DNA of 64,000 nt from Terriglobia bacterium (lineage in GTDB: Bacteria; Acidobacteriota; Terriglobia; Acidiferrales; UBA7541). The number at the start of each line of letters is the position of its first letter. The stretch's first letter is position 1. Made by a program: the position numbers and the translations under genes. The stretch covers positions 186,001 through 250,000 of the forward strand of contig JAIQFB010000010.1 in the NCBI GenBank assembly GCA_020073485.1, written 5' to 3'. Of the stretch, positions 1 to 64,000 are shown piece after piece. The notes under the pieces are model-generated. The model was not told the origin of the DNA and searched no databases. It saw nothing but the letters and a program-made list of their open reading frames with translations.

Positions 1-333
1 TTTGAGATGGCGTCTCTTGCGCAAGTGGACTTGTCGGCTGCTTCCACTCTCTTGACCGGAACCGACGGCAATGCATTTTGGGAACTGGTGCTGCTGGCAG
101 GTTCACTCGGCACGCAGATTGAGGCTGCGGTTGGAGCGCAGGAGCCTGCGTTTATTGCCAAGTACGCGTTTCAGCTGGCGCAGGCGTTTAATCTTTTTTA
201 TCACCATCACCGGGTCCTCACGGAAGAAGACACTGCGAAGAAGAAATTTCTACTGCAGATCAGCCGGCTGGTCGAGATGCAACTCGTGGCCGCCCTGGAA
301 CTTCTTGGGATAGAAGCGCCGGAGAAGATGTAG
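1..333 (+). CDS. argS: Arginyl-tRNA synthetase, C-terminal end (partial)
   Basis: This is the last 110 residues of a protein whose start lies before the window. The visible part is the all-alpha DALR anticodon-binding domain of class I arginyl-tRNA synthetase. The typical closing pattern is present: a helix with 'FNLFYHHHRVL', followed by a helix reading 'VALELLGIEAPEKM'. ArgS charges tRNA-Arg in the cytoplasm. The catalytic Rossmann half with HIGH is outside the window, so the assignment rests on the C-terminal domain alone. The reading frame is open to base 1. The stop TAG is at 331-333. The next gene runs towards it on the other strand. Confidence 0.88.
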   Translation, partial: FEMASLAQVDLSAASTLLTGTDGNAFWELVLLAGSLGTQIEAAVGAQEPAFIAKYAFQLAQAFNLFYHHHRVLTEEDTAKKKFLLQISRLVEMQLVAALELLGIEAPEKM

Positions 334-470
334 TGATCCACCGGAATGACACGAGATTCCACGCACGAGGCGATCCATTCGCGGCTACCCAGTGACGTGA
401 CAGGACGAGGACTTTTAGCGGCGATGGTCACTCCAACCGACAGCCCTGAAGTCAAGTGGCGAAGCCTCTG

Positions 471-2543
471 TCACTCCGGCGGGATTGGGCAAAAGCCAGG
501 TACTTGCGCAACTATCTCACAAGTGTGAGGTTCCCCAGGCCGCTGATGTAAAAACGCTGGAGCACAGTCGTCTGGCTTGAAATTTCCCGGACTTTTTGGA
601 CCGACCCACAGGACAATTAGGTCGGGCGAAATCGAAGGATCGACCACATTCCGCTGACGATGCTTTATGCCCTCTACACTATTCAGCAGGTCAATTGCCC
701 TCTGATTCGGTGTAGCGCGAAAATGGTCACTGATTGATATTTGCACATCTACGACCCGCTCGTTTCCGACCGGTACGGAGCGCGGCCCGTCCACATTCCA
801 CTGTAGCGACCCGAAGAAATCACGAAATTCCATGGCATAGGCCAGAGTCTTGGGGCCGCCAGCATACAGGATTAAGATTTTTGTCCCTCGATACGTGGAC
901 AATTTGGATCTCATGATCGTTTGCTCAAATTCGGTCAAGTGTCTGTCATCCGATTGAGCGTCGAGATCGGTCGCTGTGGGCAGCAGTCTTGGTCTAACTA
1001 ACGCGTACGAGCCATTTGGCCGTTGGAACCCATAAGGCTCCGGGTGCAGCCTACTGAGAAATGTTTGATCCACGCCCATCAATTTGTCGCAGGTTTCTTT
1101 GGCGCCTTTGCCAAGCAGATAACCATCAGGCAACAGATTGTCGCGACAGATCAAAACAGGCATTTTCCTTGAGTCAACCTTGATTTCCGCTGCGAATCGA
1201 ACACCTTGTTTGAAACTACGAATTACTGTTTCCTGCACTGACCGAAACCGTGACCCGGTGACTGTAATAGTGTAGTCCTCGTCCCAAGGATGGGATGGTT
1301 TCACCCAAATGTAGCGGGGGGCGTCCGGATTCTGTGGACCCGGCTCAACACCGTTCTTATAGTCGTAAATTTCTTCAATGGAACCGCTCTTGTTATCCTT
1401 GATGATGACCCTCACGTTTTCCAGACGCCTCAATCCCGAGTGATTTACGAAGAATGCCCGTCGATCGCAATCGATGAGCTCACGGCTCGGGACAAAATTC
1501 AGGAAGGTGGGGGTCCATTGGTCTCTGATCCAATTGTAATCAAACCAGGCGAACGACACCGCCGCCGCTCCGACCACAATGCAGAACGAAACGATTTTCA
1601 GCCTCGTGTTACACCACGCCCAGAATCCTCGAAAGAACACCATCAGGCCTAGGAAGCACGAAGCCGAGGCAAGAACTGGACTGAAATCGCGTACCTCGTA
1701 GCCGAAACCTCCAAATGCGGCCACGACGACTGCGTACTTGAAAAGAAAATCCCAGAAGCTTTGGTGCTCCTTGGCAGGTCCTCTTTCGGTATTTGACGAA
1801 TGGATATAGGTTTCCATTATGCTTCGGAGGGTTCTTCGTAAGGAAAATGGACGGGATCCCATCCCGACATCCGCCATGCTGCTGGGTGGCAGATCGTGTT
1901 CAGATGGAAGATTGTCATCTATCACTAGATGTCGCTTCATAGCAGAATCGCCATCTTCCCATGAACCGTCCCAATTTATTCCGATCCGTCTGACCTCGGA
2001 GTCTGCTTGGTTTGAACGAGCCTGTAGGGATATTACCAACGCGCATTTCCGGGACCTGTGCGCACTTAAGTTATTTGGAACGATCAGAGGCATAAGGAAT
2101 AGCCCGTTGCGCTTTTCGACTCTGCACAGATCGCAGTCAGCAGCAGCCCCTATTGTCCGGAAAAGTGGCACAATTTCTTGATCGCGCCAACGAATCGGCA
2201 CATTTCCGCTCCATGTCACTTGAAGTGGCCCGTTATTAACGCGTTCCTCAACGCGGGTTAAGAAAACCTGTACATCCTTTGCGGGGGACCAGCGCCTTTC
2301 ATTTGAGACGCGAAGGTGGTAGTAGCGAACCTCATCTAGGACTGTGATTACGCCAGAAACTGAGGATGTGAGTTGTGTTTTCTCCCCGTCTTTCTTGACC
2401 AATTCAAGTCGAAAACGCGGCAGGAACAATCTCGCGCGGAACCATTCTCCGAATAATGCTACTAGGACAGCCAGAAAGGTGCCGAGGGCAACAGCAAAGT
2501 TTACCCACCAATTCCACCAAAACTGTTGATCTGGATTTACCAT
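471..2543 (-). CDS. Hypothetical multi-pass membrane protein, function unknown
   Basis: I do not recognise this 690-residue protein. One N-terminal membrane helix (about residues 12-32, 'ALGTFLAVLVALFGEW') is followed by a roughly 200-residue, probably beta-rich soluble region with a CxxC (DCDLC). Three closely spaced membrane helices follow (about 265-340), then a second soluble region. The C-terminal domain (about 560-690) begins 'KILILYAGGPKTLAYAMEF' and ends in 'LIVLWVGPKSPGNF'. That pattern recalls a domain I have seen at the C-terminus of unrelated membrane proteins, but I cannot name it. The gene is visibly AT-richer and has more mixed third positions than its neighbours, which suggests transfer. 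The ATG has no strong ribosome-binding site. It stands alone, convergent with argS. Confidence 0.72.
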   Translation of the reverse strand: MVNPDQQFWWNWWVNFAVALGTFLAVLVALFGEWFRARLFLPRFRLELVKKDGEKTQLTSSVSGVITVLDEVRYYHLRVSNERRWSPAKDVQVFLTRVEERVNNGPLQVTWSGNVPIRWRDQEIVPLFRTIGAAADCDLCRVEKRNGLFLMPLIVPNNLSAHRSRKCALVISLQARSNQADSEVRRIGINWDGSWEDGDSAMKRHLVIDDNLPSEHDLPPSSMADVGMGSRPFSLRRTLRSIMETYIHSSNTERGPAKEHQSFWDFLFKYAVVVAAFGGFGYEVRDFSPVLASASCFLGLMVFFRGFWAWCNTRLKIVSFCIVVGAAAVSFAWFDYNWIRDQWTPTFLNFVPSRELIDCDRRAFFVNHSGLRRLENVRVIIKDNKSGSIEEIYDYKNGVEPGPQNPDAPRYIWVKPSHPWDEDYTITVTGSRFRSVQETVIRSFKQGVRFAAEIKVDSRKMPVLICRDNLLPDGYLLGKGAKETCDKLMGVDQTFLSRLHPEPYGFQRPNGSYALVRPRLLPTATDLDAQSDDRHLTEFEQTIMRSKLSTYRGTKILILYAGGPKTLAYAMEFRDFFGSLQWNVDGPRSVPVGNERVVDVQISISDHFRATPNQRAIDLLNSVEGIKHRQRNVVDPSISPDLIVLWVGPKSPGNFKPDDCAPAFLHQRPGEPHTCEIVAQVPGFCPIPPE

Positions 2544-2615
2544 GCGGAGTAGGCAATGAGCACTATCTTAACAGGAGAATGATATTTAAGGGAATACAAT
2601 ACCTTGAATTGCGGA

Positions 2616-3545
2616 CTACGGCTCGGCGTAGATTCGCCGCACGTCATTGGCAACGGCGTTTCCGGTCCAGTCCGGATATTTCGTTTTGAATTCAGCGGCG
2701 ATAGCTTGCGCGGCGTCATCGGCGGATTTTCCCTGGCGCCAGAGTTCGAGGGTGCTGTCCTGGAGATCGACGAGGAATGCGCGTTCTCTTGCGATCAGGG
2801 AGGCGTCGCCGAGGGCGCCGTGGTCGGGGACGATCAGGCGCGGGTGCAGGGGCTCGAGCTGGTCGAGGTCGGCGATCCAGGATTTCGCGCTGGCGTCGTT
2901 GTTCGAGAGGTTGGGGATCAGCTTGTCCTGGACGATGTCGCCGGGGAGCAGGACGCTGTCTTGCTCGACAAAAATTAATTCGTCGCCTTTTGTGTGGGCC
3001 GCGCCCAGCCAGAAGAGACGCGCGGTGACTCCGCCGAGGTCGAGGTTCAGTTCCTTGTCGAAGAGGATGTCGGGCGGGCGGAGCTCGACGTCCTGGAGGA
3101 GGTCTTTATTTTGCGCGGACATGTTCCGAAAGCGGTCGGTCATCTCCGCGCCCAGCTTTTCCAGTTCTTCCTGCTGCACGGTGGGGCGGATCAGGACGGT
3201 GTTGGGCGGAAAGGCCTGCAGGCCTGAGGCGTGCTCGGGATGGAAATGCGTGGTGGTGAGGTAGAGGATCGGGACTTTGGAAAGGCTTTGCGCGACGCGC
3301 ACGACCGTTGCGCCGTTGCGGGCGCCCAGGCCGGTGTCGATCACCAGGATTGCGCGGGTGCCGACGACGATTCCGATGTTTGGAAAGCCCATCAGGACGT
3401 AGACGTGGTCGGAGACTTTTTTCAGCGTGGTTTCGCTTACCAGCGGCTGGGGGAGTTGGGCGAAAGCGCCGGGCACCGCCAATATTGCCACCGCGACCAT
3501 AGACGCCGCTCCAAGAGTTTCAAGGAATCTTTTCCACGGGAACAT
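2616..3545 (-). CDS. Secreted MBL-fold metallohydrolase (HxHxEH subgroup)
   Basis: A 309-residue metallo-beta-lactamase-fold hydrolase with an N-terminal signal peptide (about residues 1-29, ending in AFAQ), so it is probably periplasmic. The metal-binding loop reads 'TTHFHPEHASG'. The usual HxHxDH aspartate is glutamate here. Later ligands are visible in 'LLPGDIVQDKLIP' (Asp) and 'IVPDHG' (His). 'VLVIDTGLGA' is the standard early beta-strand motif. The family hydrolyses esters, lactones, thioesters or phosphodiesters, and the substrate cannot be told from sequence. The start is supported by GGAGG about 7 bases upstream of the ATG. It is monocistronic as far as can be seen, with the hairpin cluster upstream. 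Confidence 0.82.
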   Translation of the reverse strand: MFPWKRFLETLGAASMVAVAILAVPGAFAQLPQPLVSETTLKKVSDHVYVLMGFPNIGIVVGTRAILVIDTGLGARNGATVVRVAQSLSKVPILYLTTTHFHPEHASGLQAFPPNTVLIRPTVQQEELEKLGAEMTDRFRNMSAQNKDLLQDVELRPPDILFDKELNLDLGGVTARLFWLGAAHTKGDELIFVEQDSVLLPGDIVQDKLIPNLSNNDASAKSWIADLDQLEPLHPRLIVPDHGALGDASLIARERAFLVDLQDSTLELWRQGKSADDAAQAIAAEFKTKYPDWTGNAVANDVRRIYAEP

Positions 3546-3621
3546 GGCGTGCCTCCGCCCAGAGTTATCTCATAAGTTGTGGCCGACAGCTCATTTTCTT
3601 CGTAAAGCTAAGGTCGTGAAA

Positions 3622-3799
3622 CCGCGCCAATGGCGCGGAGTTGAACAGCCCGGGGCAACGCCCCGGGTTTTGCCAGAGATGTTCGCCCGCCCTGAAGGGG
3701 CGGAGGGGCCCTGCGCCCTTTCAGGGCGCATTGCGACCCAGGGATGCGGGCACCCGGGGCGTTGCCCCGGGCTTGTCACCGACGGCGCTTTCAGCGCCG
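3622..3799. repeat. Cluster of six perfect short hairpins (REP-like)
   Basis: Six perfect inverted repeats with 3- to 5-base loops lie in 178 bases of noncoding DNA. They are at 3622-3638 (CCGCGCC-aat), 3649-3667 (CCCGGGGC-aac), 3687-3703 (CCGCCC), 3712-3730 (TGCGCCCT-ttc), 3753-3771 (CCCGGGGC-gtt) and 3783-3799 (CGGCGCT-ttc). The two CCCGGGGC hairpins have complementary loops (aac and gtt), so one is an inverted copy of the other. The gap is 379 bases (3546-3924), between the start of the MBL gene and the end of pepA. I see no gene in it. It resembles a BIME/REP-type composite element. Confidence 0.85.
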
Positions 3800-3924
3800 G
3801 AAGATTTCGACTCGGATTAGCAACTCGGTCCTCGCCAAAACACAAAGCCCTGCCCTACGACGAAGCTGCGGCGTGGCCACATCCCAACCGCGTCGGGACA
3901 GGTTTCGGTGGGCGCTACAAGGCG

Positions 3925-5421
3925 CTACGCGCCGAACTTCATCGCGAGATCGACCAAGGTGCGGACGGCTACGCCCGTCGCGCCTTTTGCGTTCCACGGT
4001 TTCACGTCGTCCTGCCAGGCTGTTCCGGCGATGTCGAGGTGGATCCAGGGGGTGTCGCCGGTAAATTCCTTGATGAACATGGCGCCGGTGATAGCGCCGC
4101 CGCCTTTGCCGCTGCCTACGTTTTGGATGTCGGCAATGCCGCTCTTGATCATTTCGCGGTAGTCGTCGTCGATCGGCAGGGGCCACATTTTTTCTCCGGC
4201 GGCTTTCGAGCTGGCCAGGAGCTGGTCGGTGAAGGCCTGATCGGAGCCGAAGACGCCGACGTTGACGTTGGCGAGGGCGATGACCACCGCGCCGGTCAAG
4301 GTGGCGGCGTCGACCAGGTGCGTGCAGCCTAATTTTTTGGCGTAGGTGATGGCGTCGGCCAGGACCAGGCGGCCCTCGGCGTCCGTGTTGATCACCTCGA
4401 TGGATTTTCCGGACATGGCGATCTGGACGTCACCGGGCTTTTGGGCGCGGCCGCCGGGCATGTTTTCGCTGGAGGGAACTACGGCGATGACTTTGCACGC
4501 CGGCTTGAGCGTGGCGAGAGCGCGCATCGTGCCGATCATGACAGCGCCGCCACACATGTCGTACTTCATTTTTTCCATGTCGTTGGAGGGCTTGATGGAA
4601 ATTCCGCCGGTGTCAAAGGTGATGGCCTTGCCGACCAGGCCAAGGACCGGGGCGTTCGCATCCAGTTTTTCGGGCGTGTAGGTGATGACGATCATTCGCG
4701 GAGGCTCGGCGCTGCCCTGCGCGACCGAAAGCAGGGCGCCCATTTTCAGTTCCGCGATCCTTTTTTCGTCGAGGACATCGACGGCGAGGCCCGCTTCGCG
4801 GGCCATGGCGGCGGCGCGATCGGCCAGCATGCGCGGTGTGAGCAGGTTGGAGGGCTCGTTGCCGAGGTCGCGCGCGAAGTTTTGCGATTCCGCGATGATG
4901 CGGCCGCGGGCCAGGCCCCGATCGGGTACGGCGCGCGACGATTCGTCCCAGCCGGCGAGCGATGCGGACGTGATTTCAGCGCCGGGCTTCTTGTCCGTCT
5001 TATATTTGTCGTAATCGAAATTCGCCAGAATCATGCCCTCGACCACGGCCTGCGCGGCGGCCTCATTGCGCTCGCTTTCGCGGACCAGGAAGGCAGCCTG
5101 CTCCACCTGGCGAGATTTCAGTGCGCGAACCGCGGCGGCGGCCAAACGACGCAATTCGGCAGTTCCCACCTTGTCTTTTTTCCCTGCGCCCACAATCATT
5201 AGGCGTTGCGCGGCCAGGCCCTGCGGGTAATAGAGCAGCGTCGTCTCCAGCATTTTGCCGGTGATTTCTCCGGCGGCGGCCAATTTGGAGAGCGCCCCTC
5301 CGGCGGCCTGGTCGAGCTGCGCGAGGACACCGGTGTCCGGCTTTTCATTCTCGAACGCGTAGGTGACCAGCGCTTCCGTTACGATTTGCGCCGCCGGCCG
5401 TGTATCGACTGTGATTTCCAT
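3925..5421 (-). CDS. pepA: Leucyl aminopeptidase (M17, cytosol aminopeptidase)
   Basis: A 498-residue M17 metallopeptidase that removes N-terminal residues from peptides in the cytoplasm, active as a hexamer with two metal ions. An N-terminal macro-like domain (1-165) precedes the catalytic domain. Visible active-site residues are Lys265 and Asp270 in 'GKAITFDTGG', Lys277, Asp288, and Asp347/Glu349/Arg351 in the signature NTDAEGRL. Length matches the family (about 500). I chose the ATG at 5421 rather than one 57 bases upstream because AGAAGGG sits just before it and the protein then begins 'MEITVDTRPA'. In some bacteria PepA also binds DNA, but nothing here shows that. Confidence 0.95.
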   Translation of the reverse strand: MEITVDTRPAAQIVTEALVTYAFENEKPDTGVLAQLDQAAGGALSKLAAAGEITGKMLETTLLYYPQGLAAQRLMIVGAGKKDKVGTAELRRLAAAAVRALKSRQVEQAAFLVRESERNEAAAQAVVEGMILANFDYDKYKTDKKPGAEITSASLAGWDESSRAVPDRGLARGRIIAESQNFARDLGNEPSNLLTPRMLADRAAAMAREAGLAVDVLDEKRIAELKMGALLSVAQGSAEPPRMIVITYTPEKLDANAPVLGLVGKAITFDTGGISIKPSNDMEKMKYDMCGGAVMIGTMRALATLKPACKVIAVVPSSENMPGGRAQKPGDVQIAMSGKSIEVINTDAEGRLVLADAITYAKKLGCTHLVDAATLTGAVVIALANVNVGVFGSDQAFTDQLLASSKAAGEKMWPLPIDDDYREMIKSGIADIQNVGSGKGGGAITGAMFIKEFTGDTPWIHLDIAGTAWQDDVKPWNAKGATGVAVRTLVDLAMKFGA

Positions 5422-5553
5422 GAGTTCCCTTCTGTTAGTGAATAACTGCGGCCCATAACGGCCGTGCAAAATATTCAACTTCCTGCAATCCCGCTGTAAC
5501 CCGGATCGGTTGCATTGAAACGCATGCCAACGGACGCAACTAACGCGCGCGCC

Positions 5554-6042
5554 TTAGCGATGACGGAATTGCCGCATGGCCTCGCCCACTTCGCGCTTGG
5601 CCTCTTTGTCCTTTTCCGTCTGGCGGCGGTCCCATTTCTTCTTGCCCTGCGCAAGGGCAATTTCGCACTTGGCGGTTCCCTCCTTGAAATAAATGCGCAG
5701 CGGGATGAGCGTCAAGCCTCCCTGATCGGTCTTGCGGTCCAGCTTTTCGATTTCCAATTTGTGAAGAAGGAGCTTGCGCGGGCGCAAGGGCGAGTGGTTG
5801 AATGGCCCGCCGGGGAGATACTCGCCGATGTGGCAATTCAAGAGCCAGACGGCCCCGCCGCGGATCACGGCGTAGGCGTCGCGGATGTTCGCCTTTCCTT
5901 CGCGCAGAGATTTTACCTCGGTGCCAAGCAACACCATTCCCGCTTCCAGCTTCTCAAGCAAATGGTAGTTGTACGAGGCAGCACGGTTTTGAGCGACCAG
6001 CAGCTCGGCTGGCTTCCCCTGTTTTTTTGTCGGCTTGGCCAC
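5554..6042 (-). CDS. smpB: SsrA-binding protein SmpB
   Basis: A 162-residue partner of tmRNA in trans-translation. It binds the tRNA-like domain and delivers it to ribosomes stalled on broken mRNAs. Typical blocks are 'AGMVLLGTEVKSLREGKAN', 'LLNCHIGEY', 'HSPLRPRKLLLH' and the basic C-terminal tail 'GKKKWDRRQTEK', which enters the mRNA channel. Full family length. The start codon is GTG, with only a weak ribosome-binding site. It is divergent from the secretin gene, with about 120 bases between them. The ssrA gene itself was not found in the window. Confidence 0.96.
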   Translation of the reverse strand: MAKPTKKQGKPAELLVAQNRAASYNYHLLEKLEAGMVLLGTEVKSLREGKANIRDAYAVIRGGAVWLLNCHIGEYLPGGPFNHSPLRPRKLLLHKLEIEKLDRKTDQGGLTLIPLRIYFKEGTAKCEIALAQGKKKWDRRQTEKDKEAKREVGEAMRQFRHR

Positions 6043-6160
6043 AGCAATCCATATTAGCCGTGGCTAGTAACCATACGCAAGCACACGCGTGGACGCGCCT
6101 TGTTCGAGTTTTGAGTGAATGCTAGACTGGCTCGAAGTATTCGCACAACCTGGAGCGTGG

Positions 6161-8416
6161 ATGAACATTCGGCATCTCTCGAGAATGGCTTTACTCACGG
6201 CGACCGTGCTCTTGGCGGGGTGCCCCAAAGGCGGACAGAACTATAACGCCGGCGAAAAGGCCGAGTCGTTGAAGGATTACGACACCGCCCTGGATTATTA
6301 CAATAAGGCGCTGCAGGCCTCGCCCAACAACACCGAATACAAATTGAGAGCGGCGCGCATGCGCTTTGAAGCCGGGCAATGGCACGTGGATCAGGGCCGC
6401 CGGCTCCGCCAGCAGGCCAATCTGGAACTGGCGCTAACGGAATTCCGCAAAGCGCAGATGATCGATCCCTCCAGCGCCGTGGCCGCGCAGGAAGTGCAGG
6501 CGACGATGGAATTGCTCGCCGTCAAACAGGGGACCACGGAGAATTTGGCCCCGCCGGCTTCGCCCGCCGACGATTTGAAAATCATGGCCGGACCGCCAAA
6601 GCTGGCACCGCTTTCCCGCGCGCCCATCAACATGAAGGCAACCAACGATTCCAAGGCGGTATTCGACGCCATCGGAAAACTGGCCGGGCTGACCGTGATT
6701 TTCGATTCGGATTTCACTTCGCGGCGCATTTCCGTGGAATTGACCGACGTGACTCTGGAGCAGGCGCTCAACATCGTGGCGCTGCAAAGCAAGGCGTTCT
6801 GGCGGCCGGAGACTTCCAACATCATTTTCGTGATTCCGGACCAGCCGCAAAAGCGCAAGGATTACGAAGAAGAAATCGTAAAAACGTTTTATCTGAAGAA
6901 TACGGTCCTGCCGCAGGAACTCACCGAAATCGTGACCAGCATCCGCCAACTGCTAGACCTGCGCCGCGTGCAGCAAATCAACGCGCAGAACGCCATCGTC
7001 ATGCGCGACACGCCGGACCGCGTGATGCTCGCACAGAAAATCATCGACGACATCGACAAGGCCAAGCCCGAAGTGGTGATCCAGATCGCGGTCCTGCAGG
7101 CGCGGCGCGACCGGTTGAAGAACATGGGAATCCAGCCCGGCACCAGCTCCACGCTGGCGTTTACACCGGGCGGCGTTTCGACGAGCACCACGACGCCGAC
7201 AGCTACTTCCATCGCATTGAACGAGCTACAGCATCTTTCAACAGCCGATTACAGCGTGACGCTGCCGGGGGCGCAGGCTTCTTTCCTGATGACCGATACG
7301 TCCACGCAAATCATCGACAATCCCGAAATTCGAGTGGTGGACGGGCAGACGGCGAAGCTGCGCGTGGGCGATCGCGTTCCTGTCGCTACCGGAAGCTTCC
7401 AGGCGGGCATCGGCGTGGGCGCGACGGGGACCGGCGGCGGCGTGGTGAATCCCCTGGTGAACACGCAGTTTCAATACCTGGACGTCGGCGTGAACGTGGA
7501 CGTCACGCCGCGCATCCACCCGAATCACGAAATCAGCATGAAGGTGAATGTGGTCGTGTCGTCGGTGACCGGGTCGTCCAATATCGGCGGAATCAGCCAA
7601 CCGATCATAAGCCAGCGCAGTATCGAGCATGACATCAGGCTGCAGGACGGCGAAGTGAACATCCTTGGCGGGCTGATCGAGCGCACCGATTCGGACATCA
7701 TCAACGGGTGGCCGGGGCTGGCGAAGCTTCCCTTCTTCCGCTACTTCTTTTCCAACGACACGGTGGAACATCAGGATAACGAAGTGCTGATCGTGCTGAT
7801 ACCGCACATCGTGCGTTTGCCCACGCTGACGGCGGAAAATCTGCGGAGCATCGCGTCGGGCAGCGACGCCAACGCCGAAGTGCGGCTGGAAAACGAGGTC
7901 ATGGCGCCTCCTGTTCCGAAGGCGCAGAGCGCACCGGCACCTGCACAGGCCCCGGCGCCTGCTCCGGCGGCGGCAACTCCTGCGCCCACAGCCATTCCCC
8001 AAAATGCGATGCTGCGGTTTGATCCCGGAACGGTCACGCTGAAAGCCGGGCAGACAGCTACACTGGGAATCGTCGTGCAGAATGTGCAGGATCTATATTC
8101 CATCCCGCTGCTGTTGCAATTTAATCCAGCCGTGGTGTCCATCGAGGATGTGCGCCAGGGCGGGTTCCTCTCCGGAGGGACGCAGGATATCGCCATCGTG
8201 GAACGCGTGGACAAGGAACGCGGCCAAGCCATCGTTTCCGCGACGCGCATGCCGAATACGCCTGGCGTGAGCGGTTCGGGAACACTGGTGGGAGTCGTGG
8301 TGAAGGGCGTCGCTCCGGGCAATTCCCAGCTTTCCATCGTGCAGGTGAACGCGAAAGATTCGCAGCAACGGCCGATCCAGGTGGTCACCGGCGAAGCCAC
8401 CATACAGGTGCAATAA
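6161..8416 (+). CDS. Type II/IV secretin lipoprotein with TPR repeats and C-terminal cohesin domain
   Basis: A 751-residue outer-membrane secretin. Residues 1-21 are a lipoprotein signal with lipobox LLAGC. TPR-like helices fill about 30-120. An N0/STN domain starts near 158, followed by an N1/NolW ring-building domain with 'IVMRDTPDRVM'. The secretin barrel follows (about 375-560), including 'QDGEVNILGGLIERTDSD'. After a Pro/Ala linker (580-615) comes a cohesin-like domain (616-751: 'LRFDPGTVTLKAGQTATL'). It would form the gated pore for a type II or type IV pilus system. Start ATG 6161 has GGAG 5 bases upstream. It is followed directly by two pseudopilin genes, with no ATPase, platform protein or peptidase nearby. 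Confidence 0.9.
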   Translation: MNIRHLSRMALLTATVLLAGCPKGGQNYNAGEKAESLKDYDTALDYYNKALQASPNNTEYKLRAARMRFEAGQWHVDQGRRLRQQANLELALTEFRKAQMIDPSSAVAAQEVQATMELLAVKQGTTENLAPPASPADDLKIMAGPPKLAPLSRAPINMKATNDSKAVFDAIGKLAGLTVIFDSDFTSRRISVELTDVTLEQALNIVALQSKAFWRPETSNIIFVIPDQPQKRKDYEEEIVKTFYLKNTVLPQELTEIVTSIRQLLDLRRVQQINAQNAIVMRDTPDRVMLAQKIIDDIDKAKPEVVIQIAVLQARRDRLKNMGIQPGTSSTLAFTPGGVSTSTTTPTATSIALNELQHLSTADYSVTLPGAQASFLMTDTSTQIIDNPEIRVVDGQTAKLRVGDRVPVATGSFQAGIGVGATGTGGGVVNPLVNTQFQYLDVGVNVDVTPRIHPNHEISMKVNVVVSSVTGSSNIGGISQPIISQRSIEHDIRLQDGEVNILGGLIERTDSDIINGWPGLAKLPFFRYFFSNDTVEHQDNEVLIVLIPHIVRLPTLTAENLRSIASGSDANAEVRLENEVMAPPVPKAQSAPAPAQAPAPAPAAATPAPTAIPQNAMLRFDPGTVTLKAGQTATLGIVVQNVQDLYSIPLLLQFNPAVVSIEDVRQGGFLSGGTQDIAIVERVDKERGQAIVSATRMPNTPGVSGSGTLVGVVVKGVAPGNSQLSIVQVNAKDSQQRPIQVVTGEATIQVQ

Positions 8417-8448
8417 TCGCGCGGGACAGCAAAACGCGGCGACGTTCC

Positions 8449-9027
8449 TTGGGGCGCAAGGCCTCATGGAGCCGTGTTGCCGGAATGACCCTGCTGGAGC
8501 TGATCATGGCCTGCGCGATTCTGGCTGTTTTGTCTTCGGCGGCCCTGCCCATGGCGCGAATGACCGTGCAGCGCACAAGAGAAGCCGAATTGCGCCGCGA
8601 CTTGCGCGAAATGCGAAACGCCATCGACCGCTATAAGGACGATGCCGACAAGAATTTGATCCGCACCGAAGTGGGCAGCGCGAATTATCCGCCCGACCTG
8701 CAGACGCTGGTGGACGGGGTGACCGTTAGTATTCCGGCGAATGCGCCGGCGGGCATCAGCGCCGGTGCATTGGCCACGGCCAGCGGTGGAAGCGCGGGAG
8801 CATCAGCGGGGACCTCCGCAACGTCTTCTTCCGCGTCGGCCTTGCCGAACAAGGTGCGCTATCTGCGCAGGATTCCCGTCGACCCCATGACGGGCAAGGC
8901 GGATTGGGGCCTGCGCGCGGTGCAGGACGACGCCGACTCCGATAGCTGGAGCGGGCATAATGTGTTTGACGTGTACTCGCAATCCACGGCCACGGCCATT
9001 GATGGAACGAAATACAAAGACTGGTAG
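8449..9027 (+). CDS. Pseudopilin, GspG/PulG-like
   Basis: A 192-residue prepilin-like protein. A short basic leader ends in Gly before 'MTLLELIMACAILAVLSS'. This is the prepilin-peptidase cleavage and N-methylation motif, with Glu at position 5 of the mature helix. The helix continues through 'REAELRRDLREMRNAIDRY', as in major pseudopilins. A Ser/Ala/Gly-rich insert (about residues 105-130) interrupts the C-terminal domain before 'LRRIPVDPMTGKADW', a typical GspG block. The start appears to be TTG at 8449, 32 bases after the secretin stop. It would be part of the same transcript and pilus or secretion fibre. Confidence 0.85.
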   Translation: MGRKASWSRVAGMTLLELIMACAILAVLSSAALPMARMTVQRTREAELRRDLREMRNAIDRYKDDADKNLIRTEVGSANYPPDLQTLVDGVTVSIPANAPAGISAGALATASGGSAGASAGTSATSSSASALPNKVRYLRRIPVDPMTGKADWGLRAVQDDADSDSWSGHNVFDVYSQSTATAIDGTKYKDW

Positions 9028-9058
9028 GCGATCGGTGAAATTGGGCAGCATATCCACG

Positions 9059-9496
9059 ATGATCGGCGAACAACGGCAGCAGAACCGCGGCGCACGCGCG
9101 CTGCGCGGGATGCGGTCGGCTGGATTCACGCTGATCGAGCTGATGATCGTGATCATGATCATCCTGATTCTGGCGGGCATCGCGGCAGGGCGGTACGAGA
9201 AATCCGTGTTGCGCGCCAAGGAGGCGACCTTGAAGCAGGATCTCTTTGTGATGCGGCAGGCCATCCAGCAGTACACTCTGGATAAGCAGGCCGCGCCGGC
9301 GTCGCTGGACGACTTGGTGCAGGCGCAATACATCTCCGGAATTCCGACCGATCCCCTTACGCGCAATAAGGATTGGCATCTGGATTTTGAAAACGTGCTG
9401 CTTTCGCCGGAGCAGACTTCCTCGGGACTTACCGATGTGCATTCCTCTTCCGACGGCACTTCCCCGTTTGAAAATACTCCCTACAATACCTGGTGA
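9059..9496 (+). CDS. Pseudopilin, GspG-like (second copy)
   Basis: A 145-residue prepilin. The leader ends '...MRSAG' followed by 'FTLIELMIVIMIILILAG', a textbook type IV pilin N-terminus with Phe1 and Glu5. The mature part carries 'ATLKQDLFVMRQAIQQYTLD' and 'YISGIPTDPLTRNKDW', the GspG-type core. Start choice is uncertain. ATG 9059, GTG 9035 and an ATG at 9002 overlapping the preceding gene all keep the leader, and none has a strong ribosome-binding site. It differs in sequence from the preceding pseudopilin, so this is a two-pilin cassette rather than a recent duplication. Confidence 0.85.
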   Translation: MIGEQRQQNRGARALRGMRSAGFTLIELMIVIMIILILAGIAAGRYEKSVLRAKEATLKQDLFVMRQAIQQYTLDKQAAPASLDDLVQAQYISGIPTDPLTRNKDWHLDFENVLLSPEQTSSGLTDVHSSSDGTSPFENTPYNTW

Positions 9497-9539
9497 CCCG
9501 GGATCGGTTTTTCGCCTGGCTTGCAAGACGAGGCCGTGA

Positions 9540-10679
9540 CTACTGTTCGTTTTCTCCGGAGGAATCCCACTGGGGCAGTTCTCTTCGGCCGCAGAGGGCT
9601 TCGGCGGCCCAACACCCTAAGTACACCGATTGCGCCACGCCGTGGCCGCTGAAGGCTCCCAGCACGATCGACCGCGGGCTTTCCGGATGCCGCGTGAAAA
9701 TCGGCCTCCAGTCGTCCCCGATCAGGATCGGGCCTCCCCAGCGGTGCGTGAACTGGACATTGCGCAGGGCCGGATGCAAGGCGCGCACGCGGTTCTCCAG
9801 GCGAGCGATGAGGTTCCCTGCTTCACCCTTCGACACGTCGACATCTTGAAGTTCGCGCCAATTCTGCAGGTGCACCAGGCCGGCTCCAAAAACGAAGCCG
9901 TCGTTGCGCAGTTTCCTTCCCCACAGGTACGGAAAATCGATGGTGTAGAAAGGCTTGCCGGAAGCGAGGCCCAGCTGTTCGATTTGCGTGCCGCGCAAAG
10001 GCTCGGTGGCAATCGCGAGGGTGAATTTCGGCTTGGTACGCCCGGACAATCCGGCCAGTTCCAGGGACATCGCATTGGTAGCGAACAGCGCCGCGTTTGC
10101 GGTGACCGTTTTTCCGGAAATGCGCAGCCGCGCCGAATGGCTTTCAAATTCGGCGGATTCGACCGCGGCATTTTCAAATATCAGCGCGCCGGATTTTGCC
10201 GCGGCGCGTGCCAGACCGGTCACCACCCGGCCGGGATCCACCGAGCCACCTGGAACTTCCCGGACCGCGCGGAGGTTTCCGGAATCCGACCACGAAATCG
10301 GCGAATCCGGCAAAGTCGCGGTGCGGCCAATTTCCCAAACGCCGGGAAGAGCTAGATCGGCGTCCACTTCCAGATCCTTCAGAACTTTCGTGTAGCCGGC
10401 CAGCATATCTCCAAGCCCGGGAAGATCGCCCACGGCGGTTTCGGCAAGGACCATGCCTCCCGTATGCCCGCTGGAGCCCGCGCCGATCGAAACCCGCTCA
10501 AACACGGCCACGGATTTTTCCGGCGCCATGCGCCGCAACTTCGCGGCGGCTGCAAGGCCAGTGAATCCGGCACCTACCACGGCGAAGTCGATGTGTTCGG
10601 GCAGTGCGACGGGTGAGGGATGGAAATCAATCGTCCAGGGAGTGTGGCCCCAATTCGGTTTGGTCAAGGAGTCCGTCAT
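9540..10679 (-). CDS. FAD-dependent amine/amino-acid oxidoreductase (DAO family)
   Basis: A 379-residue flavoprotein of the D-amino-acid oxidase/glycine oxidase superfamily. The N-terminal dinucleotide fold is 'DFAVVGAGFTGLAAAAKL' (about residues 31-48). The next block, 'IGAGSSGHTGG', matches the GxSxxNxG-type motif of secondary-amine oxidases. The C-terminal FAD-contacting strand is 'VLGAFSGHGVAQSVYLG'. Such enzymes oxidise sarcosine, glycine, gamma-glutamyl-putrescine or similar amines to imines. The substrate is not predictable here. It is convergent with the pseudopilin operon, with 43 bases between stops. Confidence 0.83.
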   Translation of the reverse strand: MTDSLTKPNWGHTPWTIDFHPSPVALPEHIDFAVVGAGFTGLAAAAKLRRMAPEKSVAVFERVSIGAGSSGHTGGMVLAETAVGDLPGLGDMLAGYTKVLKDLEVDADLALPGVWEIGRTATLPDSPISWSDSGNLRAVREVPGGSVDPGRVVTGLARAAAKSGALIFENAAVESAEFESHSARLRISGKTVTANAALFATNAMSLELAGLSGRTKPKFTLAIATEPLRGTQIEQLGLASGKPFYTIDFPYLWGRKLRNDGFVFGAGLVHLQNWRELQDVDVSKGEAGNLIARLENRVRALHPALRNVQFTHRWGGPILIGDDWRPIFTRHPESPRSIVLGAFSGHGVAQSVYLGCWAAEALCGRRELPQWDSSGENEQ

Positions 10680-10821
10680 CTGATCAATGCGTCCTGAGTC
10701 AGGATACTCCAGTCCTGGAATTTCGGCACAAAGGGGCTCGATATCCCGAAAGTCGGGATCAGGATTTGGGAGAAATTCGCCGTCGCGCGAGTGGACGAGT
10801 TTGAGGAAGAATTGAAATCGT

Positions 10822-10903
10822 CGCCATTCCGAACGAAGTGAGGAATCCCTCCGGGTTTGTATGCCGGGAGAAAGAGGGATTCTTCACTTCGTTCGGAATG
10901 ACG
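10822..10903. repeat. Long imperfect palindrome, 29-base arms
   Basis: Arms at 10822-10850 and 10875-10903 are reverse complements with two mismatches. They enclose a 24-base centre that contains a second short inverted pair (CTCCGGG and CCGGGAG). The core of the arm is CATTCCGAACGAAGTGAGG. It lies in the 259-base gap between the FAD oxidoreductase start and the end of the first TonB-dependent receptor. I see no gene there. The element looks like a dispersed palindromic repeat or MITE-like unit. A bidirectional terminator role is possible but there is no T-run. Confidence 0.85.
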
Positions 10904-10938
10904 ACGTCGGGCGGGACTTGAACGGCGTGGAAGAGCGC

Positions 10939-13485
10939 CTACTTGGTGAGCACGATCAGCATTTCGGTGAACCGGCGCTGGAAACCGGCGACTTGCCCGA
11001 ACAGCGGGGAGGCGATGTTGTTGAACACGTCGTGAGGGTTGTGGCGGTTGGTGACGTCGATGGAAGAAACTCCCAGACGGATCGAAGTTTTCTTGGAGCG
11101 GTCGCCGAAGGGCAGGCGGATCAAGAAGTCCCGGTAGATTTTTGCATCGAGCGAAAAGTAAATGGGAAAGCGGCTGGTGTTCGGCGTCCCCACGTAATTC
11201 TGCAACACGTCAATATTCGAGTACGGAAACCCGGAATGGATATCGGCAACCGGGCTGACGACAAATTTCCAGGGGATATGGAAGAAGCCCCACAGGAGCA
11301 GGCGGTGGGGGACGTCCGATGGCTGGATGCCGTACACATTGGGGCGCAATACTGGAGCCTCGAACGGAATGTAGGTATCGGAGAGCGAGTTCAGGTCGCC
11401 GCGCGCCTGGCTCCAGGCATAGGACGCATTGACCTCGGCGCGCTCCCCCATGTGGTATCGCGCGGCGATTTGCGCCTGGCGGTAGTTGGAGGTGCCCGTA
11501 TTCTGCAGGACCAGGAATCCGGCGGGGCTTGATCCCGGCGCGGGCAGCATGGGGTCCACAACGAAAAGATCCGTCGTGTGCGTTTCGTAATAGGTGAGAC
11601 GCAGAGTGAGATCCTTGCGGACGTCGGCTTCAACCTCGGTATTCCAGGTAACGGTGCGCGGGCTATTTCCGGGATCGTCCGGCCCCGCCGAACTCGACCC
11701 CGGCGGGAGATAGGTATTCTGCAGAGTGATCGGCTGATTGGCGAACGGGCCGGAAGCAAATGTCACGGTGCGGCTCTGATCGCCCGCCAAATCCGCGGAG
11801 AGCAGAGGGACGTGGCCATAGATTAGCCCGGCGCCGGTGCGAACGACGATCTTCCCGTCGTACAAGGATGCGGCCAGGCCCGCGCGAGGGGCCAGAGCAA
11901 AGCGGCGGCTGGACGATTGGGTGGTCGAGCGCGCGCCAAGATTGACCGAAAGGTTGTGCGTCAAAGACCACTGGTCTTCCGCGTATTCGGAAACTTCGGT
12001 GTCGGCGGCGTGCTGCAGGCCCGGGCCTTGAAACGTGATGGTCTCGGTGATGTTGCTGTTCTGGTCCAGTAGATTGACTGGATGGGAGACGTTGCTGGTC
12101 CGGTACGACCGGTCGAGCACATCGACTCCAAATTTAAGTTCATGGCTGCCGTGCCAGGTTTTCGCCGGCAACTGCAGCATCGGCAGAATTTCCAGCTGGT
12201 TCGCGTTGCGCCACCAGGCGTTGAAGAAATTTCCGCCCCATCCCGCCGGACTGATGGTCATATTGGCGGGCCCCTGGCCCTCCGCATTGCTGTAAAAATT
12301 CAAATAGTGGACAGCGGTGATCAGGACCGTGCCAGAATCGAACTGGTAGTCGTCGGAAAAACCGAGCGACGCTCCCCTGCGGTGATAGTTCACCGAGGCC
12401 TTCTGTGGAATCAGCGTATCGATGTTGGCGTAGAGATTCGTCGTGGGGAAGAAATTCACGTTGAAGGTGACCATATGCTTCGGCGAAACGGTCCACTGGA
12501 AATTGGTGAAGGACAAGAAGCTGTGGGTGTAGGTTTCGTTCAATGGCCAGGAAAGTCCGTGGATCGGATCCCTGCGGAACTCGTAGGTGATCTCTTCCGA
12601 GAAATTCAGCTTATTTTTTATCAGCGGGCCGCCGAATTCCAAGCGCGGCGTGAAGTTGGCGATGCCCACCAGGTGATCATTCTTGGCCCGGAACGACGGA
12701 ATAAAATCGAACAGTTTCATATTCCAGTCGGGCACCGGGGGCTTGATCTCGATCTTGGTCAATCCGCCGGAGAATCCCCCATAGGCCACGCTGTCCGGCG
12801 TGCTGAACACCTTCACGGAATTGATCGCGCCCACGGGGATGGGAATAGCGAAACTCCCGGACACGGGATCCATATTTTCCATCGAGTCCACCAGCAACAT
12901 TCCCTGGCTTTCGGCCTGGCCGTTGAAATTCAAGCGCCCTTCCTGCGTCTGGATGACACTGGGTGAGACCGAGAGGGCTTCGGTGAATTTTCCGGTGCGC
13001 AGCGGCAAGGAGTCCAGTTGCTGGCTGGTGACGGTGGCATTGGCGCTAACGCTCTGCGTTGCGACTTCGGTGGCCTCGCCGGTAACCTCGACTTTTGCCT
13101 CGACGGAATTAATCTGCAGGGAGGCGTCCTGGACGGCGGATTGAGAGTCGGCAATCGTGACGCTCGCTGTCCATGGCCTGAATCCATCCATCGTGACGCT
13201 GAGCGTGTAGGTGCCGGCGCGGAGCTGCAAGAATTTGTAATGCCCTTCGCCGTCGGTCACAGTGGTTTGCGGCGCCGAACCGGGGGCGGCGCCAGCGAGT
13301 GTTACGGTAATTCCCGAAAGATTGTTCGCTGTGTTTGTGCCGGAAGCGACGCTGACTTTTCCGGAAAGGGATCCTGCCGGGGCCTGCGGGCGCGCAAACC
13401 CGGGAAACGCGCACACCAGCTCCGCAAGCAGCAATCCTGCGCACACGAAGCGGGGCGCGAAACAAATCCCAGTACGAACCTTCAT
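10939..13485 (-). CDS. TonB-dependent receptor, Oar-like, copy 1
   Basis: An 848-residue outer-membrane receptor. The signal peptide (1-31) is followed by a carboxypeptidase-regulatory-like beta-sandwich (about 36-118, with 'ITVTLAGAAPG', 'DGEGHYKFLQLRAGTYTLSV'). Then come a plug domain (about 140-260, with 'LDSLPLRTGKF', 'SQGMLLVDS', 'YGGFSGGLTKIEI') and a long barrel. It would import bulky ligands, using energy from TonB. The ligand is unknown. No TonB box is obvious. The C-terminus 'FQRRFTEMLIVLTK' lacks the usual terminal Phe. It is a close paralogue of the next gene upstream (13819-16404), and the pair shares long identical stretches. GAGGAG precedes the ATG. Confidence 0.92.
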   Translation of the reverse strand: MKVRTGICFAPRFVCAGLLLAELVCAFPGFARPQAPAGSLSGKVSVASGTNTANNLSGITVTLAGAAPGSAPQTTVTDGEGHYKFLQLRAGTYTLSVTMDGFRPWTASVTIADSQSAVQDASLQINSVEAKVEVTGEATEVATQSVSANATVTSQQLDSLPLRTGKFTEALSVSPSVIQTQEGRLNFNGQAESQGMLLVDSMENMDPVSGSFAIPIPVGAINSVKVFSTPDSVAYGGFSGGLTKIEIKPPVPDWNMKLFDFIPSFRAKNDHLVGIANFTPRLEFGGPLIKNKLNFSEEITYEFRRDPIHGLSWPLNETYTHSFLSFTNFQWTVSPKHMVTFNVNFFPTTNLYANIDTLIPQKASVNYHRRGASLGFSDDYQFDSGTVLITAVHYLNFYSNAEGQGPANMTISPAGWGGNFFNAWWRNANQLEILPMLQLPAKTWHGSHELKFGVDVLDRSYRTSNVSHPVNLLDQNSNITETITFQGPGLQHAADTEVSEYAEDQWSLTHNLSVNLGARSTTQSSSRRFALAPRAGLAASLYDGKIVVRTGAGLIYGHVPLLSADLAGDQSRTVTFASGPFANQPITLQNTYLPPGSSSAGPDDPGNSPRTVTWNTEVEADVRKDLTLRLTYYETHTTDLFVVDPMLPAPGSSPAGFLVLQNTGTSNYRQAQIAARYHMGERAEVNASYAWSQARGDLNSLSDTYIPFEAPVLRPNVYGIQPSDVPHRLLLWGFFHIPWKFVVSPVADIHSGFPYSNIDVLQNYVGTPNTSRFPIYFSLDAKIYRDFLIRLPFGDRSKKTSIRLGVSSIDVTNRHNPHDVFNNIASPLFGQVAGFQRRFTEMLIVLTK

Positions 13486-13544
13486 CTACACAGACTCCTC
13501 GAAGGAACTGCGGAGGTCGAGCGGCTTCTTTTTCAGCTTGCTCC

Positions 13545-13613
13545 GTAAACGGTTACTCAGTAGTGGCGGGCATAGTGTCCGACGGTGCTGCCATTTCAGA
13601 GTCTGGCCCCGGA
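13545..13613 (-). promoter_or_regulatory. Conserved leader of TonB receptor copy 1, with GTAAACGGTTAC dyad
   Basis: Two features lie upstream of the copy-1 start. GTAAACGGTTAC (13545-13556) is a dyad of the kind bound by LacI-family regulators, about 60 bases before the ATG. The block at 13576-13613 (plus-strand core GACGGTGCTGCCAT, then TCAG and CTGGCC) is matched at 16493-16538 upstream of copy 2, at almost the same distance from the start (about 90 bases). The dyad itself is not well kept in copy 2. A regulatory role is inferred. The rest of the 333-base gap 13486-13818 shows nothing else I recognise. Confidence 0.45.
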
Positions 13614-13818
13614 ACCGCCGAAAGAATAGTCCTAAATTGGCGGGAATTGCGAACTTATTATTGGCCCCTTGGTGGTTACACGGCGTTAACAAGGCGGGAC
13701 ATGGATAGAAATTTGCAGGGCTGAGGGTGGCGATGACTTCGAGGTTTGGAGCAGCGGCCAGAGCGGCAAGCCTGTGGAGTCACATTCCGGGATGCATTGA
13801 GTGCGGCAGGAGGCGAGT

Positions 13819-16404
13819 TTATTGCCCCAGGCCGATCGCAAGCCCCGTAAACCGGCGCTGGAAACCGGCGAACTCGCCGAAAAACGGGCCCGGGAGCGCT
13901 GAATTCGGGGCTGGCAGCGCAGTATTGTTGAACACGTCGTGCGGATTCTGGCGGTTGGTAACGTCCAGCGAATAGACTCCCAGGCGAATCTTACGCTTTT
14001 TGGAGCGGTCGCCGAAGGGCAATGAGAAGGAAAAATCCTTGTAGACCTTCACGTCCAGGGAGAAGTACACGGGGTAACGCAGGCTGTAGGGCGCGCCGAC
14101 ATAATTCTGAAAGATGTCGACGTTGGAGTAGGCAAAGCCCGTATGCATGTCCGCAACCGGGCTAACCACGAAATTCCAGGGAATGTGCACGAATCCCCAG
14201 GCGATCGCGCGATTGGGAATATCCGAAGGCTGCGTGCCATACAGGTTCGGGCGCAGGACCGGCGCCTGGAACGGGATGAAGGTGTCGGACAGTGTGTTCA
14301 GATCGCCGCGCGCCTGGCTCCAGGAATAGGAGATGTTGAGCTCCGCGCGTTCGCTGGGCCGGTAGCGGCCGGAGACTTCCGCCTGACGGTAGTGCGAGGA
14401 ACCCGTGTTGCGCAGTTCCAGCGTTCCGTTGGACCCGGAAACCGGCAGAACCGGGTTCACAAAGAAAAGATCCCGGGTGTGCGTTTCATAATAACTGGCG
14501 CGGATGACGAAATTCTTCCTGACTTGAAATTCGCTCTCGAGATTCCAGGTAAAGGTGCGCGGGCTGTTGCCCAAGTCGTCGGGCCCGACGGGCACGGTCC
14601 CGGTCGCAGGAAAGTAGAGATTCTGCAGCGTGATGGTCCGGCCTGCCATGGGTCCAGACAAGAAGTTGAGCACGCGGACCTGGTTGTCGGCAAAATCCAC
14701 GGCCAGCAGGGGGACGTGGCCCTGAATCATCCCGGCGCCGCCGCGGAGTACAATCCTCCCGCCCGCTAACGAGTAAGCCACACCGGCACGGGGAGAGAAA
14801 GCGAGCGCGGCGCCGTTGGATTGACTGGTGGCGCGGGCCCCGTAGGTGATGGAGAGGCGCTTGGTCAGCGTCCAGTGATCCTCGACGAATTCGGAAAGCT
14901 CGACGCCACGCACGTTCAGCGATCCGGGCCCCTGAAAATGGATAGTCTCGGCGGCCACGCTGTTCTGGTCCAAAAGATTCAGAGGGTGAGACACGCTGCT
15001 GGCATCGAACTCCCGGTACAGCAGATCCACTCCAAACTTCAATTCGTGCGTTCCCAGCCAGGATTTCGACGGCAACTGCAGGGCTGGCAGGATTTCCACC
15101 TGATTCGCATTGCGCCACCAGGCGTTGAAGAAATTCCCGCCCCATCCGGTTGGGCTAATGGTCATATCCGCAGGACCCTGGCCTTGAGCGTTGCTGTAGT
15201 AGTTGGTATATCGAACGACGGTGTTGAGGACCATGCCCGAATCGAACTGGTAATCGTCGGACGCGCCAACGGAAATTCCCCGCCGGTGGAAGTTCACCGA
15301 AGCGGTCTGCGGAATCAGCGCGGTGATATTCGAGTACAGGTTGGTCGAGGGGAAAAAGTTCACATTGACGTTGAGCAGGTGCTTGGGCGAAATCGTGTAC
15401 TGAAATTCCGTAAAGGAATTGAAGCTGTGCGTGTAGGTTTCGTTGAACGGCCAGGTCAGCCCGCGCACCGGGTCCCTGCGGAATTCGTAGCCGAGGTCCT
15501 CGGAAAAATTGAGTTTGTTCTTGACCAGCGGGCCACCGACTTCGATGCGCGGAGTAAAGTTGGCGATACCCACCAGCGAGTCGTTCTTGGCGCGGAACGA
15601 CGGCAGAAATTCCAGAATCTTGTAATTCCAGTTGGGCACCGGAGGCCGGATTTCGATGGTGGTCAATCCGCCGGAAAATCCTCCGTAGGTGGGACTATCC
15701 GGCGTGCTGAACACTTTGATGGACTGGATGGCATCCACCGGAATGGGAATGCCGAAGCTGCCGGAAACGGGATCGACGTTTTCGGCCGAATCCACCAGCA
15801 GCATGCCCTGGCTTTCGGCCTGGCCGTTGAAATTCAACCGCCCTTCCTGGGTGCGGATGACGCTGGGAGAGACCGACAGGGCTTCGGTGAACTTCCCGGT
15901 TTTCAGGGGCAAGGTTTCCAGTTGCTGCTCGCTGACGGTGGCCGCGGCGCTTACGCTCTGCGTGGCAATTTCGGTGGCTTCGCCTTGCACCTCGACCTTT
16001 TCTTCGAGAGAGCTCAGTTCCAGGGCCGCATCTTCGGCGGCAGCCTGGCCGGCGGTGAGCGTAACGCTGGCGGTCCAGGGCTTGAAGCCGTCCACGGAGA
16101 CGTCGATGGTATAGCTGCCCGGAGTCAGATGCGTGAATTCGTAATGCCCGTCGCTATTGGTCAGGACCGCTTGCGACGCCGCGCCGGCAGTGGAAGGTGT
16201 CAGCTTGACGGTAACGCCAGGAAGAACGCTCGGCGTTCCGTCGGCGGAAGTGACGCTGACTTTGCCGGCGATGGACCCCGTTGAGGCCTGAGGGCTCGCC
16301 GCAGCCGGACGCGCAAGCGCGGCAAAAGCAAACGCCAAAACGGCCAGCAGCAGGCCGCCGTGCAGACAACGTGCCCTAATATGGTTTCGTCCCCGACCCA
16401 TCAT
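13819..16404 (-). CDS. TonB-dependent receptor, Oar-like, copy 2
   Basis: An 861-residue paralogue of the preceding receptor with the same architecture: signal peptide (to about residue 37), carboxypeptidase-regulatory-like domain (45-130), plug with 'LETLPLKTGKFTEALSVSP' and 'SQGMLLVDSAENVDPVSGS', and a barrel ending 'FFGEFAGFQRRFTGLAIG'. The two copies share stretches such as 'GWGGNFFNAWWRNANQ' and 'DVTNRQNPHDVFNN'. Copy 2 has a short insertion before the last strand (ALPAPNSALPG). I chose ATG 16404 over the TTG codons just before it because AGGGGAG sits 9 bases upstream. It probably arose by tandem duplication. The two may differ in ligand or expression. Confidence 0.92.
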   Translation of the reverse strand: MMGRGRNHIRARCLHGGLLLAVLAFAFAALARPAAASPQASTGSIAGKVSVTSADGTPSVLPGVTVKLTPSTAGAASQAVLTNSDGHYEFTHLTPGSYTIDVSVDGFKPWTASVTLTAGQAAAEDAALELSSLEEKVEVQGEATEIATQSVSAAATVSEQQLETLPLKTGKFTEALSVSPSVIRTQEGRLNFNGQAESQGMLLVDSAENVDPVSGSFGIPIPVDAIQSIKVFSTPDSPTYGGFSGGLTTIEIRPPVPNWNYKILEFLPSFRAKNDSLVGIANFTPRIEVGGPLVKNKLNFSEDLGYEFRRDPVRGLTWPFNETYTHSFNSFTEFQYTISPKHLLNVNVNFFPSTNLYSNITALIPQTASVNFHRRGISVGASDDYQFDSGMVLNTVVRYTNYYSNAQGQGPADMTISPTGWGGNFFNAWWRNANQVEILPALQLPSKSWLGTHELKFGVDLLYREFDASSVSHPLNLLDQNSVAAETIHFQGPGSLNVRGVELSEFVEDHWTLTKRLSITYGARATSQSNGAALAFSPRAGVAYSLAGGRIVLRGGAGMIQGHVPLLAVDFADNQVRVLNFLSGPMAGRTITLQNLYFPATGTVPVGPDDLGNSPRTFTWNLESEFQVRKNFVIRASYYETHTRDLFFVNPVLPVSGSNGTLELRNTGSSHYRQAEVSGRYRPSERAELNISYSWSQARGDLNTLSDTFIPFQAPVLRPNLYGTQPSDIPNRAIAWGFVHIPWNFVVSPVADMHTGFAYSNVDIFQNYVGAPYSLRYPVYFSLDVKVYKDFSFSLPFGDRSKKRKIRLGVYSLDVTNRQNPHDVFNNTALPAPNSALPGPFFGEFAGFQRRFTGLAIGLGQ

Positions 16405-16492
16405 CAACAAACACTCCCCTTACTATTAGAGGCGCCTCGCGGCTTTTCGGTACAAAGAAACTTAACCCGATAGTTCTCCGTCAAGGCAAGAA

Positions 16493-16538
16493 CGTCGTCG
16501 AACGTTGCTGCCATCCCATCTCAGTTTGGCCGCGGGAA
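16493..16538 (-). promoter_or_regulatory. Conserved leader block of TonB receptor copy 2
   Basis: This block (plus-strand core AACGTTGCTGCCATC, then CTCAG and TTGGCC) aligns with 13576-13613 upstream of copy 1 and lies about 90 bases from the start, as there. Such equal spacing suggests either a conserved 5' UTR element or a promoter retained since the duplication. The gap to the divergent amidohydrolase gene (16405-16874, 470 bases) otherwise holds only the promoter candidate listed at 16739. Confidence 0.4.
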
Positions 16539-16738
16539 TCAGAAATGAGAGGACTTACTTTTTCATGAAATGCAAACCCATCTCATATTCGCCTTATTGG
16601 AGTCGTCTTTCAAACGCTTGGTTGCATACTTTTCGTCAATCGGTTACCCGGTTCGGCGGCCACGTTTAACTACCGTTCTCACGAGTAGGAGCACCACACA
16701 GAAACTTCCCTGCTAAAAGGACCCGCCCTAAGGCTTCG

Positions 16739-16768
16739 TTGACACCGCCGATACTCGCTTGCTATCTT
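16739..16768 (+). promoter_or_regulatory. Sigma-70-type promoter candidate for the amidohydrolase
   Basis: TTGACA (16739-16744), an 18-base spacer and TATCTT (16763-16768) give a good match to a housekeeping promoter. The predicted transcript starts near 16775, leaving a leader of about 100 bases before the ATG at 16875. Confidence 0.5.
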
Positions 16769-16874
16769 CATCGGGCCAATCAGGACATTTTTATTCCAGA
16801 CAGCTGCGCATGAGTAGCTCGCTGGACGAACGAAGCGAAATCCTCCGCGATTTGATTTCGAGAAAGAGAGCTCC

Positions 16875-17888
16875 ATGAAAGTCGATATTTTTTGCCATAT
16901 CCTGCCGCAAAATTTCTACGATCGCATGGTCAAGCTTTCCGAGAGCGGCACGACCATCAAGAAACGGTCCCTCGATATTGCCTCCATGGTGAACCTCGAC
17001 GTGCGCTTCCGGATGATGGACCGGTTTGGCGACTACACTCAGGTCGTGAGCCTGGCTGCGCCGCCCATCGAGGCTCTGGGCGGACCGGAGCAATCGCCGG
17101 ACCTCGCGCGGATGGCCAACGACGGCATGGCCGAACTAGTGCAAAAACATCCCGACCGCTTCCCGGGTTTCGTGGCCGGCCTGCCCATGAACAATGCCGA
17201 GGCCGCCGTGGCCGAGATCGACCGCGCGTACCTGAAATTGGGGGCCTGCGGCGTTCAGCTCTATTCCAACGTGAACGGGCGTCCGCTGGACGATCCGGAA
17301 TTCCTACCAATTTTTCAGAAACTGGCGGACCGTAATCTTCCGATCTGGCTTCATCCGACCAGGTCGGCCGCGTTTGCAGACTACAAAACCGAGAGCAAAT
17401 CGAAATACGAAATCTGGTGGACGTTTGGATGGCCATACGAGACTTCCGTGGCTATGGCGCGGATTTTGTTTGCGGGATATTTCGACAGGTTTCCCCACCT
17501 CAAAATTATTACGCATCATTTTGGCGCCATGATTCCCTACTTCTCCGGGCGCACCGGGCCGGGGATGGACCAACTGGGGGCGCGCACCGAGGACGAGGAT
17601 CTGGCCGCGCAGGGCCGGTTGCTGAAAAAGCGCGTGCAGGATTATTTCAAGATGTTTTACGCCGACACGGCGACGTTCGGGTCGCGCCCCGCGATGCAAT
17701 GCGGCTTGGAGTTTTTTGGCGTCGATAAGGTGTTGTTCGCGTCCGATTCCCCGTTCGACCCGGAAAAAGGGCCCGGGTATATTCGCGAAACGATACGCTG
17801 CATCGAAGAGCTTCCGATTTCGGCCGAAGACCGTTTCAAGATTTATGAGGGCAATGCGCGGAAGCTGCTGCGGCTGAAGCTGACTTGA
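16875..17888 (+). CDS. Amidohydrolase 2 family protein (ACMSD-like TIM-barrel hydrolase/decarboxylase)
   Basis: A 337-residue protein of the amidohydrolase-2 family, which includes aminocarboxymuconate semialdehyde decarboxylase and related aromatic-acid decarboxylases. The N-terminal metal site reads 'MKVDIFCHILP'. The first His of the usual HxH is Phe, as in a subfamily I recall with DVFNH. Other expected residues are present: 'PIWLHPTR' (His), 'KIITHHFGAMIPYF' (His-His) and 'VLFASDSPFD' (Asp). 'FAGLPMNN' and 'GVQLYSNVNGRPLDD' are typical of this subfamily. Metal dependence may be altered. Substrate unknown. GAGAG precedes the ATG. A promoter candidate lies about 100 bases upstream. Confidence 0.85.
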   Translation: MKVDIFCHILPQNFYDRMVKLSESGTTIKKRSLDIASMVNLDVRFRMMDRFGDYTQVVSLAAPPIEALGGPEQSPDLARMANDGMAELVQKHPDRFPGFVAGLPMNNAEAAVAEIDRAYLKLGACGVQLYSNVNGRPLDDPEFLPIFQKLADRNLPIWLHPTRSAAFADYKTESKSKYEIWWTFGWPYETSVAMARILFAGYFDRFPHLKIITHHFGAMIPYFSGRTGPGMDQLGARTEDEDLAAQGRLLKKRVQDYFKMFYADTATFGSRPAMQCGLEFFGVDKVLFASDSPFDPEKGPGYIRETIRCIEELPISAEDRFKIYEGNARKLLRLKLT

Positions 17889-17898
17889 GACGTTTTTG

Positions 17899-17973
17899 GT
17901 GGCATAGGCTTCAGCCTGTGCGCCCATCCGATTCGTCGATAATCTAAACCGCAACGGCTGAAGCCCGTGCCAC
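17899..17973. repeat. GGCTTCAGCC-family palindromic repeat, copy A
   Basis: Arms GTGGCATAGGCTTCAGCC (17899-17916) and its imperfect reverse complement (17956-17973) enclose 39 bases. It lies in the gap between the convergent amidohydrolase and MFS genes. Confidence 0.85.
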
Positions 17974-18075
17974 TAAGAGTTGCTTTGAAGCAAGTTTTCC
18001 GAGACCAGTTGATTGTCTGCGTGAAAAAAAGACGTCACTTTAATTTTGCGGAAACAAATTGAAAGGTGCCCGGGG

Positions 18076-19407
18076 CTACTCCAGAATCACTTCAGGGCGC
18101 GGCTCGGGCAGCCAGAAGCTGGCGATGAATCCGATCGCATAGGCAGCGAAGCCAACCATGGCTGCAGCGTAGCCGAGCTGCCGGGTGACGCTACTGGCCG
18201 GCATGTACGCAACGATGTTGGTTGTGATTAGCGCCGCCGAAGTTCCCAACATTCGCCCGCCCACGTTGGCCGCAAAGCTTTCGCCCGTGCCGCGCAGGTG
18301 CGTGGGATACAGCGTGGGCAGATAATTCCCCCAAAAACTGAATTGCGCCACCGACACCACACCCAGCAACACGACTCCCCACCCGGGCAGGCCGGTGTCC
18401 CGGACGGCAGGAAGCAAAACTACGATTGGGACCAAAATCAGGCCGGGAATCTGAAACAGGCGGAGCAGGCGCCTGCGGCTGACAATAAAAATGGCCAGAA
18501 CGGCCATCAGGGACCGCCCGAAAAGGCCTCCGAATTCTTGATAGCTCTGGAAAATGGCCACGATTTTCTGCTGGTCGGTTCGCGCCAGGACTCTGACAGC
18601 AGGAGTTCCGGGGATCACTCGCGCAAAATGCTGCAGCATTCCGAAGGACACGGCATACGCGCAGGCCATCATCAGGCAGGAGAGGAGCGCGGTCTTGCGA
18701 AATTCCGGACGGAACAGTTCCAGGATACTTGGCCGCTGGAGCGTGCCCTCTTCCCTCTTCTTTTGCCAGATCGGCGATTCGGGCAAAAACGGGCGAACGA
18801 CGAGCAGAGGAATGGCCGGAAAAATTCCCCACAAAATCGTGTACCGCCAGGCTTCGTGCCCGCCGTGAATGGCGGGAAGATAACTGCCGATTGCCAGACT
18901 CAGGTAATTCGCGCCGCTCATCAGGATGCCGCCGACCGACGAAAATATTTGTGTGATGCCGAGAACGGTCTCCCGCAGCTTGCGCTCGGGGAACAATTCG
19001 GCGAGCCACGCGGTGGCCGCGACGAACTCGACGGAGACTCCCACAAATGTGAGGCAGCGGTAAAAGAGCAATTGCGGGGCCGTCGAACAGCCGGCGGTCG
19101 CGAACGCGGAAAAGCAAAACAGGAGGATGCTCCAGAACAGGATGCGGCGGCGACCGAAGCGGTCAATGAAGTAGCCGCCGAGCAGACCAAAAATTCCCCC
19201 GGCGATCGCGGGGACATAAAACATCACGCCGATCCACTGATTGAAATTCGGGCTTCCGGGCTTGGATACGAGAAATTCGGACAGTGCCGGCTGGACCGTG
19301 AGCGTGAGGACCAGGAGTTCGTAGGTGTCGAACGCGAAGCCCACGCAGGCGACGGCGCAGATGACCCATTCGATCAGCGTGAGACGCAGGAACTTGGCTT
19401 TGGGCAT
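18076..19407 (-). CDS. MFS transporter (sugar/aromatic-acid porter type)
   Basis: A 443-residue major-facilitator membrane carrier with 12 predicted helices. The loop between helices 2 and 3 has the MFS signature 'GYFIDRFGRRRILFW' (about residues 79-93). 'RTFVGV'-like helix 4 text is 'YRCLTFVGVSVEF', and 'LAELFPERKLRETVLG' follows it, as in metabolite:proton symporters. A long central loop after 'LPESPIWQKKREEG' separates the halves. 'YPTHLRGTGESFAANVGGR' is typical of the sugar or aromatic-acid porter families. Substrate unknown. The neighbouring amidohydrolase may act on its substrate, but the two genes are convergent, so they are not an operon. Confidence 0.88.
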   Translation of the reverse strand: MPKAKFLRLTLIEWVICAVACVGFAFDTYELLVLTLTVQPALSEFLVSKPGSPNFNQWIGVMFYVPAIAGGIFGLLGGYFIDRFGRRRILFWSILLFCFSAFATAGCSTAPQLLFYRCLTFVGVSVEFVAATAWLAELFPERKLRETVLGITQIFSSVGGILMSGANYLSLAIGSYLPAIHGGHEAWRYTILWGIFPAIPLLVVRPFLPESPIWQKKREEGTLQRPSILELFRPEFRKTALLSCLMMACAYAVSFGMLQHFARVIPGTPAVRVLARTDQQKIVAIFQSYQEFGGLFGRSLMAVLAIFIVSRRRLLRLFQIPGLILVPIVVLLPAVRDTGLPGWGVVLLGVVSVAQFSFWGNYLPTLYPTHLRGTGESFAANVGGRMLGTSAALITTNIVAYMPASSVTRQLGYAAAMVGFAAYAIGFIASFWLPEPRPEVILE

Positions 19408-19498
19408 GAATGAGATCGCGATGCGCGCGCACCAGTGTAGCGCAAATGGCTGTTTGCCGCGGGAACGTATCAGAGATTGCGATGGGGTGTCAAATTGG

Positions 19499-19573
19499 CG
19501 GGGCAGGTTTCAGCCTGTCGGGTTTAGATTTTCGAGGCCGCCAAGAAAAGCGACAGGCTGAAGCCTGTCCTAC
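19499..19573. repeat. GGCTTCAGCC-family palindromic repeat, copy B
   Basis: Arms GGCAGGTTTCAGCCTGTCG (19502-19520) and CGACAGGCTGAAGCCTGTCC (19551-19570) are imperfect reverse complements. It sits in the 339-base gap between the divergent MFS and LolA-like genes, the only divergent gap where I found this family. The remainder of the gap is AT-richer and probably holds the two promoters, though I see no clear boxes. Confidence 0.8.
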
Positions 19574-19746
19574 TGAAGGGCAAGCAACCCTTGTGTCCTT
19601 AGGACGTTCCTAAGAATATGGAACTCACGGGATAGCGGGAAGTAATTAATTTTGGCGACGTGCGTATTTTCCAGGCGTACTCTGTGTTACATATTTTCTA
19701 TCTACATTTACAGTCCGGGGAAATTCAAGCGCAGAGGAATGGCACA

Positions 19747-20625
19747 ATGAACCGAGAGAAAGCACGTGGGGAACGCAAGATGGCTGGCATCCTGTCCGGA
19801 TGCGCAACGATGAAACGACTACGCGTGGCCGCTTTTCTGGCGGCCTTTTTGGCGATGTCCATGGCAGTCGTTTCGATGTCGGCGCAGGAAGCGCCCAAGA
19901 CAGCCACCTCCGGAAGCGCACTCGGAGCGCCGACCATGCCGATTGAGGAAATTATCAAGCGCTTTGCGGCGCAGGAAGCTGAATTCAAGATTGAGCGCGA
20001 CAACTTCACGTACACCCAAACATTTGTTTTTCAGACTCTGGACGAAAGCAACCACGTGGACGGCGAATTCAAACAGGTGAGCGACATTGTGTTTGACGAT
20101 CGCGGCAAGCGCATCGAAAAAGTGACTTTCGCGCCGGTTTCCACGCTTACCCGGCTGGACCTGACTCAGGAAGACTATAACGACCTCGAACAAGTCTACC
20201 CGTTCGTGCTCACCACCGAGGAATTGCCCAAGTACGACATCAAGTACGTGGACCACGTTCCGCTCGACGAACTTAACACCTATGTCTTCGACGTTGCGCC
20301 GAAGACGCTCGAGAAAAAGCAGCGATATTTTCAGGGACGCATCTGGGTGGACGATAAGGATTTCCAAATCGTGAAGACGTTCGGCCAGCCGGTGGGCAAC
20401 GTCAAGAACAGCAAGAACGGGGAAAACCTGTTTCCGCACTATGAAACGTTCCGGGAAAACATCGAAGGGAAATACTGGTTCCCCACGTATACGCGGGCGA
20501 ACGATGTGCTTCCGTTCCGAAGCGGCGATGTGCATATCCGCATGACCGTGCGGTACGAAAATTACAAGAGATTTGGCGTGACCGTGAAGATCGGAAAGCC
20601 TGCCGAGCAGAAGCCGAGTAAGTAG
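19747..20625 (+). CDS. Periplasmic LolA/outer-membrane-lipoprotein-sorting-like protein
   Basis: A 292-residue exported protein. From the ATG at 19810 it would have a clean Sec signal peptide ('MKRLRVAAFLAAFLAMSM...SAQE'). The ATG at 19747 has GAGGA upstream and adds a basic 21-residue extension, so the start is uncertain. The mature part is a curved beta-sheet pattern seen in LolA/LolB-like proteins: 'NFTYTQTFVFQTLD', 'YVFDVAPKTLEKKQRYFQG', 'RIWVDDKDFQIVKTFGQPVG', 'GKYWFPTYTRANDVLPF', 'IRMTVRYENYKRFG'. It may bind a lipid or an outer-membrane component. It may alternatively be a general acidobacterial exported protein of unknown job. Confidence 0.7.
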   Translation: MNREKARGERKMAGILSGCATMKRLRVAAFLAAFLAMSMAVVSMSAQEAPKTATSGSALGAPTMPIEEIIKRFAAQEAEFKIERDNFTYTQTFVFQTLDESNHVDGEFKQVSDIVFDDRGKRIEKVTFAPVSTLTRLDLTQEDYNDLEQVYPFVLTTEELPKYDIKYVDHVPLDELNTYVFDVAPKTLEKKQRYFQGRIWVDDKDFQIVKTFGQPVGNVKNSKNGENLFPHYETFRENIEGKYWFPTYTRANDVLPFRSGDVHIRMTVRYENYKRFGVTVKIGKPAEQKPSK

Positions 20626-20666
20626 CGGGGGATTTCCGCTGCATCGCCGGAATCGTGATAGGGGTA

Positions 20667-20692
20667 GTGGCACAGGCTGAAGTCTGTGCCAC
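20667..20692. repeat. GGCTTCAGCC-family palindromic repeat, copy C
   Basis: A compact hairpin: GTGGCACAG (20667-20675), an 8-base loop and CTGTGCCAC (20684-20692), perfect in the stem. It lies between the convergent LolA-like and multicopper oxidase genes, where it could act as a bidirectional terminator. Confidence 0.85.
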
Positions 20693-20716
20693 CAGGATCC
20701 GTTACCCTGCTAAGAC

Positions 20717-22168
20717 TTAGGCGTAGCGGAACAAGGCCTTGAAACCATAATCCATGTGCTGCTGAATGTGGCAATGGAACAGGGTCAGGCCCGGCTGGTC
20801 GGCTATCAGGTCCACGGTAGCGCGGCCGTAGCCGGGGACCACCACGGTATCCTTCATCACTCCGCTGGAAGCTTTTCCGTTAATTTCCACCAGTTCAAAC
20901 GAGTGGCGGTGCATGTGCAACGGGTGGGCGTCCTCGCTGCGATTGCGGAAAACCAGGCGGTGGCGCGCGCCCTGCTTAAGGACGAATTCCCGGTCGTGCG
21001 GGTATTCTTTTCCGTTGACGGTCCAGCTGTTGAACAGGCCCGCGCCGCTGGGAACTTTTTGAAAAATCATGTCGATGGTCTGGTCCGGAGCGGGCTGCGC
21101 CGCGTTACCGCCGAAAACCATATAGTCCCATGCGGATTTTGCGGGCGCGACCCATTGCGGCTGCTTGTGCTGGTTCTCGTATTCGATCACGATACCCATG
21201 CCGCCGTTGCGGACGTCATCGGTCGTGACGCCCAGAATCCATACGCCGGGCTGATTCATCTCGATGATGGCGCCGACGCGTTCGCCGGGGCCGATGTCGA
21301 TGACGTCCACGGTCTTCGGCGTGGGAACCGGGTTGCCGTCGAGTGAGACGATGCGAAAGTGGTGGCCCGGGAGCGCAACGCTGCGGTTCATGCTGGCGCT
21401 GGCGTTGAGCAGATGCATCATCACGCGGTCGCCCTGCTTCACGCGAATGGGTTCGCCAGCGCCCAGCGATTTTCCATTGATGGAAAACATCTGGTAGCCC
21501 ACTTCGAGTCCGGAAGGGTTGGTGTCGAACTTTGCAGGGCGCTCGGGTTGCGGGCCGGAGGCGCTGGCGTCGTCGTCATCGTCCTCTTCGGGATTGAAGA
21601 AGGGCTCCCATTCGCGCAGGGCCAGAAAAACTTCCTTGTCGTAGGCTCCCGGATTGCTTGCCGATTCGATGATCAGGAATCCGAACTGCCCCGTGTACGT
21701 GCCGCGGTGCAGGTCGGCGCCGGCCATCACATGCGAGTGGTACCAGCGAGTGCCCGCCGGGCGCGGCGTGAATTGGTAGCGGATGCGTCCGCGCGGCGGA
21801 ATGAACGGCGTAGCTTCTTCCTCTACCCCATCGACTTCGGAGGGGATAAACAGCCCGTGCCAGTGCACCAGTTCAGGTGTGTCCGTATCGTTGAAAACGT
21901 CCACGGTGACTTGCTTGCCTTCCTGCATGCGAAGGATCGGGCCGGGTGACGTTCCGTTGTAGCCGATGGTGCTGAGGATGCGCGTTGGAGTGAGCTCGAC
22001 CGTGACCGGGGCGATTCGGAGGGTGATATCCGCCTTGGATGTCTCCTGGGGGGCAGCGCTTGCCTGCATCCCCGGCATCGCGGGCTGCGCCTGGGACATC
22101 AGCAAACGGGCGGCGCCCAATTCGATGGCGGCGACGCCTCCGAATTTTACGAAATCCCTTCGATTCAC
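20717..22168 (-). CDS. Multicopper oxidase (Tat-exported, laccase-like)
   Basis: A 483-residue three-cupredoxin oxidase. It begins with a twin-arginine signal ('VNRRDFVKFGGVAAIELGA'). All four copper-binding segments are present: 'HWHGLFIP', 'WYHSHV', 'HPLHMHRHSFEL' and 'HCHIQQHMDYGF'. The last includes the type-1 Cys, His and axial Met. An acidic insert (EEDDDDD, about residue 196) sits in domain 2. Such enzymes oxidise Cu(I), Mn, phenols or amines with reduction of O2 to water in the periplasm. I chose GTG 22168 because GGAGG lies 5 bases upstream and the Tat motif then stands at the N-terminus. An upstream ATG at 22261 would add 31 residues. Confidence 0.92.
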   Translation of the reverse strand: MNRRDFVKFGGVAAIELGAARLLMSQAQPAMPGMQASAAPQETSKADITLRIAPVTVELTPTRILSTIGYNGTSPGPILRMQEGKQVTVDVFNDTDTPELVHWHGLFIPSEVDGVEEEATPFIPPRGRIRYQFTPRPAGTRWYHSHVMAGADLHRGTYTGQFGFLIIESASNPGAYDKEVFLALREWEPFFNPEEDDDDDASASGPQPERPAKFDTNPSGLEVGYQMFSINGKSLGAGEPIRVKQGDRVMMHLLNASASMNRSVALPGHHFRIVSLDGNPVPTPKTVDVIDIGPGERVGAIIEMNQPGVWILGVTTDDVRNGGMGIVIEYENQHKQPQWVAPAKSAWDYMVFGGNAAQPAPDQTIDMIFQKVPSGAGLFNSWTVNGKEYPHDREFVLKQGARHRLVFRNRSEDAHPLHMHRHSFELVEINGKASSGVMKDTVVVPGYGRATVDLIADQPGLTLFHCHIQQHMDYGFKALFRYA

Positions 22169-22377
22169 GATGGCCTCCAGGTTCGGTGCCGGCGGCACGG
22201 CCATACACTCGCGGCCAAGCCCCATCGTGGGAATCCTCTCACGGAGGTATGGCGGGTTCAAGGGTGTCGAAGAGGCACGATGAGATTACGGCGGGTACTG
22301 CAATTTGTGAACGGGGCGCAAGAAAACGACAGGCGCCCTTCGCGCTTCTCAGCGTAAGAGGCCTGCCCTACTGGGAA

Positions 22378-23028
22378 CTATTCCTCGGTTTCTTCTTCGA
22401 CGGCGGCGCGGATTGCGTCCTCCGGGATCACGCCTTCGCGCATCACTATCCAATCGTCGCCTTCGAGTTTCACGATGGTCGAGGCCAGGTTTCCGGGCGT
22501 TTCTCCTGCGTCGATGATCAGAGGAAGCCGGTCGCCCATTTGTTCCATCAGGTCCGCGGCATTGGCGCAGGCGGGCTGGCCGGAAATATTTCCGCTGGTG
22601 CCGGTGATGGGCCCCTTGACCAGATCGATGAGAGCGTTCACAAAAACGGATTTCGGCCAACGGAGCGCGACATTCCCGGTGTTCGCCGTGATCTTTAGTG
22701 GGATGCCCGTGGAGGCTTCGACTAGCAGCGTCAGGGGCCCAGGCCAGAACTTGGCGGCAAGCTTGTGAAACGTATACGGGACATCGCGCGAAAGAGAAAC
22801 CGCCTGGGCAATCGTATTCACCAGAATCGGCAAGGCTCGTGTCTCGGGGCGTCCCTTGACGCGATAGATCTGGTCGACGGCCGCCAGATTGAACGGATCC
22901 GCCGCGATTCCATAAAATGTGTCGGTGGGAATGGCCACCAGTTCGCCCCGCCGGATCAGTTGGGCCGCGTACCGGATGGTTGCAGGGTCGGGGGAATCGG
23001 GAGAAATTTTCAACAGCTCAGCCAACAA
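22378..23028 (-). CDS. tsaC: L-threonylcarbamoyladenylate synthase (TsaC/Sua5/YrdC)
   Basis: A 216-residue enzyme that makes threonylcarbamoyl-AMP from Thr, bicarbonate and ATP, the first step of the universal t6A37 tRNA modification. Family motifs are clear: 'RRGELVAIPTDTFYGIAAD' near residue 30, 'IYRVKGRPETRALPILV', 'FWPGPLTLLVEAS', 'VALRWPKS' and 'PITGTSGNISGQPAC'. It is the short single-domain form (about 200 residues). The start seems to be TTG at 23028, with GAGG about 12 bases upstream. An acidic tail (EEETEE) ends it. It is a standalone gene on the minus strand, divergent from the 23-codon ORF and the methyltransferase. Confidence 0.93.
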   Translation of the reverse strand: MLAELLKISPDSPDPATIRYAAQLIRRGELVAIPTDTFYGIAADPFNLAAVDQIYRVKGRPETRALPILVNTIAQAVSLSRDVPYTFHKLAAKFWPGPLTLLVEASTGIPLKITANTGNVALRWPKSVFVNALIDLVKGPITGTSGNISGQPACANAADLMEQMGDRLPLIIDAGETPGNLASTIVKLEGDDWIVMREGVIPEDAIRAAVEEETEE

Positions 23029-23147
23029 AGTGATGAACCTCTATTCTTCTCTGACCTGACGAGTGAAAGACCATCGAAATATGAAATCCGCTGCCGTGAG
23101 AAATTAACATAGACGTCTGACCCATTCAAGGTAGGAAGGAGCAACCG

Positions 23148-23219
23148 GTGAGCCAATGGCCCAGACAGCTTTACTATTTCCGGATGGGCCTGATCGAAAA
23201 TGGCCGGAAGGACATATAG
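23148..23219 (+). CDS. Possible 23-residue small ORF
   Basis: GTG 23148 is preceded by AAGGAG at a good distance (6 bases) and opens a 23-codon frame ending TAG (MSQWPRQLYYFRMGLIENG, then RKDI). It lies in the 359-base gap between tsaC and the methyltransferase. The peptide is aromatic and basic with no obvious signal. It could be a leader peptide or chance. The rest of the gap holds two hairpins (23271-23287, 23355-23370) and no other gene. Confidence 0.25.
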   Translation: MSQWPRQLYYFRMGLIENGRKDI

Positions 23220-23270
23220 CCTCCGTGCACCGCGGCAAATTGGCATGGGTTTGGCGCGGAGATGCCCGCC

Positions 23271-23370
23271 TCCCGGCAGAGCCGGGACAGGTTCCGTCGG
23301 TCGCTACAAAATTCAAAACCGATGAAGGCCAGCACAGTGGCGTCACCGAGCTTTACCGCCCGAAGGCGGT
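23271..23370. repeat. Two perfect short hairpins before the methyltransferase
   Basis: TCCCGGC-aga-GCCGGGA (23271-23287) and ACCGCC-cgaa-GGCGGT (23355-23370). The second ends 17 bases before the ATG at 23388 and is followed by TTGTT. The style (7-base stem, 3-base loop) matches the hairpins at 3622-3799. The second may influence translation of the downstream gene or terminate a short transcript. Confidence 0.6.
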
Positions 23371-23387
23371 TTGTTAGGCTCAATTGC

Positions 23388-24284
23388 ATGGCCCTCTCCG
23401 GCAAACCGGCTCCCAGAAATTCCGCATCCGCGAGCCCGGCGGCGATTACCAGCCGTGATAATCGATGGCTGAAACGATTCCGATCCGCGCTCGCGGGCGA
23501 GCGCGAGGACGGCGCGATGGTGGGCGTCGAGGGATTGCGGATGGTCGAAGCGGCGTTGGGGTCGGGCCTGCGCATCGAGGCACTGCTGGTCAGCGACGCT
23601 GGGGAACGCCACATGGCGCGCCTTGCGCCGCTGCTGAAATCGGATACGCAAGTTTTGCGAACGTCGGACCGGCTGTTTGCGGGAGTCGCGGATACGCGGA
23701 CGCCTCAAGGCATCGCCGCGCTGGTCCAGGCCAGGCAGGCGACGCTGGAAGATCTTTTGCGCGACTGCGCGCTGGTTGCCGTGCTTGTGGGTGTGCAGGA
23801 TCCGGGCAACGTGGGAACAATTTTGCGGGCGGCGGAAGCCTTTGGAGCGACCGGGGCGGCAACCTGCTCAACGAACGAGTTGGGGACTGCGGATCCGTTT
23901 GGGCCAAAGGCGCTGCGAGCGTCCGCCGGATCGGCGTTGCGCTTGCCTGTGCTGCACGGACAGCCGGTTGCCAGCCTGCTCTCGCAGATGCGCACTGCGG
24001 GAGTGAAACTGTACGCGGCAACGAAGGAATCATCGGGACAAACGGAGCTTTCCGGGCCGCCCGTGCTGCGGCCCTGGGAGGCCGACTGGAAATTGTCGGC
24101 GGCCATCCTGATCGGAAACGAGGGGGCGGGCTTGCCTGACGACATCGTGCGTGTCGCGGACGCGTGTGTAAGCATTCCGCAGGCTGCGGCTACGACGCCG
24201 GTGGGCGTGGAATCGCTCAACGCGGCGATGGCTGCTAGCGTATTGCTATACGAGGCCATGCGCCAAAGAATGGCGAAGAGATAG
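23388..24284 (+). CDS. SpoU-family RNA 2'-O-methyltransferase (RlmB/TrmH-like)
   Basis: A 298-residue SPOUT methyltransferase. The N-terminal substrate-binding domain includes 'MVGVEGLRMVEAALGSG'. The C-terminal trefoil-knot domain shows motif 1 'VLVGVQDPGNVGTILRAAEAFG', motif 2 'SAAILIGNEGAGLPDDIV' and motif 3 'ACVSIPQAAATTPVGVESLNAAMAASVLLYEA'. It would methylate a ribose in rRNA or tRNA using SAM. The exact target is unknown. I start it at ATG 23388, since the in-frame extension upstream is low-complexity noncoding-like sequence. Confidence 0.9.
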   Translation: MALSGKPAPRNSASASPAAITSRDNRWLKRFRSALAGEREDGAMVGVEGLRMVEAALGSGLRIEALLVSDAGERHMARLAPLLKSDTQVLRTSDRLFAGVADTRTPQGIAALVQARQATLEDLLRDCALVAVLVGVQDPGNVGTILRAAEAFGATGAATCSTNELGTADPFGPKALRASAGSALRLPVLHGQPVASLLSQMRTAGVKLYAATKESSGQTELSGPPVLRPWEADWKLSAAILIGNEGAGLPDDIVRVADACVSIPQAAATTPVGVESLNAAMAASVLLYEAMRQRMAKR

Positions 24285-24297
24285 ATCCGGATCCCGT

Positions 24298-25644
24298 ATG
24301 AGCCTGTTTGCAAAACTCGAGCCGGAAGAGAGCGGCGCAGCCGCCGGGCAGCCGCTGGCCGAGCGCATGCGTCCGCGCACACTCGATGAATTTACCGGGC
24401 AGGAATCGCTGCTGGGCCCGGGAAAACCACTGCGCACGCAGATCGAGCGCGACGATATCGGCTCGATGATCCTGTGGGGTCCGCCGGGATGCGGCAAAAC
24501 CACGCTGGCGCGGCTGATCGCGCGCATGACGCGGTCCGAGTTCGTGGCCTTCAGCGCCGTGCTCACTGGAATCAAGGAGATCAAGGAAGTGATGGCCGCC
24601 GCCGAACATTCGCGGCGCGCGGGGCGGCGCACCATCGTGTTTATCGATGAGGTGCACCGGTTCAACAAGGCGCAGCAGGACGCTTTCCTGCCGCACGTGG
24701 AAGCGGGGAACATCATTTTGATCGGAGCGACCACGGAGAATCCGTCGTTTGAAGTCATCGCGCCGCTGCTTTCCCGCACGCGCGTGTATGTGCTGCAGGC
24801 GCTCTCCACCGAACAGATCGAGACCCTGCTGCGCCGAGCGATCACCGACCGCGAACGCGGTCTGGGAAACGAAAATCTCGCAATCAGCGACGACGCTATC
24901 GAGCAGATCGCCGTTTTTTCTGGCGGCGACGCGCGCGCCGCTTACAACACGCTTGAAGCGTGCGTGCGGGCCGTGGAACCCGACGCCTCCGGAAAACGAA
25001 CCGTCACCAGGGAGATGCTCGCCGAACTTCTGCAGCGAAAATTTCTGCCGTACGACAAATCCGGCGAAGAGCATTACAACCTCATTTCGGCGCTGCACAA
25101 ATCGGTGCGGAATTCGGACCCAGATGCGGCGCTGTACTGGCTGGTGCGCATGCTCGAATCGGGCGAAGACCCGCTCTACATCGCGCGGCGCTTGGTGCGG
25201 ATGGCCAGCGAGGATATCGGCCTCGCCGAACCGGGTGCGCTGGCGGTGACGATTGCGGCCATGCAGGCCGCCGATTTTGTGGGGCCACCGGAGGGAAATC
25301 TGGCGTTGGCGCAGGCCGCCGTCTATCTTTCGCTCGCGCCGAAATCGAACGCGCTGTACACGGGGTATGGCGCCGTCACCAAGACACTGGAGGAAACGCG
25401 GACCGAGCCCGTGCCGTTGCATCTGCGAAACGCGCCGACCGGGCTGATGAAAAATATCGGCTACGGGAAGGGATATGACTACGCGCACGACCATGCCGAG
25501 AAAGTGACCGGCATGACTTGCCTGCCCGATTCCCTGCTGGGAAAAACTTTTTATCATCCGACCGATCAGGGGTTCGAGGCGCGGCTGAGGCAACGGATCG
25601 AGGAAATCCGGCGTCTCAAAGTACGCGGAAAACCGCAGACATGA
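24298..25644 (+). CDS. rarA: Replication-associated recombination protein A (AAA+ ATPase)
   Basis: A 448-residue clamp-loader-like AAA+ ATPase (RarA/MgsA, related to eukaryotic WRNIP1) that acts at stalled replication forks. Walker A 'GPPGCGKTT' is at 61-69 and Walker B 'IVFIDEVHRF' at 113-122. Sensor 1 'LIGATTENPSF' and the arginine finger 'PLLSRTRVYVL' follow. The C-terminal tetramerisation domain contains 'EDIGLAEPGALAV', 'LAQAAVYLSLAPKSNALY' and 'HLRNAPTGLMKNIGYGKGY'. Full length. It is 13 bases downstream of the methyltransferase and its stop overlaps the next start (ATGA), so the two downstream genes are likely co-translated. Confidence 0.96.
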   Translation: MSLFAKLEPEESGAAAGQPLAERMRPRTLDEFTGQESLLGPGKPLRTQIERDDIGSMILWGPPGCGKTTLARLIARMTRSEFVAFSAVLTGIKEIKEVMAAAEHSRRAGRRTIVFIDEVHRFNKAQQDAFLPHVEAGNIILIGATTENPSFEVIAPLLSRTRVYVLQALSTEQIETLLRRAITDRERGLGNENLAISDDAIEQIAVFSGGDARAAYNTLEACVRAVEPDASGKRTVTREMLAELLQRKFLPYDKSGEEHYNLISALHKSVRNSDPDAALYWLVRMLESGEDPLYIARRLVRMASEDIGLAEPGALAVTIAAMQAADFVGPPEGNLALAQAAVYLSLAPKSNALYTGYGAVTKTLEETRTEPVPLHLRNAPTGLMKNIGYGKGYDYAHDHAEKVTGMTCLPDSLLGKTFYHPTDQGFEARLRQRIEEIRRLKVRGKPQT

Positions 25645-26828
25645 AATTTCCCCGACTCGCCTTTGTAAGGTTCGCGTTCCTGACAGCCTCTTGCTTGCAC
25701 CTGCTAACTTGCGCGCGGCCGCTGAACGCGCAAGACTCTCCGGCATTCAGAATCGACGAGACCGTGACGCGCTTCGCGTTTTCCAGCGACGCGCGGATCG
25801 CCTTTGCAGTCCGGCACGTTTTCTCCGACAAAAAAATCCAGCTGCAGCGCGACGACATCTGGATCGCGGAGCGCGACGGCAAGAGGCGGCGCATTCTGCA
25901 GGGCGACAAACTGGTTCGCGGGACCCTGCCGTTCAGTTATACGGTGCGGGGATTGCAGTGGTCGCCGGATGGATCGAAGCTCACCGTGGAACTGGCAACC
26001 AGCGAAATGATCAACGACGACGGCGACACGCGCGACGGCGTGGCCACGCTGCTGCTGGACGGCGCCGGGCGCGAAATCCAGGTTTCCGGCGGGGACAGTG
26101 TGATTTCCGGCGCGAGCAATGCGGCGTGGCTCGCCGATGGCGCGAACGTGGCGTTTTTAACCGAGATACAAAAGCCCGCCGCGGCTGCTTCGAAAACCGC
26201 CAGGCAGGAACCACCTCCGCCCATCCTACCGTTGGACCGAAGTTTTTCCATGACGCGGACCAACGTCACGACCGGAACGAGCGCCGCGCTGTTTCCGGGA
26301 CGCTTGTTTTCAGCGCTCTCGTGGGATGGGAAACGCGGCGACGCGATGGCCATCGAGCGCAGTCCGGAGACCACTCTTCATCCCCGCCTGGTGCAACTCG
26401 ATCCCGGGGCGGAATCTTCGCGCGACCTGGCCACGCTGGACGGCTATGCGGGAGGGCTGGAGGTTTCACCCTCGGGGAAAAAGGTTGCGTACTGGATCGA
26501 CAATGAACAGCTCGAGGTGCGCGATACGAGCGTGCCGGCGCGCGTGACGCGCGTTCGCGTGGCCGTCGGTTTACTGGCGTGGTCGGGCGACGAGACGCGA
26601 ATTCTGGTGAAGCGCGGCGCGGCTGCGCGGTCCGGCGACCTGGTGTGGGTGCCGCTGCCGCCCCTGGCGAACCTCGCTGGCGGCGAGATTCCTACGGCCC
26701 AGGAAGTTACGCCCCAAGCGATATTGCATGACCTGGAGTTCCGCCAATTCGATATTTCACGGGATGGAAAATTGCTGGCCGTGGTGGAGCCGGGAAAACG
26801 GAATTTGCTGGTGTACGCACTGCCTTAA
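25641..26828 (+). CDS. Exported TolB/WD40-like beta-propeller protein
   Basis: A 395-residue protein with an N-terminal signal peptide (about 1-30, 'FVRFAFLTASCLHLLTCA...NAQ'). Repeated 'FAFSSDARIAF', 'LQWSPDGSKLTVEL', 'NAAWLADGANVAFLTE', 'LEVSPSGKKVAYW' and 'FDISRDGKLLAVVEP' units mark TolB/PD40-type propeller blades. It is probably a periplasmic scaffold or sensor. It could be the non-catalytic relative of an S9 peptidase propeller, but no alpha/beta hydrolase domain follows. ATG 25641 overlaps the rarA stop by 4 bases (ATGA), which decides the start. A functional link to rarA is not expected. The coupling may just be compact packing. Confidence 0.8.
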   Translation: MKFPRLAFVRFAFLTASCLHLLTCARPLNAQDSPAFRIDETVTRFAFSSDARIAFAVRHVFSDKKIQLQRDDIWIAERDGKRRRILQGDKLVRGTLPFSYTVRGLQWSPDGSKLTVELATSEMINDDGDTRDGVATLLLDGAGREIQVSGGDSVISGASNAAWLADGANVAFLTEIQKPAAAASKTARQEPPPPILPLDRSFSMTRTNVTTGTSAALFPGRLFSALSWDGKRGDAMAIERSPETTLHPRLVQLDPGAESSRDLATLDGYAGGLEVSPSGKKVAYWIDNEQLEVRDTSVPARVTRVRVAVGLLAWSGDETRILVKRGAAARSGDLVWVPLPPLANLAGGEIPTAQEVTPQAILHDLEFRQFDISRDGKLLAVVEPGKRNLLVYALP

Positions 26829-26883
26829 GGCTTTCCACCTCGCAATAAATCATCGGTATTTCTTTCGTTCTTGGGTGGCTTCT

Positions 26884-26962
26884 CAGTAGGACAGGCTTCA
26901 GCCTGCCGGGTATACTCTCGCTGCCGAAATTCAAAACCGAAGGGCTGAAGTCTGTCCTACTG
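26884..26962. repeat. GGCTTCAGCC-family palindromic repeat, copy D
   Basis: Arms CAGTAGGACAGGCTTCAGCC (26884-26903) and GGCTGAAGTCTGTCCTACTG (26943-26962) are reverse complements with one mismatch and enclose 39 bases. It lies between the convergent propeller and CoA-binding genes. The spacing equals that of copy A. Confidence 0.9.
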
Positions 26963-26964
26963 TC

Positions 26965-27387
26965 CTATTTACGGCGTCTGTGAATTTCCTGGGCGATGCA
27001 GCGGTCCATGATGACGAAGAGTCCCGCTTTGCGGGCGCGGGCGGCGGATGCTTCATCTTCGACGCCTTGTTGCATCCACACCGCGCGCGCGCCGATGCGA
27101 ATGGCGGCGTCGACTACCTCGGGAACCAGTTCCGATCGCCGGAAGATATCGACGATATCGATTTTTTCGGGGATGTCCTCGAGGCGCGTGTAGGATTTCT
27201 CTCCCAGGACTTCCGCTTCGTTCGGATTGACGGGGATGATGCGGTAGCCGGACTGCTGGAGATATTCCGCGACGCCAAAACTGGCGCGATGAGGTTTCGA
27301 TGACAGGCCGACCACGGCGACGGTCTTCGCGGAAGCCAGGAGCTCGGTGATTTTTGCGGCCTCTTCCGGCAGCGGCGGCTGGAGCAT
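26965..27387 (-). CDS. CoA-binding domain protein (YccU-like)
   Basis: A 140-residue single-domain protein with a Rossmann fold of the CoA-binding superfamily. Motifs: 'KTVAVVGLSSKPHRASFGVA', 'GYRIIPVNPNEAEVLGEKSY', 'IDIVDIFRRSELVPEVV', 'AVWMQQGVEDEAS' and 'VIMDRCIAQEIHR'. The family resembles the N-terminal domain of succinyl-CoA synthetase alpha but its cellular job is unknown. Start ATG 27387. The open frame continues upstream through rluB in another frame but that part is not homologous. It is 23 bases downstream of rluB and probably the last gene of the trpS-scpA-scpB-rluB transcript. Confidence 0.88.
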   Translation of the reverse strand: MLQPPLPEEAAKITELLASAKTVAVVGLSSKPHRASFGVAEYLQQSGYRIIPVNPNEAEVLGEKSYTRLEDIPEKIDIVDIFRRSELVPEVVDAAIRIGARAVWMQQGVEDEASAARARKAGLFVIMDRCIAQEIHRRRK

Positions 27388-27410
27388 GCGTATCGCCTCT
27401 CGAAAAATTC

Positions 27411-28196
27411 CTATTGGGGCCGGCCTCGCCGGGCGCTCTTGGTTTTGGAAACGGCCGGCGCGGGTTTCTGGTGCGTGAGAGCGTAGTCCACGGCGCGCGC
27501 GAGCTTGGCTACTTCGGCCGGGTCCAGGCGCCGGTAGTGACCTTCGGGCACGGTATCGACTTCGAGTGAGGCGAGTTTGACGCGCCTCATTTTTTCCACG
27601 CGGTGCCCCATCGCCAACAGATTCCTGCGCAACAGGTCGCGGCGGGCTCCCGCAAGTTGCACTTCGTACCAAGGATTCGGCGGATTCTTGCCCGCGGCAT
27701 GCGGCGCGCGCAAGGGAATAATCTTTCCGCGCAGGGCGGTCGCGAGGGTTTTCATCTGCGCTTCGTTGAGCCGGCCCTTCACCTTGATCCAATACGTCTG
27801 CGGGAGGATGTGCGACGCTTTCAGCATCTGAGCGGCGAGTTCGCCGTCGTTGGTCAGGAAAACGGCGCCGCTGGCCGCGTAGTCCAGGCGGCCGACTGGA
27901 AACACACGCTGGGAAATTCCGACCAGCAGGTTGCGCACCGTGCGGCGCCCCTCGGGATCGGCGAGAGTGGAAACAATTTCCGGGGGCTTGTTGAGGAGCA
28001 CGTAGACGTGTTCCTCGGATACATGCGCGAGTTTCCCCGCCGCTTCGATGCGGTCATGCTCCGGGTCGGCCTTGGCGCCGAGTTCGGTGATCACGACGCC
28101 GTTGACGCGCACCTGTCCGCTGCGAATCAGCTCTTCCGCGTGCCTGCGTGAGGCTATCCCCGCGCGGGCGATGATTTTTTGCAGCCGCTCAAGCAT
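27411..28196 (-). CDS. rluB: 23S rRNA pseudouridine synthase, RsuA/RluB family
   Basis: A 261-residue enzyme that isomerises a uridine in large-subunit (or small-subunit) rRNA. The N-terminal S4 RNA-binding domain is 'RLQKIIARAGIASRRHAEELIRSG' (about 3-26). The catalytic domain has 'VYVLLNKPPEIVSTLADPEGR' and the signature 'VFPVGRLDYAASGAVFLTNDGEL', with catalytic Asp in GRLD. 'GARRDLLRRNLLAMGHRVEKMRR' is a typical family block (usually ...QIRR...GH.V). The basic tail ends 'KSARRGRPQ'. It lies 8 bases after scpB, the same association seen in many bacteria. Whether it is RluB or RsuA in target is not certain. Confidence 0.92.
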   Translation of the reverse strand: MLERLQKIIARAGIASRRHAEELIRSGQVRVNGVVITELGAKADPEHDRIEAAGKLAHVSEEHVYVLLNKPPEIVSTLADPEGRRTVRNLLVGISQRVFPVGRLDYAASGAVFLTNDGELAAQMLKASHILPQTYWIKVKGRLNEAQMKTLATALRGKIIPLRAPHAAGKNPPNPWYEVQLAGARRDLLRRNLLAMGHRVEKMRRVKLASLEVDTVPEGHYRRLDPAEVAKLARAVDYALTHQKPAPAVSKTKSARRGRPQ

Positions 28197-28204
28197 GAGT
28201 GGTC

Positions 28205-28978
28205 TTAGGAGGCACTTTCAGCCAGTGCGTTGCCTGGATTAGATTCTGCCGGCGAGGCGTCAGAGATCGAGGGTTCCTGTGCAACAGGTTCCGCGACCTC
28301 ATTTGCTTCCGCGGCGGGTGGGGATGCAGGTTCGGCGGTAATGAGAGTTTCCACGGGATCCGCAATCGATTGAACTGCCCCTTCATTCTCTGGCGCGGCT
28401 TCCGGCTCAACCGGTGCGATGCCTTCGTCCGAACCGAGCGCGGCGCGCGCGAGCTGCTCAAACTCCTTCAGGCTCGGCAATTCATCGAGGTCGGAAAGGC
28501 CGAAGCGCATCAGGAATTCTTTCGACGTGCGGTACAGGATGGGTCTGCCCATTACGGCCTTGCGCCCCGCCGTGACGATCAGGCGTTTTTCGAGCAAGGT
28601 TTTGATTACGCCGGAAACGTTCACGCCGCGTATTTCCTGAATTTCCGGGCCCGTAACGGGCTGGCGGTAGGAAATCACGGCCAGGGTTTCGAGCGCGGGC
28701 ATGGTCAGGCGCAACGGCGGGCGCAGACTTTTGATGAACCGGCGCACGACGTCGTGATGCTGCGGCTTGGTGTAAAAGCGATAGCCTCCGGCGACGCCGC
28801 GAATTTCCATACCGCGATCCTCGCCCGCATACCCCGCAATCATTTCGTCGAGCGCGGCGCGGACAATAGCTTTGTCCTCGCCCACGGCGTTCGCGATCTG
28901 GTCAAGCGTGGCGGGCTCGTCGGCGGCGTAAATGATCGCTTCGAGAGCCCCTTTGAGTTCTATCGGATTCATGGTCAT
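28205..28978 (-). CDS. scpB: Segregation and condensation protein B
   Basis: A 257-residue kleisin-associated subunit of the SMC-ScpAB condensin, required for chromosome compaction and partition. Residues 1-180 hold the two winged-helix domains, with 'LKGALEAIIYAADEPATLDQIA', 'FYTKPQHHDVVRRFI' and the signature 'LETLAVISYRQPVTGPEIQEIRGVN'. The remaining 75 residues are an acidic, Pro/Ala/Glu-rich tail not seen in short ScpB forms. The start overlaps the scpA stop by 4 bases (ATGA), showing translational coupling. The smc gene is not in the window. Confidence 0.95.
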   Translation of the reverse strand: MTMNPIELKGALEAIIYAADEPATLDQIANAVGEDKAIVRAALDEMIAGYAGEDRGMEIRGVAGGYRFYTKPQHHDVVRRFIKSLRPPLRLTMPALETLAVISYRQPVTGPEIQEIRGVNVSGVIKTLLEKRLIVTAGRKAVMGRPILYRTSKEFLMRFGLSDLDELPSLKEFEQLARAALGSDEGIAPVEPEAAPENEGAVQSIADPVETLITAEPASPPAAEANEVAEPVAQEPSISDASPAESNPGNALAESAS

Positions 28979-29808
28979 TCCCCTTGTGGGTCCGTGGCAG
29001 GGCTCGCACCCGAATATTGTTCGTCAATCGCGCGAAGCGGTTCCGGCAGTAAATTTCCAATCGATTCTCCGCCCGCGAACACGACATCGAACAGTTTGTG
29101 TTTCTTCAATCGAATCTGCGAAAACAGTTCCTGCTGGACCAACAAAATGGCCTGCAGGCGCACCAGTTCAAGCACGGCCAAGAGCGCAACGATCATGGCG
29201 TGGCGCGACGCGCAGGACTCGAAAAACGAAATCAGCTCGACGCCCTCTTCCGAGGCGACCAATTGCACGCGCAGCAACTCCATCATCTGCGCCACGCTGA
29301 ACTGGTCGTGGTGCAACTCGATTTTCACGATTTCCTTGCGGCGCTCGAGGACTTGCTGGAAGACTTTTACCAGGTCCACCAGCGAGACGATCAGCTCGCC
29401 TTCCACTTCCTGGCCTTCGTACAGCGAACGGTCCGGCTTGGACCAGACGTTTTCTTCGATCTGCTGGCGCTGGTGCAGGAGTTGCGCGGCGCTTTTGAAT
29501 TTTTCGTGCTCGACCAGGCGATGCACCAGTTCGGCGCGCGGGTCCTCGATTTCTTCGGGGTTCGCCAGCGGGTCGGGGGGCAGGAGCATCTTCGACTTGA
29601 TGAAGATGAGTGTCGCAGCCATGTAAATGAAGTCGGCCGAGATGTCCATGTCCAGCTGTTCCAGCTTGTGGAGATACTCGAGATACTGGCCCGTGATCTT
29701 CGCGATCGGAATGTTGTGGATGTCGATTTCCTGCTTCTTGATCAAATCGAGCAGGAGGTCGAGCGGGCCGTCATACATTTCGAGATGAATTTTGTAGGGT
29801 GACGCCAT
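28975..29808 (-). CDS. scpA: Segregation and condensation protein A (kleisin)
   Basis: A 277-residue kleisin subunit that bridges SMC heads. The N-terminal motif 'YDGPLDLLLDLIKKQEIDI' and following 'YLEYLHKLEQLDMDISADF' with 'AATLIFIKSKMLLP' are diagnostic. The C-terminal winged helix includes 'FLAVLELVRLQAI'-type text ('ALLAVLELVRLQAILLVQQ'). I chose ATG 29808, preceded by GGGGGA, over an upstream ATG at 29895, which would overlap trpS. It lies one base after the trpS stop and overlaps scpB at its 3' end, so trpS-scpA-scpB are tightly coupled. Confidence 0.95.
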   Translation of the reverse strand: MASPYKIHLEMYDGPLDLLLDLIKKQEIDIHNIPIAKITGQYLEYLHKLEQLDMDISADFIYMAATLIFIKSKMLLPPDPLANPEEIEDPRAELVHRLVEHEKFKSAAQLLHQRQQIEENVWSKPDRSLYEGQEVEGELIVSLVDLVKVFQQVLERRKEIVKIELHHDQFSVAQMMELLRVQLVASEEGVELISFFESCASRHAMIVALLAVLELVRLQAILLVQQELFSQIRLKKHKLFDVVFAGGESIGNLLPEPLRAIDEQYSGASPATDPQGE

Positions 29809-29809
29809 A

Positions 29810-31081
29810 TTATTCCCCCACCTTGACGTTGCGGGCGGCAGATTGCTGCTCTGCAACTTCCGCGCGCTTCTCTTTCCAATTGAATACCGCTTCACGAACG
29901 CGCGCCATTGTTTTTTGCGCCACTTCGCGGGCCTTGACCGAGCCTTCGTCGATAATCTGGAGAACCTTGCCGGGATGCGCGGCGTATTCCTCGCGGCGGA
30001 CCCTCACGGGCGCGATCCATTCAATCAAATTGTCGGCCATCGCGGCCTTGCATTCGATGCAGCCGATGCCCGCACTGCGGCAGCCTTCGGCCGACCATTG
30101 CAGGGTTTCGGGCGGCGAAAACAGTTTGTGCCAGTCGTAGACCGGGCAGACGTCGGGATTGCCGGGGTCGGTGCGGCGTTTGCGCGCGGGGTCAGTCATC
30201 ATGGCGCGCGATTTGGTGCGGATTGATTCGTCGGATTCGCTGAGCGAAATGAAATTGCCGTAGCTCTTGGACATTTTCCGGCCGTCGGTGCCGGGGATGC
30301 GGGGGGTTTGGGTGAGCATCGATCCGGGCTCGCGCAGAATTGCGGCGCGACTGAAGAGATGGCCGTTCTCCTTCGCTGCGTCCAGGAAATTTTCGACTCC
30401 CTGCTGCAGGGCGTCACTTCTGAGGATATTCGCTAGTTCCCTTTTTTGTTCTTCGGTAAAAGATTTGCCGTTCGAGGGCAGGAGCTTTGCATCGTGCGCA
30501 TGTTTCGCGAGGAACGGCAGATTGGCGCCGGTGAACAGTTCCGGCTTGATCCGGAATCCGTAGAAGAAATCAAAACGCCGGACGATTTCCCTTGTCAATT
30601 CGATGTGCGCAACCTGGTCTTCGCCCACCGGAACCAGGTCCGCATCGTAGATGACGATGTCCGCGGACTGCAGAACCGGATACCCAAGGAAGCCGTAGGT
30701 ATGGAGATCCTTGTCCTTCACGTTGTCGAGAGCTTCCTTGTAGGTAGGAACGCGCTCGAGCCACCCGAGGGGCGAGACCATCGAAAGCAGCAGATTCAAT
30801 TCCGCGTGCTCGGGGACGGACGACTGGATGAACATCGTGCATTTGTCCGGGTCGAGGCCTGCGGCAAGCCAGTCGGTGGCGATATCGATGGTGTTTTGCG
30901 CAACCTGGGAGGTGTCCGCGTAATCCGAGGTGAGGGCGTGCCAATCGGCAACGAAGAAATAACATTCGTACTGCGGATCGTTCTGCAGCTTGACCCAGTT
31001 TTCGAGCGCGCCGAAATAGTGACCGATATGGAGGCGCCCGGTGGGGCGCATGCCGCTCAAGACTCGTTTCTTCAATGTCAC
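29810..31081 (-). CDS. trpS: Tryptophanyl-tRNA synthetase
   Basis: A 423-residue class I synthetase that charges tRNA-Trp. The HIGH motif is at 18-21 ('GRLHIGHYFGAL') and KMSKS appears in 'GRKMSKSYGNFISL'. Specificity text includes 'LVPVGEDQVAHIELTREI'. It is longer than the usual 330 residues. The C-terminal region has an extra segment with three Cys ('CRSAGIGCIECKAAMADNL') and a Lys/Arg-rich tail. GTG start with AAGGAG 11 bases upstream. It leads the scpA-scpB-rluB cluster. An 80-base gap with hairpins separates it from the upstream acyl-CoA dehydrogenase gene. Confidence 0.95.
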   Translation of the reverse strand: MTLKKRVLSGMRPTGRLHIGHYFGALENWVKLQNDPQYECYFFVADWHALTSDYADTSQVAQNTIDIATDWLAAGLDPDKCTMFIQSSVPEHAELNLLLSMVSPLGWLERVPTYKEALDNVKDKDLHTYGFLGYPVLQSADIVIYDADLVPVGEDQVAHIELTREIVRRFDFFYGFRIKPELFTGANLPFLAKHAHDAKLLPSNGKSFTEEQKRELANILRSDALQQGVENFLDAAKENGHLFSRAAILREPGSMLTQTPRIPGTDGRKMSKSYGNFISLSESDESIRTKSRAMMTDPARKRRTDPGNPDVCPVYDWHKLFSPPETLQWSAEGCRSAGIGCIECKAAMADNLIEWIAPVRVRREEYAAHPGKVLQIIDEGSVKAREVAQKTMARVREAVFNWKEKRAEVAEQQSAARNVKVGE

Positions 31082-31110
31082 GCTAACGGATTCTCCTTAG
31101 ATCATGGCCC

Positions 31111-31158
31111 CGCCCAAATTGGGCGAAGGCTGTTGCTGCAGCCCGCCTCTTCAGAGGC
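31111..31158. repeat. Two short hairpins between acyl-CoA dehydrogenase and trpS
   Basis: CGCCCA-aat-TGGGCG (31111-31125) and GCCTC-ttca-GAGGC (31145-31158) follow the stop of the acyl-CoA dehydrogenase gene. The style is like the hairpins near 3622. They may separate its transcript from trpS. Confidence 0.6.
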
Positions 31159-31161
31159 AGG

Positions 31162-32313
31162 CTACAAAATTCCGGCCAGCAAATCGCGCGCGATGATCAT
31201 GCGCTGGATTTCGCTGGTGCCTTCGTAAATGGTGATCACGCGGGCGTCGCGATACATGCGCTCGACGTCGGACTCGCGCGAGTAGCCCTGGCTGCCGTGG
31301 ATCTGCACGGCTTTGTAGACGACTCGATTCACCATTTCTCCGGCAAACAGTTTCGCACGCGACGCCTGCGGGCCGACCCGCGCCGAGCCCGTATCGCGCA
31401 GCCATGCCGCATTTTGAACCATGGCACGCGCGGCTTCAATTTCGGTCTGCATATCCGCGAGCATCCATTGTATCGCCTGGAAGTCTCCGATGGTCTTGCC
31501 AAATGCGCGGCGCTGTTTGGCGTGGGCGACTGAGGCTTCCAGGGCGCCCTGCGCGATTCCGACGGCTTGCGCGGCAATGCCCACGCGGCCGCCATCGAGC
31601 AACTCCAGCGCGATCTTCAAGCCCTGGCCTTCTTCGCCCAGGCGATTCGCTTCCGGAACCTCGCAATCGGCGAGCGCAATTTCGGCCGAGCGCGAAGTGC
31701 GCAGTCCCATCTTATCCTCGTAGCGCGCCACTCGAAAGCCGGGAAATGACGGCTCGACGAGAAACGCGGTGACACCGCGGGCGCCGGCGGACGGGTCGGT
31801 CTTCGCGAAAACCACGTAGACGCCGGAAACGCCGCCGTTGGTGACCCAGGATTTCGTCCCGTTCAGGCGATACCCACTGGAGTAGCGCACAGCAGAAGTG
31901 CCGATCCCGGCGGCGTCCGAACCGGCCTGAGGTTCGGTGAGGCAGAATGCGCCGAGGATTTCTCCGCGCGCCAAGCGGTGCAGATATTTTTCGCGCTGCA
32001 CGTCGGTGCCGTACTTAAACACCGCCCACGTCGCCAGAGAATTGGTGACGCTCAGGGCCACGGCCATGGCGGCGTCAACGCGCGCGACCTCTTCGAGCAT
32101 CAGCACGTAGGAAATCGTGTCGGCGCCCGCACCGCCCCAGGATTCCGGAACCAGCATGCCGCAGCAGCCGAGCTCGCCGAGCTTGCGCAATTCTTCGGCG
32201 GCGAATTTCTCCTCGCGATCGCGCGCGCGGATGCCGGGGCGCACTTCGGCGTCCATGAAGTGGCGGACCGTATCGCGAATCAAGCGTTGATCGTCGGTGA
32301 GGGAAAAATCCAT
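31162..32313 (-). CDS. Acyl-CoA dehydrogenase (short/medium-chain type)
   Basis: A 383-residue FAD flavoprotein that introduces the alpha-beta double bond in acyl-CoA, passing electrons to ETF. Start 'MDFSLTDDQRLIRDTVRHF' is typical. 'GAFCLTEPQAGSDAAG' and 'GTKSWVTNGG' contact FAD and substrate. 'QRRAFGKTIGDFQAIQWML' is the family signature. 'IYEGTSEIQRMIIARDLL' contains the catalytic Glu of the butyryl- or short-chain class. Chain-length preference is not certain. ATG 32313 is chosen; the upstream in-frame ATG at 32367 adds unrelated residues. No beta-oxidation partners are adjacent. Confidence 0.93.
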   Translation of the reverse strand: MDFSLTDDQRLIRDTVRHFMDAEVRPGIRARDREEKFAAEELRKLGELGCCGMLVPESWGGAGADTISYVLMLEEVARVDAAMAVALSVTNSLATWAVFKYGTDVQREKYLHRLARGEILGAFCLTEPQAGSDAAGIGTSAVRYSSGYRLNGTKSWVTNGGVSGVYVVFAKTDPSAGARGVTAFLVEPSFPGFRVARYEDKMGLRTSRSAEIALADCEVPEANRLGEEGQGLKIALELLDGGRVGIAAQAVGIAQGALEASVAHAKQRRAFGKTIGDFQAIQWMLADMQTEIEAARAMVQNAAWLRDTGSARVGPQASRAKLFAGEMVNRVVYKAVQIHGSQGYSRESDVERMYRDARVITIYEGTSEIQRMIIARDLLAGIL

Positions 32314-32367
32314 CGCGTCGCGTGTAGGGTTGATGCTAGCACAACATTCGCGAAGCGCGAAAAGCAA

Positions 32368-32520
32368 AGGCTTTTAATACAGAGGACACAGAGGGCACAG
32401 AGAAAACAAGAGGAGAAAAGATTTCTGAATTTTCGGTTTGTGAAAGAGCAGATGAACTACTGTTCCCGCTAATTCTTAGGTCTTCTCTACGTCCCCTGTG
32501 TCCTTTGGGTTAAAGCTTTT
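32368..32520. repeat. Inverted CACAGAGGACACAGAGG-type repeat
   Basis: Left arm about 32368-32405 (core CAGAGGACACAGAGGGCACA) and right arm about 32482-32520 are imperfect reverse complements enclosing about 75 bases of AT-richer DNA. The core repeat is of a type I have seen scattered in several phyla. The unit looks like a decayed MITE or a structured insertion between the LytTR and acyl-CoA dehydrogenase genes, both on the minus strand. Confidence 0.7.
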
Positions 32521-32541
32521 GACCTTTCAATGGAAGGAGGC

Positions 32542-33312
32542 CTACATCTTCAGCAATTCGCGCAAATGCCGGGTCTGCGCGCGGCTCACAGGCACTTCGG
32601 AGGCCTTTTTATCCCCCATCTTGAGCATATAGCTGGACTTGAACCAGGGTACGACTTCCTTGATGTGGTTGATGTTCACGAGGTAGGAGCGATGCGCGCG
32701 CCAGAACGTTTCCGAATCCAGCGAGGTTTGCAGTTCCTCGATGGTGCGATAATTCGACGTGCCTTCCACTTCGCGCGCCACCACGGTGATGGTGCCGTCC
32801 TCGATGGACGCGAAGATGACATCCTCGGCGTCGACCAGGAAAAGGCGCTGCTGCGTCTTCACCAATAGTTTGACGGGCGGCGCCTTGGACGTCCCCATCT
32901 GGCTGACCAATGTCTCCAGGCGCTCGCTGGGAGAGGCTTCGGCTTCGAGGGCGCGTTTCGCGCGCTGGATAGCGCGCGCCAGGCGGCTCTTCTCGATGGG
33001 TTTCAATACATAATCGATGGCGTTTACTTCAAAGGCCTGCACGGCGTAATTGTCAAACGCCGTGGCGAAGACAATTTGAGGAAGTTTCCCCTTGCGGTCC
33101 ATCAACTTCTTAATCACGCCAAAGCCGTTGAGCCCGGGCATTTGCACGTCGAGAAATACGAGGTCGGGAGAGTGCTCCTTGATCAGCGCGAGGGCTTCGA
33201 CGCCGTTCTTTCCCTGCCCGACCAGGTGGACGTCGGGAAAACTTTTCAGCAGGAACGCCAATTCATCGCGTGCCGGCTTTTCGTCGTCGACGATGAGCGT
33301 GTTAATGGTCAT
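32542..33312 (-). CDS. LytTR-family response regulator
   Basis: A 256-residue two-component regulator. The receiver domain (1-120) has the acidic pair 'IVDDEKPAR', phospho-acceptor Asp in 'DLVFLDVQMPGLNGF' (about residue 54), Thr in 'IVFATAFD' and Lys in 'YVLKPIEKSRL'. A short linker leads to a LytTR DNA-binding domain (about 150-256) with 'TNYRTIEELQTSLD'-like text ('SNYRTIEELQTSLDSETFWRAHRSYLVNINHI'). It probably activates transcription of surface or secretion genes. No histidine kinase gene is adjacent, so it is an orphan here. The ATG has a poor ribosome-binding site. Confidence 0.93.
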   Translation of the reverse strand: MTINTLIVDDEKPARDELAFLLKSFPDVHLVGQGKNGVEALALIKEHSPDLVFLDVQMPGLNGFGVIKKLMDRKGKLPQIVFATAFDNYAVQAFEVNAIDYVLKPIEKSRLARAIQRAKRALEAEASPSERLETLVSQMGTSKAPPVKLLVKTQQRLFLVDAEDVIFASIEDGTITVVAREVEGTSNYRTIEELQTSLDSETFWRAHRSYLVNINHIKEVVPWFKSSYMLKMGDKKASEVPVSRAQTRHLRELLKM

Positions 33313-33462
33313 GGGAGAAAAATGGATTGCTGAACGGAAGTATATGCGAGGGGCGCTTGCCGTTCAACTAGTGGGGCGATCGCGGGTTCGCGCAGGCAAT
33401 TCAAGAGCGTGTAACACAGAAGGCGCCGTGTTAAAGGTTTTGCTTTTCGGGTCCGTCGCATG

Positions 33463-33491
33463 TTGTGCTAACGCGGCGCGTTCTCTAAACT
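33463..33491 (+). promoter_or_regulatory. Weak promoter candidate for the NUDIX gene
   Basis: TTGTGC (33463-33468), a 17-base spacer and TAAACT (33486-33491) fit a sigma-70 promoter loosely. The -35 box has two mismatches. Confidence 0.3.
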
Positions 33492-33546
33492 GATCTAGGC
33501 ATAGAGCTTGATGCATCACATCGGATCGCGGAACCGGAGGCGGATT

Positions 33547-34092
33547 TTGGCAAAGGGGCGCGCAAAACTACTGAAGAGCGAAATTCTCTACCAGGGCAAG
33601 GTTTTCCGATTGCAGCGAGACACCGTAATCGAGCCCGGCGGCGTGCGCGCCGACCGCGACATTATCGTTCATCCGGGATCGGTGGTCGTGCTGCCCATTT
33701 TCGAGGACGGGCGCGTGCTGCTGATCCGCCAGTACCGGCATTCGGTGGGAGAGTTTCTGTGGGAACTGGTCGCTGGGCGCAAGGAGCCGGGAGAAACTCC
33801 GGTGGCCGGCGCACGGCGCGAATTGCTGGAGGAAACCGGATACACGGCCAGGCGCCTGCGGAAGTTGATGCGCGTGGTCCCCACGCCGGGCTTTGTGAAC
33901 GAGTGGATGTGGATTTTCGCGGCGGAGGGATTGCAGCGGGGCGAAGCGCAGCCGGAAGAGGACGAAAAGATCAGCGCGCGGAAATTCACACTGAAGCAAG
34001 TGGACTCGATGATTAAGAAGGGCACGCTGCGCGACGCGAAATCCATTTGCGGCGTGCTGTATTACATGCGGTTTCAGAAACGGCTCCACTGA
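33547..34092 (+). CDS. NUDIX hydrolase (ADP-ribose pyrophosphatase-like)
   Basis: A 181-residue NUDIX hydrolase. The NUDIX box 'GRKEPGETPVAGARRELLEETGYTA' is split here as GRKEPGE, then RRELLEETGY, with all metal-binding Glu residues kept. N-terminal 'EILYQGKVFRLQRDTVIEPGG' and 'IIVHPGSVVVLPI' are typical of ADP-ribose/NDP-sugar pyrophosphatases. It would hydrolyse ADP-ribose to AMP and ribose-5-phosphate. I chose TTG 33547 because GGAGG sits 6 bases before it. An ATG at 33511 with a weak site would add 12 residues. Confidence 0.88.
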   Translation: MAKGRAKLLKSEILYQGKVFRLQRDTVIEPGGVRADRDIIVHPGSVVVLPIFEDGRVLLIRQYRHSVGEFLWELVAGRKEPGETPVAGARRELLEETGYTARRLRKLMRVVPTPGFVNEWMWIFAAEGLQRGEAQPEEDEKISARKFTLKQVDSMIKKGTLRDAKSICGVLYYMRFQKRLH

Positions 34093-34103
34093 GCGCGACG
34101 CTC
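34091..34103 (+). terminator. Weak terminator candidate after NUDIX gene
   Basis: A 5-base hairpin (GAGCG-cga-CGCTC) overlaps the stop codon and is followed by AATTTTTAAATTTTT. The stem is short, so termination is uncertain. Confidence 0.3.
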
Positions 34104-34173
34104 GCCAATTTTTAAATTTTTCTTCCGCACCGGGCCGGCGCAGAAATATTTATGTTTTTTTGTCGTTCTACTC

Positions 34174-34202
34174 TTGAATCATGGCCGCGTGTAGCATACG
34201 AT
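34174..34202 (+). promoter_or_regulatory. Sigma-70-type promoter candidate for the DHS-like/polX pair
   Basis: TTGAAT (34174-34179), a 17-base spacer and TACGAT (34197-34202). The predicted transcript starts near 34209, about 43 bases before ATG 34252. Confidence 0.5.
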
Positions 34203-34251
34203 TCCCGCAAGGATGTGCTCCGGGAAAATTATTTCGGAGAGAAAGGCGGAC

Positions 34252-35217
34252 ATGAGCGTACGGGATTTCATCAGGCACAACTACCGGCACTTCAACGCAG
34301 CGGTTATCGTGGATGCATCGGATGCGTACGTGGCGCATCTGGCTCGCGGCGGAAAGATGTTCCTGACCATGGCGGGAGCGATGAGCACGGCGGAACTCGG
34401 GCTTTCGCTCGCGGAAATGATCCGGCAGGACAAGGTGCACGGCATCTGCACGACCGGCGCGAACCTCGAGGAAGATATTTTCAATCTTGTAGCGCACAAT
34501 CACTACCAGCGCGTGCCGAATTACCGCAACCTGAGCGACGCCGAGGAAGTGGCCTTGCGGGACCGCGGCATGAATCGCGTCACCGATACGTGCATCCCCG
34601 AAGAAGAGGCCATGCGCCGGATCGAGCGCCAGGTGCTGAAACTCTGGCAGAAGGCCGACAAGGAGAAACAGCGCTATTTCCCCTACGAGTACATGTACCA
34701 GCTCATTCGCGGCGGCCTGATCAAGGAATATTACGAGATCGACCCGAAGGACTCCTGGGTCATCGCCGCGTGCGAAAAGAACCTGCCCATCTTCACGCCC
34801 GGCTGGGAAGACTCGACGCTGGGCAACATCTTCGTCGCCAACGTAATCCGCGGGGACGTCTCGAATTTCCAGGTGGTGAAATCCGGCGTGGAACAGATGG
34901 CCTTGCTGATCGACTGGTACCGCAAGAATTCGGTCAACGAGACGATCGGATTTTTTCAGATCGCCGGCGGGATCGCGGGGGACTTCCCCATCTGCGTGGT
35001 GCCGCTGATCACTCAAGATCTGCGCGAAAAGTGCAAGCTCTGGGGCTACTTCTGCCAGATTTCCGACAGCACAACGTCGTACGGCTCCTACAGCGGCGCC
35101 GTGCCGAATGAAAAGATCACCTGGGGAAAACTGGAAGCGGCCACGCCGCGCTTCGTGATCGAATCCGACGCGTCGATCGTCGCGCCGCTGATGTTCGCCT
35201 ATATCCTCGGGCACTAG
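34252..35217 (+). CDS. Deoxyhypusine synthase-like protein (probable polyamine aminobutyltransferase)
   Basis: A 321-residue member of the deoxyhypusine synthase fold. The NAD-binding text includes 'MFLTMAGAMSTAELGLSLAEMI', 'ICTTGANLEEDIFNLVAH' and 'QIAGGIAGDFPICVVPLI'. 'KITWGKLEAATPRFVIESDAS' holds the Lys that forms the imine intermediate in DHS (WGK). In eukaryotes and archaea DHS transfers aminobutyl from spermidine to eIF5A. Bacteria have EF-P instead, so bacterial relatives are presumed to act on free amines such as putrescine or agmatine. The arginine-to-putrescine genes at 51-54 kb support that. GAAAGGCGGA precedes ATG 34252. It is 15 bases upstream of polX. Confidence 0.9.
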   Translation: MSVRDFIRHNYRHFNAAVIVDASDAYVAHLARGGKMFLTMAGAMSTAELGLSLAEMIRQDKVHGICTTGANLEEDIFNLVAHNHYQRVPNYRNLSDAEEVALRDRGMNRVTDTCIPEEEAMRRIERQVLKLWQKADKEKQRYFPYEYMYQLIRGGLIKEYYEIDPKDSWVIAACEKNLPIFTPGWEDSTLGNIFVANVIRGDVSNFQVVKSGVEQMALLIDWYRKNSVNETIGFFQIAGGIAGDFPICVVPLITQDLREKCKLWGYFCQISDSTTSYGSYSGAVPNEKITWGKLEAATPRFVIESDASIVAPLMFAYILGH

Positions 35218-35232
35218 AATCGGGACGCACGC

Positions 35233-37059
35233 ATGGAAAATCGAGAAGTCGCCCGGGTTTTGCGGGAAACGGCGCAATTGCTGGAAATCGACGGCGCCAT
35301 GATCGGGCGCTACCGCAGCTACGAACGGGCCGCGCAACTGATCGACGGCCTGCCGGAATCGATCGAGGAACTCGCCAAGGACCGCAAGAAACTGCTGGAT
35401 TTGCCGGGCGTGGGCGACGGCCTTGCCGACCATATTCAGGAAATTCTCGAGACCGGCGACTACTCCCTGCGCAAAAAACTCCTGAAAAAGTATCCGGAAA
35501 CGATTCTGCACCTGCTGGACTTGCAGTCGCTGGGGCCGAAGAAAGTCGCGCATCTTTGGAAAACCTTCAAGGCCGGTAGCGTCGAGCAGGTGGAGGCGCT
35601 GGCGCGTGGGGGAAAGCTGCGCGACCTAGAAGGATTCGGCGAAAAGAGCGAAGAAAATATTTTGAAGGCCATCGAGGTGTTCAAGAAATCCGCCGGGAGG
35701 TTTCATATCGACGTAGCGGAAGAGGAAGCGGAGCGCATCGTCGCGCACATCGGCGAATTTGGGAAGCCGGTTGAAACGGTCACCCCGGCGGGATCGCTGC
35801 GGCGCGGCAAGGAGACTGTCGGCGATCTCGACGTGCTGGTAACGCTCGCGCACGGAAAACATGCGCCCGATGCTGTCGATGCGATCATGGCGCACATTCT
35901 GAAATTCCCGGGAATCGACCAGACGCTGGCGCGCGGGGAAAATAAAGTCAGCTTCGTATTGAAGAGCGGCTTGCAGGTCGATGTGCGGATCCTGGAAAAA
36001 GAGAGCTACGGAGCAGCGCTGCTCTACTTTACGGGGTCGAAGGAGCACAACGTCACGCTGCGCGGGCGCGCCAACAAGATGGGCTATACGTTGAATGAAT
36101 ACGCGCTGGCAACGCTGAAGGGCGAGCGGCCCGTGGCTCGCGCCACGGAAGAGGAAATCTACAAGAAGCTGGAGCTCGACTACATTCCTCCCGAACTGCG
36201 CGAAAACACGGGCGAGATCGATGCGGCGGCCGAGCACAGGCTTCCCCACCTCATCGAGCTGAGCGACATTCGCGGCGACCTGCAGATGCACACCACGGCC
36301 AGCGACGGCAAGAACTCGATCGAGGAGATGGCGCTGGCGGCGAAGGAGTTGGGCTACGAATACATTTCGCTAACCGATCACAGCAAGGCCGTCACAGTGG
36401 CCAACGGGCTGGATGAAAAGCGCACGCTGGAGCAGATCAAGAAAATTCACGCCGCGAACGCCAAGCACCTGGGCATCCGCGTCCTGGCCAGCAGCGAAGT
36501 GGACGTGCTCAAGAACGGGAAACTGGATCTGGACGACGAAGTGCTCGCGCAACTCGACATCGTGCTGGTCTCGATCCACTCGTACATGAACCTGGAACGC
36601 GCCGAAATGACCGAACGCATTCTGGCGGCCATCGAAAATCCGTACGTGCAAATTTTCGGACATCCCACCGGACGGCTGCTCCTGCACCGCGACGCCTACC
36701 CCTATGACATGGAACGCGTGCTTGACTCGGCAAAAAAACACGGCGTCATCATGGAGTGCAACGCTTCGCCCGAGCGGCTGGATCTGAAGGACACGCATCT
36801 GCGCATGGCCAAGGAACGCGGCGTGAAGATCGTGATCTCGACCGATGCGCATACCACAGGCGGGCTTGCGGCGATGCGCTACGGCGTGCTGATGGCGCGG
36901 CGCGGCTGGATTGAAAAGAAGGACGTCATCAATACTCTATCGACCGAGAAACTTCTGGCGAGCCTGCGGCCGAAGCCAGGGGCGGCGCACCGGAGCAAAC
37001 ACGCGGCGGCCGCCTCGCCGGGCGCGCGAGGAAAAGCCAAGAAGGCCGGATCGAAGTAA
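35233..37059 (+). CDS. polX: Family X DNA polymerase/3'-5' exonuclease with PHP domain
   Basis: A 608-residue repair polymerase. Helix-hairpin-helix segments (about 40-150: 'LLDLPGVGDGLADHI', 'LQSLGPKKVAHLW', 'LEGFGEKSEENIL') precede a nucleotidyltransferase palm with 'GSLRRGKETVGDLDVLV' (Asp198, Asp200) and a third Asp in 'LQVDVRI'. A C-terminal PHP domain (from about 345) shows 'LQMHTTASDGKNS', 'LTDHSKA', 'SSEVDVL' and 'ISTDAHTTGG', which give Mn-dependent exonuclease activity. It fills small gaps in base-excision repair. The basic C-terminal tail is low complexity. It lies 15 bases after the DHS-like gene with no clear ribosome-binding site, so they are probably co-transcribed. Confidence 0.95.
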   Translation: MENREVARVLRETAQLLEIDGAMIGRYRSYERAAQLIDGLPESIEELAKDRKKLLDLPGVGDGLADHIQEILETGDYSLRKKLLKKYPETILHLLDLQSLGPKKVAHLWKTFKAGSVEQVEALARGGKLRDLEGFGEKSEENILKAIEVFKKSAGRFHIDVAEEEAERIVAHIGEFGKPVETVTPAGSLRRGKETVGDLDVLVTLAHGKHAPDAVDAIMAHILKFPGIDQTLARGENKVSFVLKSGLQVDVRILEKESYGAALLYFTGSKEHNVTLRGRANKMGYTLNEYALATLKGERPVARATEEEIYKKLELDYIPPELRENTGEIDAAAEHRLPHLIELSDIRGDLQMHTTASDGKNSIEEMALAAKELGYEYISLTDHSKAVTVANGLDEKRTLEQIKKIHAANAKHLGIRVLASSEVDVLKNGKLDLDDEVLAQLDIVLVSIHSYMNLERAEMTERILAAIENPYVQIFGHPTGRLLLHRDAYPYDMERVLDSAKKHGVIMECNASPERLDLKDTHLRMAKERGVKIVISTDAHTTGGLAAMRYGVLMARRGWIEKKDVINTLSTEKLLASLRPKPGAAHRSKHAAAASPGARGKAKKAGSK

Positions 37060-37173
37060 GATTTCCTCCCGATTGCGCATTGCAAATCGGTTTCTATTCG
37101 CGCATCATATTGTTTCTGCGCGCAGGGGTTTGCCGATTTCGCTCCGCATGAACGGTACGCCGGCAATGGGTGG

Positions 37174-37219
37174 GGGCTCTATTTTTGTGATGTGTTTTTT
37201 AGTGGAAGCGTAGAGCCCG
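37174..37219 (+). promoter_or_regulatory. Leader/promoter motif shared with pdaD (upstream of ino1)
   Basis: GGGCTCTA (37174-37181) and its perfect complement TAGAGCCC (37211-37218) bracket a region reading TTTT on the left and AGTGGAAGCG on the right. The same arrangement occurs at 51131-51177 before pdaD. It ends about 54 bases before the ino1 start. It could be an RNA hairpin in the leader or a DNA palindrome bound by a regulator. No -35 box is evident here. Confidence 0.5.
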
Positions 37220-37272
37220 CGTTCAGTAAGTTCCTTGCTCCACCAGAATTCAGGAAGACAGGAGAAACACGA

Positions 37273-38586
37273 ATGCGTAAGTCTGCAGGCATTGCTCTGC
37301 CAAAGGGAAAACTTGGAGTGCTCACCGTGGGAATGGGGGCCGTGGCGACGACCTTCATGGCGGGCGTGGACCTGGTGCGCCGCAAGAAAGCTCATCCGGT
37401 CGGATCGCTGACGCAACTGGGAACAATCCGCTTGGGAAAGCGGACCGAAGCGCGCGCCCCGGCCATCAAGGATTTTGTGCCGCTGGAAAAACTGGAAAAC
37501 ATCGTTTTCGGCGGCTGGGATATTTTTCCCGCGAGCGCCTATGAAGCGGCCAAGAACGCCGCGGTGCTCAGTTCCGAGCATCTGGCTGAAGCAAAACCAT
37601 TTCTTAGCAAGATTCGCCCGATGAAGGCCGCCTTCGACCAGAACTACGTCAAGAAGCTGACCGGCACGCACGTGAAGAAGGGTCGCAACAAGTACGACCT
37701 CGCGATGCAGATACGCGACGACATCCACAAGTTTCAGAAGAAGAACAAGGTTTCCCGCACCGTGGTCATCTGGTGCGGTTCGACGGAAATTTTCCTGAAG
37801 CAGCACGCCGTCTACGAAACGCCCGAAAAATTCGTGGCCGCGATGAAGGAGAATCACCCGGCCATCGCTCCCTCGATGCTGTACGCCTACGCGGCGATCA
37901 CCATGGGAATTCCGTTCGCCAACGGCGCGCCGAATTTGACCGTCGACGTCCCGGCGCTGACGGAACTCGCCAAGCAGCACGGCGTGCCGATTTGCGGCAA
38001 GGATTTCAAGACCGGACAGACGCTGCTGAAGACCATCCTGGCTCCTGGCTTCAAGGCCCGCCTGCTGGGCATGAACGGCTGGTTCTCGACCAATATTCTC
38101 GGCAATCGCGACGGCGAAGTACTCGACGATCCGGAATCGTTCAAGACCAAGGAAGAATCGAAACTCGGCGTGCTGGAATATATCCTGCAGCCGAAGCTCT
38201 ATCCCGATCTCTACGGCCACATTCACCACAAGGTCCGCATCAATTACTATCCGCCGCGCGGAGACAACAAAGAAGGATGGGACAACATCGATATTTTCGG
38301 TTGGCTGGGCTACCCGATGCAGATCAAGGTGGATTTCCTGTGCCGCGATTCGATCCTGGCGGCGCCGATTGTCCTCGATCTGGTGCTCTTCCTCGATCTC
38401 GCCAAGCGCGCGGGAATGCGCGGCATTCAGGAATGGCTGAGTTTCTATTTCAAGTCGCCGATGTGCGCCCCGGAGCTGTATCCGGAGCACGACCTGTTCA
38501 TTCAGTCGATGAAACTGAAGAACACGTTGCGGTGGATGATGGGCGAGGATTTGATCACGCATTTGGGGCAGGAATATTACGATTAA
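37273..38586 (+). CDS. ino1: Inositol-3-phosphate synthase
   Basis: A 437-residue NAD-dependent enzyme that converts glucose-6-phosphate to 1L-myo-inositol-1-phosphate, for inositol lipids or compatible solutes. The N-terminal Rossmann motif is 'GKLGVLTVGMGAVATTFMAG'. Family blocks include 'FGGWDIFPASAYEAAKNA', 'FANGAPNLTVDVPALTELA', 'GKDFKTGQTLLKTILAPG' (catalytic Lys residues) and 'IDIFGWLGYPMQIKVDF'. I chose ATG 37273, preceded by GGAG 8 bases upstream, over a 27-residue extension. It has its own leader, with a motif shared with pdaD. The following icd gene is 191 bases away. Confidence 0.93.
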   Translation: MRKSAGIALPKGKLGVLTVGMGAVATTFMAGVDLVRRKKAHPVGSLTQLGTIRLGKRTEARAPAIKDFVPLEKLENIVFGGWDIFPASAYEAAKNAAVLSSEHLAEAKPFLSKIRPMKAAFDQNYVKKLTGTHVKKGRNKYDLAMQIRDDIHKFQKKNKVSRTVVIWCGSTEIFLKQHAVYETPEKFVAAMKENHPAIAPSMLYAYAAITMGIPFANGAPNLTVDVPALTELAKQHGVPICGKDFKTGQTLLKTILAPGFKARLLGMNGWFSTNILGNRDGEVLDDPESFKTKEESKLGVLEYILQPKLYPDLYGHIHHKVRINYYPPRGDNKEGWDNIDIFGWLGYPMQIKVDFLCRDSILAAPIVLDLVLFLDLAKRAGMRGIQEWLSFYFKSPMCAPELYPEHDLFIQSMKLKNTLRWMMGEDLITHLGQEYYD

Positions 38587-38777
38587 GTGCGGGCGCTGAC
38601 GAATCCGAAACGAATTGCGCTTTTTTGCGCCTGATTAGGCCCAATTTGAAACAGGACCCGGCCTAAATGAGTGGGCCGCTGCAAAAAGTGGCTCGGCCGT
38701 TGTGTCCTCATTACACCGGGTATGTTATTCTTTTCCATTCGCACCGTAGCAATTCAAACCACTGAGGGACATTCGAC

Positions 38778-40199
38778 ATGAAGCCATCGTATAACGGCAG
38801 GCCCATTCCGCCCGAAGGACAAGCGATCCAATATGTGAACGGGAAATTCGTCATTCCCGACCATCCCATCATTCCCTTCATCGAGGGAGACGGCACGGGT
38901 CGCGACATCTGGAAGGCGTCGCGGCGCGTGTTTGATTCCGCGGTCGAGCTGGCCTATGGCGGCAAGCGCAAGATCGCATGGTTCGAAGTGTTCGCGGGCG
39001 AAAAAGCCTACAACGAATTCAAGCAGTGGCTGCCGGACGAAACCGTCGAGGCCGTCCGCGATTTCCGCATTTCGATCAAGGGGCCACTGACGACTCCCGT
39101 GGGCGGCGGGATTCGTTCGCTGAATGTCACGTTGCGGCAGGTGCTCGACCTGTACGCCTGCGTGCGGCCGGTGCGCTATTTCCAGGGCGTCGATTCGCCC
39201 GTAAAACATCCCGAGCGGATGGACGTCACCGTGTTCCGCGAAAACACCGAGGACGTTTACATCGGCATCGAATGGAAATCCGGTTCGCCCGAATGTAAAA
39301 AACTTATCGAATTTTTGAACAAGGACATGCTTGGCGGCGGGCCCAAACAGATCCGCACCGATTCCAGCGTGGGCATCAAGCCGATTTCTCCGTTCGGAAC
39401 CAAGCGTCTCATGCGGCGCGCGGTACAGTTTGCGCTGGCCAACAAAAAGCGCGTGGTCACCATCATGCACAAGGGCAACATCCAGAAATTCACCGAAGGT
39501 TTTTTCCGCGACTGGGCCTACGAACTTTCGGTGGACGAATTCCGCAGCGAGATCGTTACCGAGCGTGAGAGCTGGATACTTGGCAACCTCGACAAGAATC
39601 CGCAACTCACCATCGAACAGAACGCCGCGATGATCGAGCCCGGGATGGAACAAGGGACCGAAGCGTTCCGCAAAGCGGTGTGTGACGAGGTGAAATCGGT
39701 GATCGACAAGATTTACGCGACGCACGGCCAGGGCAAGTGGAAGCAGAAACTCCTGATCAACGACCGCATCGCCGATTCCATTTTCCAGCAGGTGATTACG
39801 CGCGCCGACGAGTATCAGGTTCTGGCCACTCCCAATTTGAACGGCGACTACATTTCCGACGCCTGCGCCGCGCAGGTCGGCGGACTGGGCATGGCTCCCG
39901 GCGCCAACATCGGCGACGGATACGGGTGCTTTGAAGCTACGCACGGTACTGCTCCGAAGTATGCGGACAAGGACGTGATCAATCCGAGTTCGGTGATGCT
40001 GTCCGGAGCGATGATGTTCGATTTCATGGGCTGGCCGGAAGTGGGCAAGCTGATTCAGACCGGAATCGAGCGCACCATCACGCAAAAGCGGGTAACGTAC
40101 GATTTGGAACGCATGATGGAAGGCGCTACCAAACTCAGCACGTCTCAGTTCGCCGGCGCCATCATCGAGAACATGCAGGCGCTGACGGTTGCGAAGTAA
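38778..40199 (+). CDS. icd: NADP-dependent isocitrate dehydrogenase
   Basis: A 473-residue TCA-cycle enzyme converting isocitrate to 2-oxoglutarate. '[14 protein letters not shown]' starts the fold. '[13 protein letters not shown]' carries the active-site Ser and Arg residues, and this Ser is the site phosphorylated by AceK in enterics. '[14 protein letters not shown]' and '[12 protein letters not shown]' contact isocitrate. '[19 protein letters not shown]' with Lys-Tyr supports NADP over NAD. 'LMAEGA'-type end is '[21 protein letters not shown]'. Longer than the 416-residue E. coli form by an insert near '[19 protein letters not shown]'. GAGGGA precedes the ATG. It is 74 bases before mdh. 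Confidence 0.95.
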
Positions 40200-40252
40200 A
40201 TTTCACCTGCGGCAACGGCAGGCGGGCACCTTTTAAATTTCTATTTATCTAA

Positions 40253-41215
<963 letters not shown>

Positions 41216-41223
41216 ATTGAATT

Positions 41224-41251
41224 GGTGGCACGGGCTTCGGCCCGTGCCACC
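41224..41251. terminator. Strong hairpin with TTCG loop (repeat copy E), bidirectional terminator candidate
   Basis: GGTGGCACGGGC (41224-41235), TTCG loop and GCCCGTGCCACC (41240-41251) form a perfect 12-base stem. It is a compact member of the GGCTTCAGCC family and fills the 43-base gap between the convergent mdh and glycosyltransferase genes. There is no T-run, so termination may depend on structure or Rho. Confidence 0.6.
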
Positions 41252-41258
41252 AAGAACC

Positions 41259-42872
41259 CTACCCGTAAAATTTCAACCGCGGCCAGGCCTGCTTCAGCGT
41301 CATTTTCGGCTGGCGGCAGATGTAAACGGGCAGGTCGTTTTCCTCGGGGATGGCGTACTCGTTGCCGATCGTCGCAGCCTGCCGGATTTCGCCGAAGATC
41401 TGCTGTAAATCCTCGAGACGCATGCCCACCGCGATCACCACTTGGCCGTCGTATTGCCGCGGGCCCCACAAGTAATAATTATTCTGGCCGCTAATGGCGC
41501 GCGGCAATCCGTAGGCGGGGCCGAAATAATCGATGGCTCCGGCTTGGCCGTAATTCTTCGCCAGGATCGCCACGCGGGCCTGGTCTTGCTCCGGCAGGGA
41601 GTGAAATACGCCGGCGACAACTTCCGCCTGCTGCGGCCAGCCCATCATGTCCGCGAACAGTTGCGGCAATTTTCCGCTGGGCTCGACCTCCACGCGCACT
41701 TTGTTCACGTCCCAGAAATCGGCATAGGATGCGATTCGGTCGAGGGGCAGGATCGGCAATGCCAACGGCGCTGCCACGATCCCACCCATGACGAGAGGCG
41801 CAAGCACGGCTTGTCTTATCCAATTCCTGCCGGAAGAGGCGATCCGGGCCTCGATGAACACAGCTCCCGCGGCAAAAAGCATCGGATAAATGGGCGCCAA
41901 GTAGTAGATGCGCCCCCGAAGAATCAGCATTTCGGCGAGAAGAAAAAGATATGTCCAGCCCAGAAAACGGAAAGACTTCCCTTCCCGGCTGATCAAGAAA
42001 TACCACAGCCCCGCAAGACAAATGGGCGCGCCCAGGGGATGCACCAGAAACGCCTGCTGCGCGATGAACGCCAGCCAGGAGATGTGCGCGTTCTTCGCCA
42101 CGTCCACGTTGCGCAGGATTTCAATCGTGGGCCAGTGATTTTGGTACTCCCAAATCAGGTTCGGCAGAAAAATCAAAAATGCGATCGTTGCGCCGGCCCA
42201 GATCCTAGGCTCGCGCAATTGGCGCCGCTCGCGCGTCATCAGCAAGGAGAGCAGGAAGGCAAACCCGAACAGCAGCATCGAGTGCTTGTTTAAGATTCCC
42301 ACCCCGGCCACAAGCCCGAACAGCAGCCACAGGCGCGTATTCCCGGTTTGCACGATGCGGATGGAAATGGCGGCACACAGCATCCAAAACAGCGGCTCGA
42401 AAGCATTCATGGACAGGAAACTGTCCATGGTCAGGAAGATCGGGCACACCAGCATGGCCGTCGCCGCAAGCAACTGCGCATAACGATTGCCGCCGAGTTC
42501 CCGGACGATCCATCCGGTCAGCAGAATCTTCGCGCCCGCCGCCAGCGCCGGGAAGAACCGCAGGGCGTACAGCGAATCGCCAAACAAGGCGCGCGACAGC
42601 CGGGCCACCAAGGCGATCAGCGGCGCCTGATCGACGTAACCCCAGGCCAGATGCTGCCCGCAGGCCGCGTAGTACAGTTCATCTCGGAAATATCCGTACC
42701 GCCCATCCAGCAGCACGTGAATCAGGCAGGCGGAAATCGCGAAGCCCGCCGCGATTGCCAGGTCACTCTCGATCCACATCCTGTGGATCCAGTTGTCCGC
42801 GCGCGCGACACCCAGCGCGCCCGCATCTTCCCGGGCGAGGACTTCCCTCCGCATAAAGGGGATCAAGGACAT
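41259..42872 (-). CDS. Glycosyltransferase family 39 (ArnT/PMT-like) membrane protein
   Basis: A 537-residue multi-pass protein. The first luminal loop has 'YGYFRDELYYAACGQHLAWG', with the 'DE' pair typical of GT-C mannosyl- or aminoarabinosyl-transferases. 'YVDQAPLIALVARLSR' follows. About nine or more hydrophobic helices run to residue 370, then a soluble C-terminal domain (about 375-537). It would transfer a sugar from a polyprenyl-phosphate donor to a protein or lipid on the periplasmic side. Substrate unknown. The start (ATG 42872) has no clear ribosome-binding site, and an ATG at 42854 is an alternative. No partner glycan genes are adjacent. Confidence 0.85.
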   Translation of the reverse strand: MSLIPFMRREVLAREDAGALGVARADNWIHRMWIESDLAIAAGFAISACLIHVLLDGRYGYFRDELYYAACGQHLAWGYVDQAPLIALVARLSRALFGDSLYALRFFPALAAGAKILLTGWIVRELGGNRYAQLLAATAMLVCPIFLTMDSFLSMNAFEPLFWMLCAAISIRIVQTGNTRLWLLFGLVAGVGILNKHSMLLFGFAFLLSLLMTRERRQLREPRIWAGATIAFLIFLPNLIWEYQNHWPTIEILRNVDVAKNAHISWLAFIAQQAFLVHPLGAPICLAGLWYFLISREGKSFRFLGWTYLFLLAEMLILRGRIYYLAPIYPMLFAAGAVFIEARIASSGRNWIRQAVLAPLVMGGIVAAPLALPILPLDRIASYADFWDVNKVRVEVEPSGKLPQLFADMMGWPQQAEVVAGVFHSLPEQDQARVAILAKNYGQAGAIDYFGPAYGLPRAISGQNNYYLWGPRQYDGQVVIAVGMRLEDLQQIFGEIRQAATIGNEYAIPEENDLPVYICRQPKMTLKQAWPRLKFYG

Positions 42873-42970
42873 ACGTCAGGCTGATCGGATTTGGAGTTTA
42901 GTGCAAGTGAAATCAGAAATCATGCCGCCACCTGCGCGGAAAAGCGCCTTGGATCGTATAAACCGATGGC

Positions 42971-43732
42971 CTACTGCGCCGTCGATGGTTTCGGCGCGGG
43001 AGGCACGATGGACGCTGTCTGAATCTTGTCCAGATTCGGGAAGCCCTTATCCAGGTACGCACGGCCCTGACTCCCGATCAAATCCTGCCTTGGCCCGCGT
43101 CCATCGGGCGCGCCTTCTCCGTAGCCGCTGTACAGCTTATCCACGGTGTCCATGCCCTCGGTCACAATGGCGAACGGTGAAAACCCGCTCGAATCGAGAT
43201 TTGTATTGTTTCCGTAATTGATGAATATCTGCGTGGTCCGCGTATTGGGTCCGGCCATGGCGAAGGAGACATATCCGCGCTTGTTGCTCTGCGTGACCTT
43301 GTCGTCCTTGATATTCGCGTTTTCCCAGGCGCGCGAAACCTGCGGGTACGCGCTCATCCCGAACTGCGCCATGAAACCCGGCAGCACGCGGAAAAATGCT
43401 GCGCCGTCATAAAAATGGTGCCGGACGAGGTTGTAGAAACGGTCGGCGCCGTTGGGGGCCCAGGCGCGCGTCACATGCATCGTAAATTCGCCCGCTGTGG
43501 TCACGAATTGCACATCGTATTCCGCGGGGGCAACCGTCTTGAGCGTGGCAGGCTGCAGCAGCGCCGGATCAAAAGGAGCCTTCGCAGCCGCCGCGGGGGC
43601 CTTCCCGGCCGGCGCCTTGGACGCGGCTGACGGTTTCTTTGCCGGCGCCTGGCCGGAAGTCTGCGCCTGTGCGCCGAGCACTGCCAGCGCGCACATCAAT
43701 GCGAAAACTGCGGTTGTGCGAATCAGCCTCAT
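42971..43732 (-). CDS. Exported cyclophilin-type peptidyl-prolyl isomerase
   Basis: A 253-residue PPIase with a signal peptide (1-23, 'ALAVLGAQA'). A low-complexity Ala/Lys/Pro linker (24-55) follows. The cyclophilin domain reads 'YDVQFVTTAGEFTMHVTRAW', 'FYNLVRHHFYDGAAFFRVLPGFMAQFG', 'RGYVSFAMAGPNTRTTQIFIN' and 'FSPFAIVTEGMDTVDKLYSGYG'. The usual catalytic Arg-Phe ('FFRVLPGFMAQFG') is kept. It assists folding of exported proteins in the periplasm. GGAGA precedes the ATG. It is upstream of the glycosyltransferase on the same strand but separated by 98 bases. Confidence 0.9.
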   Translation of the reverse strand: MRLIRTTAVFALMCALAVLGAQAQTSGQAPAKKPSAASKAPAGKAPAAAAKAPFDPALLQPATLKTVAPAEYDVQFVTTAGEFTMHVTRAWAPNGADRFYNLVRHHFYDGAAFFRVLPGFMAQFGMSAYPQVSRAWENANIKDDKVTQSNKRGYVSFAMAGPNTRTTQIFINYGNNTNLDSSGFSPFAIVTEGMDTVDKLYSGYGEGAPDGRGPRQDLIGSQGRAYLDKGFPNLDKIQTASIVPPAPKPSTAQ

Positions 43733-43789
43733 GGGTTATCTCCGGTTGAAAGTGACGGGCCACATTATGCCGCGATTTTTATTCTCTGA

Positions 43790-44950
43790 CTAGGGGTTCC
43801 CTTGTTGCAATTCGCCGGCAACCCTTTCGGACTCGCTCATCACGCGCAGCGTGTTTCCGCCTAGAATTTTTGCGATGTCGGTTTCGTCGTATCCTAGTTC
43901 GAACAAGCCCTCCGTGATCCTCGGAAACTGCGCGGCGTCCTCCAGGCCTTCGGGCATGAATGCTCCGTCGAAGTCGGAACCGAGCCCCACGTGATCCGCG
44001 CCTGCCAGGCGGACGGCATGATCGATGTGCTCGATGATTTTCCCCCAGCCGACCTGCGGCAATTTTCCGGCGCGAATCCATTCGTCGCTGGTTCTTTGCT
44101 CCTCGATCAATTTTTGCGCCTCGTTCATGCCGAATTTCTGCCTGGCCGCCTGTTCGAGCAGCGCCTTATCCTGTGCCATGGCCCTGCTTGCGTTCGCGTA
44201 CTCCTGGCTCAGAAAGGCAGCGTGAAAAGTCACGTGCAGGACGCCGCCGCGCGCGGCCAGCGCCAGGATCAGTTCGTCGCTCAGATTGCGCGGGGCGCCG
44301 CAGATCGCGCGGCAACAGGAATGGGAAGCGATGACGGGCGCGCGGGAAGTTTCGATGACGTCGCGGAAGGTCTGATCCGACACGTGAGAAACATCCACGA
44401 GCATCCCGAGCCGGTTCATTTCGTGTACCACTTCCCTGCCGAAATCGGTGAGGCCGTTGTGCCGTGCGGCCGCATTCGAGGAGTCGGCCCAATCGGTCGC
44501 CGCGTTGTGCGTCAGGGTCATCGTGCGGACCCCGCGCGCGGCGAATTGGCGCAGCACCTGAAGGTCGTTGTTGATCGCGTGGCCGCCTTCCACGCCCAGC
44601 AGGATCCCGATCTTGTTCTGCTTGCGGGCCGCTCGAACTTCTCCCGCGGTTGTGGCCAGCGTCAAGTCGTCGGGATGCCGCCGGATCTGATCCTCGACGC
44701 CAGCCAATAAATCAAACGCGCGCGCGGTGGCCGCCGGGCCCGTGATTTCCACCGGAACCCAAAGGGCAAAAACAATGGCGCTTACGCCGCCCGCGCGCAG
44801 ACGCGGGATATCCACGCAGCCTTCGGCATCGTGGTGGCCCATGTCAAATTGATCGAAGAGAAACCGCTGAGGAGTGTCCGCGTGGGTATCGATCACAATG
44901 GTGGAAAAATGAATCTCGCGCGCGCGAAGTGAAATGACGTCAGCCGGCAT
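43790..44950 (-). CDS. Membrane dipeptidase (M19, renal dipeptidase family)
   Basis: A 386-residue zinc dipeptidase. 'IVIDTHADTPQRFLF' gives the first metal-binding His and Asp. 'IGILLGVEGGHAI' holds the bridging Glu. 'MLVDVSHVSDQTFRDVIE' and 'PVIASHSCCRAI' give two His ligands, and 'HVGLGSDFDGAF' the late Asp. The family hydrolyses dipeptides, including some D-amino-acid ones. No signal peptide is seen, so it is cytoplasmic here. ATG 44950 is used because the open frame upstream runs into sdhB on the same strand out of phase. It is 26 bases downstream of sdhB and may be read through from the sdh operon. Confidence 0.93.
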   Translation of the reverse strand: MPADVISLRAREIHFSTIVIDTHADTPQRFLFDQFDMGHHDAEGCVDIPRLRAGGVSAIVFALWVPVEITGPAATARAFDLLAGVEDQIRRHPDDLTLATTAGEVRAARKQNKIGILLGVEGGHAINNDLQVLRQFAARGVRTMTLTHNAATDWADSSNAAARHNGLTDFGREVVHEMNRLGMLVDVSHVSDQTFRDVIETSRAPVIASHSCCRAICGAPRNLSDELILALAARGGVLHVTFHAAFLSQEYANASRAMAQDKALLEQAARQKFGMNEAQKLIEEQRTSDEWIRAGKLPQVGWGKIIEHIDHAVRLAGADHVGLGSDFDGAFMPEGLEDAAQFPRITEGLFELGYDETDIAKILGGNTLRVMSESERVAGELQQGNP

Positions 44951-44976
44951 GTTGGAAACAGTTTCCGGCCGCCGCG

Positions 44977-45729
44977 CTATTCGCCGCGCCGGTGCAGCGT
45001 TGCATGAATCAGGTCGCGGTTCATGCGCCCGATGAACTCGATGGGAATTTCCTTGGGGCAGACGGCCTCGCACTCGCCGTGATTGGTGCAGCTGCCGAAG
45101 TCCTCTTCGGTCATGGCGGCGACCATGTCGAGCGTGCGCTGGTCGCGCTGCGGCTGTCCCTGAGGCAGCGAGTTGAGATGCGTGATCTTCGCCGAGGTAA
45201 ACAGCATGGCCGCAGCATTCGGACACGCGGCCACGCAAGCGCCGCACCCGATGCAGGCGGCCGCGTCAAACGCTCGCTCGGCGTCATTCTTCGGAACCAG
45301 AATGGCATTTGCGTCCGGAGCGCCGCCTGTCGGCGCGCTGATAAACCCCCCGGCTTGAATGATACGGTCAAACGCGGACCGATCGACCGCCAGATCGCGT
45401 AGCACGGGAAACGCCTTCGCGCGCCATGGCTCGAGGGTCAGCGAGTCGCCGTCCTTAAAGAAACGCATCGAGAGCTGGCAGACCGTGGTGCCGCGGTGCC
45501 CACCGTGGGCCACGCCATTGATCAGGAAACCGCAGGACCCGCAGATCCCTTCGCGGCAGTCGTGCTCGAAAACGACGGGCGCCTCGCCCTTGGTTTGCAG
45601 ATTTTCGTTGAGCAGGTCCAGCATTTCCAGGAAGGACATGTCCGGCGTCACGTTCTGCACCTGGTAGCTGACGAATTTCCCCGCTGCCTTCGCGTCCTGC
45701 TGCCGCCAAACTTTGAGTGTGAGGTTCAT
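44977..45729 (-). CDS. sdhB: Succinate dehydrogenase iron-sulfur subunit
   Basis: A 250-residue subunit linking the flavin to the membrane anchor. The [2Fe-2S] cluster site is '[20 protein letters not shown]' plus 'TTVCQ'. The [4Fe-4S] and [3Fe-4S] sites are '[15 protein letters not shown]' and '[15 protein letters not shown]'. It forms the complex II core with SdhA and SdhC. It lies 3 bases after the sdhA stop, with GAGGAGC inside the sdhA end acting as its ribosome-binding site. The family matches the B. subtilis/Wolinella-type three-gene complex. Confidence 0.95.
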
Positions 45730-45732
45730 GGT

Positions 45733-47643
45733 CTACTTGTAGCTCCTCTGGGTCAGGTGCACGTATTCAAACGCGAGCGGTTCCTGGTGGAGTACCCAGT
45801 CGGCGTTTTCGCCCTTCCATTCCCAGGCCGATACGTAGGAAAAACGATCGTCGTCGCGCAGGGCCTCGCCATCCGGGGTCTGGCTCTCTACGCGGAAATG
45901 GCCGCCGCAGGATTCGGCGCGCTGCAGCGCGTCCAGGCACATCAGTTCGGCAAGTTCCAGGAAATCCGCCACGCGCCCGGCTTTTTCCAGCGACTGGTTG
46001 AACTCCTCGCCGCCGCCGATAATGTTGACGTTGGTCCAGAATTCGTGTCGCAATTCTGGAATCTTTGCGAGATTGCTGCGCAGCCCCTCTTCGGAACGCG
46101 CCATCCCGCAGTTGTTCCACATCATCTTGCCCAGTTCCTTGTGGATCGAATCGACGGTGCGCTTTCCGCGAATGTTGACCATCTTGGCGACGCGCTGTTG
46201 AACTTCCTCTTTCACGGCCGCAAACGCCGGGTGCGAGGTGTCGACTTTTTCCAGCGAGCTCGAAGCGATGTAATTCGGCAGTGTGTAGGGCAGGATGAAA
46301 TATCCATCGGCCAGGCCCTGCATCAGGGCGCTGGCGCCCAGTCGGTTGGCGCCGTGGTCTGAAAAGTTGGCTTCGCCGGCAACGAACAGGCCGGGAATCG
46401 ACGACATCAGCTGGTAATCCACCCACAAGCCGCCCATGGTGTAGTGCACCGCGGGGAAAATCCGCATCGGGACTTTATAGGCATTCTCTCCGGTAATCTC
46501 CTCGTACATGTCGAAAAGGTTGCCGTATTTTTCGCGGACGACCGGTTCGGTAAGCCGCTTGATGGCATCGGAAAAATCGAGGTAGACGCCCATCCCGCCG
46601 GGGCCCACGCCGCGGCCTTCGTCGCAGACTTCCTTTGCATTGCGCGAGGCAACGTCGCGCGGCACCAGGTTGCCGAAGCTCGGATAACGCCGCTCGAGGT
46701 AGTAATCGCGCTCGTCCTCCGGGATCGAGCCCGGAGCGCGCGTGTCGCCCTGCTTCTTTGGCACCCACACGCGGCCGTCATTGCGCAGCGATTCGGACAT
46801 CAAAGTCAGCTTGGATTGGTTTTCGTTGCTGACCGGAATGCAGGTCGGATGAATTTGCGTGAAGCAGGGATTGCCGAACAGCGCGCCGCGCCGGTGCGCT
46901 CGCCAGATGGCCGTGGTGTTGGAGCCTTTGGCATTGGTCGAGAGGTAGAAAACGTTTCCGTAGCCGCCTGTACCCAGGACGACCACATCGGCGGCATGGG
47001 TTTCGATCGCGCCGGTGACCAAGTTGCGCGTGACGATCCCACGCGCCCGGCCGTTCACCACCACCAGATCCAGCATTTCGCTGCGCGTGTGCATGCGCAC
47101 GGTGCCTGCGGCGATCTGTTCCTCGAGAGCCTGGTATGCGCCCAGCAGCAACTGCTGCCCCGTCTGCCCGCGGGCATAGAACGTGCGCGACACCTGCACG
47201 CCGCCGAATGAGCGCGTGTCCAGCAAGCCGCCATATTCCCTGGCGAACGGCACGCCCTGCGCCACGCACTGGTCGATGATGTTCACGCTGATTTGCGCCA
47301 GGCGGTAGACGTTGGCTTCCCGGGCGCGGAAATCGCCGCCCTTCACCGTGTCGTAGAAAAGGCGGAAGATGCTGTCGCCGTCATTGCGGTAGTTTTTCGC
47401 GGCGTTGATGCCGCCCTGCGCGGCAATCGAGTGCGCGCGGCGCGGGCTGTCGTGAAACGAAAAGCAATCGACGTTGTAGCCCTGTTGGCCGAGTGAAGCC
47501 GCCGCGGCGGCTCCGGCGAGTCCCGAGCCCACAATGATCACCCTGTACTTGCGGCGGTTGGCCGGGTTCACCAGCTTCATGTCGAAGCGGGCTTTATCCC
47601 ACTTTTGTTCGATCGGACCGGATGGAATCTTGGATTCGAGCAT
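45733..47643 (-). CDS. sdhA: Succinate dehydrogenase/fumarate reductase flavoprotein subunit
   Basis: A 636-residue FAD subunit oxidising succinate to fumarate. '[18 protein letters not shown]' binds FAD. '[20 protein letters not shown]' contains the His that covalently holds FAD. '[20 protein letters not shown]' and '[19 protein letters not shown]' line the active site. '[21 protein letters not shown]' is the late FAD motif. ATG 47643 is preceded by GAGGGGAGAA, which decides the start over an upstream in-frame ATG. It sits between sdhC and sdhB with 10 and 3 base gaps, so the three are one transcript. Confidence 0.96.
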
Positions 47644-47653
47644 TTCTCTCCCC

Positions 47654-48373
47654 TCAGCGCACCCAGCCTGCGAGCACCGAAATTGGCACTGAGATAAATC
47701 CTGCAAAAATCACAATGGCAATGAGTCTGGAAATGATTCGCAAGCTCTTCGTATTGTCTGTGGTCACCCAGCCCAGGGTCTGCAGCGCGCTCCAGATGCC
47801 GTGGTCCAGGTGCAGGCAAAGCGCGCACATGGCCAGAATGTAGAAAAGCGCAATGGACACCACGGAAAAGCCGGCCACCACGTTCTGATAGACCATCAAA
47901 TGTTCAAACTGCCCGGGCTGGAACCCGACCATGCCCGCCGTGAAGTGAAACAAGTGAAAAACAATGAAGACGGCCAGCAGAACCCCGCCCCAGCGCATGG
48001 TCAACGCGCCCCAGGTGGTCTCCACGTCTTTCTTCGATTCGTAGCCTATAGGACGCGCCTTCCGGTTCATCACCGTGAGCTGCGTGGCCGCCGTGATATG
48101 CAGCACCGCGCAGATCAGCAGGACGATGCGGACGATCCAGAGCAACTGCCCGTAGCCAAGCTCCGGGTAGCCCACTTCCCGCAGGAAGCGCGAATAGGCG
48201 TTGATCTCCACCGGGCCGGAAAAAATCTTCAGATTGCCGACCATGTGCGCGATCACGAAAAGAACGAGGACCGCTCCGGTCAGAGCCATGACCACTTTCT
48301 TGCCGATCACGCTGCTCCAGAGCGCCAGCAATCGATTCGGCGCCGCCTTGGTTGCCACCGCTGACTCTGTCAT
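47654..48373 (-). CDS. sdhC: Succinate dehydrogenase cytochrome b558-type membrane anchor
   Basis: A 239-residue protein with five membrane helices. His residues in '[13 protein letters not shown]', '[11 protein letters not shown]', '[13 protein letters not shown]' and '[17 protein letters not shown]' are positioned to bind two haems, as in the single-anchor (B. subtilis, Wolinella) complexes. There is no separate SdhD. It is the first gene of sdhC-sdhA-sdhB. AGGAG sits 10 bases before the ATG. Together the complex passes electrons from succinate to quinone. Confidence 0.92.
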
Positions 48374-48647
48374 CGTACGACTCCTGATTTCATTGCCGCT
48401 CCGTCATCCCGGGCTTTCGCTTGAACCTTTTCGGCACACCCATTACCGCGTCACCCGACGCGAGCAGGCAAACTAAGCCCTTATCTTGCTATTCGGGCTT
48501 TGAACTTTTCGCGGGAAAAATTGGCGATAATTTCGCAAATCAACTTCAGTCGAAGACATTCCAACTCCGGTTTATCCTGGTCAGAAAATTTAGTATAGGC
48601 AATTCCCGGCTGATTTTCAAGACGCAGCAACTCGCGAAGATAAGAAA
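48374..48647. other. Intergenic region between divergent sdhC and GAF genes
   Basis: No gene recognised. It must hold the sdhCAB promoter on the minus strand, but no convincing -35/-10 pair was found there. The plus-strand promoter candidate follows at 48648. Base composition turns AT-rich near 48590. Confidence 0.4.
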
Positions 48648-48675
48648 TCGACCCCCGTGCCGATTTGGATATAAT
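48648..48675 (+). promoter_or_regulatory. Promoter candidate for the GAF gene
   Basis: A perfect TATAAT (48670-48675) with TCGACC (48648-48653) 16 bases upstream. The -10 box is excellent, the -35 box poor. The transcript would start near 48682, about 25 bases before ATG 48707. Confidence 0.5.
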
Positions 48676-48706
48676 ATGGAAGGATAGTCAAAACCGGGGA
48701 GAGTGC

Positions 48707-49240
48707 ATGGTCGAACAGCAGACGGCGGACTTGGGGACGATTGTCGACGCCTTGGCGAAACAAGGCTTGCCGCCGGATGGGGATGCTCTTTCCAAGGTGG
48801 CCAAAGCGGTTGCGAAGATATTTTCAGTCGACGCCGATGAAGTTGCCATCCTGAGCTTGAACACGAAAAGCAAGAATCTGAAGTTCGTGATTCCGGAAAA
48901 GCTCGCGGCCGTCGGCACGATTCCCCTGAGCAGCGCCACGGCCCTGGCGGCGCGCACGGCGCGGGAACGGCGCCCCGAATTGGTAAACAATTTCAGCACT
49001 TCCCGGCACGCCACCGTCTTTGAAGGCGTTCCGCTGGGACGCGACCCTGCCGAGCTGATTCAAAAGATCATGAGTGCTCCGATTCTGGAGGGAAACCAGG
49101 TCCGGGGCGTGGTGCAGATATCCAGAAAAGGCCGCTCGACGTCCGACGCGGGGCTGGATTTCACGCAAAAGGATTTGCAGGCGCTGACATCTATCTCCCC
49201 GGCGCTGGTTGGCTTTCTGAAGATTTGCACCGGCGCATAA
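48707..49240 (+). CDS. GAF-domain protein
   Basis: A 177-residue protein that is nearly a single GAF domain. 'DALSKVAKAVAKIFSVDADEVAILSLN', 'LKFVIPEKL', 'GTIPLSSATALAARTARERRPELVNNF' and 'VRGVVQISRKGRS' with 'FTQKDLQALTSI' are the typical strands and helices. No output domain is attached, so it would act as a stand-alone small-molecule or redox sensor or through a partner. ATG 48707 is preceded by GGGGAGAG. It is 4 bases upstream of the nucleotidase gene, so the two are co-transcribed. Confidence 0.85.
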   Translation: MVEQQTADLGTIVDALAKQGLPPDGDALSKVAKAVAKIFSVDADEVAILSLNTKSKNLKFVIPEKLAAVGTIPLSSATALAARTARERRPELVNNFSTSRHATVFEGVPLGRDPAELIQKIMSAPILEGNQVRGVVQISRKGRSTSDAGLDFTQKDLQALTSISPALVGFLKICTGA

Positions 49241-49244
49241 GAAA

Positions 49245-51053
49245 ATGAAATCTTCGCGCATTTGGATGCAAGCGGCTCTGTTCGTTTTATTCCTTGCATC
49301 CATTTGTTCGCGCCACGCCCTTTTTGGCCATTCTCTACCAGCCCAGGCTACCGGGACTTCCAGCACAGTCCACCTCACACTGCTCGGCACCACGGATGTG
49401 CACGGGCATATCGAACCCCTCGACTATTACTCGGGCAAGCCCGCGCAATTGGGACTGGCGAAGATCGCCACGCTCGTTCGCCGCGTGCGCGCCGAGCAGC
49501 CGAATGTGTTGCTGTTCGATTCCGGCGACACCATTCAGGGCACTCCCCTGGCCTATTATTTCGCGAGCAAGGATACGGATAAGCCCAATCCCATGATCCT
49601 GGCAATGAACGCGCTGGGATACGACGCCGCGGCGGTCGGCAATCACGAATTCAATTTCGGCCTGAATGTTCTGTGGAAAGTGAAACGCGAAGCGCACTTC
49701 CCTATTCTCGCCGCCAACATCAGACAGCAATATGACCATGCGCCGCAGCGCTTTGAGCCTTATATCATCAAGGAAATCGCCGGAGTGCGCGTCGCCATCG
49801 TCGGATTTGTCACTCCGGCCATCCCGCACGTGGAACTCCCCGCGAATTATCGGGGCTATGAATTTGAGCCGATCGTGGACGCCGCGCGCCGCGTCATTCC
49901 CGAGGTCCGAAAGCGCGCGGACATGGTTGTGGTCCTGGCGCATTCCGGGCTCGCTCCCGTCCCTGCGTGGACGGACGAGATGCCCGGCGAAAACGCGATG
50001 AAGGAACTGGCCGAGCAAGTCCCGGGCATTGACGTTATCCTGATCGGGCACACGCACAATGAGGTTCCCGAGCGGATTATCAACGGCGTTTTGCTGACGC
50101 AGGCGAAAAATTCCGGCGCGTCGCTGGCGCGCATCGATCTGGACCTGGAACGCGCCGAGGGCGGCGCCTGGCGCGTAGCTGCAAAACACTCCGTGGTCCT
50201 CCCGGTCACCGAACAAGTCCCCGCGGATCCTGAAATCGTTCAGCTAGCTGCGCCCTATGAACAGGCGACGCAGGCGTACCTTGACGCACCCGTCGCCAAC
50301 AGCTCGAAAGAGCTTCGTGGGACGACTGCCCGATTTGAGGATGAGCCCATGGTGGATTTGATCCACGCCGTGCAGATGGAAGCGGGCCACGCGGACGTAT
50401 CGCTGGCGGGCATGCTCTACACCGGCTCGCGGTTGCCCCAGGGCCGCGTGTCGGTTCGCCAGGTCACTTCGCTCTATGTCTATGAAAATTATTTGTACAC
50501 CGTGGAAATGACCGGAGCGCGGTTTCGCGCTGCGCTCGAACATGCGGCCAGTTTGTATCCGGCGTGGCCTTTCCCGGACAGGCAACCGGTTCGTCTGCCG
50601 GACCTCAACGTCGATTCGGCCGCTGGGGTCGACTACACGATCGATTTGCGGCTGCCCGCCGGACACCGGATCACGAAACTCGATTACAAGGGCAAGCCGC
50701 TCGCGGACGATCAGAAACTCCGCGTGGCCATGAATAACTATCGCTACTCGGGCGGTGGCGGCTACGATTTCAAAGGTTTGCCGATCGTTTACCGCTCCAC
50801 CGAGGAAATTCGCGATCTGATCATTGCCCACCTCACCCGCACCGGTGTGGTGCCTGCCATGGCAAATGGAAACTGGCGCATCGAGCCGCAAGAAGCAGTG
50901 GAAGCGCTTCGCCGGGCGGCTCTGCAGCAGGAACAACAGGTATTTCATGCGCCGCGTGTCTTCCCCAAATCCCTATTCGCCATGGTACGAAGTGACCGGG
51001 CCGCTATGTTTGCGAGATCAGAACAGTTTTTCGGCGTCTCGGCGGGAAATTGA
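49245..51053 (+). CDS. 5'-nucleotidase/2',3'-cyclic phosphodiesterase (UshA-like), exported
   Basis: A 602-residue periplasmic enzyme. The signal peptide (1-33, with 'ALFVLFLASICSRHALF') is followed by a calcineurin-like metallophosphoesterase domain (about 42-300). Its metal ligands are in 'LLGTTDVHGHIEPL', 'FDSGDTIQGTPLAYY', 'AAVGNHEFNFGL', 'VVLAHSGL' and 'LIGHTHNEVP'. A C-terminal 5'-nucleotidase specificity domain (about 345-560) contains 'VRQVTSLYVYENYLYTVEMTG' and 'AMNNYRYSGGGGYDFKG'. It would dephosphorylate nucleotides outside the cytoplasm to salvage phosphate and nucleosides. It follows the GAF gene by 4 bases. Confidence 0.92.
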   Translation: MKSSRIWMQAALFVLFLASICSRHALFGHSLPAQATGTSSTVHLTLLGTTDVHGHIEPLDYYSGKPAQLGLAKIATLVRRVRAEQPNVLLFDSGDTIQGTPLAYYFASKDTDKPNPMILAMNALGYDAAAVGNHEFNFGLNVLWKVKREAHFPILAANIRQQYDHAPQRFEPYIIKEIAGVRVAIVGFVTPAIPHVELPANYRGYEFEPIVDAARRVIPEVRKRADMVVVLAHSGLAPVPAWTDEMPGENAMKELAEQVPGIDVILIGHTHNEVPERIINGVLLTQAKNSGASLARIDLDLERAEGGAWRVAAKHSVVLPVTEQVPADPEIVQLAAPYEQATQAYLDAPVANSSKELRGTTARFEDEPMVDLIHAVQMEAGHADVSLAGMLYTGSRLPQGRVSVRQVTSLYVYENYLYTVEMTGARFRAALEHAASLYPAWPFPDRQPVRLPDLNVDSAAGVDYTIDLRLPAGHRITKLDYKGKPLADDQKLRVAMNNYRYSGGGGYDFKGLPIVYRSTEEIRDLIIAHLTRTGVVPAMANGNWRIEPQEAVEALRRAALQQEQQVFHAPRVFPKSLFAMVRSDRAAMFARSEQFFGVSAGN

Positions 51054-51111
51054 TTGACACTGCGGGGTGTTCTTGTTACTTTTTCGCTCGCGCAATTTTT
51101 CACGCGAGTTC

Positions 51112-51140
51112 TTGACTCAGTCTCGGGTGCGGGCTCTACT
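51112..51140 (+). promoter_or_regulatory. Promoter candidate for pdaD
   Basis: TTGACT (51112-51117), a 17-base spacer and TCTACT (51135-51140). The -10 overlaps the left arm of the shared motif at 51131, which matters for whether that motif acts as RNA or DNA. Confidence 0.45.
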
Positions 51141-51177
51141 TTTACGCTGAACGATTCAAGTGAAGCGTGGAGCCCGC
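51130..51177 (+). promoter_or_regulatory. Leader/promoter motif shared with ino1 (upstream of pdaD)
   Basis: CGGGCTCTAC (51130-51139) and GTGGAGCCCG (51167-51176) pair with one G-U wobble. Between them the left flank reads TTTT and the right flank AGTGAAGC, as in the ino1 copy at 37174-37219. It ends about 35 bases before ATG 51212. Confidence 0.5.
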
Positions 51178-51211
51178 CGGAATAAAGGAGCCACCGCTTC
51201 TCGGCACCCTC

Positions 51212-51769
51212 ATGGCTTTCGTCGCGAAAAAGATTTTTCTGACCAAGGGCGTAGGAAAGCATCGGGAGCGGCTTTCGAGTTTTGAATTGGCGTTGCGCAG
51301 CGCGGGAATCGCGGCGTGCAACATCGTGCGTGTCTCCTCCATTTTTCCTCCCAACTGCAAATTGATCTCGCGCAGCGAAGGACTCAAGCACATCAAGCCG
51401 GGCCAGGTGGCCTTCACCGTCATCAGCGAGAATTCCACGCGCGAAGCGCACCGCTTGATCGCCGCGGGCATCGGCCTCGCACTTCCCGCCGACAAATCCA
51501 TGTACGGCTACCTCTCCGAGCATCACTCCTTCGGCGAGACCGAGGAAGTCGCGGGCGAATACACCGAAGAGCTTGCCGCCGAAATGCTGGCCACGACGTT
51601 GAATGTGGAATTTGATCCGGATTTGTCCTGGGACGAGAAAAAAGAGGTCTACCGCATTTCCAACAAGATTGTCCGCACCATGAACATCACGCAGTCCGCC
51701 GTCGGCGATAAGCGCGGGCTGTGGACTACGGTTCTTGCCGCCGCCATCATGATTGGCGAAGACGACTAA
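51212..51769 (+). CDS. pdaD: Pyruvoyl-dependent arginine decarboxylase
   Basis: A 185-residue proenzyme that decarboxylates arginine to agmatine. It cleaves itself at a Ser in 'IVRVSSIFPPNCK' (about residues 38-50) to make the pyruvoyl group. Family blocks: 'FVAKKIFLTKGVGKHRERLSSFELALRSAGI', shown here as two halves, 'NIVRVSSIFPP', 'VISENSTREAHRLIAAGIGLA' and 'AEEMLATT'-like 'AAEMLATTLNVEFD'. ATG 51212 is used. A GTG at 51167 would extend it by 15 residues and the ribosome-binding site is poor for both. It is followed, after a small ORF, by aguB and aguA, which complete the route to putrescine. Confidence 0.92.
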   Translation: MAFVAKKIFLTKGVGKHRERLSSFELALRSAGIAACNIVRVSSIFPPNCKLISRSEGLKHIKPGQVAFTVISENSTREAHRLIAAGIGLALPADKSMYGYLSEHHSFGETEEVAGEYTEELAAEMLATTLNVEFDPDLSWDEKKEVYRISNKIVRTMNITQSAVGDKRGLWTTVLAAAIMIGEDD

Positions 51770-51816
51770 AGATCCAACCCTCAAGAGCTACTCTCAAATG
51801 GTGTCCTTTCTAAGCG

Positions 51817-52026
51817 ATGAGCAGCTTCTTTCACGTCGCTATTGAGCTTTTGCCGATTGATTTGGGAGTTGGCGTCGTTGCCTCTCTTATGGCAATAGGA
51901 AAGGCACGCCAGTCGAGGCCGGACTTTGATAGAGACGACGCATTCGTTCTGATCAAGATATTTATGGGCGGCGCGGCCGTGATGTGGGTCCTCTCATCGA
52001 TATACGTATACTCAGTTAGACATTAG
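51817..52026 (+). CDS. Small hypothetical two-helix membrane protein
   Basis: A 69-residue frame with two hydrophobic helices (about 8-27 'LLPIDLGVGVVASLMAIG' and 45-65 'IKIFMGGAAVMWVLSSIY') separated by a charged loop 'ARQSRPDFDRDDAF'. The pattern looks like a real membrane protein rather than a chance frame, and its codon use is AT-richer than neighbours. No clear ribosome-binding site. It sits between pdaD and aguB on the same strand. Function unknown. Confidence 0.5.
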   Translation: MSSFFHVAIELLPIDLGVGVVASLMAIGKARQSRPDFDRDDAFVLIKIFMGGAAVMWVLSSIYVYSVRH

Positions 52027-52133
52027 TTCCAAACTTGTTGGACTCGCCCTCACAAAAAGTATTCTTTCGTTCGTCATCCGAATCGACAAATGTCTCCGCG
52101 TCAAAATTAAAAAGAAAATGCTATGATTCGTGG

Positions 52134-53012
52134 ATGGCGGAAAAATTCACCATTGGCTTGATCCAGATGAGCTGTTCGCCCGACCCACGGGAGAATTTCT
52201 CAAAGGCGGAAGCGCGCATTCGGGAAGCCGCAAAGCGCGGAGCGCAAATCATCTGCACGCAGGAACTGTTTCGCTCGCAATATTTCTGCCGCGAGGAAAA
52301 CGCAGATTTGTTCGAGCTGGCCGAGCCGATTCCCGGCCCGTCCTCGGAAGCGCTGGCGAAACTCTCGCGCGAATTGAACGTCGCAATCGTGGGCTCGCTG
52401 TTTGAGCGCCGCGCGGCCGGGATTTACCACAACACGGCGGTGATCACGGACGCGGGAGGCGCGCCCCTCGGCAAATACCGCAAGATGCACATTCCGGACG
52501 ACCCGCTCTACTACGAAAAATTTTATTTCACGCCGGGCGATCTCGGCTTTCCGAATTTCGATACGCGCTTCGGCCGCATCGGCGTGCTGGTCTGCTGGGA
52601 CCAGTGGTATCCGGAGGGCGCGCGCCTGGCGAGCCTGGGCGGTGCGAATATTCTTTTTTATCCCACGGCGATCGGCTGGCACCCTTCAGAGAAGAAGGAA
52701 TTCGGTGCTGCGCAGCTCGATGCCTGGCGCACGATTCAACGCGCGCACGCCATCGCCAACGGCGTGTTTGTCGCGGCGGTCAACCGTGTGGGCTACGAAG
52801 GCACTCCCGAAAGCGGCCTGGAGTTCTGGGGACACTCGTTTGTCTGCGATCCTTTTGGACAAGTGCTCGCCGAAGCGTCCGCCGACAAGGAAGAAATCCT
52901 GATCGTCGAGTGCGACCCCAAGCGCGTCGAGGAGACGCGCCGCAACTGGCCGTTCCTGCGCGATCGCCGCATCGATGCCTACTCGCCCATCCTCGAGCGG
53001 TGGCACGAGTGA
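52134..53012 (+). CDS. aguB: N-carbamoylputrescine amidase
   Basis: A 292-residue carbon-nitrogen hydrolase that turns N-carbamoylputrescine into putrescine, CO2 and ammonia. The Glu-Lys-Cys triad is visible in 'ICTQELFRSQYFCREE', 'GKYRKMHIPDDP' and 'GVLVCWDQWYPEGAR'. 'AIGWHPSEKKEFGAAQLDAW' and 'VAAVNRVGYEG' are typical of AguB. Its end overlaps aguA by 4 bases (GTGA), so the two are coupled. There is no clear ribosome-binding site. TATGAT lies 6 bases before the ATG, which could mean a leaderless transcript. Confidence 0.95.
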   Translation: MAEKFTIGLIQMSCSPDPRENFSKAEARIREAAKRGAQIICTQELFRSQYFCREENADLFELAEPIPGPSSEALAKLSRELNVAIVGSLFERRAAGIYHNTAVITDAGGAPLGKYRKMHIPDDPLYYEKFYFTPGDLGFPNFDTRFGRIGVLVCWDQWYPEGARLASLGGANILFYPTAIGWHPSEKKEFGAAQLDAWRTIQRAHAIANGVFVAAVNRVGYEGTPESGLEFWGHSFVCDPFGQVLAEASADKEEILIVECDPKRVEETRRNWPFLRDRRIDAYSPILERWHE

Positions 53013-54079
53013 AATCCTCCCACGAAAAATCTTCAGCCTCTTTTAGTCTCGGCTTCCGCATGCCCGCGGAGTGGGAAACGCACACGGCCACGTGGCTTGC
53101 CTGGCCGCATGAAAAGACGGATTGGCCCGGAAAATTCGCGCCGATACCGTGGGTCTATGCAGACATCGTGCGGCACCTTTCGCAGGTCGAGCGCGTGCGC
53201 ATTCTGGTGGAGAGTCCGGCAATCGAGCGCTCGGTCCGGCGCATCCTGAAACAGGCCGGCGCGAATCTTTCCGCCGTCGATTTTTTCCACGTCCCTACAA
53301 ATCGCGGATGGATTCGCGATTTCGGACCGATTTTCGTGCGCAATGCCAAGGGCGAAACGGCTGTTACGAACTGGCACTTCAACGCCTGGGCAAAATATGA
53401 CGACTGGAAAAAAGACGACTCAGCAAACGCAAAACTCGCGCCTAAGCTCAAATGGAGGATGTGGTCGCCGGAATACAAGAAACGGCGCGTCGTCCTCGAA
53501 GGCGGCAGCATCGACGTCAACGGCCTGGGCACCATGCTCACCACCGAGGAATGCCTGCTCAGCCCCATCCAGGCGCGCAATCCGGGCGTGACGCGGAAAG
53601 AGCTGGAAGGAATTTTCCGGGAAAATCTCGGAGTAACAAACGTATTGTGGCTCAAGAACGGCATCACGGGCGATGACACGCACGGTCACGTGGACGATCT
53701 CGCGCGTTTTGTAAACCCCACAACAGTTGTCACAGTGGTGGAGAACGATCCCTCGGAAACGAATTTCCAGCCCCTGCAGGAAAATCTCGCCCTGCTGCGC
53801 GAGATGAGGGACCAGGACGGCCGCGAGCTGCGCATCGAAACCTTGCCCATGCCCGAGCCCGTCTTTTTCGACGGCCAACGCCTCCCGGCCAGCTACGCCA
53901 ATTTTTACATCGCGAATCAGCTCGTCCTGGTCCCCACGTTTAACGACGCGCGCGACGCCGTCGCGCTGTCGAAGATCGCAGGTTTGTTCCCCGGCCGCAA
54001 AACCGTGGGGATTGCGTGCCTCGATCTGGTTCTCGGCCTGGGCACGATTCACTGCATGACGCAGCAGGAACCGGCGTAG
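53009..54079 (+). CDS. aguA: Agmatine deiminase
   Basis: A 356-residue member of the agmatine deiminase family, converting agmatine to N-carbamoylputrescine and ammonia. Family blocks: 'MPAEWETHTATWLAWPHEKTDW', given here in part as 'EWETHTATWLAWPH', 'NRGWIRDFGPIFV', 'VVLEGGSIDVNGLGTMLTTEECLL', 'DDTHGHVDDLARFV' and the C-terminal 'GLGTIHCMTQQEP' with the catalytic Cys. GTG 53009 overlaps the aguB stop. It uses the agmatine made by pdaD. The order decarboxylase, amidase, deiminase completes arginine to putrescine. Confidence 0.95.
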   Translation: MKSSHEKSSASFSLGFRMPAEWETHTATWLAWPHEKTDWPGKFAPIPWVYADIVRHLSQVERVRILVESPAIERSVRRILKQAGANLSAVDFFHVPTNRGWIRDFGPIFVRNAKGETAVTNWHFNAWAKYDDWKKDDSANAKLAPKLKWRMWSPEYKKRRVVLEGGSIDVNGLGTMLTTEECLLSPIQARNPGVTRKELEGIFRENLGVTNVLWLKNGITGDDTHGHVDDLARFVNPTTVVTVVENDPSETNFQPLQENLALLREMRDQDGRELRIETLPMPEPVFFDGQRLPASYANFYIANQLVLVPTFNDARDAVALSKIAGLFPGRKTVGIACLDLVLGLGTIHCMTQQEPA

Positions 54080-54133
54080 AATACCGGGCGCGGACCCAGC
54101 TCGACCGCGCCCGAAACCGTTACAGGAGCTACC

Positions 54134-54409
54134 ATGCACATCATATTTTTTACAGTCCCCCGCACGCTCATTGGATGGCTGATCGTCGGACTCATCGCCG
54201 GCTGGCTGGCGGGAAAGGTTTCGCGCGGCCGGGGATTCGGCTGCCTGGCAAATATTATCCTGGGATTGATCGGCGCAATTCTTGGCGGCTGGATTTTCAC
54301 CAAGCTCGGCATCTTCGGCGGCGGACTGCTCTACAGCATCGCCGCGGCAACGCTGGGCGCCGTGATCCTGGTAGCCATCGCGCGCCTGTTCGCCGGCGGC
54401 GGCGAGTAA
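54134..54409 (+). CDS. GlsB/YeaQ/YmgE family membrane protein (transglycosylase-associated)
   Basis: A 91-residue protein with three helices rich in Gly: 'GWLIVGLIAGWLAGKVSRG', 'GCLANIILGLIGAILGGWI' and 'GGLLYSIAAATLGAVILVAI'. This is the GlsB/YeaQ family, small inner-membrane proteins linked to stress responses in enterics. The common name 'transglycosylase-associated' is historical. AGGAG sits 5 bases before the ATG. It is on the same strand as aguA and rnj, 54 bases after aguA. Confidence 0.9.
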   Translation: MHIIFFTVPRTLIGWLIVGLIAGWLAGKVSRGRGFGCLANIILGLIGAILGGWIFTKLGIFGGGLLYSIAAATLGAVILVAIARLFAGGGE

Positions 54410-54482
54410 TCGGTCCGGGCAATTCAATCTCCCTCTCATCTATGTGATACGATATTGGGTCTTACTAAGGACGTGAGCTGCT

Positions 54483-56147
54483 TTGTCTAAACCTTCTCTG
54501 TTAGCAATCCCCCTGGGCGGACTGGGCGAGTTCGGCATGAACATGCTGGTGCTTCGCTCAGGCGACGACATGATCCTGATCGATGCCGGGATGATGTTTC
54601 CCGAGGTGGAACTTCTCGGCGTGGACATCGTCATTCCGGACATCACCTATCTCAAGCAGAACCGGCAGCATCTGCGGGCCATCCTGCTGACCCACGGACA
54701 CGAGGATCACATCGGCGCGCTGCCTTACATCTTGCGCGATCTGAACGCGCCGATCTACGGCACGCGCTTCACGCTCGCGCTGGTTCACAAGCGTCTCGAA
54801 GAACACGGCCTGCTCGACAAGACCGACCTGCGCGAAGTGATTCCCGGGCGCAAACTGGAGGTAGGCCCGTTCGAGGTCGAGTTCATCAGCGTCACGCACA
54901 GCACGATTGACTGCGTCGCCCTTGCGATCCGCACTCCGGTCGGCATCGTGATTCATACCGGCGATTTCAAGATCGACCAGACACCCATCGACGGCCAGCC
55001 ATTCGATTTCCATGCGTTTGCGCGGTACGGCCACGAAGGCGTCCTGGCGCTATTCAGCGACAGCACGAATGTCGAGCGCCCGGGCTACACGCCTTCGGAG
55101 CGCACAGTTCGCCCGCGCATCGAAGAGCTGACGCGCGCGGCCACGCGCAAGGTAATCATTTCGTGCTTCGCCTCGTCGATTCCGCGCATCCAGACCATCG
55201 TGAATATCGCAGCGGCCACGGGCCGCAAGGTCGCGTTCATCGGCCGCAGCATGGTGGACAACGTCGAAATCGCGCACGGCATGAACCGGCTCACGATTCC
55301 CGACGGTCTGATCGTACGCTCGCAGGACATCGGTTCGTTTCCTCCCGAAAAACTCGTCGTTCTCGTTGCCGGCAGCCAGGCCGAGCCCATGTCTTCGCTT
55401 TCCCGCGTGGCTGTGGACAATCACCGCCTGCTGACGCTCGACGAGCGCGATACGGTGATCCTCTCGGCGCGCATTATTCCCGGAAACGAAAAAGCGATTT
55501 TCCGCATGCTGGACCACATGTTCCGCAAGCGCGCCCTGATTTATTATGATAACGACGGCGGCACGATCCATGTTTCCGGCCACGCCAGCCAGGAAGAGCA
55601 AAAGCTGCTGCTGAATCTGGTGCGGCCGCGCTTCTTCATCCCCGTGCACGGCGAATACCGGCAACTTTTCCGCCATGCCGCGCTCGCGCATACTGTCGGT
55701 TCGGTCTCGGAAGAAATTTTGCTGATCGAGGACGGCCAGACGATCGAATTCACCGAGGATGCCGCGTACCGCCGCGAGCCGGTGACCGCGGGGCGCATCT
55801 GCGTCGATTCCGGATCGCTCGAAGAGATCGAGGAATTCGTCATCCGTGACCGCAAACATCTTTCCGAGGACGGCGTGGTCGTTCCGATCATCGCCATCGA
55901 CAAACACACGGGGCAAATCGAATCCACGCCCGAAATCGTGACGCGCGGCTTTTTGCCATCGGACAACGGCATTGAGTTGCTGGCCGGCGCCCGTGAAGTC
56001 ATCCTGCGCACGTTCGAGGGGTCCAACGCCGAGGAAAAGACCGACTGGAGCGTTATCAAGGAAAAAATCCGCGTGGACCTGCGGCGCTATCTCAAGAAGC
56101 AGACATCTAAGCGCCCGTTGATTCTTCCCGTCATTCTTGAACTGTGA
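54483..56147 (+). CDS. rnj: Ribonuclease J
   Basis: A 554-residue MBL/beta-CASP nuclease that acts as a 5'-3' exoribonuclease and endonuclease in RNA decay and maturation. 'IPLGGLGEFGMNM' opens the fold. The metal motif is 'LTHGHEDHIGALPY', with further His and Asp in 'SVTHSTIDCVALAI' and 'HTGDFKIDQTPIDG'. The beta-CASP region carries 'ISCFASSIPRIQTIVNIAAATGRK', given in part. 'IPVHGEYRQLFRHAALA' is the late His. A C-terminal domain follows (about 450-554). Start TTG 54483 with GTGAG upstream. It is followed 9 bases later by the GNAT gene. Confidence 0.95.
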   Translation: MSKPSLLAIPLGGLGEFGMNMLVLRSGDDMILIDAGMMFPEVELLGVDIVIPDITYLKQNRQHLRAILLTHGHEDHIGALPYILRDLNAPIYGTRFTLALVHKRLEEHGLLDKTDLREVIPGRKLEVGPFEVEFISVTHSTIDCVALAIRTPVGIVIHTGDFKIDQTPIDGQPFDFHAFARYGHEGVLALFSDSTNVERPGYTPSERTVRPRIEELTRAATRKVIISCFASSIPRIQTIVNIAAATGRKVAFIGRSMVDNVEIAHGMNRLTIPDGLIVRSQDIGSFPPEKLVVLVAGSQAEPMSSLSRVAVDNHRLLTLDERDTVILSARIIPGNEKAIFRMLDHMFRKRALIYYDNDGGTIHVSGHASQEEQKLLLNLVRPRFFIPVHGEYRQLFRHAALAHTVGSVSEEILLIEDGQTIEFTEDAAYRREPVTAGRICVDSGSLEEIEEFVIRDRKHLSEDGVVVPIIAIDKHTGQIESTPEIVTRGFLPSDNGIELLAGAREVILRTFEGSNAEEKTDWSVIKEKIRVDLRRYLKKQTSKRPLILPVILEL

Positions 56148-56156
56148 GCCTCGAGC

Positions 56157-56630
56157 GTGGAGTCTTCCGCATTTCGCCTCCGCCCCTACCAGCCGTCCGA
56201 TTTTGAGACCCTGCTTCGCATCGATCAGGCATGTTTTCCGCGGGGAATCGCTTACGGCCGCCAGGAGATGAAATATTATTTGCGGTCCGAAGGGGCGCGC
56301 TGCCTGATCGCGGAAGCCGATGGACAGATGGCCGGATTTATTCTCATCGAGCAATCCGCTGAATTCGCCCACATCATTACCCTGGACGTTCTCGAGACGT
56401 ATCGCCGCCGGAGCATCGGCTCCGCCCTGCTTGAGGCCGCCGAGAAAGCCGCCACCCAGCAGGGCGCGCCGCGCATGGTTCTGGAAACCGCAACAACCAA
56501 CAAACCCGCGATTGCGTTATGGAAAAAGCATGGCTATCGTGAAATTGTAACAATCGCGGATTACTATGGCCCCGGTCTGGACGCCTACGAAATGCACAAA
56601 ACGCTTCGCCATTCTCCGGAGGGCAATTGA
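56157..56630 (+). CDS. GNAT acetyltransferase, RimI-like
   Basis: A 157-residue N-acetyltransferase. 'RLRPYQPSDFETLLRIDQACFP' is the N-terminal motif of RimI-type enzymes that acetylate ribosomal protein S18. The acetyl-CoA site is 'LDVLETYRRRSIGSALLEAAE', close to R/QxxGxG/A. 'ATTNKPAIALWKKHGYREIVTIADYYGPGLDAYEM' ends the domain. It may modify another protein. The start is GTG 56157. Its stop overlaps the uppP TTG start (TTGA). Confidence 0.88.
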   Translation: MESSAFRLRPYQPSDFETLLRIDQACFPRGIAYGRQEMKYYLRSEGARCLIAEADGQMAGFILIEQSAEFAHIITLDVLETYRRRSIGSALLEAAEKAATQQGAPRMVLETATTNKPAIALWKKHGYREIVTIADYYGPGLDAYEMHKTLRHSPEGN

Positions 56631-57520
56631 ACGACTATCTACTATCCTTGATTCTGGGAGTTGTGGAAGGTCTTACGGAATTTCTTCCCGTCAGCTCGAC
56701 CGCGCACCTGCGCATCGCTGAAGCCTTGATGAATATCAGCTTGTCGAGCGGCTATTGGAAAATGTATTCCATCGTCATTCAGTTGGGCGCCATTGCGTGC
56801 CTGCCAATATATTTCCGTGAGCGCATCGCGAAATTCCTCTCCACGTTTCCCCAGGGCGAGCGCGGCGACCGCACGGTCCTTACTCATCCCCTGAGCCTCA
56901 CATGCATCGCCTTCGTGGTCACGGCCATTCCCGCATTCTTGCTTACGAAAATCATCGGCAAGCATCTCGAGAGCCTGGAAATCATGGGCATGGCGCTGCT
57001 GGCCGGCGGAATCGCCATGTGGGTGATTGACGCGATGAACGCCAAGGCCGAAGCCGCGGGTCCCGGCTCGCCCACCGGCCGAATTCGCGTCTGGCACATG
57101 GAGGACATGAGCCTGGGACAAGCCATCTGGATCGGCGCGTGTCAGATTCTATCGGCCGTATTCCCGGGAACTTCGCGTTCGATGTCCACGATTGGCGCGG
57201 GGCAGTTGGCCGGAATGTCGCGCGCTTCGGCGCTGGAATTTTCGTTTTTTCTCTCGATTCCCACGATGGTAGTGGCCACGTGCTACGACCTGCTGAAATC
57301 GCTCGTGGGAAAATCCGAAAATCCCATCGGCGTATCGCAGATCGATGCGCATGGCTGGATCGTCCTGGCCATCGGTTTCGTGGTCTCGTTCATCGTGGCC
57401 TACGGTTCGGTGGCGTGGTTCATGGCCTACGTAAGGAAACGCGGATTCGCGCCATTCGCGATTTATCGGATCATTGTGGGGATTGCGGTGCTGGCATGGA
57501 TATCGAAATTGGGCGGCTAG
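56627..57520 (+). CDS. uppP: Undecaprenyl-diphosphatase (BacA/UppP)
   Basis: A 297-residue membrane enzyme that dephosphorylates undecaprenyl-diphosphate to recycle the lipid carrier of cell-wall synthesis. It confers bacitracin resistance when overproduced. The two family motifs are 'GLTEFLPVSSTAHL' (about residues 14-27) and 'FPGTSRSMSTIGAGQLAGMSRASALEFSF' (about 175-203, shown in part). About eight helices. The start is TTG 56627, overlapping the GNAT stop. It closes the rnj-GNAT-uppP cluster. Confidence 0.95.
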   Translation: MNDYLLSLILGVVEGLTEFLPVSSTAHLRIAEALMNISLSSGYWKMYSIVIQLGAIACLPIYFRERIAKFLSTFPQGERGDRTVLTHPLSLTCIAFVVTAIPAFLLTKIIGKHLESLEIMGMALLAGGIAMWVIDAMNAKAEAAGPGSPTGRIRVWHMEDMSLGQAIWIGACQILSAVFPGTSRSMSTIGAGQLAGMSRASALEFSFFLSIPTMVVATCYDLLKSLVGKSENPIGVSQIDAHGWIVLAIGFVVSFIVAYGSVAWFMAYVRKRGFAPFAIYRIIVGIAVLAWISKLGG

Positions 57521-57592
57521 TTCACCGAATGTCTTTTCCCTCTGTTTCCCTTTTTTGTCTGAAGTGATTCTCGCCGAGGAATGTGGACACTC

Positions 57593-58021
57593 TCAACCAA
57601 AAAACAATCGGAGTGCTCGCTGAACCAGATTCCCTTCAACTTTCGCCGATAAATCCAGGGGAAGCGAAGGGAGTGATTTTAGGAAGGTTCCGGACACATC
57701 GCTCAGTACTGCGAAATCGTTGTTGATGCGCACAAGATAAATCTGAAAATCGTCTGGCTGGCAGTTCGAACAGAAAGGCAAATCCATTAAGTAGCGTTTG
57801 CCAAGAATTAGGTAAATGACATCCCAGAGCAATGGCAGGTCCCAAGACGGGTAGCAATGCGGCTCGAACTCCTTGTGATAAAGATTGCCCCATGCCGGGC
57901 TACCGCACACAATGCATACGTCTGGGAGCGAGGCGCCGCGTAGAAGGACCAACCTGCCGGATAGGTCCGTATAAGCGTTCCCAACAGGACCGACTCGCAG
58001 TGCAAACGGGATGTTCCTCAA
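57593..58021 (-). CDS. Hypothetical protein with two CxxC pairs
   Basis: A 142-residue protein I do not recognise. Two cysteine pairs (CIVCGSP near residue 36 and CSNCQPD near 83) could bind one zinc. Between them is a hydrophobic stretch 'LLWDVIYLILGKRYLMDL', possibly a membrane or amphipathic helix. The C-terminal part is 'FQIYLVRINNDFAVLSDVSG'. The pattern recalls small acidobacterial proteins with 'C..CG' ribbons and a membrane span. It is AT-richer than uppP and the hydrolase around it, so it may be acquired. The start is uncertain. Confidence 0.5.
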   Translation of the reverse strand: MRNIPFALRVGPVGNAYTDLSGRLVLLRGASLPDVCIVCGSPAWGNLYHKEFEPHCYPSWDLPLLWDVIYLILGKRYLMDLPFCSNCQPDDFQIYLVRINNDFAVLSDVSGTFLKSLPSLPLDLSAKVEGNLVQRALRLFFG

Positions 58022-58098
58022 AAAACGCTACCTCGTAATACGGGCTGCACACCTAATCCGCAGCCAACGCCCAATCACCTTTGAGCCATAACTCACCG

Positions 58099-59709
58099 TT
58101 ACTGAGTCTTCGTCACAATCTTCACAAACTCATCATTCGTCCCGACGTGCCCGTGAATGGGGACGTGCTGCGAGACGTCCAGCTTCAGCTTCAGCATGTT
58201 CTGATAAAGCGTTTTCATGGCCGATGTAACAGCGGGGGGCTGCGCACCCGGGTCCGGCGGCGAGTACAAATCCGCGTTGATCAGGATCTTCTCTTTTGGC
58301 AGGTAGGCCATCAACATATCCTGGCTGTGATTCCCTTCTCTATAGGAAGGATCGCCCAAGTCGTAGGCCAGGTCCTGCACGTGCATGATTTCCATCATGC
58401 GCACGCCGTCGGTCACCGTGTATTTTCCTTCGCCCCGCGTGTCGCCGCCCACCGTGTCAATCGGCGCGGGTCGGCGGCTGATCATGTACATCGGGCTGTA
58501 GACCGCCATGCGGTCCGGCTGCAATTCCCTGGGAGCGGGATAAAACATGATGTCGAGGTAATACTGTTTGTTGGATTCGTGCGTGATGATCGTGGTGCCC
58601 TGCGAAAGATACGTGCGCAGGCCCCCGGCGTGATCCATGTGGTGATGCGTGTTCACCAGGTAGCGGATCTGCATGTTCGGAACCAGACGGTTCACTTCGT
58701 CGATTACCGCCAGCGATCTCGCCTCGTTATTCGGCGCTTCGACCACGGCGACGAAGTCGCTGAATTCGACCAGCACGCTATTGTGCGTTCCTCCGCCCAG
58801 CAGCCACACGCCGTCGGCGAGTTTCTGGCTCTCGACCTTCACCGGCGCCGGTACCGCAGTGCGCACCGCTTCCGGAACCGGCATCGTGTTTACCGGCACG
58901 TCGGCCTTCACATCGGTTACGTTGAGTTCGTAGTAGTTGTGCGCAGGGTTCAGCCTCGGATCTCCCTGGTGCACATGGATCAGCCCGGGAAACATTACCC
59001 CGCCGAAATTCTTGTACATCGTGTAGCGCATTTCGTAGTCCATGTCGCCGTAGACAGGATTGGGGTACCAGGTGTCAACGAGTTCGACCAGATTCTGGTC
59101 GTTGATCGTGCCGTTAACTTTGTATTTCCCCATGGTGAACGAGACGATGGTCACCTTGCGGCCGTAGTGCGAGAGTCCAAAGTCCGAAGGGCCCACGATG
59201 GGCAGCGTGATCGCGGTCGCGTCCGATGCACCCAGCGCCGCCTTCAGGAATCCGTGCGGGGTCAGCACGATTTCCAGCTGCCGCAGATCGGAGTACGGCA
59301 CGCCGTCCAAATACATCCGCGTCAGGGGCACCGCCTTATCTCCCTGCATGTCCCACGCGTACTTGCCGCTCAATATGGAAGTGACGTGTTGCTCCGGCAT
59401 AGGCGTCCGACCCAGCGTCGGATATTTTCCTTGCCGGCGCGTGTAATCCTCGCGCGACCACTTCGCGTTGTAATCAATCGCGCGCGTATAGTCGGTCACC
59501 TCATAGTGCGGCCAGTCTTCGGCAAGCCCGTAGGTCTGTCCGATCTGGGAGAACCAACCGTTGGCGGAATACTGCAGGGTCTTCAAGTTGGTCGCGCCCA
59601 TGGTTTTGGCAGATGCCTCCAGCGCTTTCCGGGCATCCACGGCCTGCGCGGACGCGGTTCCCGCGGCCAGCCCTAACAATCCAACCAGAATCAGAAGTCG
59701 TCGCAGCAT
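58099..59709 (-). CDS. Exported MBL-fold metallohydrolase with N-terminal extension
   Basis: A 536-residue protein. A signal peptide (1-23, 'LLILVGLLGLAAGTASAQA') leads to a long N-terminal domain (about 30-280) of unknown role with 'YSANGWFSQIGQTYGLAEDWP'. The MBL domain (about 285-536) has 'LVNTHHHMDHAGGLRTYL', giving the HxHxDH site, then 'NHSQDMLMAYLPKEKILINADLY' with the later His and Asp. 'VPIHGHVGTN' gives the last His. It is a class-B-fold hydrolase in the periplasm with unknown substrate. Two MBL proteins in one window are not related closely (the other has HxHxEH). Confidence 0.83.
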   Translation of the reverse strand: MLRRLLILVGLLGLAAGTASAQAVDARKALEASAKTMGATNLKTLQYSANGWFSQIGQTYGLAEDWPHYEVTDYTRAIDYNAKWSREDYTRRQGKYPTLGRTPMPEQHVTSILSGKYAWDMQGDKAVPLTRMYLDGVPYSDLRQLEIVLTPHGFLKAALGASDATAITLPIVGPSDFGLSHYGRKVTIVSFTMGKYKVNGTINDQNLVELVDTWYPNPVYGDMDYEMRYTMYKNFGGVMFPGLIHVHQGDPRLNPAHNYYELNVTDVKADVPVNTMPVPEAVRTAVPAPVKVESQKLADGVWLLGGGTHNSVLVEFSDFVAVVEAPNNEARSLAVIDEVNRLVPNMQIRYLVNTHHHMDHAGGLRTYLSQGTTIITHESNKQYYLDIMFYPAPRELQPDRMAVYSPMYMISRRPAPIDTVGGDTRGEGKYTVTDGVRMMEIMHVQDLAYDLGDPSYREGNHSQDMLMAYLPKEKILINADLYSPPDPGAQPPAVTSAMKTLYQNMLKLKLDVSQHVPIHGHVGTNDEFVKIVTKTQ

Positions 59710-60023
59710 ACGTTTCCCTCGCTCTTAAAAAATCGAAGCAGGCGCCAATTGCCATGGAGTTTCGGTTTGTCGTGCGGAACGCAGACCCTTATACACCCGC
59801 TGCCCCTTCCGACTGAACCAAATTGTTCTTCCCGCCCGATCCTCGAGCCGAGTGGTCTCCGGCCTTTTCCATCGCCTGGCTGAAAAGGCACGGCTTCCCG
59901 GCTTTGGCGGAATGCTGCGATGCGTATGGTGAGCCTTCGGTTGCGGTTTGCGCACAGGCTCATTAACCTTTGCGCGATCAGGGAACCGAGCCCTCGCGAT
60001 CCGCGCGATAATTGAAATCACTC
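59710..60023. other. Intergenic region between divergent MBL and membrane-protein genes
   Basis: About 314 bases without a gene I can support. It should carry the promoters for both flanking genes. No clear boxes or conserved element were seen. Confidence 0.4.
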
Positions 60024-61514
60024 ATGCTGATCTTCACCCTCACCGTTTTCCTGGGCGCACTCCTTCTATTTCAAGTCGAACTGATTATCGGCAAGTACAT
60101 TCTTCCCTGGTTCGGCGGCGCCTCGGCCATCTGGATCACCTGCATGCTTTTCTTTCAGGCCGTGCTGCTTGCCGGCTATGCCTACGGACATGTTTTGGAT
60201 CGCGCCGGCGCGCGCGCACAGTCCCGGCTTCACCGCGTTTTTCTGTTCGTGTCCGTGCTGGTTTTGGGCGCCCAGGTTGTGCTGTGGCACTCGCCGCTTA
60301 CGCTCGATTCCAGCTGGAAGCCGGGTGCGCAAGGCAATCCAGTGATACAGATTTTCGTTCTATTGATCGTCAGCGTTGGATTTCCTTACTTCGTACTGGC
60401 CGCCACGGCCCCGCTGCTGCAAACGTGGTGGCGCAGGATTTATCCGGGGCATTCTCCCTACCGGCTGTACGCGGTGTCCAACTTCGGATCGTTTCTCGGC
60501 TTGGTCAGCTATCCGTTCGCGGTCGAGCCTTTTCTTACATTGAAGACGCAGGCTCGCATCTGGACCTGCGCCTATATTGCGTTTGCGTTGGGATGTGCTT
60601 ACTGCGCGCTGCAGGCATCAAGAGCGCAGGAACCCGGCGCCGATTCCAAACTAGAAGGAATCGCGCTGGGCGAAGTGCCGAGTCCGTCTCCAGCAGCGCC
60701 GCCATCCAGGGGTCTTCTGATTTTGTGGCTCAGCCTGGCGGCCTGCGCTTCGGCGCTTTTTCTGGGGACGACCAACCGGCTTTGCAAGAACGTCGCCGCA
60801 GTGCCGCTGCTTTGGGTCCTGCCGCTGGCGATTTATCTGCTCACGTTCACGCTGTGTTTTGAGAGCGACCATCGTTATTCCCGCAAATGGTCCCATCCTG
60901 CGTTCGCCATGGCTGTGCTTCTTGCCGTGTTCGTCCTTTCCACCGGGGCGCGGGCGAATCTGTTCGCGCAGGTGGGCATCTATGCGTTCGTGCTTTTTGC
61001 GGGCTGCATGGTTTGCCACGGGGAGCTTGCGCGGCTCAAGCCCGATCCCCGGCACCTCACTTTATTTTATTTGGTCGTAGCCGCGGGCGGCGTGGTCGGC
61101 GGCCTGTTTGTCGGACTGCTCGCGCCAGCCCTGTTCGCCGGTTATTGGGAATACCACTTCAGCCTCTGGTTCGCCGCGCTGCTGTTTATGGTCACGCTTT
61201 ACCGCGACCGGAACTCATGGCTCTACAGCACTCGCGTCAAAGCGCCGCTGGTGCTGCTGGCTGCCGCAGCACTGCTTCCCGAGTGCATGGCGCTCGCCGT
61301 CAGTTTCAAGAAATTCCTCAGCGCCCTGCCGTTTGTGGGGGCGATCCTGCTGGGGATCTACCTGGTCCAGGGCAAGCGCGGAGACGAAAACGAACGAAAC
61401 AGGAGGATCGTCACACTCGTCAGTTGTTCGATCGTTCTTCTGATTTTGGCCGTGCAATTCACGATGCTGGGCAACGCTTCGCTCGGAAAATTCACTTCCG
61501 TGCGCGATTTCTAA
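60024..61514 (+). CDS. Spermidine-synthase-like membrane protein, N-terminal part (ends at in-frame TAA)
   Basis: A 496-residue multi-pass protein with about 12 helices: 'LIFTLTVFLGALLLFQVELIIGKYILPWFGG' at the start (given in part), 'WITCMLFFQAVLLAGYAYGHVL' and so on. It is the membrane half of a family in which a 12-helix domain is fused to a spermidine-synthase-like Rossmann domain. The stop TAA (61512-61514) follows 'KFTSVRDF'. The same frame continues without another stop into the Rossmann part at 61515-62339. In intact relatives I recall Tyr after 'RDF' or 'RNF'. I start it at ATG 60024; TTG 60012 is also possible. Confidence 0.8.
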   Translation: MLIFTLTVFLGALLLFQVELIIGKYILPWFGGASAIWITCMLFFQAVLLAGYAYGHVLDRAGARAQSRLHRVFLFVSVLVLGAQVVLWHSPLTLDSSWKPGAQGNPVIQIFVLLIVSVGFPYFVLAATAPLLQTWWRRIYPGHSPYRLYAVSNFGSFLGLVSYPFAVEPFLTLKTQARIWTCAYIAFALGCAYCALQASRAQEPGADSKLEGIALGEVPSPSPAAPPSRGLLILWLSLAACASALFLGTTNRLCKNVAAVPLLWVLPLAIYLLTFTLCFESDHRYSRKWSHPAFAMAVLLAVFVLSTGARANLFAQVGIYAFVLFAGCMVCHGELARLKPDPRHLTLFYLVVAAGGVVGGLFVGLLAPALFAGYWEYHFSLWFAALLFMVTLYRDRNSWLYSTRVKAPLVLLAAAALLPECMALAVSFKKFLSALPFVGAILLGIYLVQGKRGDENERNRRIVTLVSCSIVLLILAVQFTMLGNASLGKFTSVRDF

Positions 61515-61526
61515 AGCGCCCTCACC

Positions 61527-62339
61527 GTGGACATGCAGAACGCTTCCGACCCGGATTGGCAGGCCTACGCCCTGCGGCACGGCGAAATCGTGCACGGCTA
61601 CCAATTTCTCGACGCACGCAAGCAAAGCATTCCGACTTCCTACTATGCCGAGGACGGCGGACTCGGACTCGTGCTTTCGCAACATTTGGATCCGCCCGGC
61701 GCGGGGATGCCGCCACCCGAAACTCTCCGCATCGGCTCCGTCGGGCTCGGCATCGGAACCATCGCGGCCTACGGGCGGCCGGGAGATGTTATCTGCTTTT
61801 ACGAAATCGATCCCCAAGTGGTTCGGCTGGCGAGCGACACCCGCTATTTCGACTTTCTGAAAGACTGCGCCGCGCACGTGGACATCGTCCTCGGAGATGC
61901 ACGGCTCTCGCTTGAGCGCGAATTGCAGCAGGGCGCGCCACAGAATTTCGATGTGCTGGTGATCGACGCGTTCAACGGCGATGCCATTCCCGTTCACCTG
62001 CTGACCCAGGAAGCGTTTCAGGTTTACTTGCAGCACTTGAAAAATCCCTCGGGAGTTCTGGCCGTTCATGTGACGAACACGTTTCTCGATCTTCGCCCCA
62101 TCGTCGTGGCCGCCGCCGAGCGCCTCGGACTCGCTAGTGTCGCGGTCCATGCCGATATCGACGGCCGCGTTTCGTACGCGAGCGATTGGGTTCTTGTTTC
62201 GCGCGATCAAACACGCATCGACTCGATCACGTCCCGCGCGAATCATTCCGCGAAACTTCAGGTTCCCGAGAAGAGACGCTGGACCGACGATTACAGCAAC
62301 CTCTTCCAGGCCCTGGCAACCCCTTCCGCAACTCGGTGA
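61527..62339 (+). CDS. Spermidine-synthase-like Rossmann protein, C-terminal part
   Basis: A 270-residue soluble domain in the same frame as the preceding membrane protein. 'HGEIVHGYQFLDARKQSIPTSYY', 'GLGIGTIAAYGRPGDVICFYEIDP' and 'VLVIDAFNGDAIPVHLLTQEAF' are the spermidine-synthase-like nucleotide-binding and substrate loops. The usual catalytic Asp in aminopropyl transfer is in 'IDAFNGDAIP'. The function of these fusions is unknown. If the upstream TAA is real this part needs its own start; GTG 61527 has no good ribosome-binding site, so readthrough, a sequencing error or decay are all possible. Confidence 0.75.
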   Translation: MDMQNASDPDWQAYALRHGEIVHGYQFLDARKQSIPTSYYAEDGGLGLVLSQHLDPPGAGMPPPETLRIGSVGLGIGTIAAYGRPGDVICFYEIDPQVVRLASDTRYFDFLKDCAAHVDIVLGDARLSLERELQQGAPQNFDVLVIDAFNGDAIPVHLLTQEAFQVYLQHLKNPSGVLAVHVTNTFLDLRPIVVAAAERLGLASVAVHADIDGRVSYASDWVLVSRDQTRIDSITSRANHSAKLQVPEKRRWTDDYSNLFQALATPSATR

Positions 62340-62696
62340 TCCCCAAGCGCCCGGAAGAACCGGGCAGGTCATGAGACCATGTAAAATCTGCGCCTTGCGG
62401 AAAGTTTTCACCCACTCGCGTGCCTGCGCTGACACCAGAATTCTCCCTACGCCCCAACCAGAGAAGCAGTTAAGCCAGCGCGGACCTTGGCACGCGTATT
62501 GCTCCCTCGTAGGTGTCCCCGTATCCTCCCTTGCCGCCTGAGGTTCTCAAGGCGCGCGGGGAGATCACTGTCTTCATAAGAATTGCGTTCCAAAAGCGGC
62601 CCGTAATCTCGGAAAAGCATGCACCCGAGTGCCCGCGCCCACCGGGTTTACTACGGGCTGTTTGTCATAATTTGCCAATACGGGGGATTCCATACG
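62340..62696. other. Intergenic region before the HD-GYP gene
   Basis: 357 bases with no gene I can support. A short hairpin-like stretch (CGCCCGGAAGAACCGGGC, from about 62349) follows the Rossmann gene stop. GGGGGA (62681-62686) is the ribosome-binding site of the next gene. Confidence 0.35.
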
Positions 62697-63710
62697 ATGG
62701 CGGCGACAATTCTGTTTGTAAGCCCTGACCCGTTTTACCGGGCCATGTGGGAGGGACTGCTATCGGATCAAGGCTACAAGCTTTTCACCACAGGTGGCGC
62801 CGAAGCCGCTTTCCTTGCGTGTCCCGAACTTCTCCTTGATCTGGTTGTGGTTCACATCCTGCTCCCTGCCGATCATGGATTTGAGGTTTGCCGGCGATTG
62901 AAAGCCGATCCGCGCAACCGCCTGATGCCGGTTGTATTGTTGATGGAAAGTCCCGGCGCCGAGGATTTCTCTCTGGCCCGCAAATCGGGAGCCAGCGAAG
63001 TCTGGGAACAATTTCACACGCGGGAGGAACTGCTTCTGCGCATGCGTTCCATCCTCGAACTGAAATCGGACCTGGACCAGCAAGCGGCCGAGGTGATCAT
63101 TTCGATCGCTCGAATTATCGAATCACGCAATCCTTATGCCCGCGGGCATTCGGAACGCCTTTCCAATTTTGCGGTCCGGTTCGGAAAAAGCCTCGGTTTC
63201 CGCGAGGATGATCTGGAGGTGTTGCGCCTTGCGGGACTGCTGCATGACATTGGGAATATCGCCATACCGGATGCGATTTTGTTCAAGTCCGGGCCGCTCA
63301 ACCGGGAGGATATCCGGGTGGTAGAGCGACATCCGGCCGAAGGCGAACGGATTTGCGCGCCCTTCCGGTCGTTTCGCCATGCGCTTCCCATCATTCGTTA
63401 CCACCACGAACGCATGGACGGCAGTGGATACCCGGATGGACTCAAAGGGGACCACATTCCCCTGATCGCAAAAATTTTTCAGGTCGTGGACATTTGCGAC
63501 GCTCTGACCAGCGATCGCCCGCAACGAAGGGGGCTGCCGCTGCCCGCGGCCCTAACCGTCATGTACGAAGAAGCGGAAATGGGATGGCTGGATCCGGAAT
63601 TGGTCAGCCATTTTGCTTCGCTCGTAATTGGCGCCGATCACGCCATGGCCCTCGCCAGGAGCTGCCGGTCTTTCCCGGCCCAGACCGGGCAATGGCTCAA
63701 GCATTCGTAG
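62697..63710 (+). CDS. HD-GYP phosphodiesterase with degenerate receiver domain
   Basis: A 337-residue protein. Residues 1-125 have a response-regulator fold, but the phospho-acceptor Asp is His53 ('DLVVVHILLP' where 'DLVLLDIMMP' is usual). The Thr is Met83, the acidic pair is reduced ('VSPDPF') and the Lys is lost ('WEQFHTREEL'). From about 130 an HD-GYP domain begins, with 'LLHDIGNIAIPDAIL' (His-Asp at 183-184, Asn instead of the usual Lys), 'YHHERMDGSGYPDGLKG' and 'KIFQVVDICDALTSDRP'. It would degrade cyclic di-GMP. Control by phosphorylation is unlikely. GGGGGA precedes ATG 62697. Confidence 0.93.
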   Translation: MAATILFVSPDPFYRAMWEGLLSDQGYKLFTTGGAEAAFLACPELLLDLVVVHILLPADHGFEVCRRLKADPRNRLMPVVLLMESPGAEDFSLARKSGASEVWEQFHTREELLLRMRSILELKSDLDQQAAEVIISIARIIESRNPYARGHSERLSNFAVRFGKSLGFREDDLEVLRLAGLLHDIGNIAIPDAILFKSGPLNREDIRVVERHPAEGERICAPFRSFRHALPIIRYHHERMDGSGYPDGLKGDHIPLIAKIFQVVDICDALTSDRPQRRGLPLPAALTVMYEEAEMGWLDPELVSHFASLVIGADHAMALARSCRSFPAQTGQWLKHS

Positions 63711-63833
63711 CAGCTTGCGGAAAAAACGCGGGCGCACGATTACGCGCGTTCGGATTTCACGCCGGAAAATTTGAGGGCTGGGTCAAATTATAGTCATGCG
63801 GTGACAACTGCACCTGTGCAGCGCAGAGCCTGC

Positions 63834-64000
63834 CTATCGGAAAGTGAATACCACTCCCGAACCGAACGAGTAATTGTTTTGCAGCCATGACGATGACTTA
63901 AAGTGCGTTCCGAGATAGTCCGCCTGAACCCGCCAGGAAATGGGTCCAAGGACTTTGACGTCCACACCGCCGCCGCCCATGAATCCAAAGGCGTTTTGGG
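63834..64000 (-). CDS. Outer-membrane beta-barrel protein, C-terminal end (partial)
   Basis: An open frame on the minus strand enters from beyond base 64000 and stops at 63834-63836 (TAG). The 54 visible residues read as alternating barrel strands: 'GFMGGGGVDVKVLGPISW', 'RVQADYLGTHFKSSSW', 'NNYSFGSGVVFTFR'. The ending 'VVFTFR' and the strand pattern match OmpA/Ail-like porin barrels. The start is outside the window, so length and ligand are unknown. It is convergent with the HD-GYP gene. Confidence 0.7.
   Translation of the reverse strand, partial: QNAFGFMGGGGVDVKVLGPISWRVQADYLGTHFKSSSWLQNNYSFGSGVVFTFR

Follow-up and report, generated by a model that had tools for sequence, protein, structure and literature searches.

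The hairpins that precede pdaD and ino1 in the window (the whole 64-kb stretch of DNA that we analysed) are two copies of a repeat present in high copy across the genome. We are fairly confident that this sequence, here called the TACTTG repeat, belongs among the non-autonomous mobile palindromes of the REP/MITE kind. It lies mostly in sense orientation in leaders and intercistronic gaps and would be spread in trans.

The initial annotation had described a stem-loop before each of the two genes, and both were found where it placed them, including the single wobble at pdaD. There, GGGCTCTAC (51131-51139) pairs with GTGGAGCCC (51167-51175) through one U.G wobble, followed by GC, and the start codon at 51212 comes 34 nt later. 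At ino1, GGGCTCTA (37174-37181) pairs with TAGAGCCC (37211-37218), and the start codon at 37273 comes 52 nt later. Pfam matches upheld the names given to both genes. As a description of the motif, the annotation was right about the two copies and incomplete in that the motif is a genome-wide repeat, whose unit extends beyond the noted arms to take in an upstream CGGGTGC and an A-rich tail. The features are as follows.

37080 to 37109, forward strand: putative ino1 promoter (TTGCAA-18-ATCATA), which precedes the repeat and is kept in relatives without it.
37167 to 37231, forward strand: ino1-leader repeat, degraded long form (sequence; covariance-model match); left arm 37174-37181, right arm 37211-37220.
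37273 to 38586, forward strand: ino1, myo-inositol-1-phosphate synthase (PF07994 and PF01658).
51054 to 51082, forward strand: inferred pdaD promoter, TTGACA-17-TACTTT, upstream of the repeat and conserved.
51124 to 51188, forward strand: pdaD-leader repeat, long form (sequence; covariance-model match).
Parts of the pdaD repeat, forward strand: head CGGGTGC, 51124-51130; left arm, 51129-51139; right arm, 51167-51177; A-rich tail to 51188.
51212 to 51769, forward strand: pdaD, pyruvoyl-dependent arginine decarboxylase (PF01862, E=3e-59).

The covariance model matched the pdaD copy, which holds a nested hairpin in the loop between its arms, with 45.7 bits in the window (51123-51188, E=4.3e-14) and the ino1 copy with 23.8 bits (E=5.3e-6). 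RNA folding revealed that both copies are more stable than their shuffles (z=-3.8 for pdaD and -2.9 for ino1). The pattern GGGCTCN{20,40}GAGCCCGC matched four times in the window, one match being the pdaD copy read in reverse and another an unrelated sequence. Since only 0.07 matches were expected per shuffled window, the likeness of the two hairpins is not due to chance. Rfam returned no match at or above gathering score anywhere in the window and, at a permissive threshold around the ino1 copy, just one sub-threshold CRISPR-DR match. Before pdaD (51187-51212 and orthologs), a GGAGG-like sequence kept across genera lies about 23 nt from the ATG, an unusually long spacing for a Shine-Dalgarno sequence.

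The repeat unit is about 34 bp long and consists of the head CGGGTGC, an 8-bp stem, the fixed loop TACTTG and an A-rich tail, which is GCCGGAAAAAAGT in G000, the genome that contains the window. The consensus ends are nCGGGTGC and GCC..AAAAAG. Most copies have this short form, while those in the window are of a long form with TTACGCTGAACGCTTCAAGTGAAGCG-type sequence within the loop; other long forms carry different nested hairpins at the same loop position. Head-to-tail arrays are common, with a short-short period of 33-34 bp in 28 of 40 array pairs.

Around the constant TACTTG loop, the stem varies in pairs, both at its base (GC/GC, CT/AG, GT/AC, CC/GG) and at its top (CTC/GAG, CTG/CAG, CTT/AAG). 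Among 62 distinct copies, chosen for diversity and found with a pattern that included the inner stem, 96.6% of cells were paired and 47 cells carried double changes, compared to 11.9 in shuffles; pairing collapsed in slid controls. The outermost two pairs, which lay outside the search pattern, vary GC/CG/AU and CG/UA, and the choice of C or G at the innermost pair was free on either side. A fixed loop that is asymmetric argues that the hairpin is recognised in single-stranded form, be it RNA or DNA, and not as a double-stranded operator. We rejected a terminator reading from the sequence: on the coding strand, the tail is rich in A instead of T.

The initial annotation had suggested a covariance search of related genomes, in which the lack of further copies would point to chance. 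This search recovered more than 100 copies in several genomes, so the chance reading fails. In G000 (5.05 Mb), there were 56 exact matches of GGGCTCTACTTN{0,30}GGAGCCC and none of a reversed control pattern, and a covariance model built from the 62 copies gave 100 matches at E<=0.1 in 1.55 Mb. By this model, and as a lower bound, three genomes of one genus (G000, G004 and G005) and G061, from a different genus of the family, each contain more than 100 copies. Congeners G001-G003 contain 9-17 copies each, and the remaining family genomes 0-3; among the latter, three further members of the G061 genus have 0, 0 and 2. The copy-rich records are Candidatus Acidiferrum and Acidobacteria/Terriglobia MAGs. 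None of the 296 other Acidobacteriota genomes searched contained the repeat, and GenBank phages and plasmids gave no convincing match. In the sequences searched, the repeat occurs in a few soil acidobacteria of a single family, Candidatus Acidiferrum and certain relatives, and in phage-like genomes.

One such genome was binned with G000. From its sequence, this 34.7-kb contig (C8; L169, L170) looks like a novel untailed phage genome. It carries about 17 copies, mostly upstream of starts, and encodes a DnaB-like helicase, a putative P-loop ATPase, a transglutaminase-like protein and a possible lysozyme. No tail genes were seen among its genes, which have almost no Pfam or PHROG matches. A fold predicted without an alignment for one candidate phage structural protein was too uncertain to use (pLDDT 32). 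A viral relative of the contig (IMGVR_UViG_3300050821_014220; L352, L354) shares one site at which the element is kept but has three paired changes in its stem; elsewhere among the shared sites, the element has been gained or lost. On metagenome viral contigs, copies found with a strict pattern lie mostly 15-25 nt before an ATG; a looser pattern gave mostly chance matches.

Comparison of orthologous sites revealed that the repeat moves. Among 83 pairs of sites from different genomes, at least 28 lacked any element, and the length differences between orthologs cluster at 31-34 bp (one unit), 53-55 bp (the long form) and 65-68 bp (two units). The clearest sister-species pairs show a clean insertion of 32-34 bp, which often separates a stop codon from the Shine-Dalgarno-like sequence after it, as in GGCTTAA|AGGAG compared with GGCGTAA-GGGTGC..hairpin..GCCAGAAT-AGGAG. 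It is these clean empty sites between sister species, one unit apart, that imply movement. No target-site duplication was evident at the insertion sites compared.

We considered RAYT-type Y1 transposases as the mobiliser and rejected them, as the repeat did not flank any of the Y1_Tnp loci that we inspected in 12 genomes. Y1/RAYT transposases are found in repeat-bearing and repeat-free genomes alike, and the number of Y1 genes does not track copy number. The copy that lies about 430-540 bp from a Y1 gene (L029/L394) is part of a 16S leader; an Acido-Lenti-1 RNA (RF01687) lies between a Y1 transposase gene and the 16S rRNA leader (L029:1291-1335). Two RAYTs of G000 carry hairpins of their own. 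RAYT-like Y1 transposase genes at L030, L031 and L403 stand beside their own hairpins (such as CCGCACCCTTG...CAAGGGTGCGG), which are unrelated to the TACTTG repeat. Other palindromic repeat families were also present in 1.55 Mb of G000, with about 50 copies of the CACAGG-CTGAAG-CCTGTG type and about 20 of the ACAGGC-ACTCTT-GCCTGT type.

We determined placement relative to genes at 197 independent loci, drawn from G000, from related MAGs and from viral contigs. Because the gene caller was simple and home-made, some of the assigned contexts are wrong. In codirectional gaps, 84 loci pointed along the genes and 25 the other way (p=1e-8), and divergent gaps held 42 loci while convergent gaps held 9; loci outside these classes lay within called genes or at record ends. 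Of the 84 sense loci, 27 start 0-3 nt past the upstream stop codon, compared to 7.3 expected. Exact copies were more strongly oriented (84:21) than diverged copies (21:15, p=0.015), which could reflect functional retention, while covariance-model score, as a test of age or decay, did not differ with orientation (p=0.19). No tRNA genes were found as hidden targets of the copies that point against genes. Of 261 copies, 22 lay inside called genes. One 33-bp copy within a coding sequence (G000:C31:148549-148566, L199) is in frame by its length and lacking in the ortholog (L125).

Genes downstream of copies are functionally mixed and, by codon bias, not clearly highly expressed (p=0.08). The 19 kb around the ribosomal protein operons hold eight copies, including one in the rpsS leader, and one copy lies about 60-65 nt before the 5′ end of 16S rRNA in both G000 and G005.

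At both loci of the window, the conserved putative promoters lie upstream of the repeat. TTGACA and a TTGTTACTTTT-type element upstream of pdaD are kept across the family genomes compared, whether or not the repeat is present. Given conserved promoters upstream of both copies, the left arms should be transcribed. The pdaD repeat is present in G000 (long form), G005 (short form, one mismatch) and G004 (decayed), and missing from G001, G002, G003 and every other genus examined. At ino1, G000 has one worn long copy and G005 a short and a long copy, while G001 and G003 have none. This patchiness below conserved promoters indicates that both window copies are lineage-specific insertions inside leaders that should be transcribed. 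Comparison of the orthologous leaders identifies them as recent arrivals, downstream of promoters that relatives without the element also have.

These data separate two parts of the proposal that the motif is a small RNA element in the leader. Its location and structure stand, based on the covarying stem with its fixed asymmetric loop and on the upstream promoters. That it is a regulatory element shared by pdaD and ino1 is not supported, as both copies are mobile insertions particular to their lineage and absent there in G001 and G003. The promoter candidate TTGACT...TCTACT, which had been thought to favour a DNA site at pdaD, is not supported and looks like an accident of inserted sequence: its -10 sits in the inserted repeat, reads CCTGCT in the G005 ortholog and is missing from relatives that keep the upstream promoter.

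A model that fits these data is that a trans-acting enzyme, reading the hairpin as single-stranded nucleic acid, would spread the repeat; dependence on an enzyme supplied in trans fits what is seen of this short mobile palindrome. Insertion, or its survival, would be favoured in the untranslated stretch that runs from a stop codon or promoter to the ribosome-binding site. An inserted copy would then be transcribed and fold into a hairpin immediately before the ribosome-binding site; its effect on expression would probably be modest. The bias in orientation and towards leaders has three possible sources: copies may enter the displaced single strands of transcribed DNA, harmful insertions may be removed, or copies may bring a benefit. 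The data at pdaD and ino1, whose relatives do without the element, can be explained without such a benefit.

A less probable explanation, which we consider unlikely, is that the hairpin is the cis-regulatory leader RNA of a regulon, read by a host or phage RNA-binding protein or by RNA polymerase, and that copies are kept for their function. HK022 put RNA is an example of a leader RNA that acts on RNA polymerase itself. The sense orientation of copies in leaders, the fixed asymmetric loop on a covarying stem, the copies in ribosomal protein operons and before 16S rRNA in two species, the position 15-25 nt before starts of most viral-contig copies, and the phage site that keeps its element despite three double changes in the stem are all consistent with such a regulon. 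However, copy number is patchy and empty sites are frequent between sister species, pdaD and ino1 of close relatives manage without the element, 25 of 109 codirectional loci point against the genes, a few copies lie inside ORFs, and the downstream genes share neither a function nor clear high expression.

It is also conceivable, at rather long odds, that the repeat combines mobility with a function, as a portable, self-spreading leader RNA whose UACUUG hairpin would be recognised on the transcript, perhaps by RNA polymerase, a ribosome-associated factor or an RNA-binding protein, and reused by cell and phages as an expression module. If so, one such module would be common to rRNA, ribosomal protein and phage operons.

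The alternative raised in the initial annotation, a palindromic DNA operator for a dimeric transcription factor, is very improbable. The arms do show dyad symmetry, and the pdaD copy overlaps the TTGACT...TCTACT match. However, the conserved centre TACTTG is asymmetric and orientation strongly biased, paired substitutions give the arms different sequences, the conserved promoters end before the repeat and so do not overlap it, and copies occur inside operons, directly past stop codons. Chance similarity, which having just two copies in the window might suggest, can be set aside given the 0.07 matches expected per window and the more than 100 copies in the genome.

Short bacterial palindromic repeats are usually seen as 3′-end residents moved by RAYTs. 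The TACTTG repeat resembles REPs in being a non-autonomous palindrome of 20-40 bp with more than 100 copies, intergenic, stop-adjacent and patchy, with a covarying stem. REP, REPIN and BIME elements are associated with RAYT (TnpA-REP) transposases and fall into GTAG and CGTC families (PMC3733652; REPINs, PMC3116915). The TACTTG repeat has no GTAG (GTRG) or CGTC tag at either consensus end, and it does not flank the Y1 transposase genes inspected. Flanking of the cognate RAYT is true of many GTAG families and not of CGTC families (PMC3733652). While REPs reportedly favour convergent and unidirectional 3′ regions (PMC3733652), the TACTTG repeat is oriented and favours divergent gaps and 5′ leaders over convergent gaps (42 vs 9; 84:25). 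Its arrays run head-to-tail, whereas neighbouring units face opposite ways in many REP families. The missing tag, the lack of RAYT linkage and the opposite gap preference make it a REP-like variant rather than a member of a REP family.

Two other systems resemble it in position. The SAS of Cluster K mycobacteriophages are short repeats in one orientation just upstream of phage start codons, and the ESAS are inverted repeats (PMC3203893). The likeness lies in the position before phage starts and the single orientation, and is positional only: SAS has GGGATAGGAGCCC immediately before phage start codons, a sequence different from the TACTTG consensus. SAS is asymmetric, phage-confined and essentially absent from the host, whereas the TACTTG hairpin occurs in host and phage-like genomes, covaries and shows empty sites. 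The TAACTGA direct repeats of marine Beggiatoaceae stand in tandem before starts and have a suggested translational role (PMC4679880). Like the TACTTG repeat, they occur in ribosomal protein operons and are patchy across lineages. In contrast, they are described as heptamer direct repeats with no hairpin and no demonstrated insertion sites.

Fungal mitochondrial GC clusters and double-hairpin elements, which are short mobile non-coding palindromes with nested second hairpins, are also comparable, in a different genome and host. They are not known to be oriented to gene starts. What is unusual in the TACTTG repeat is its sense placement in 5′ leaders and a sequence common to host and phage-like genomes. 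Identical leader structures before two genes need not imply a common regulon. The many orthologous pairs with and without the repeat are natural material for testing the effect of a hairpin before the ribosome-binding site, and may help in finding a new mobilising enzyme.
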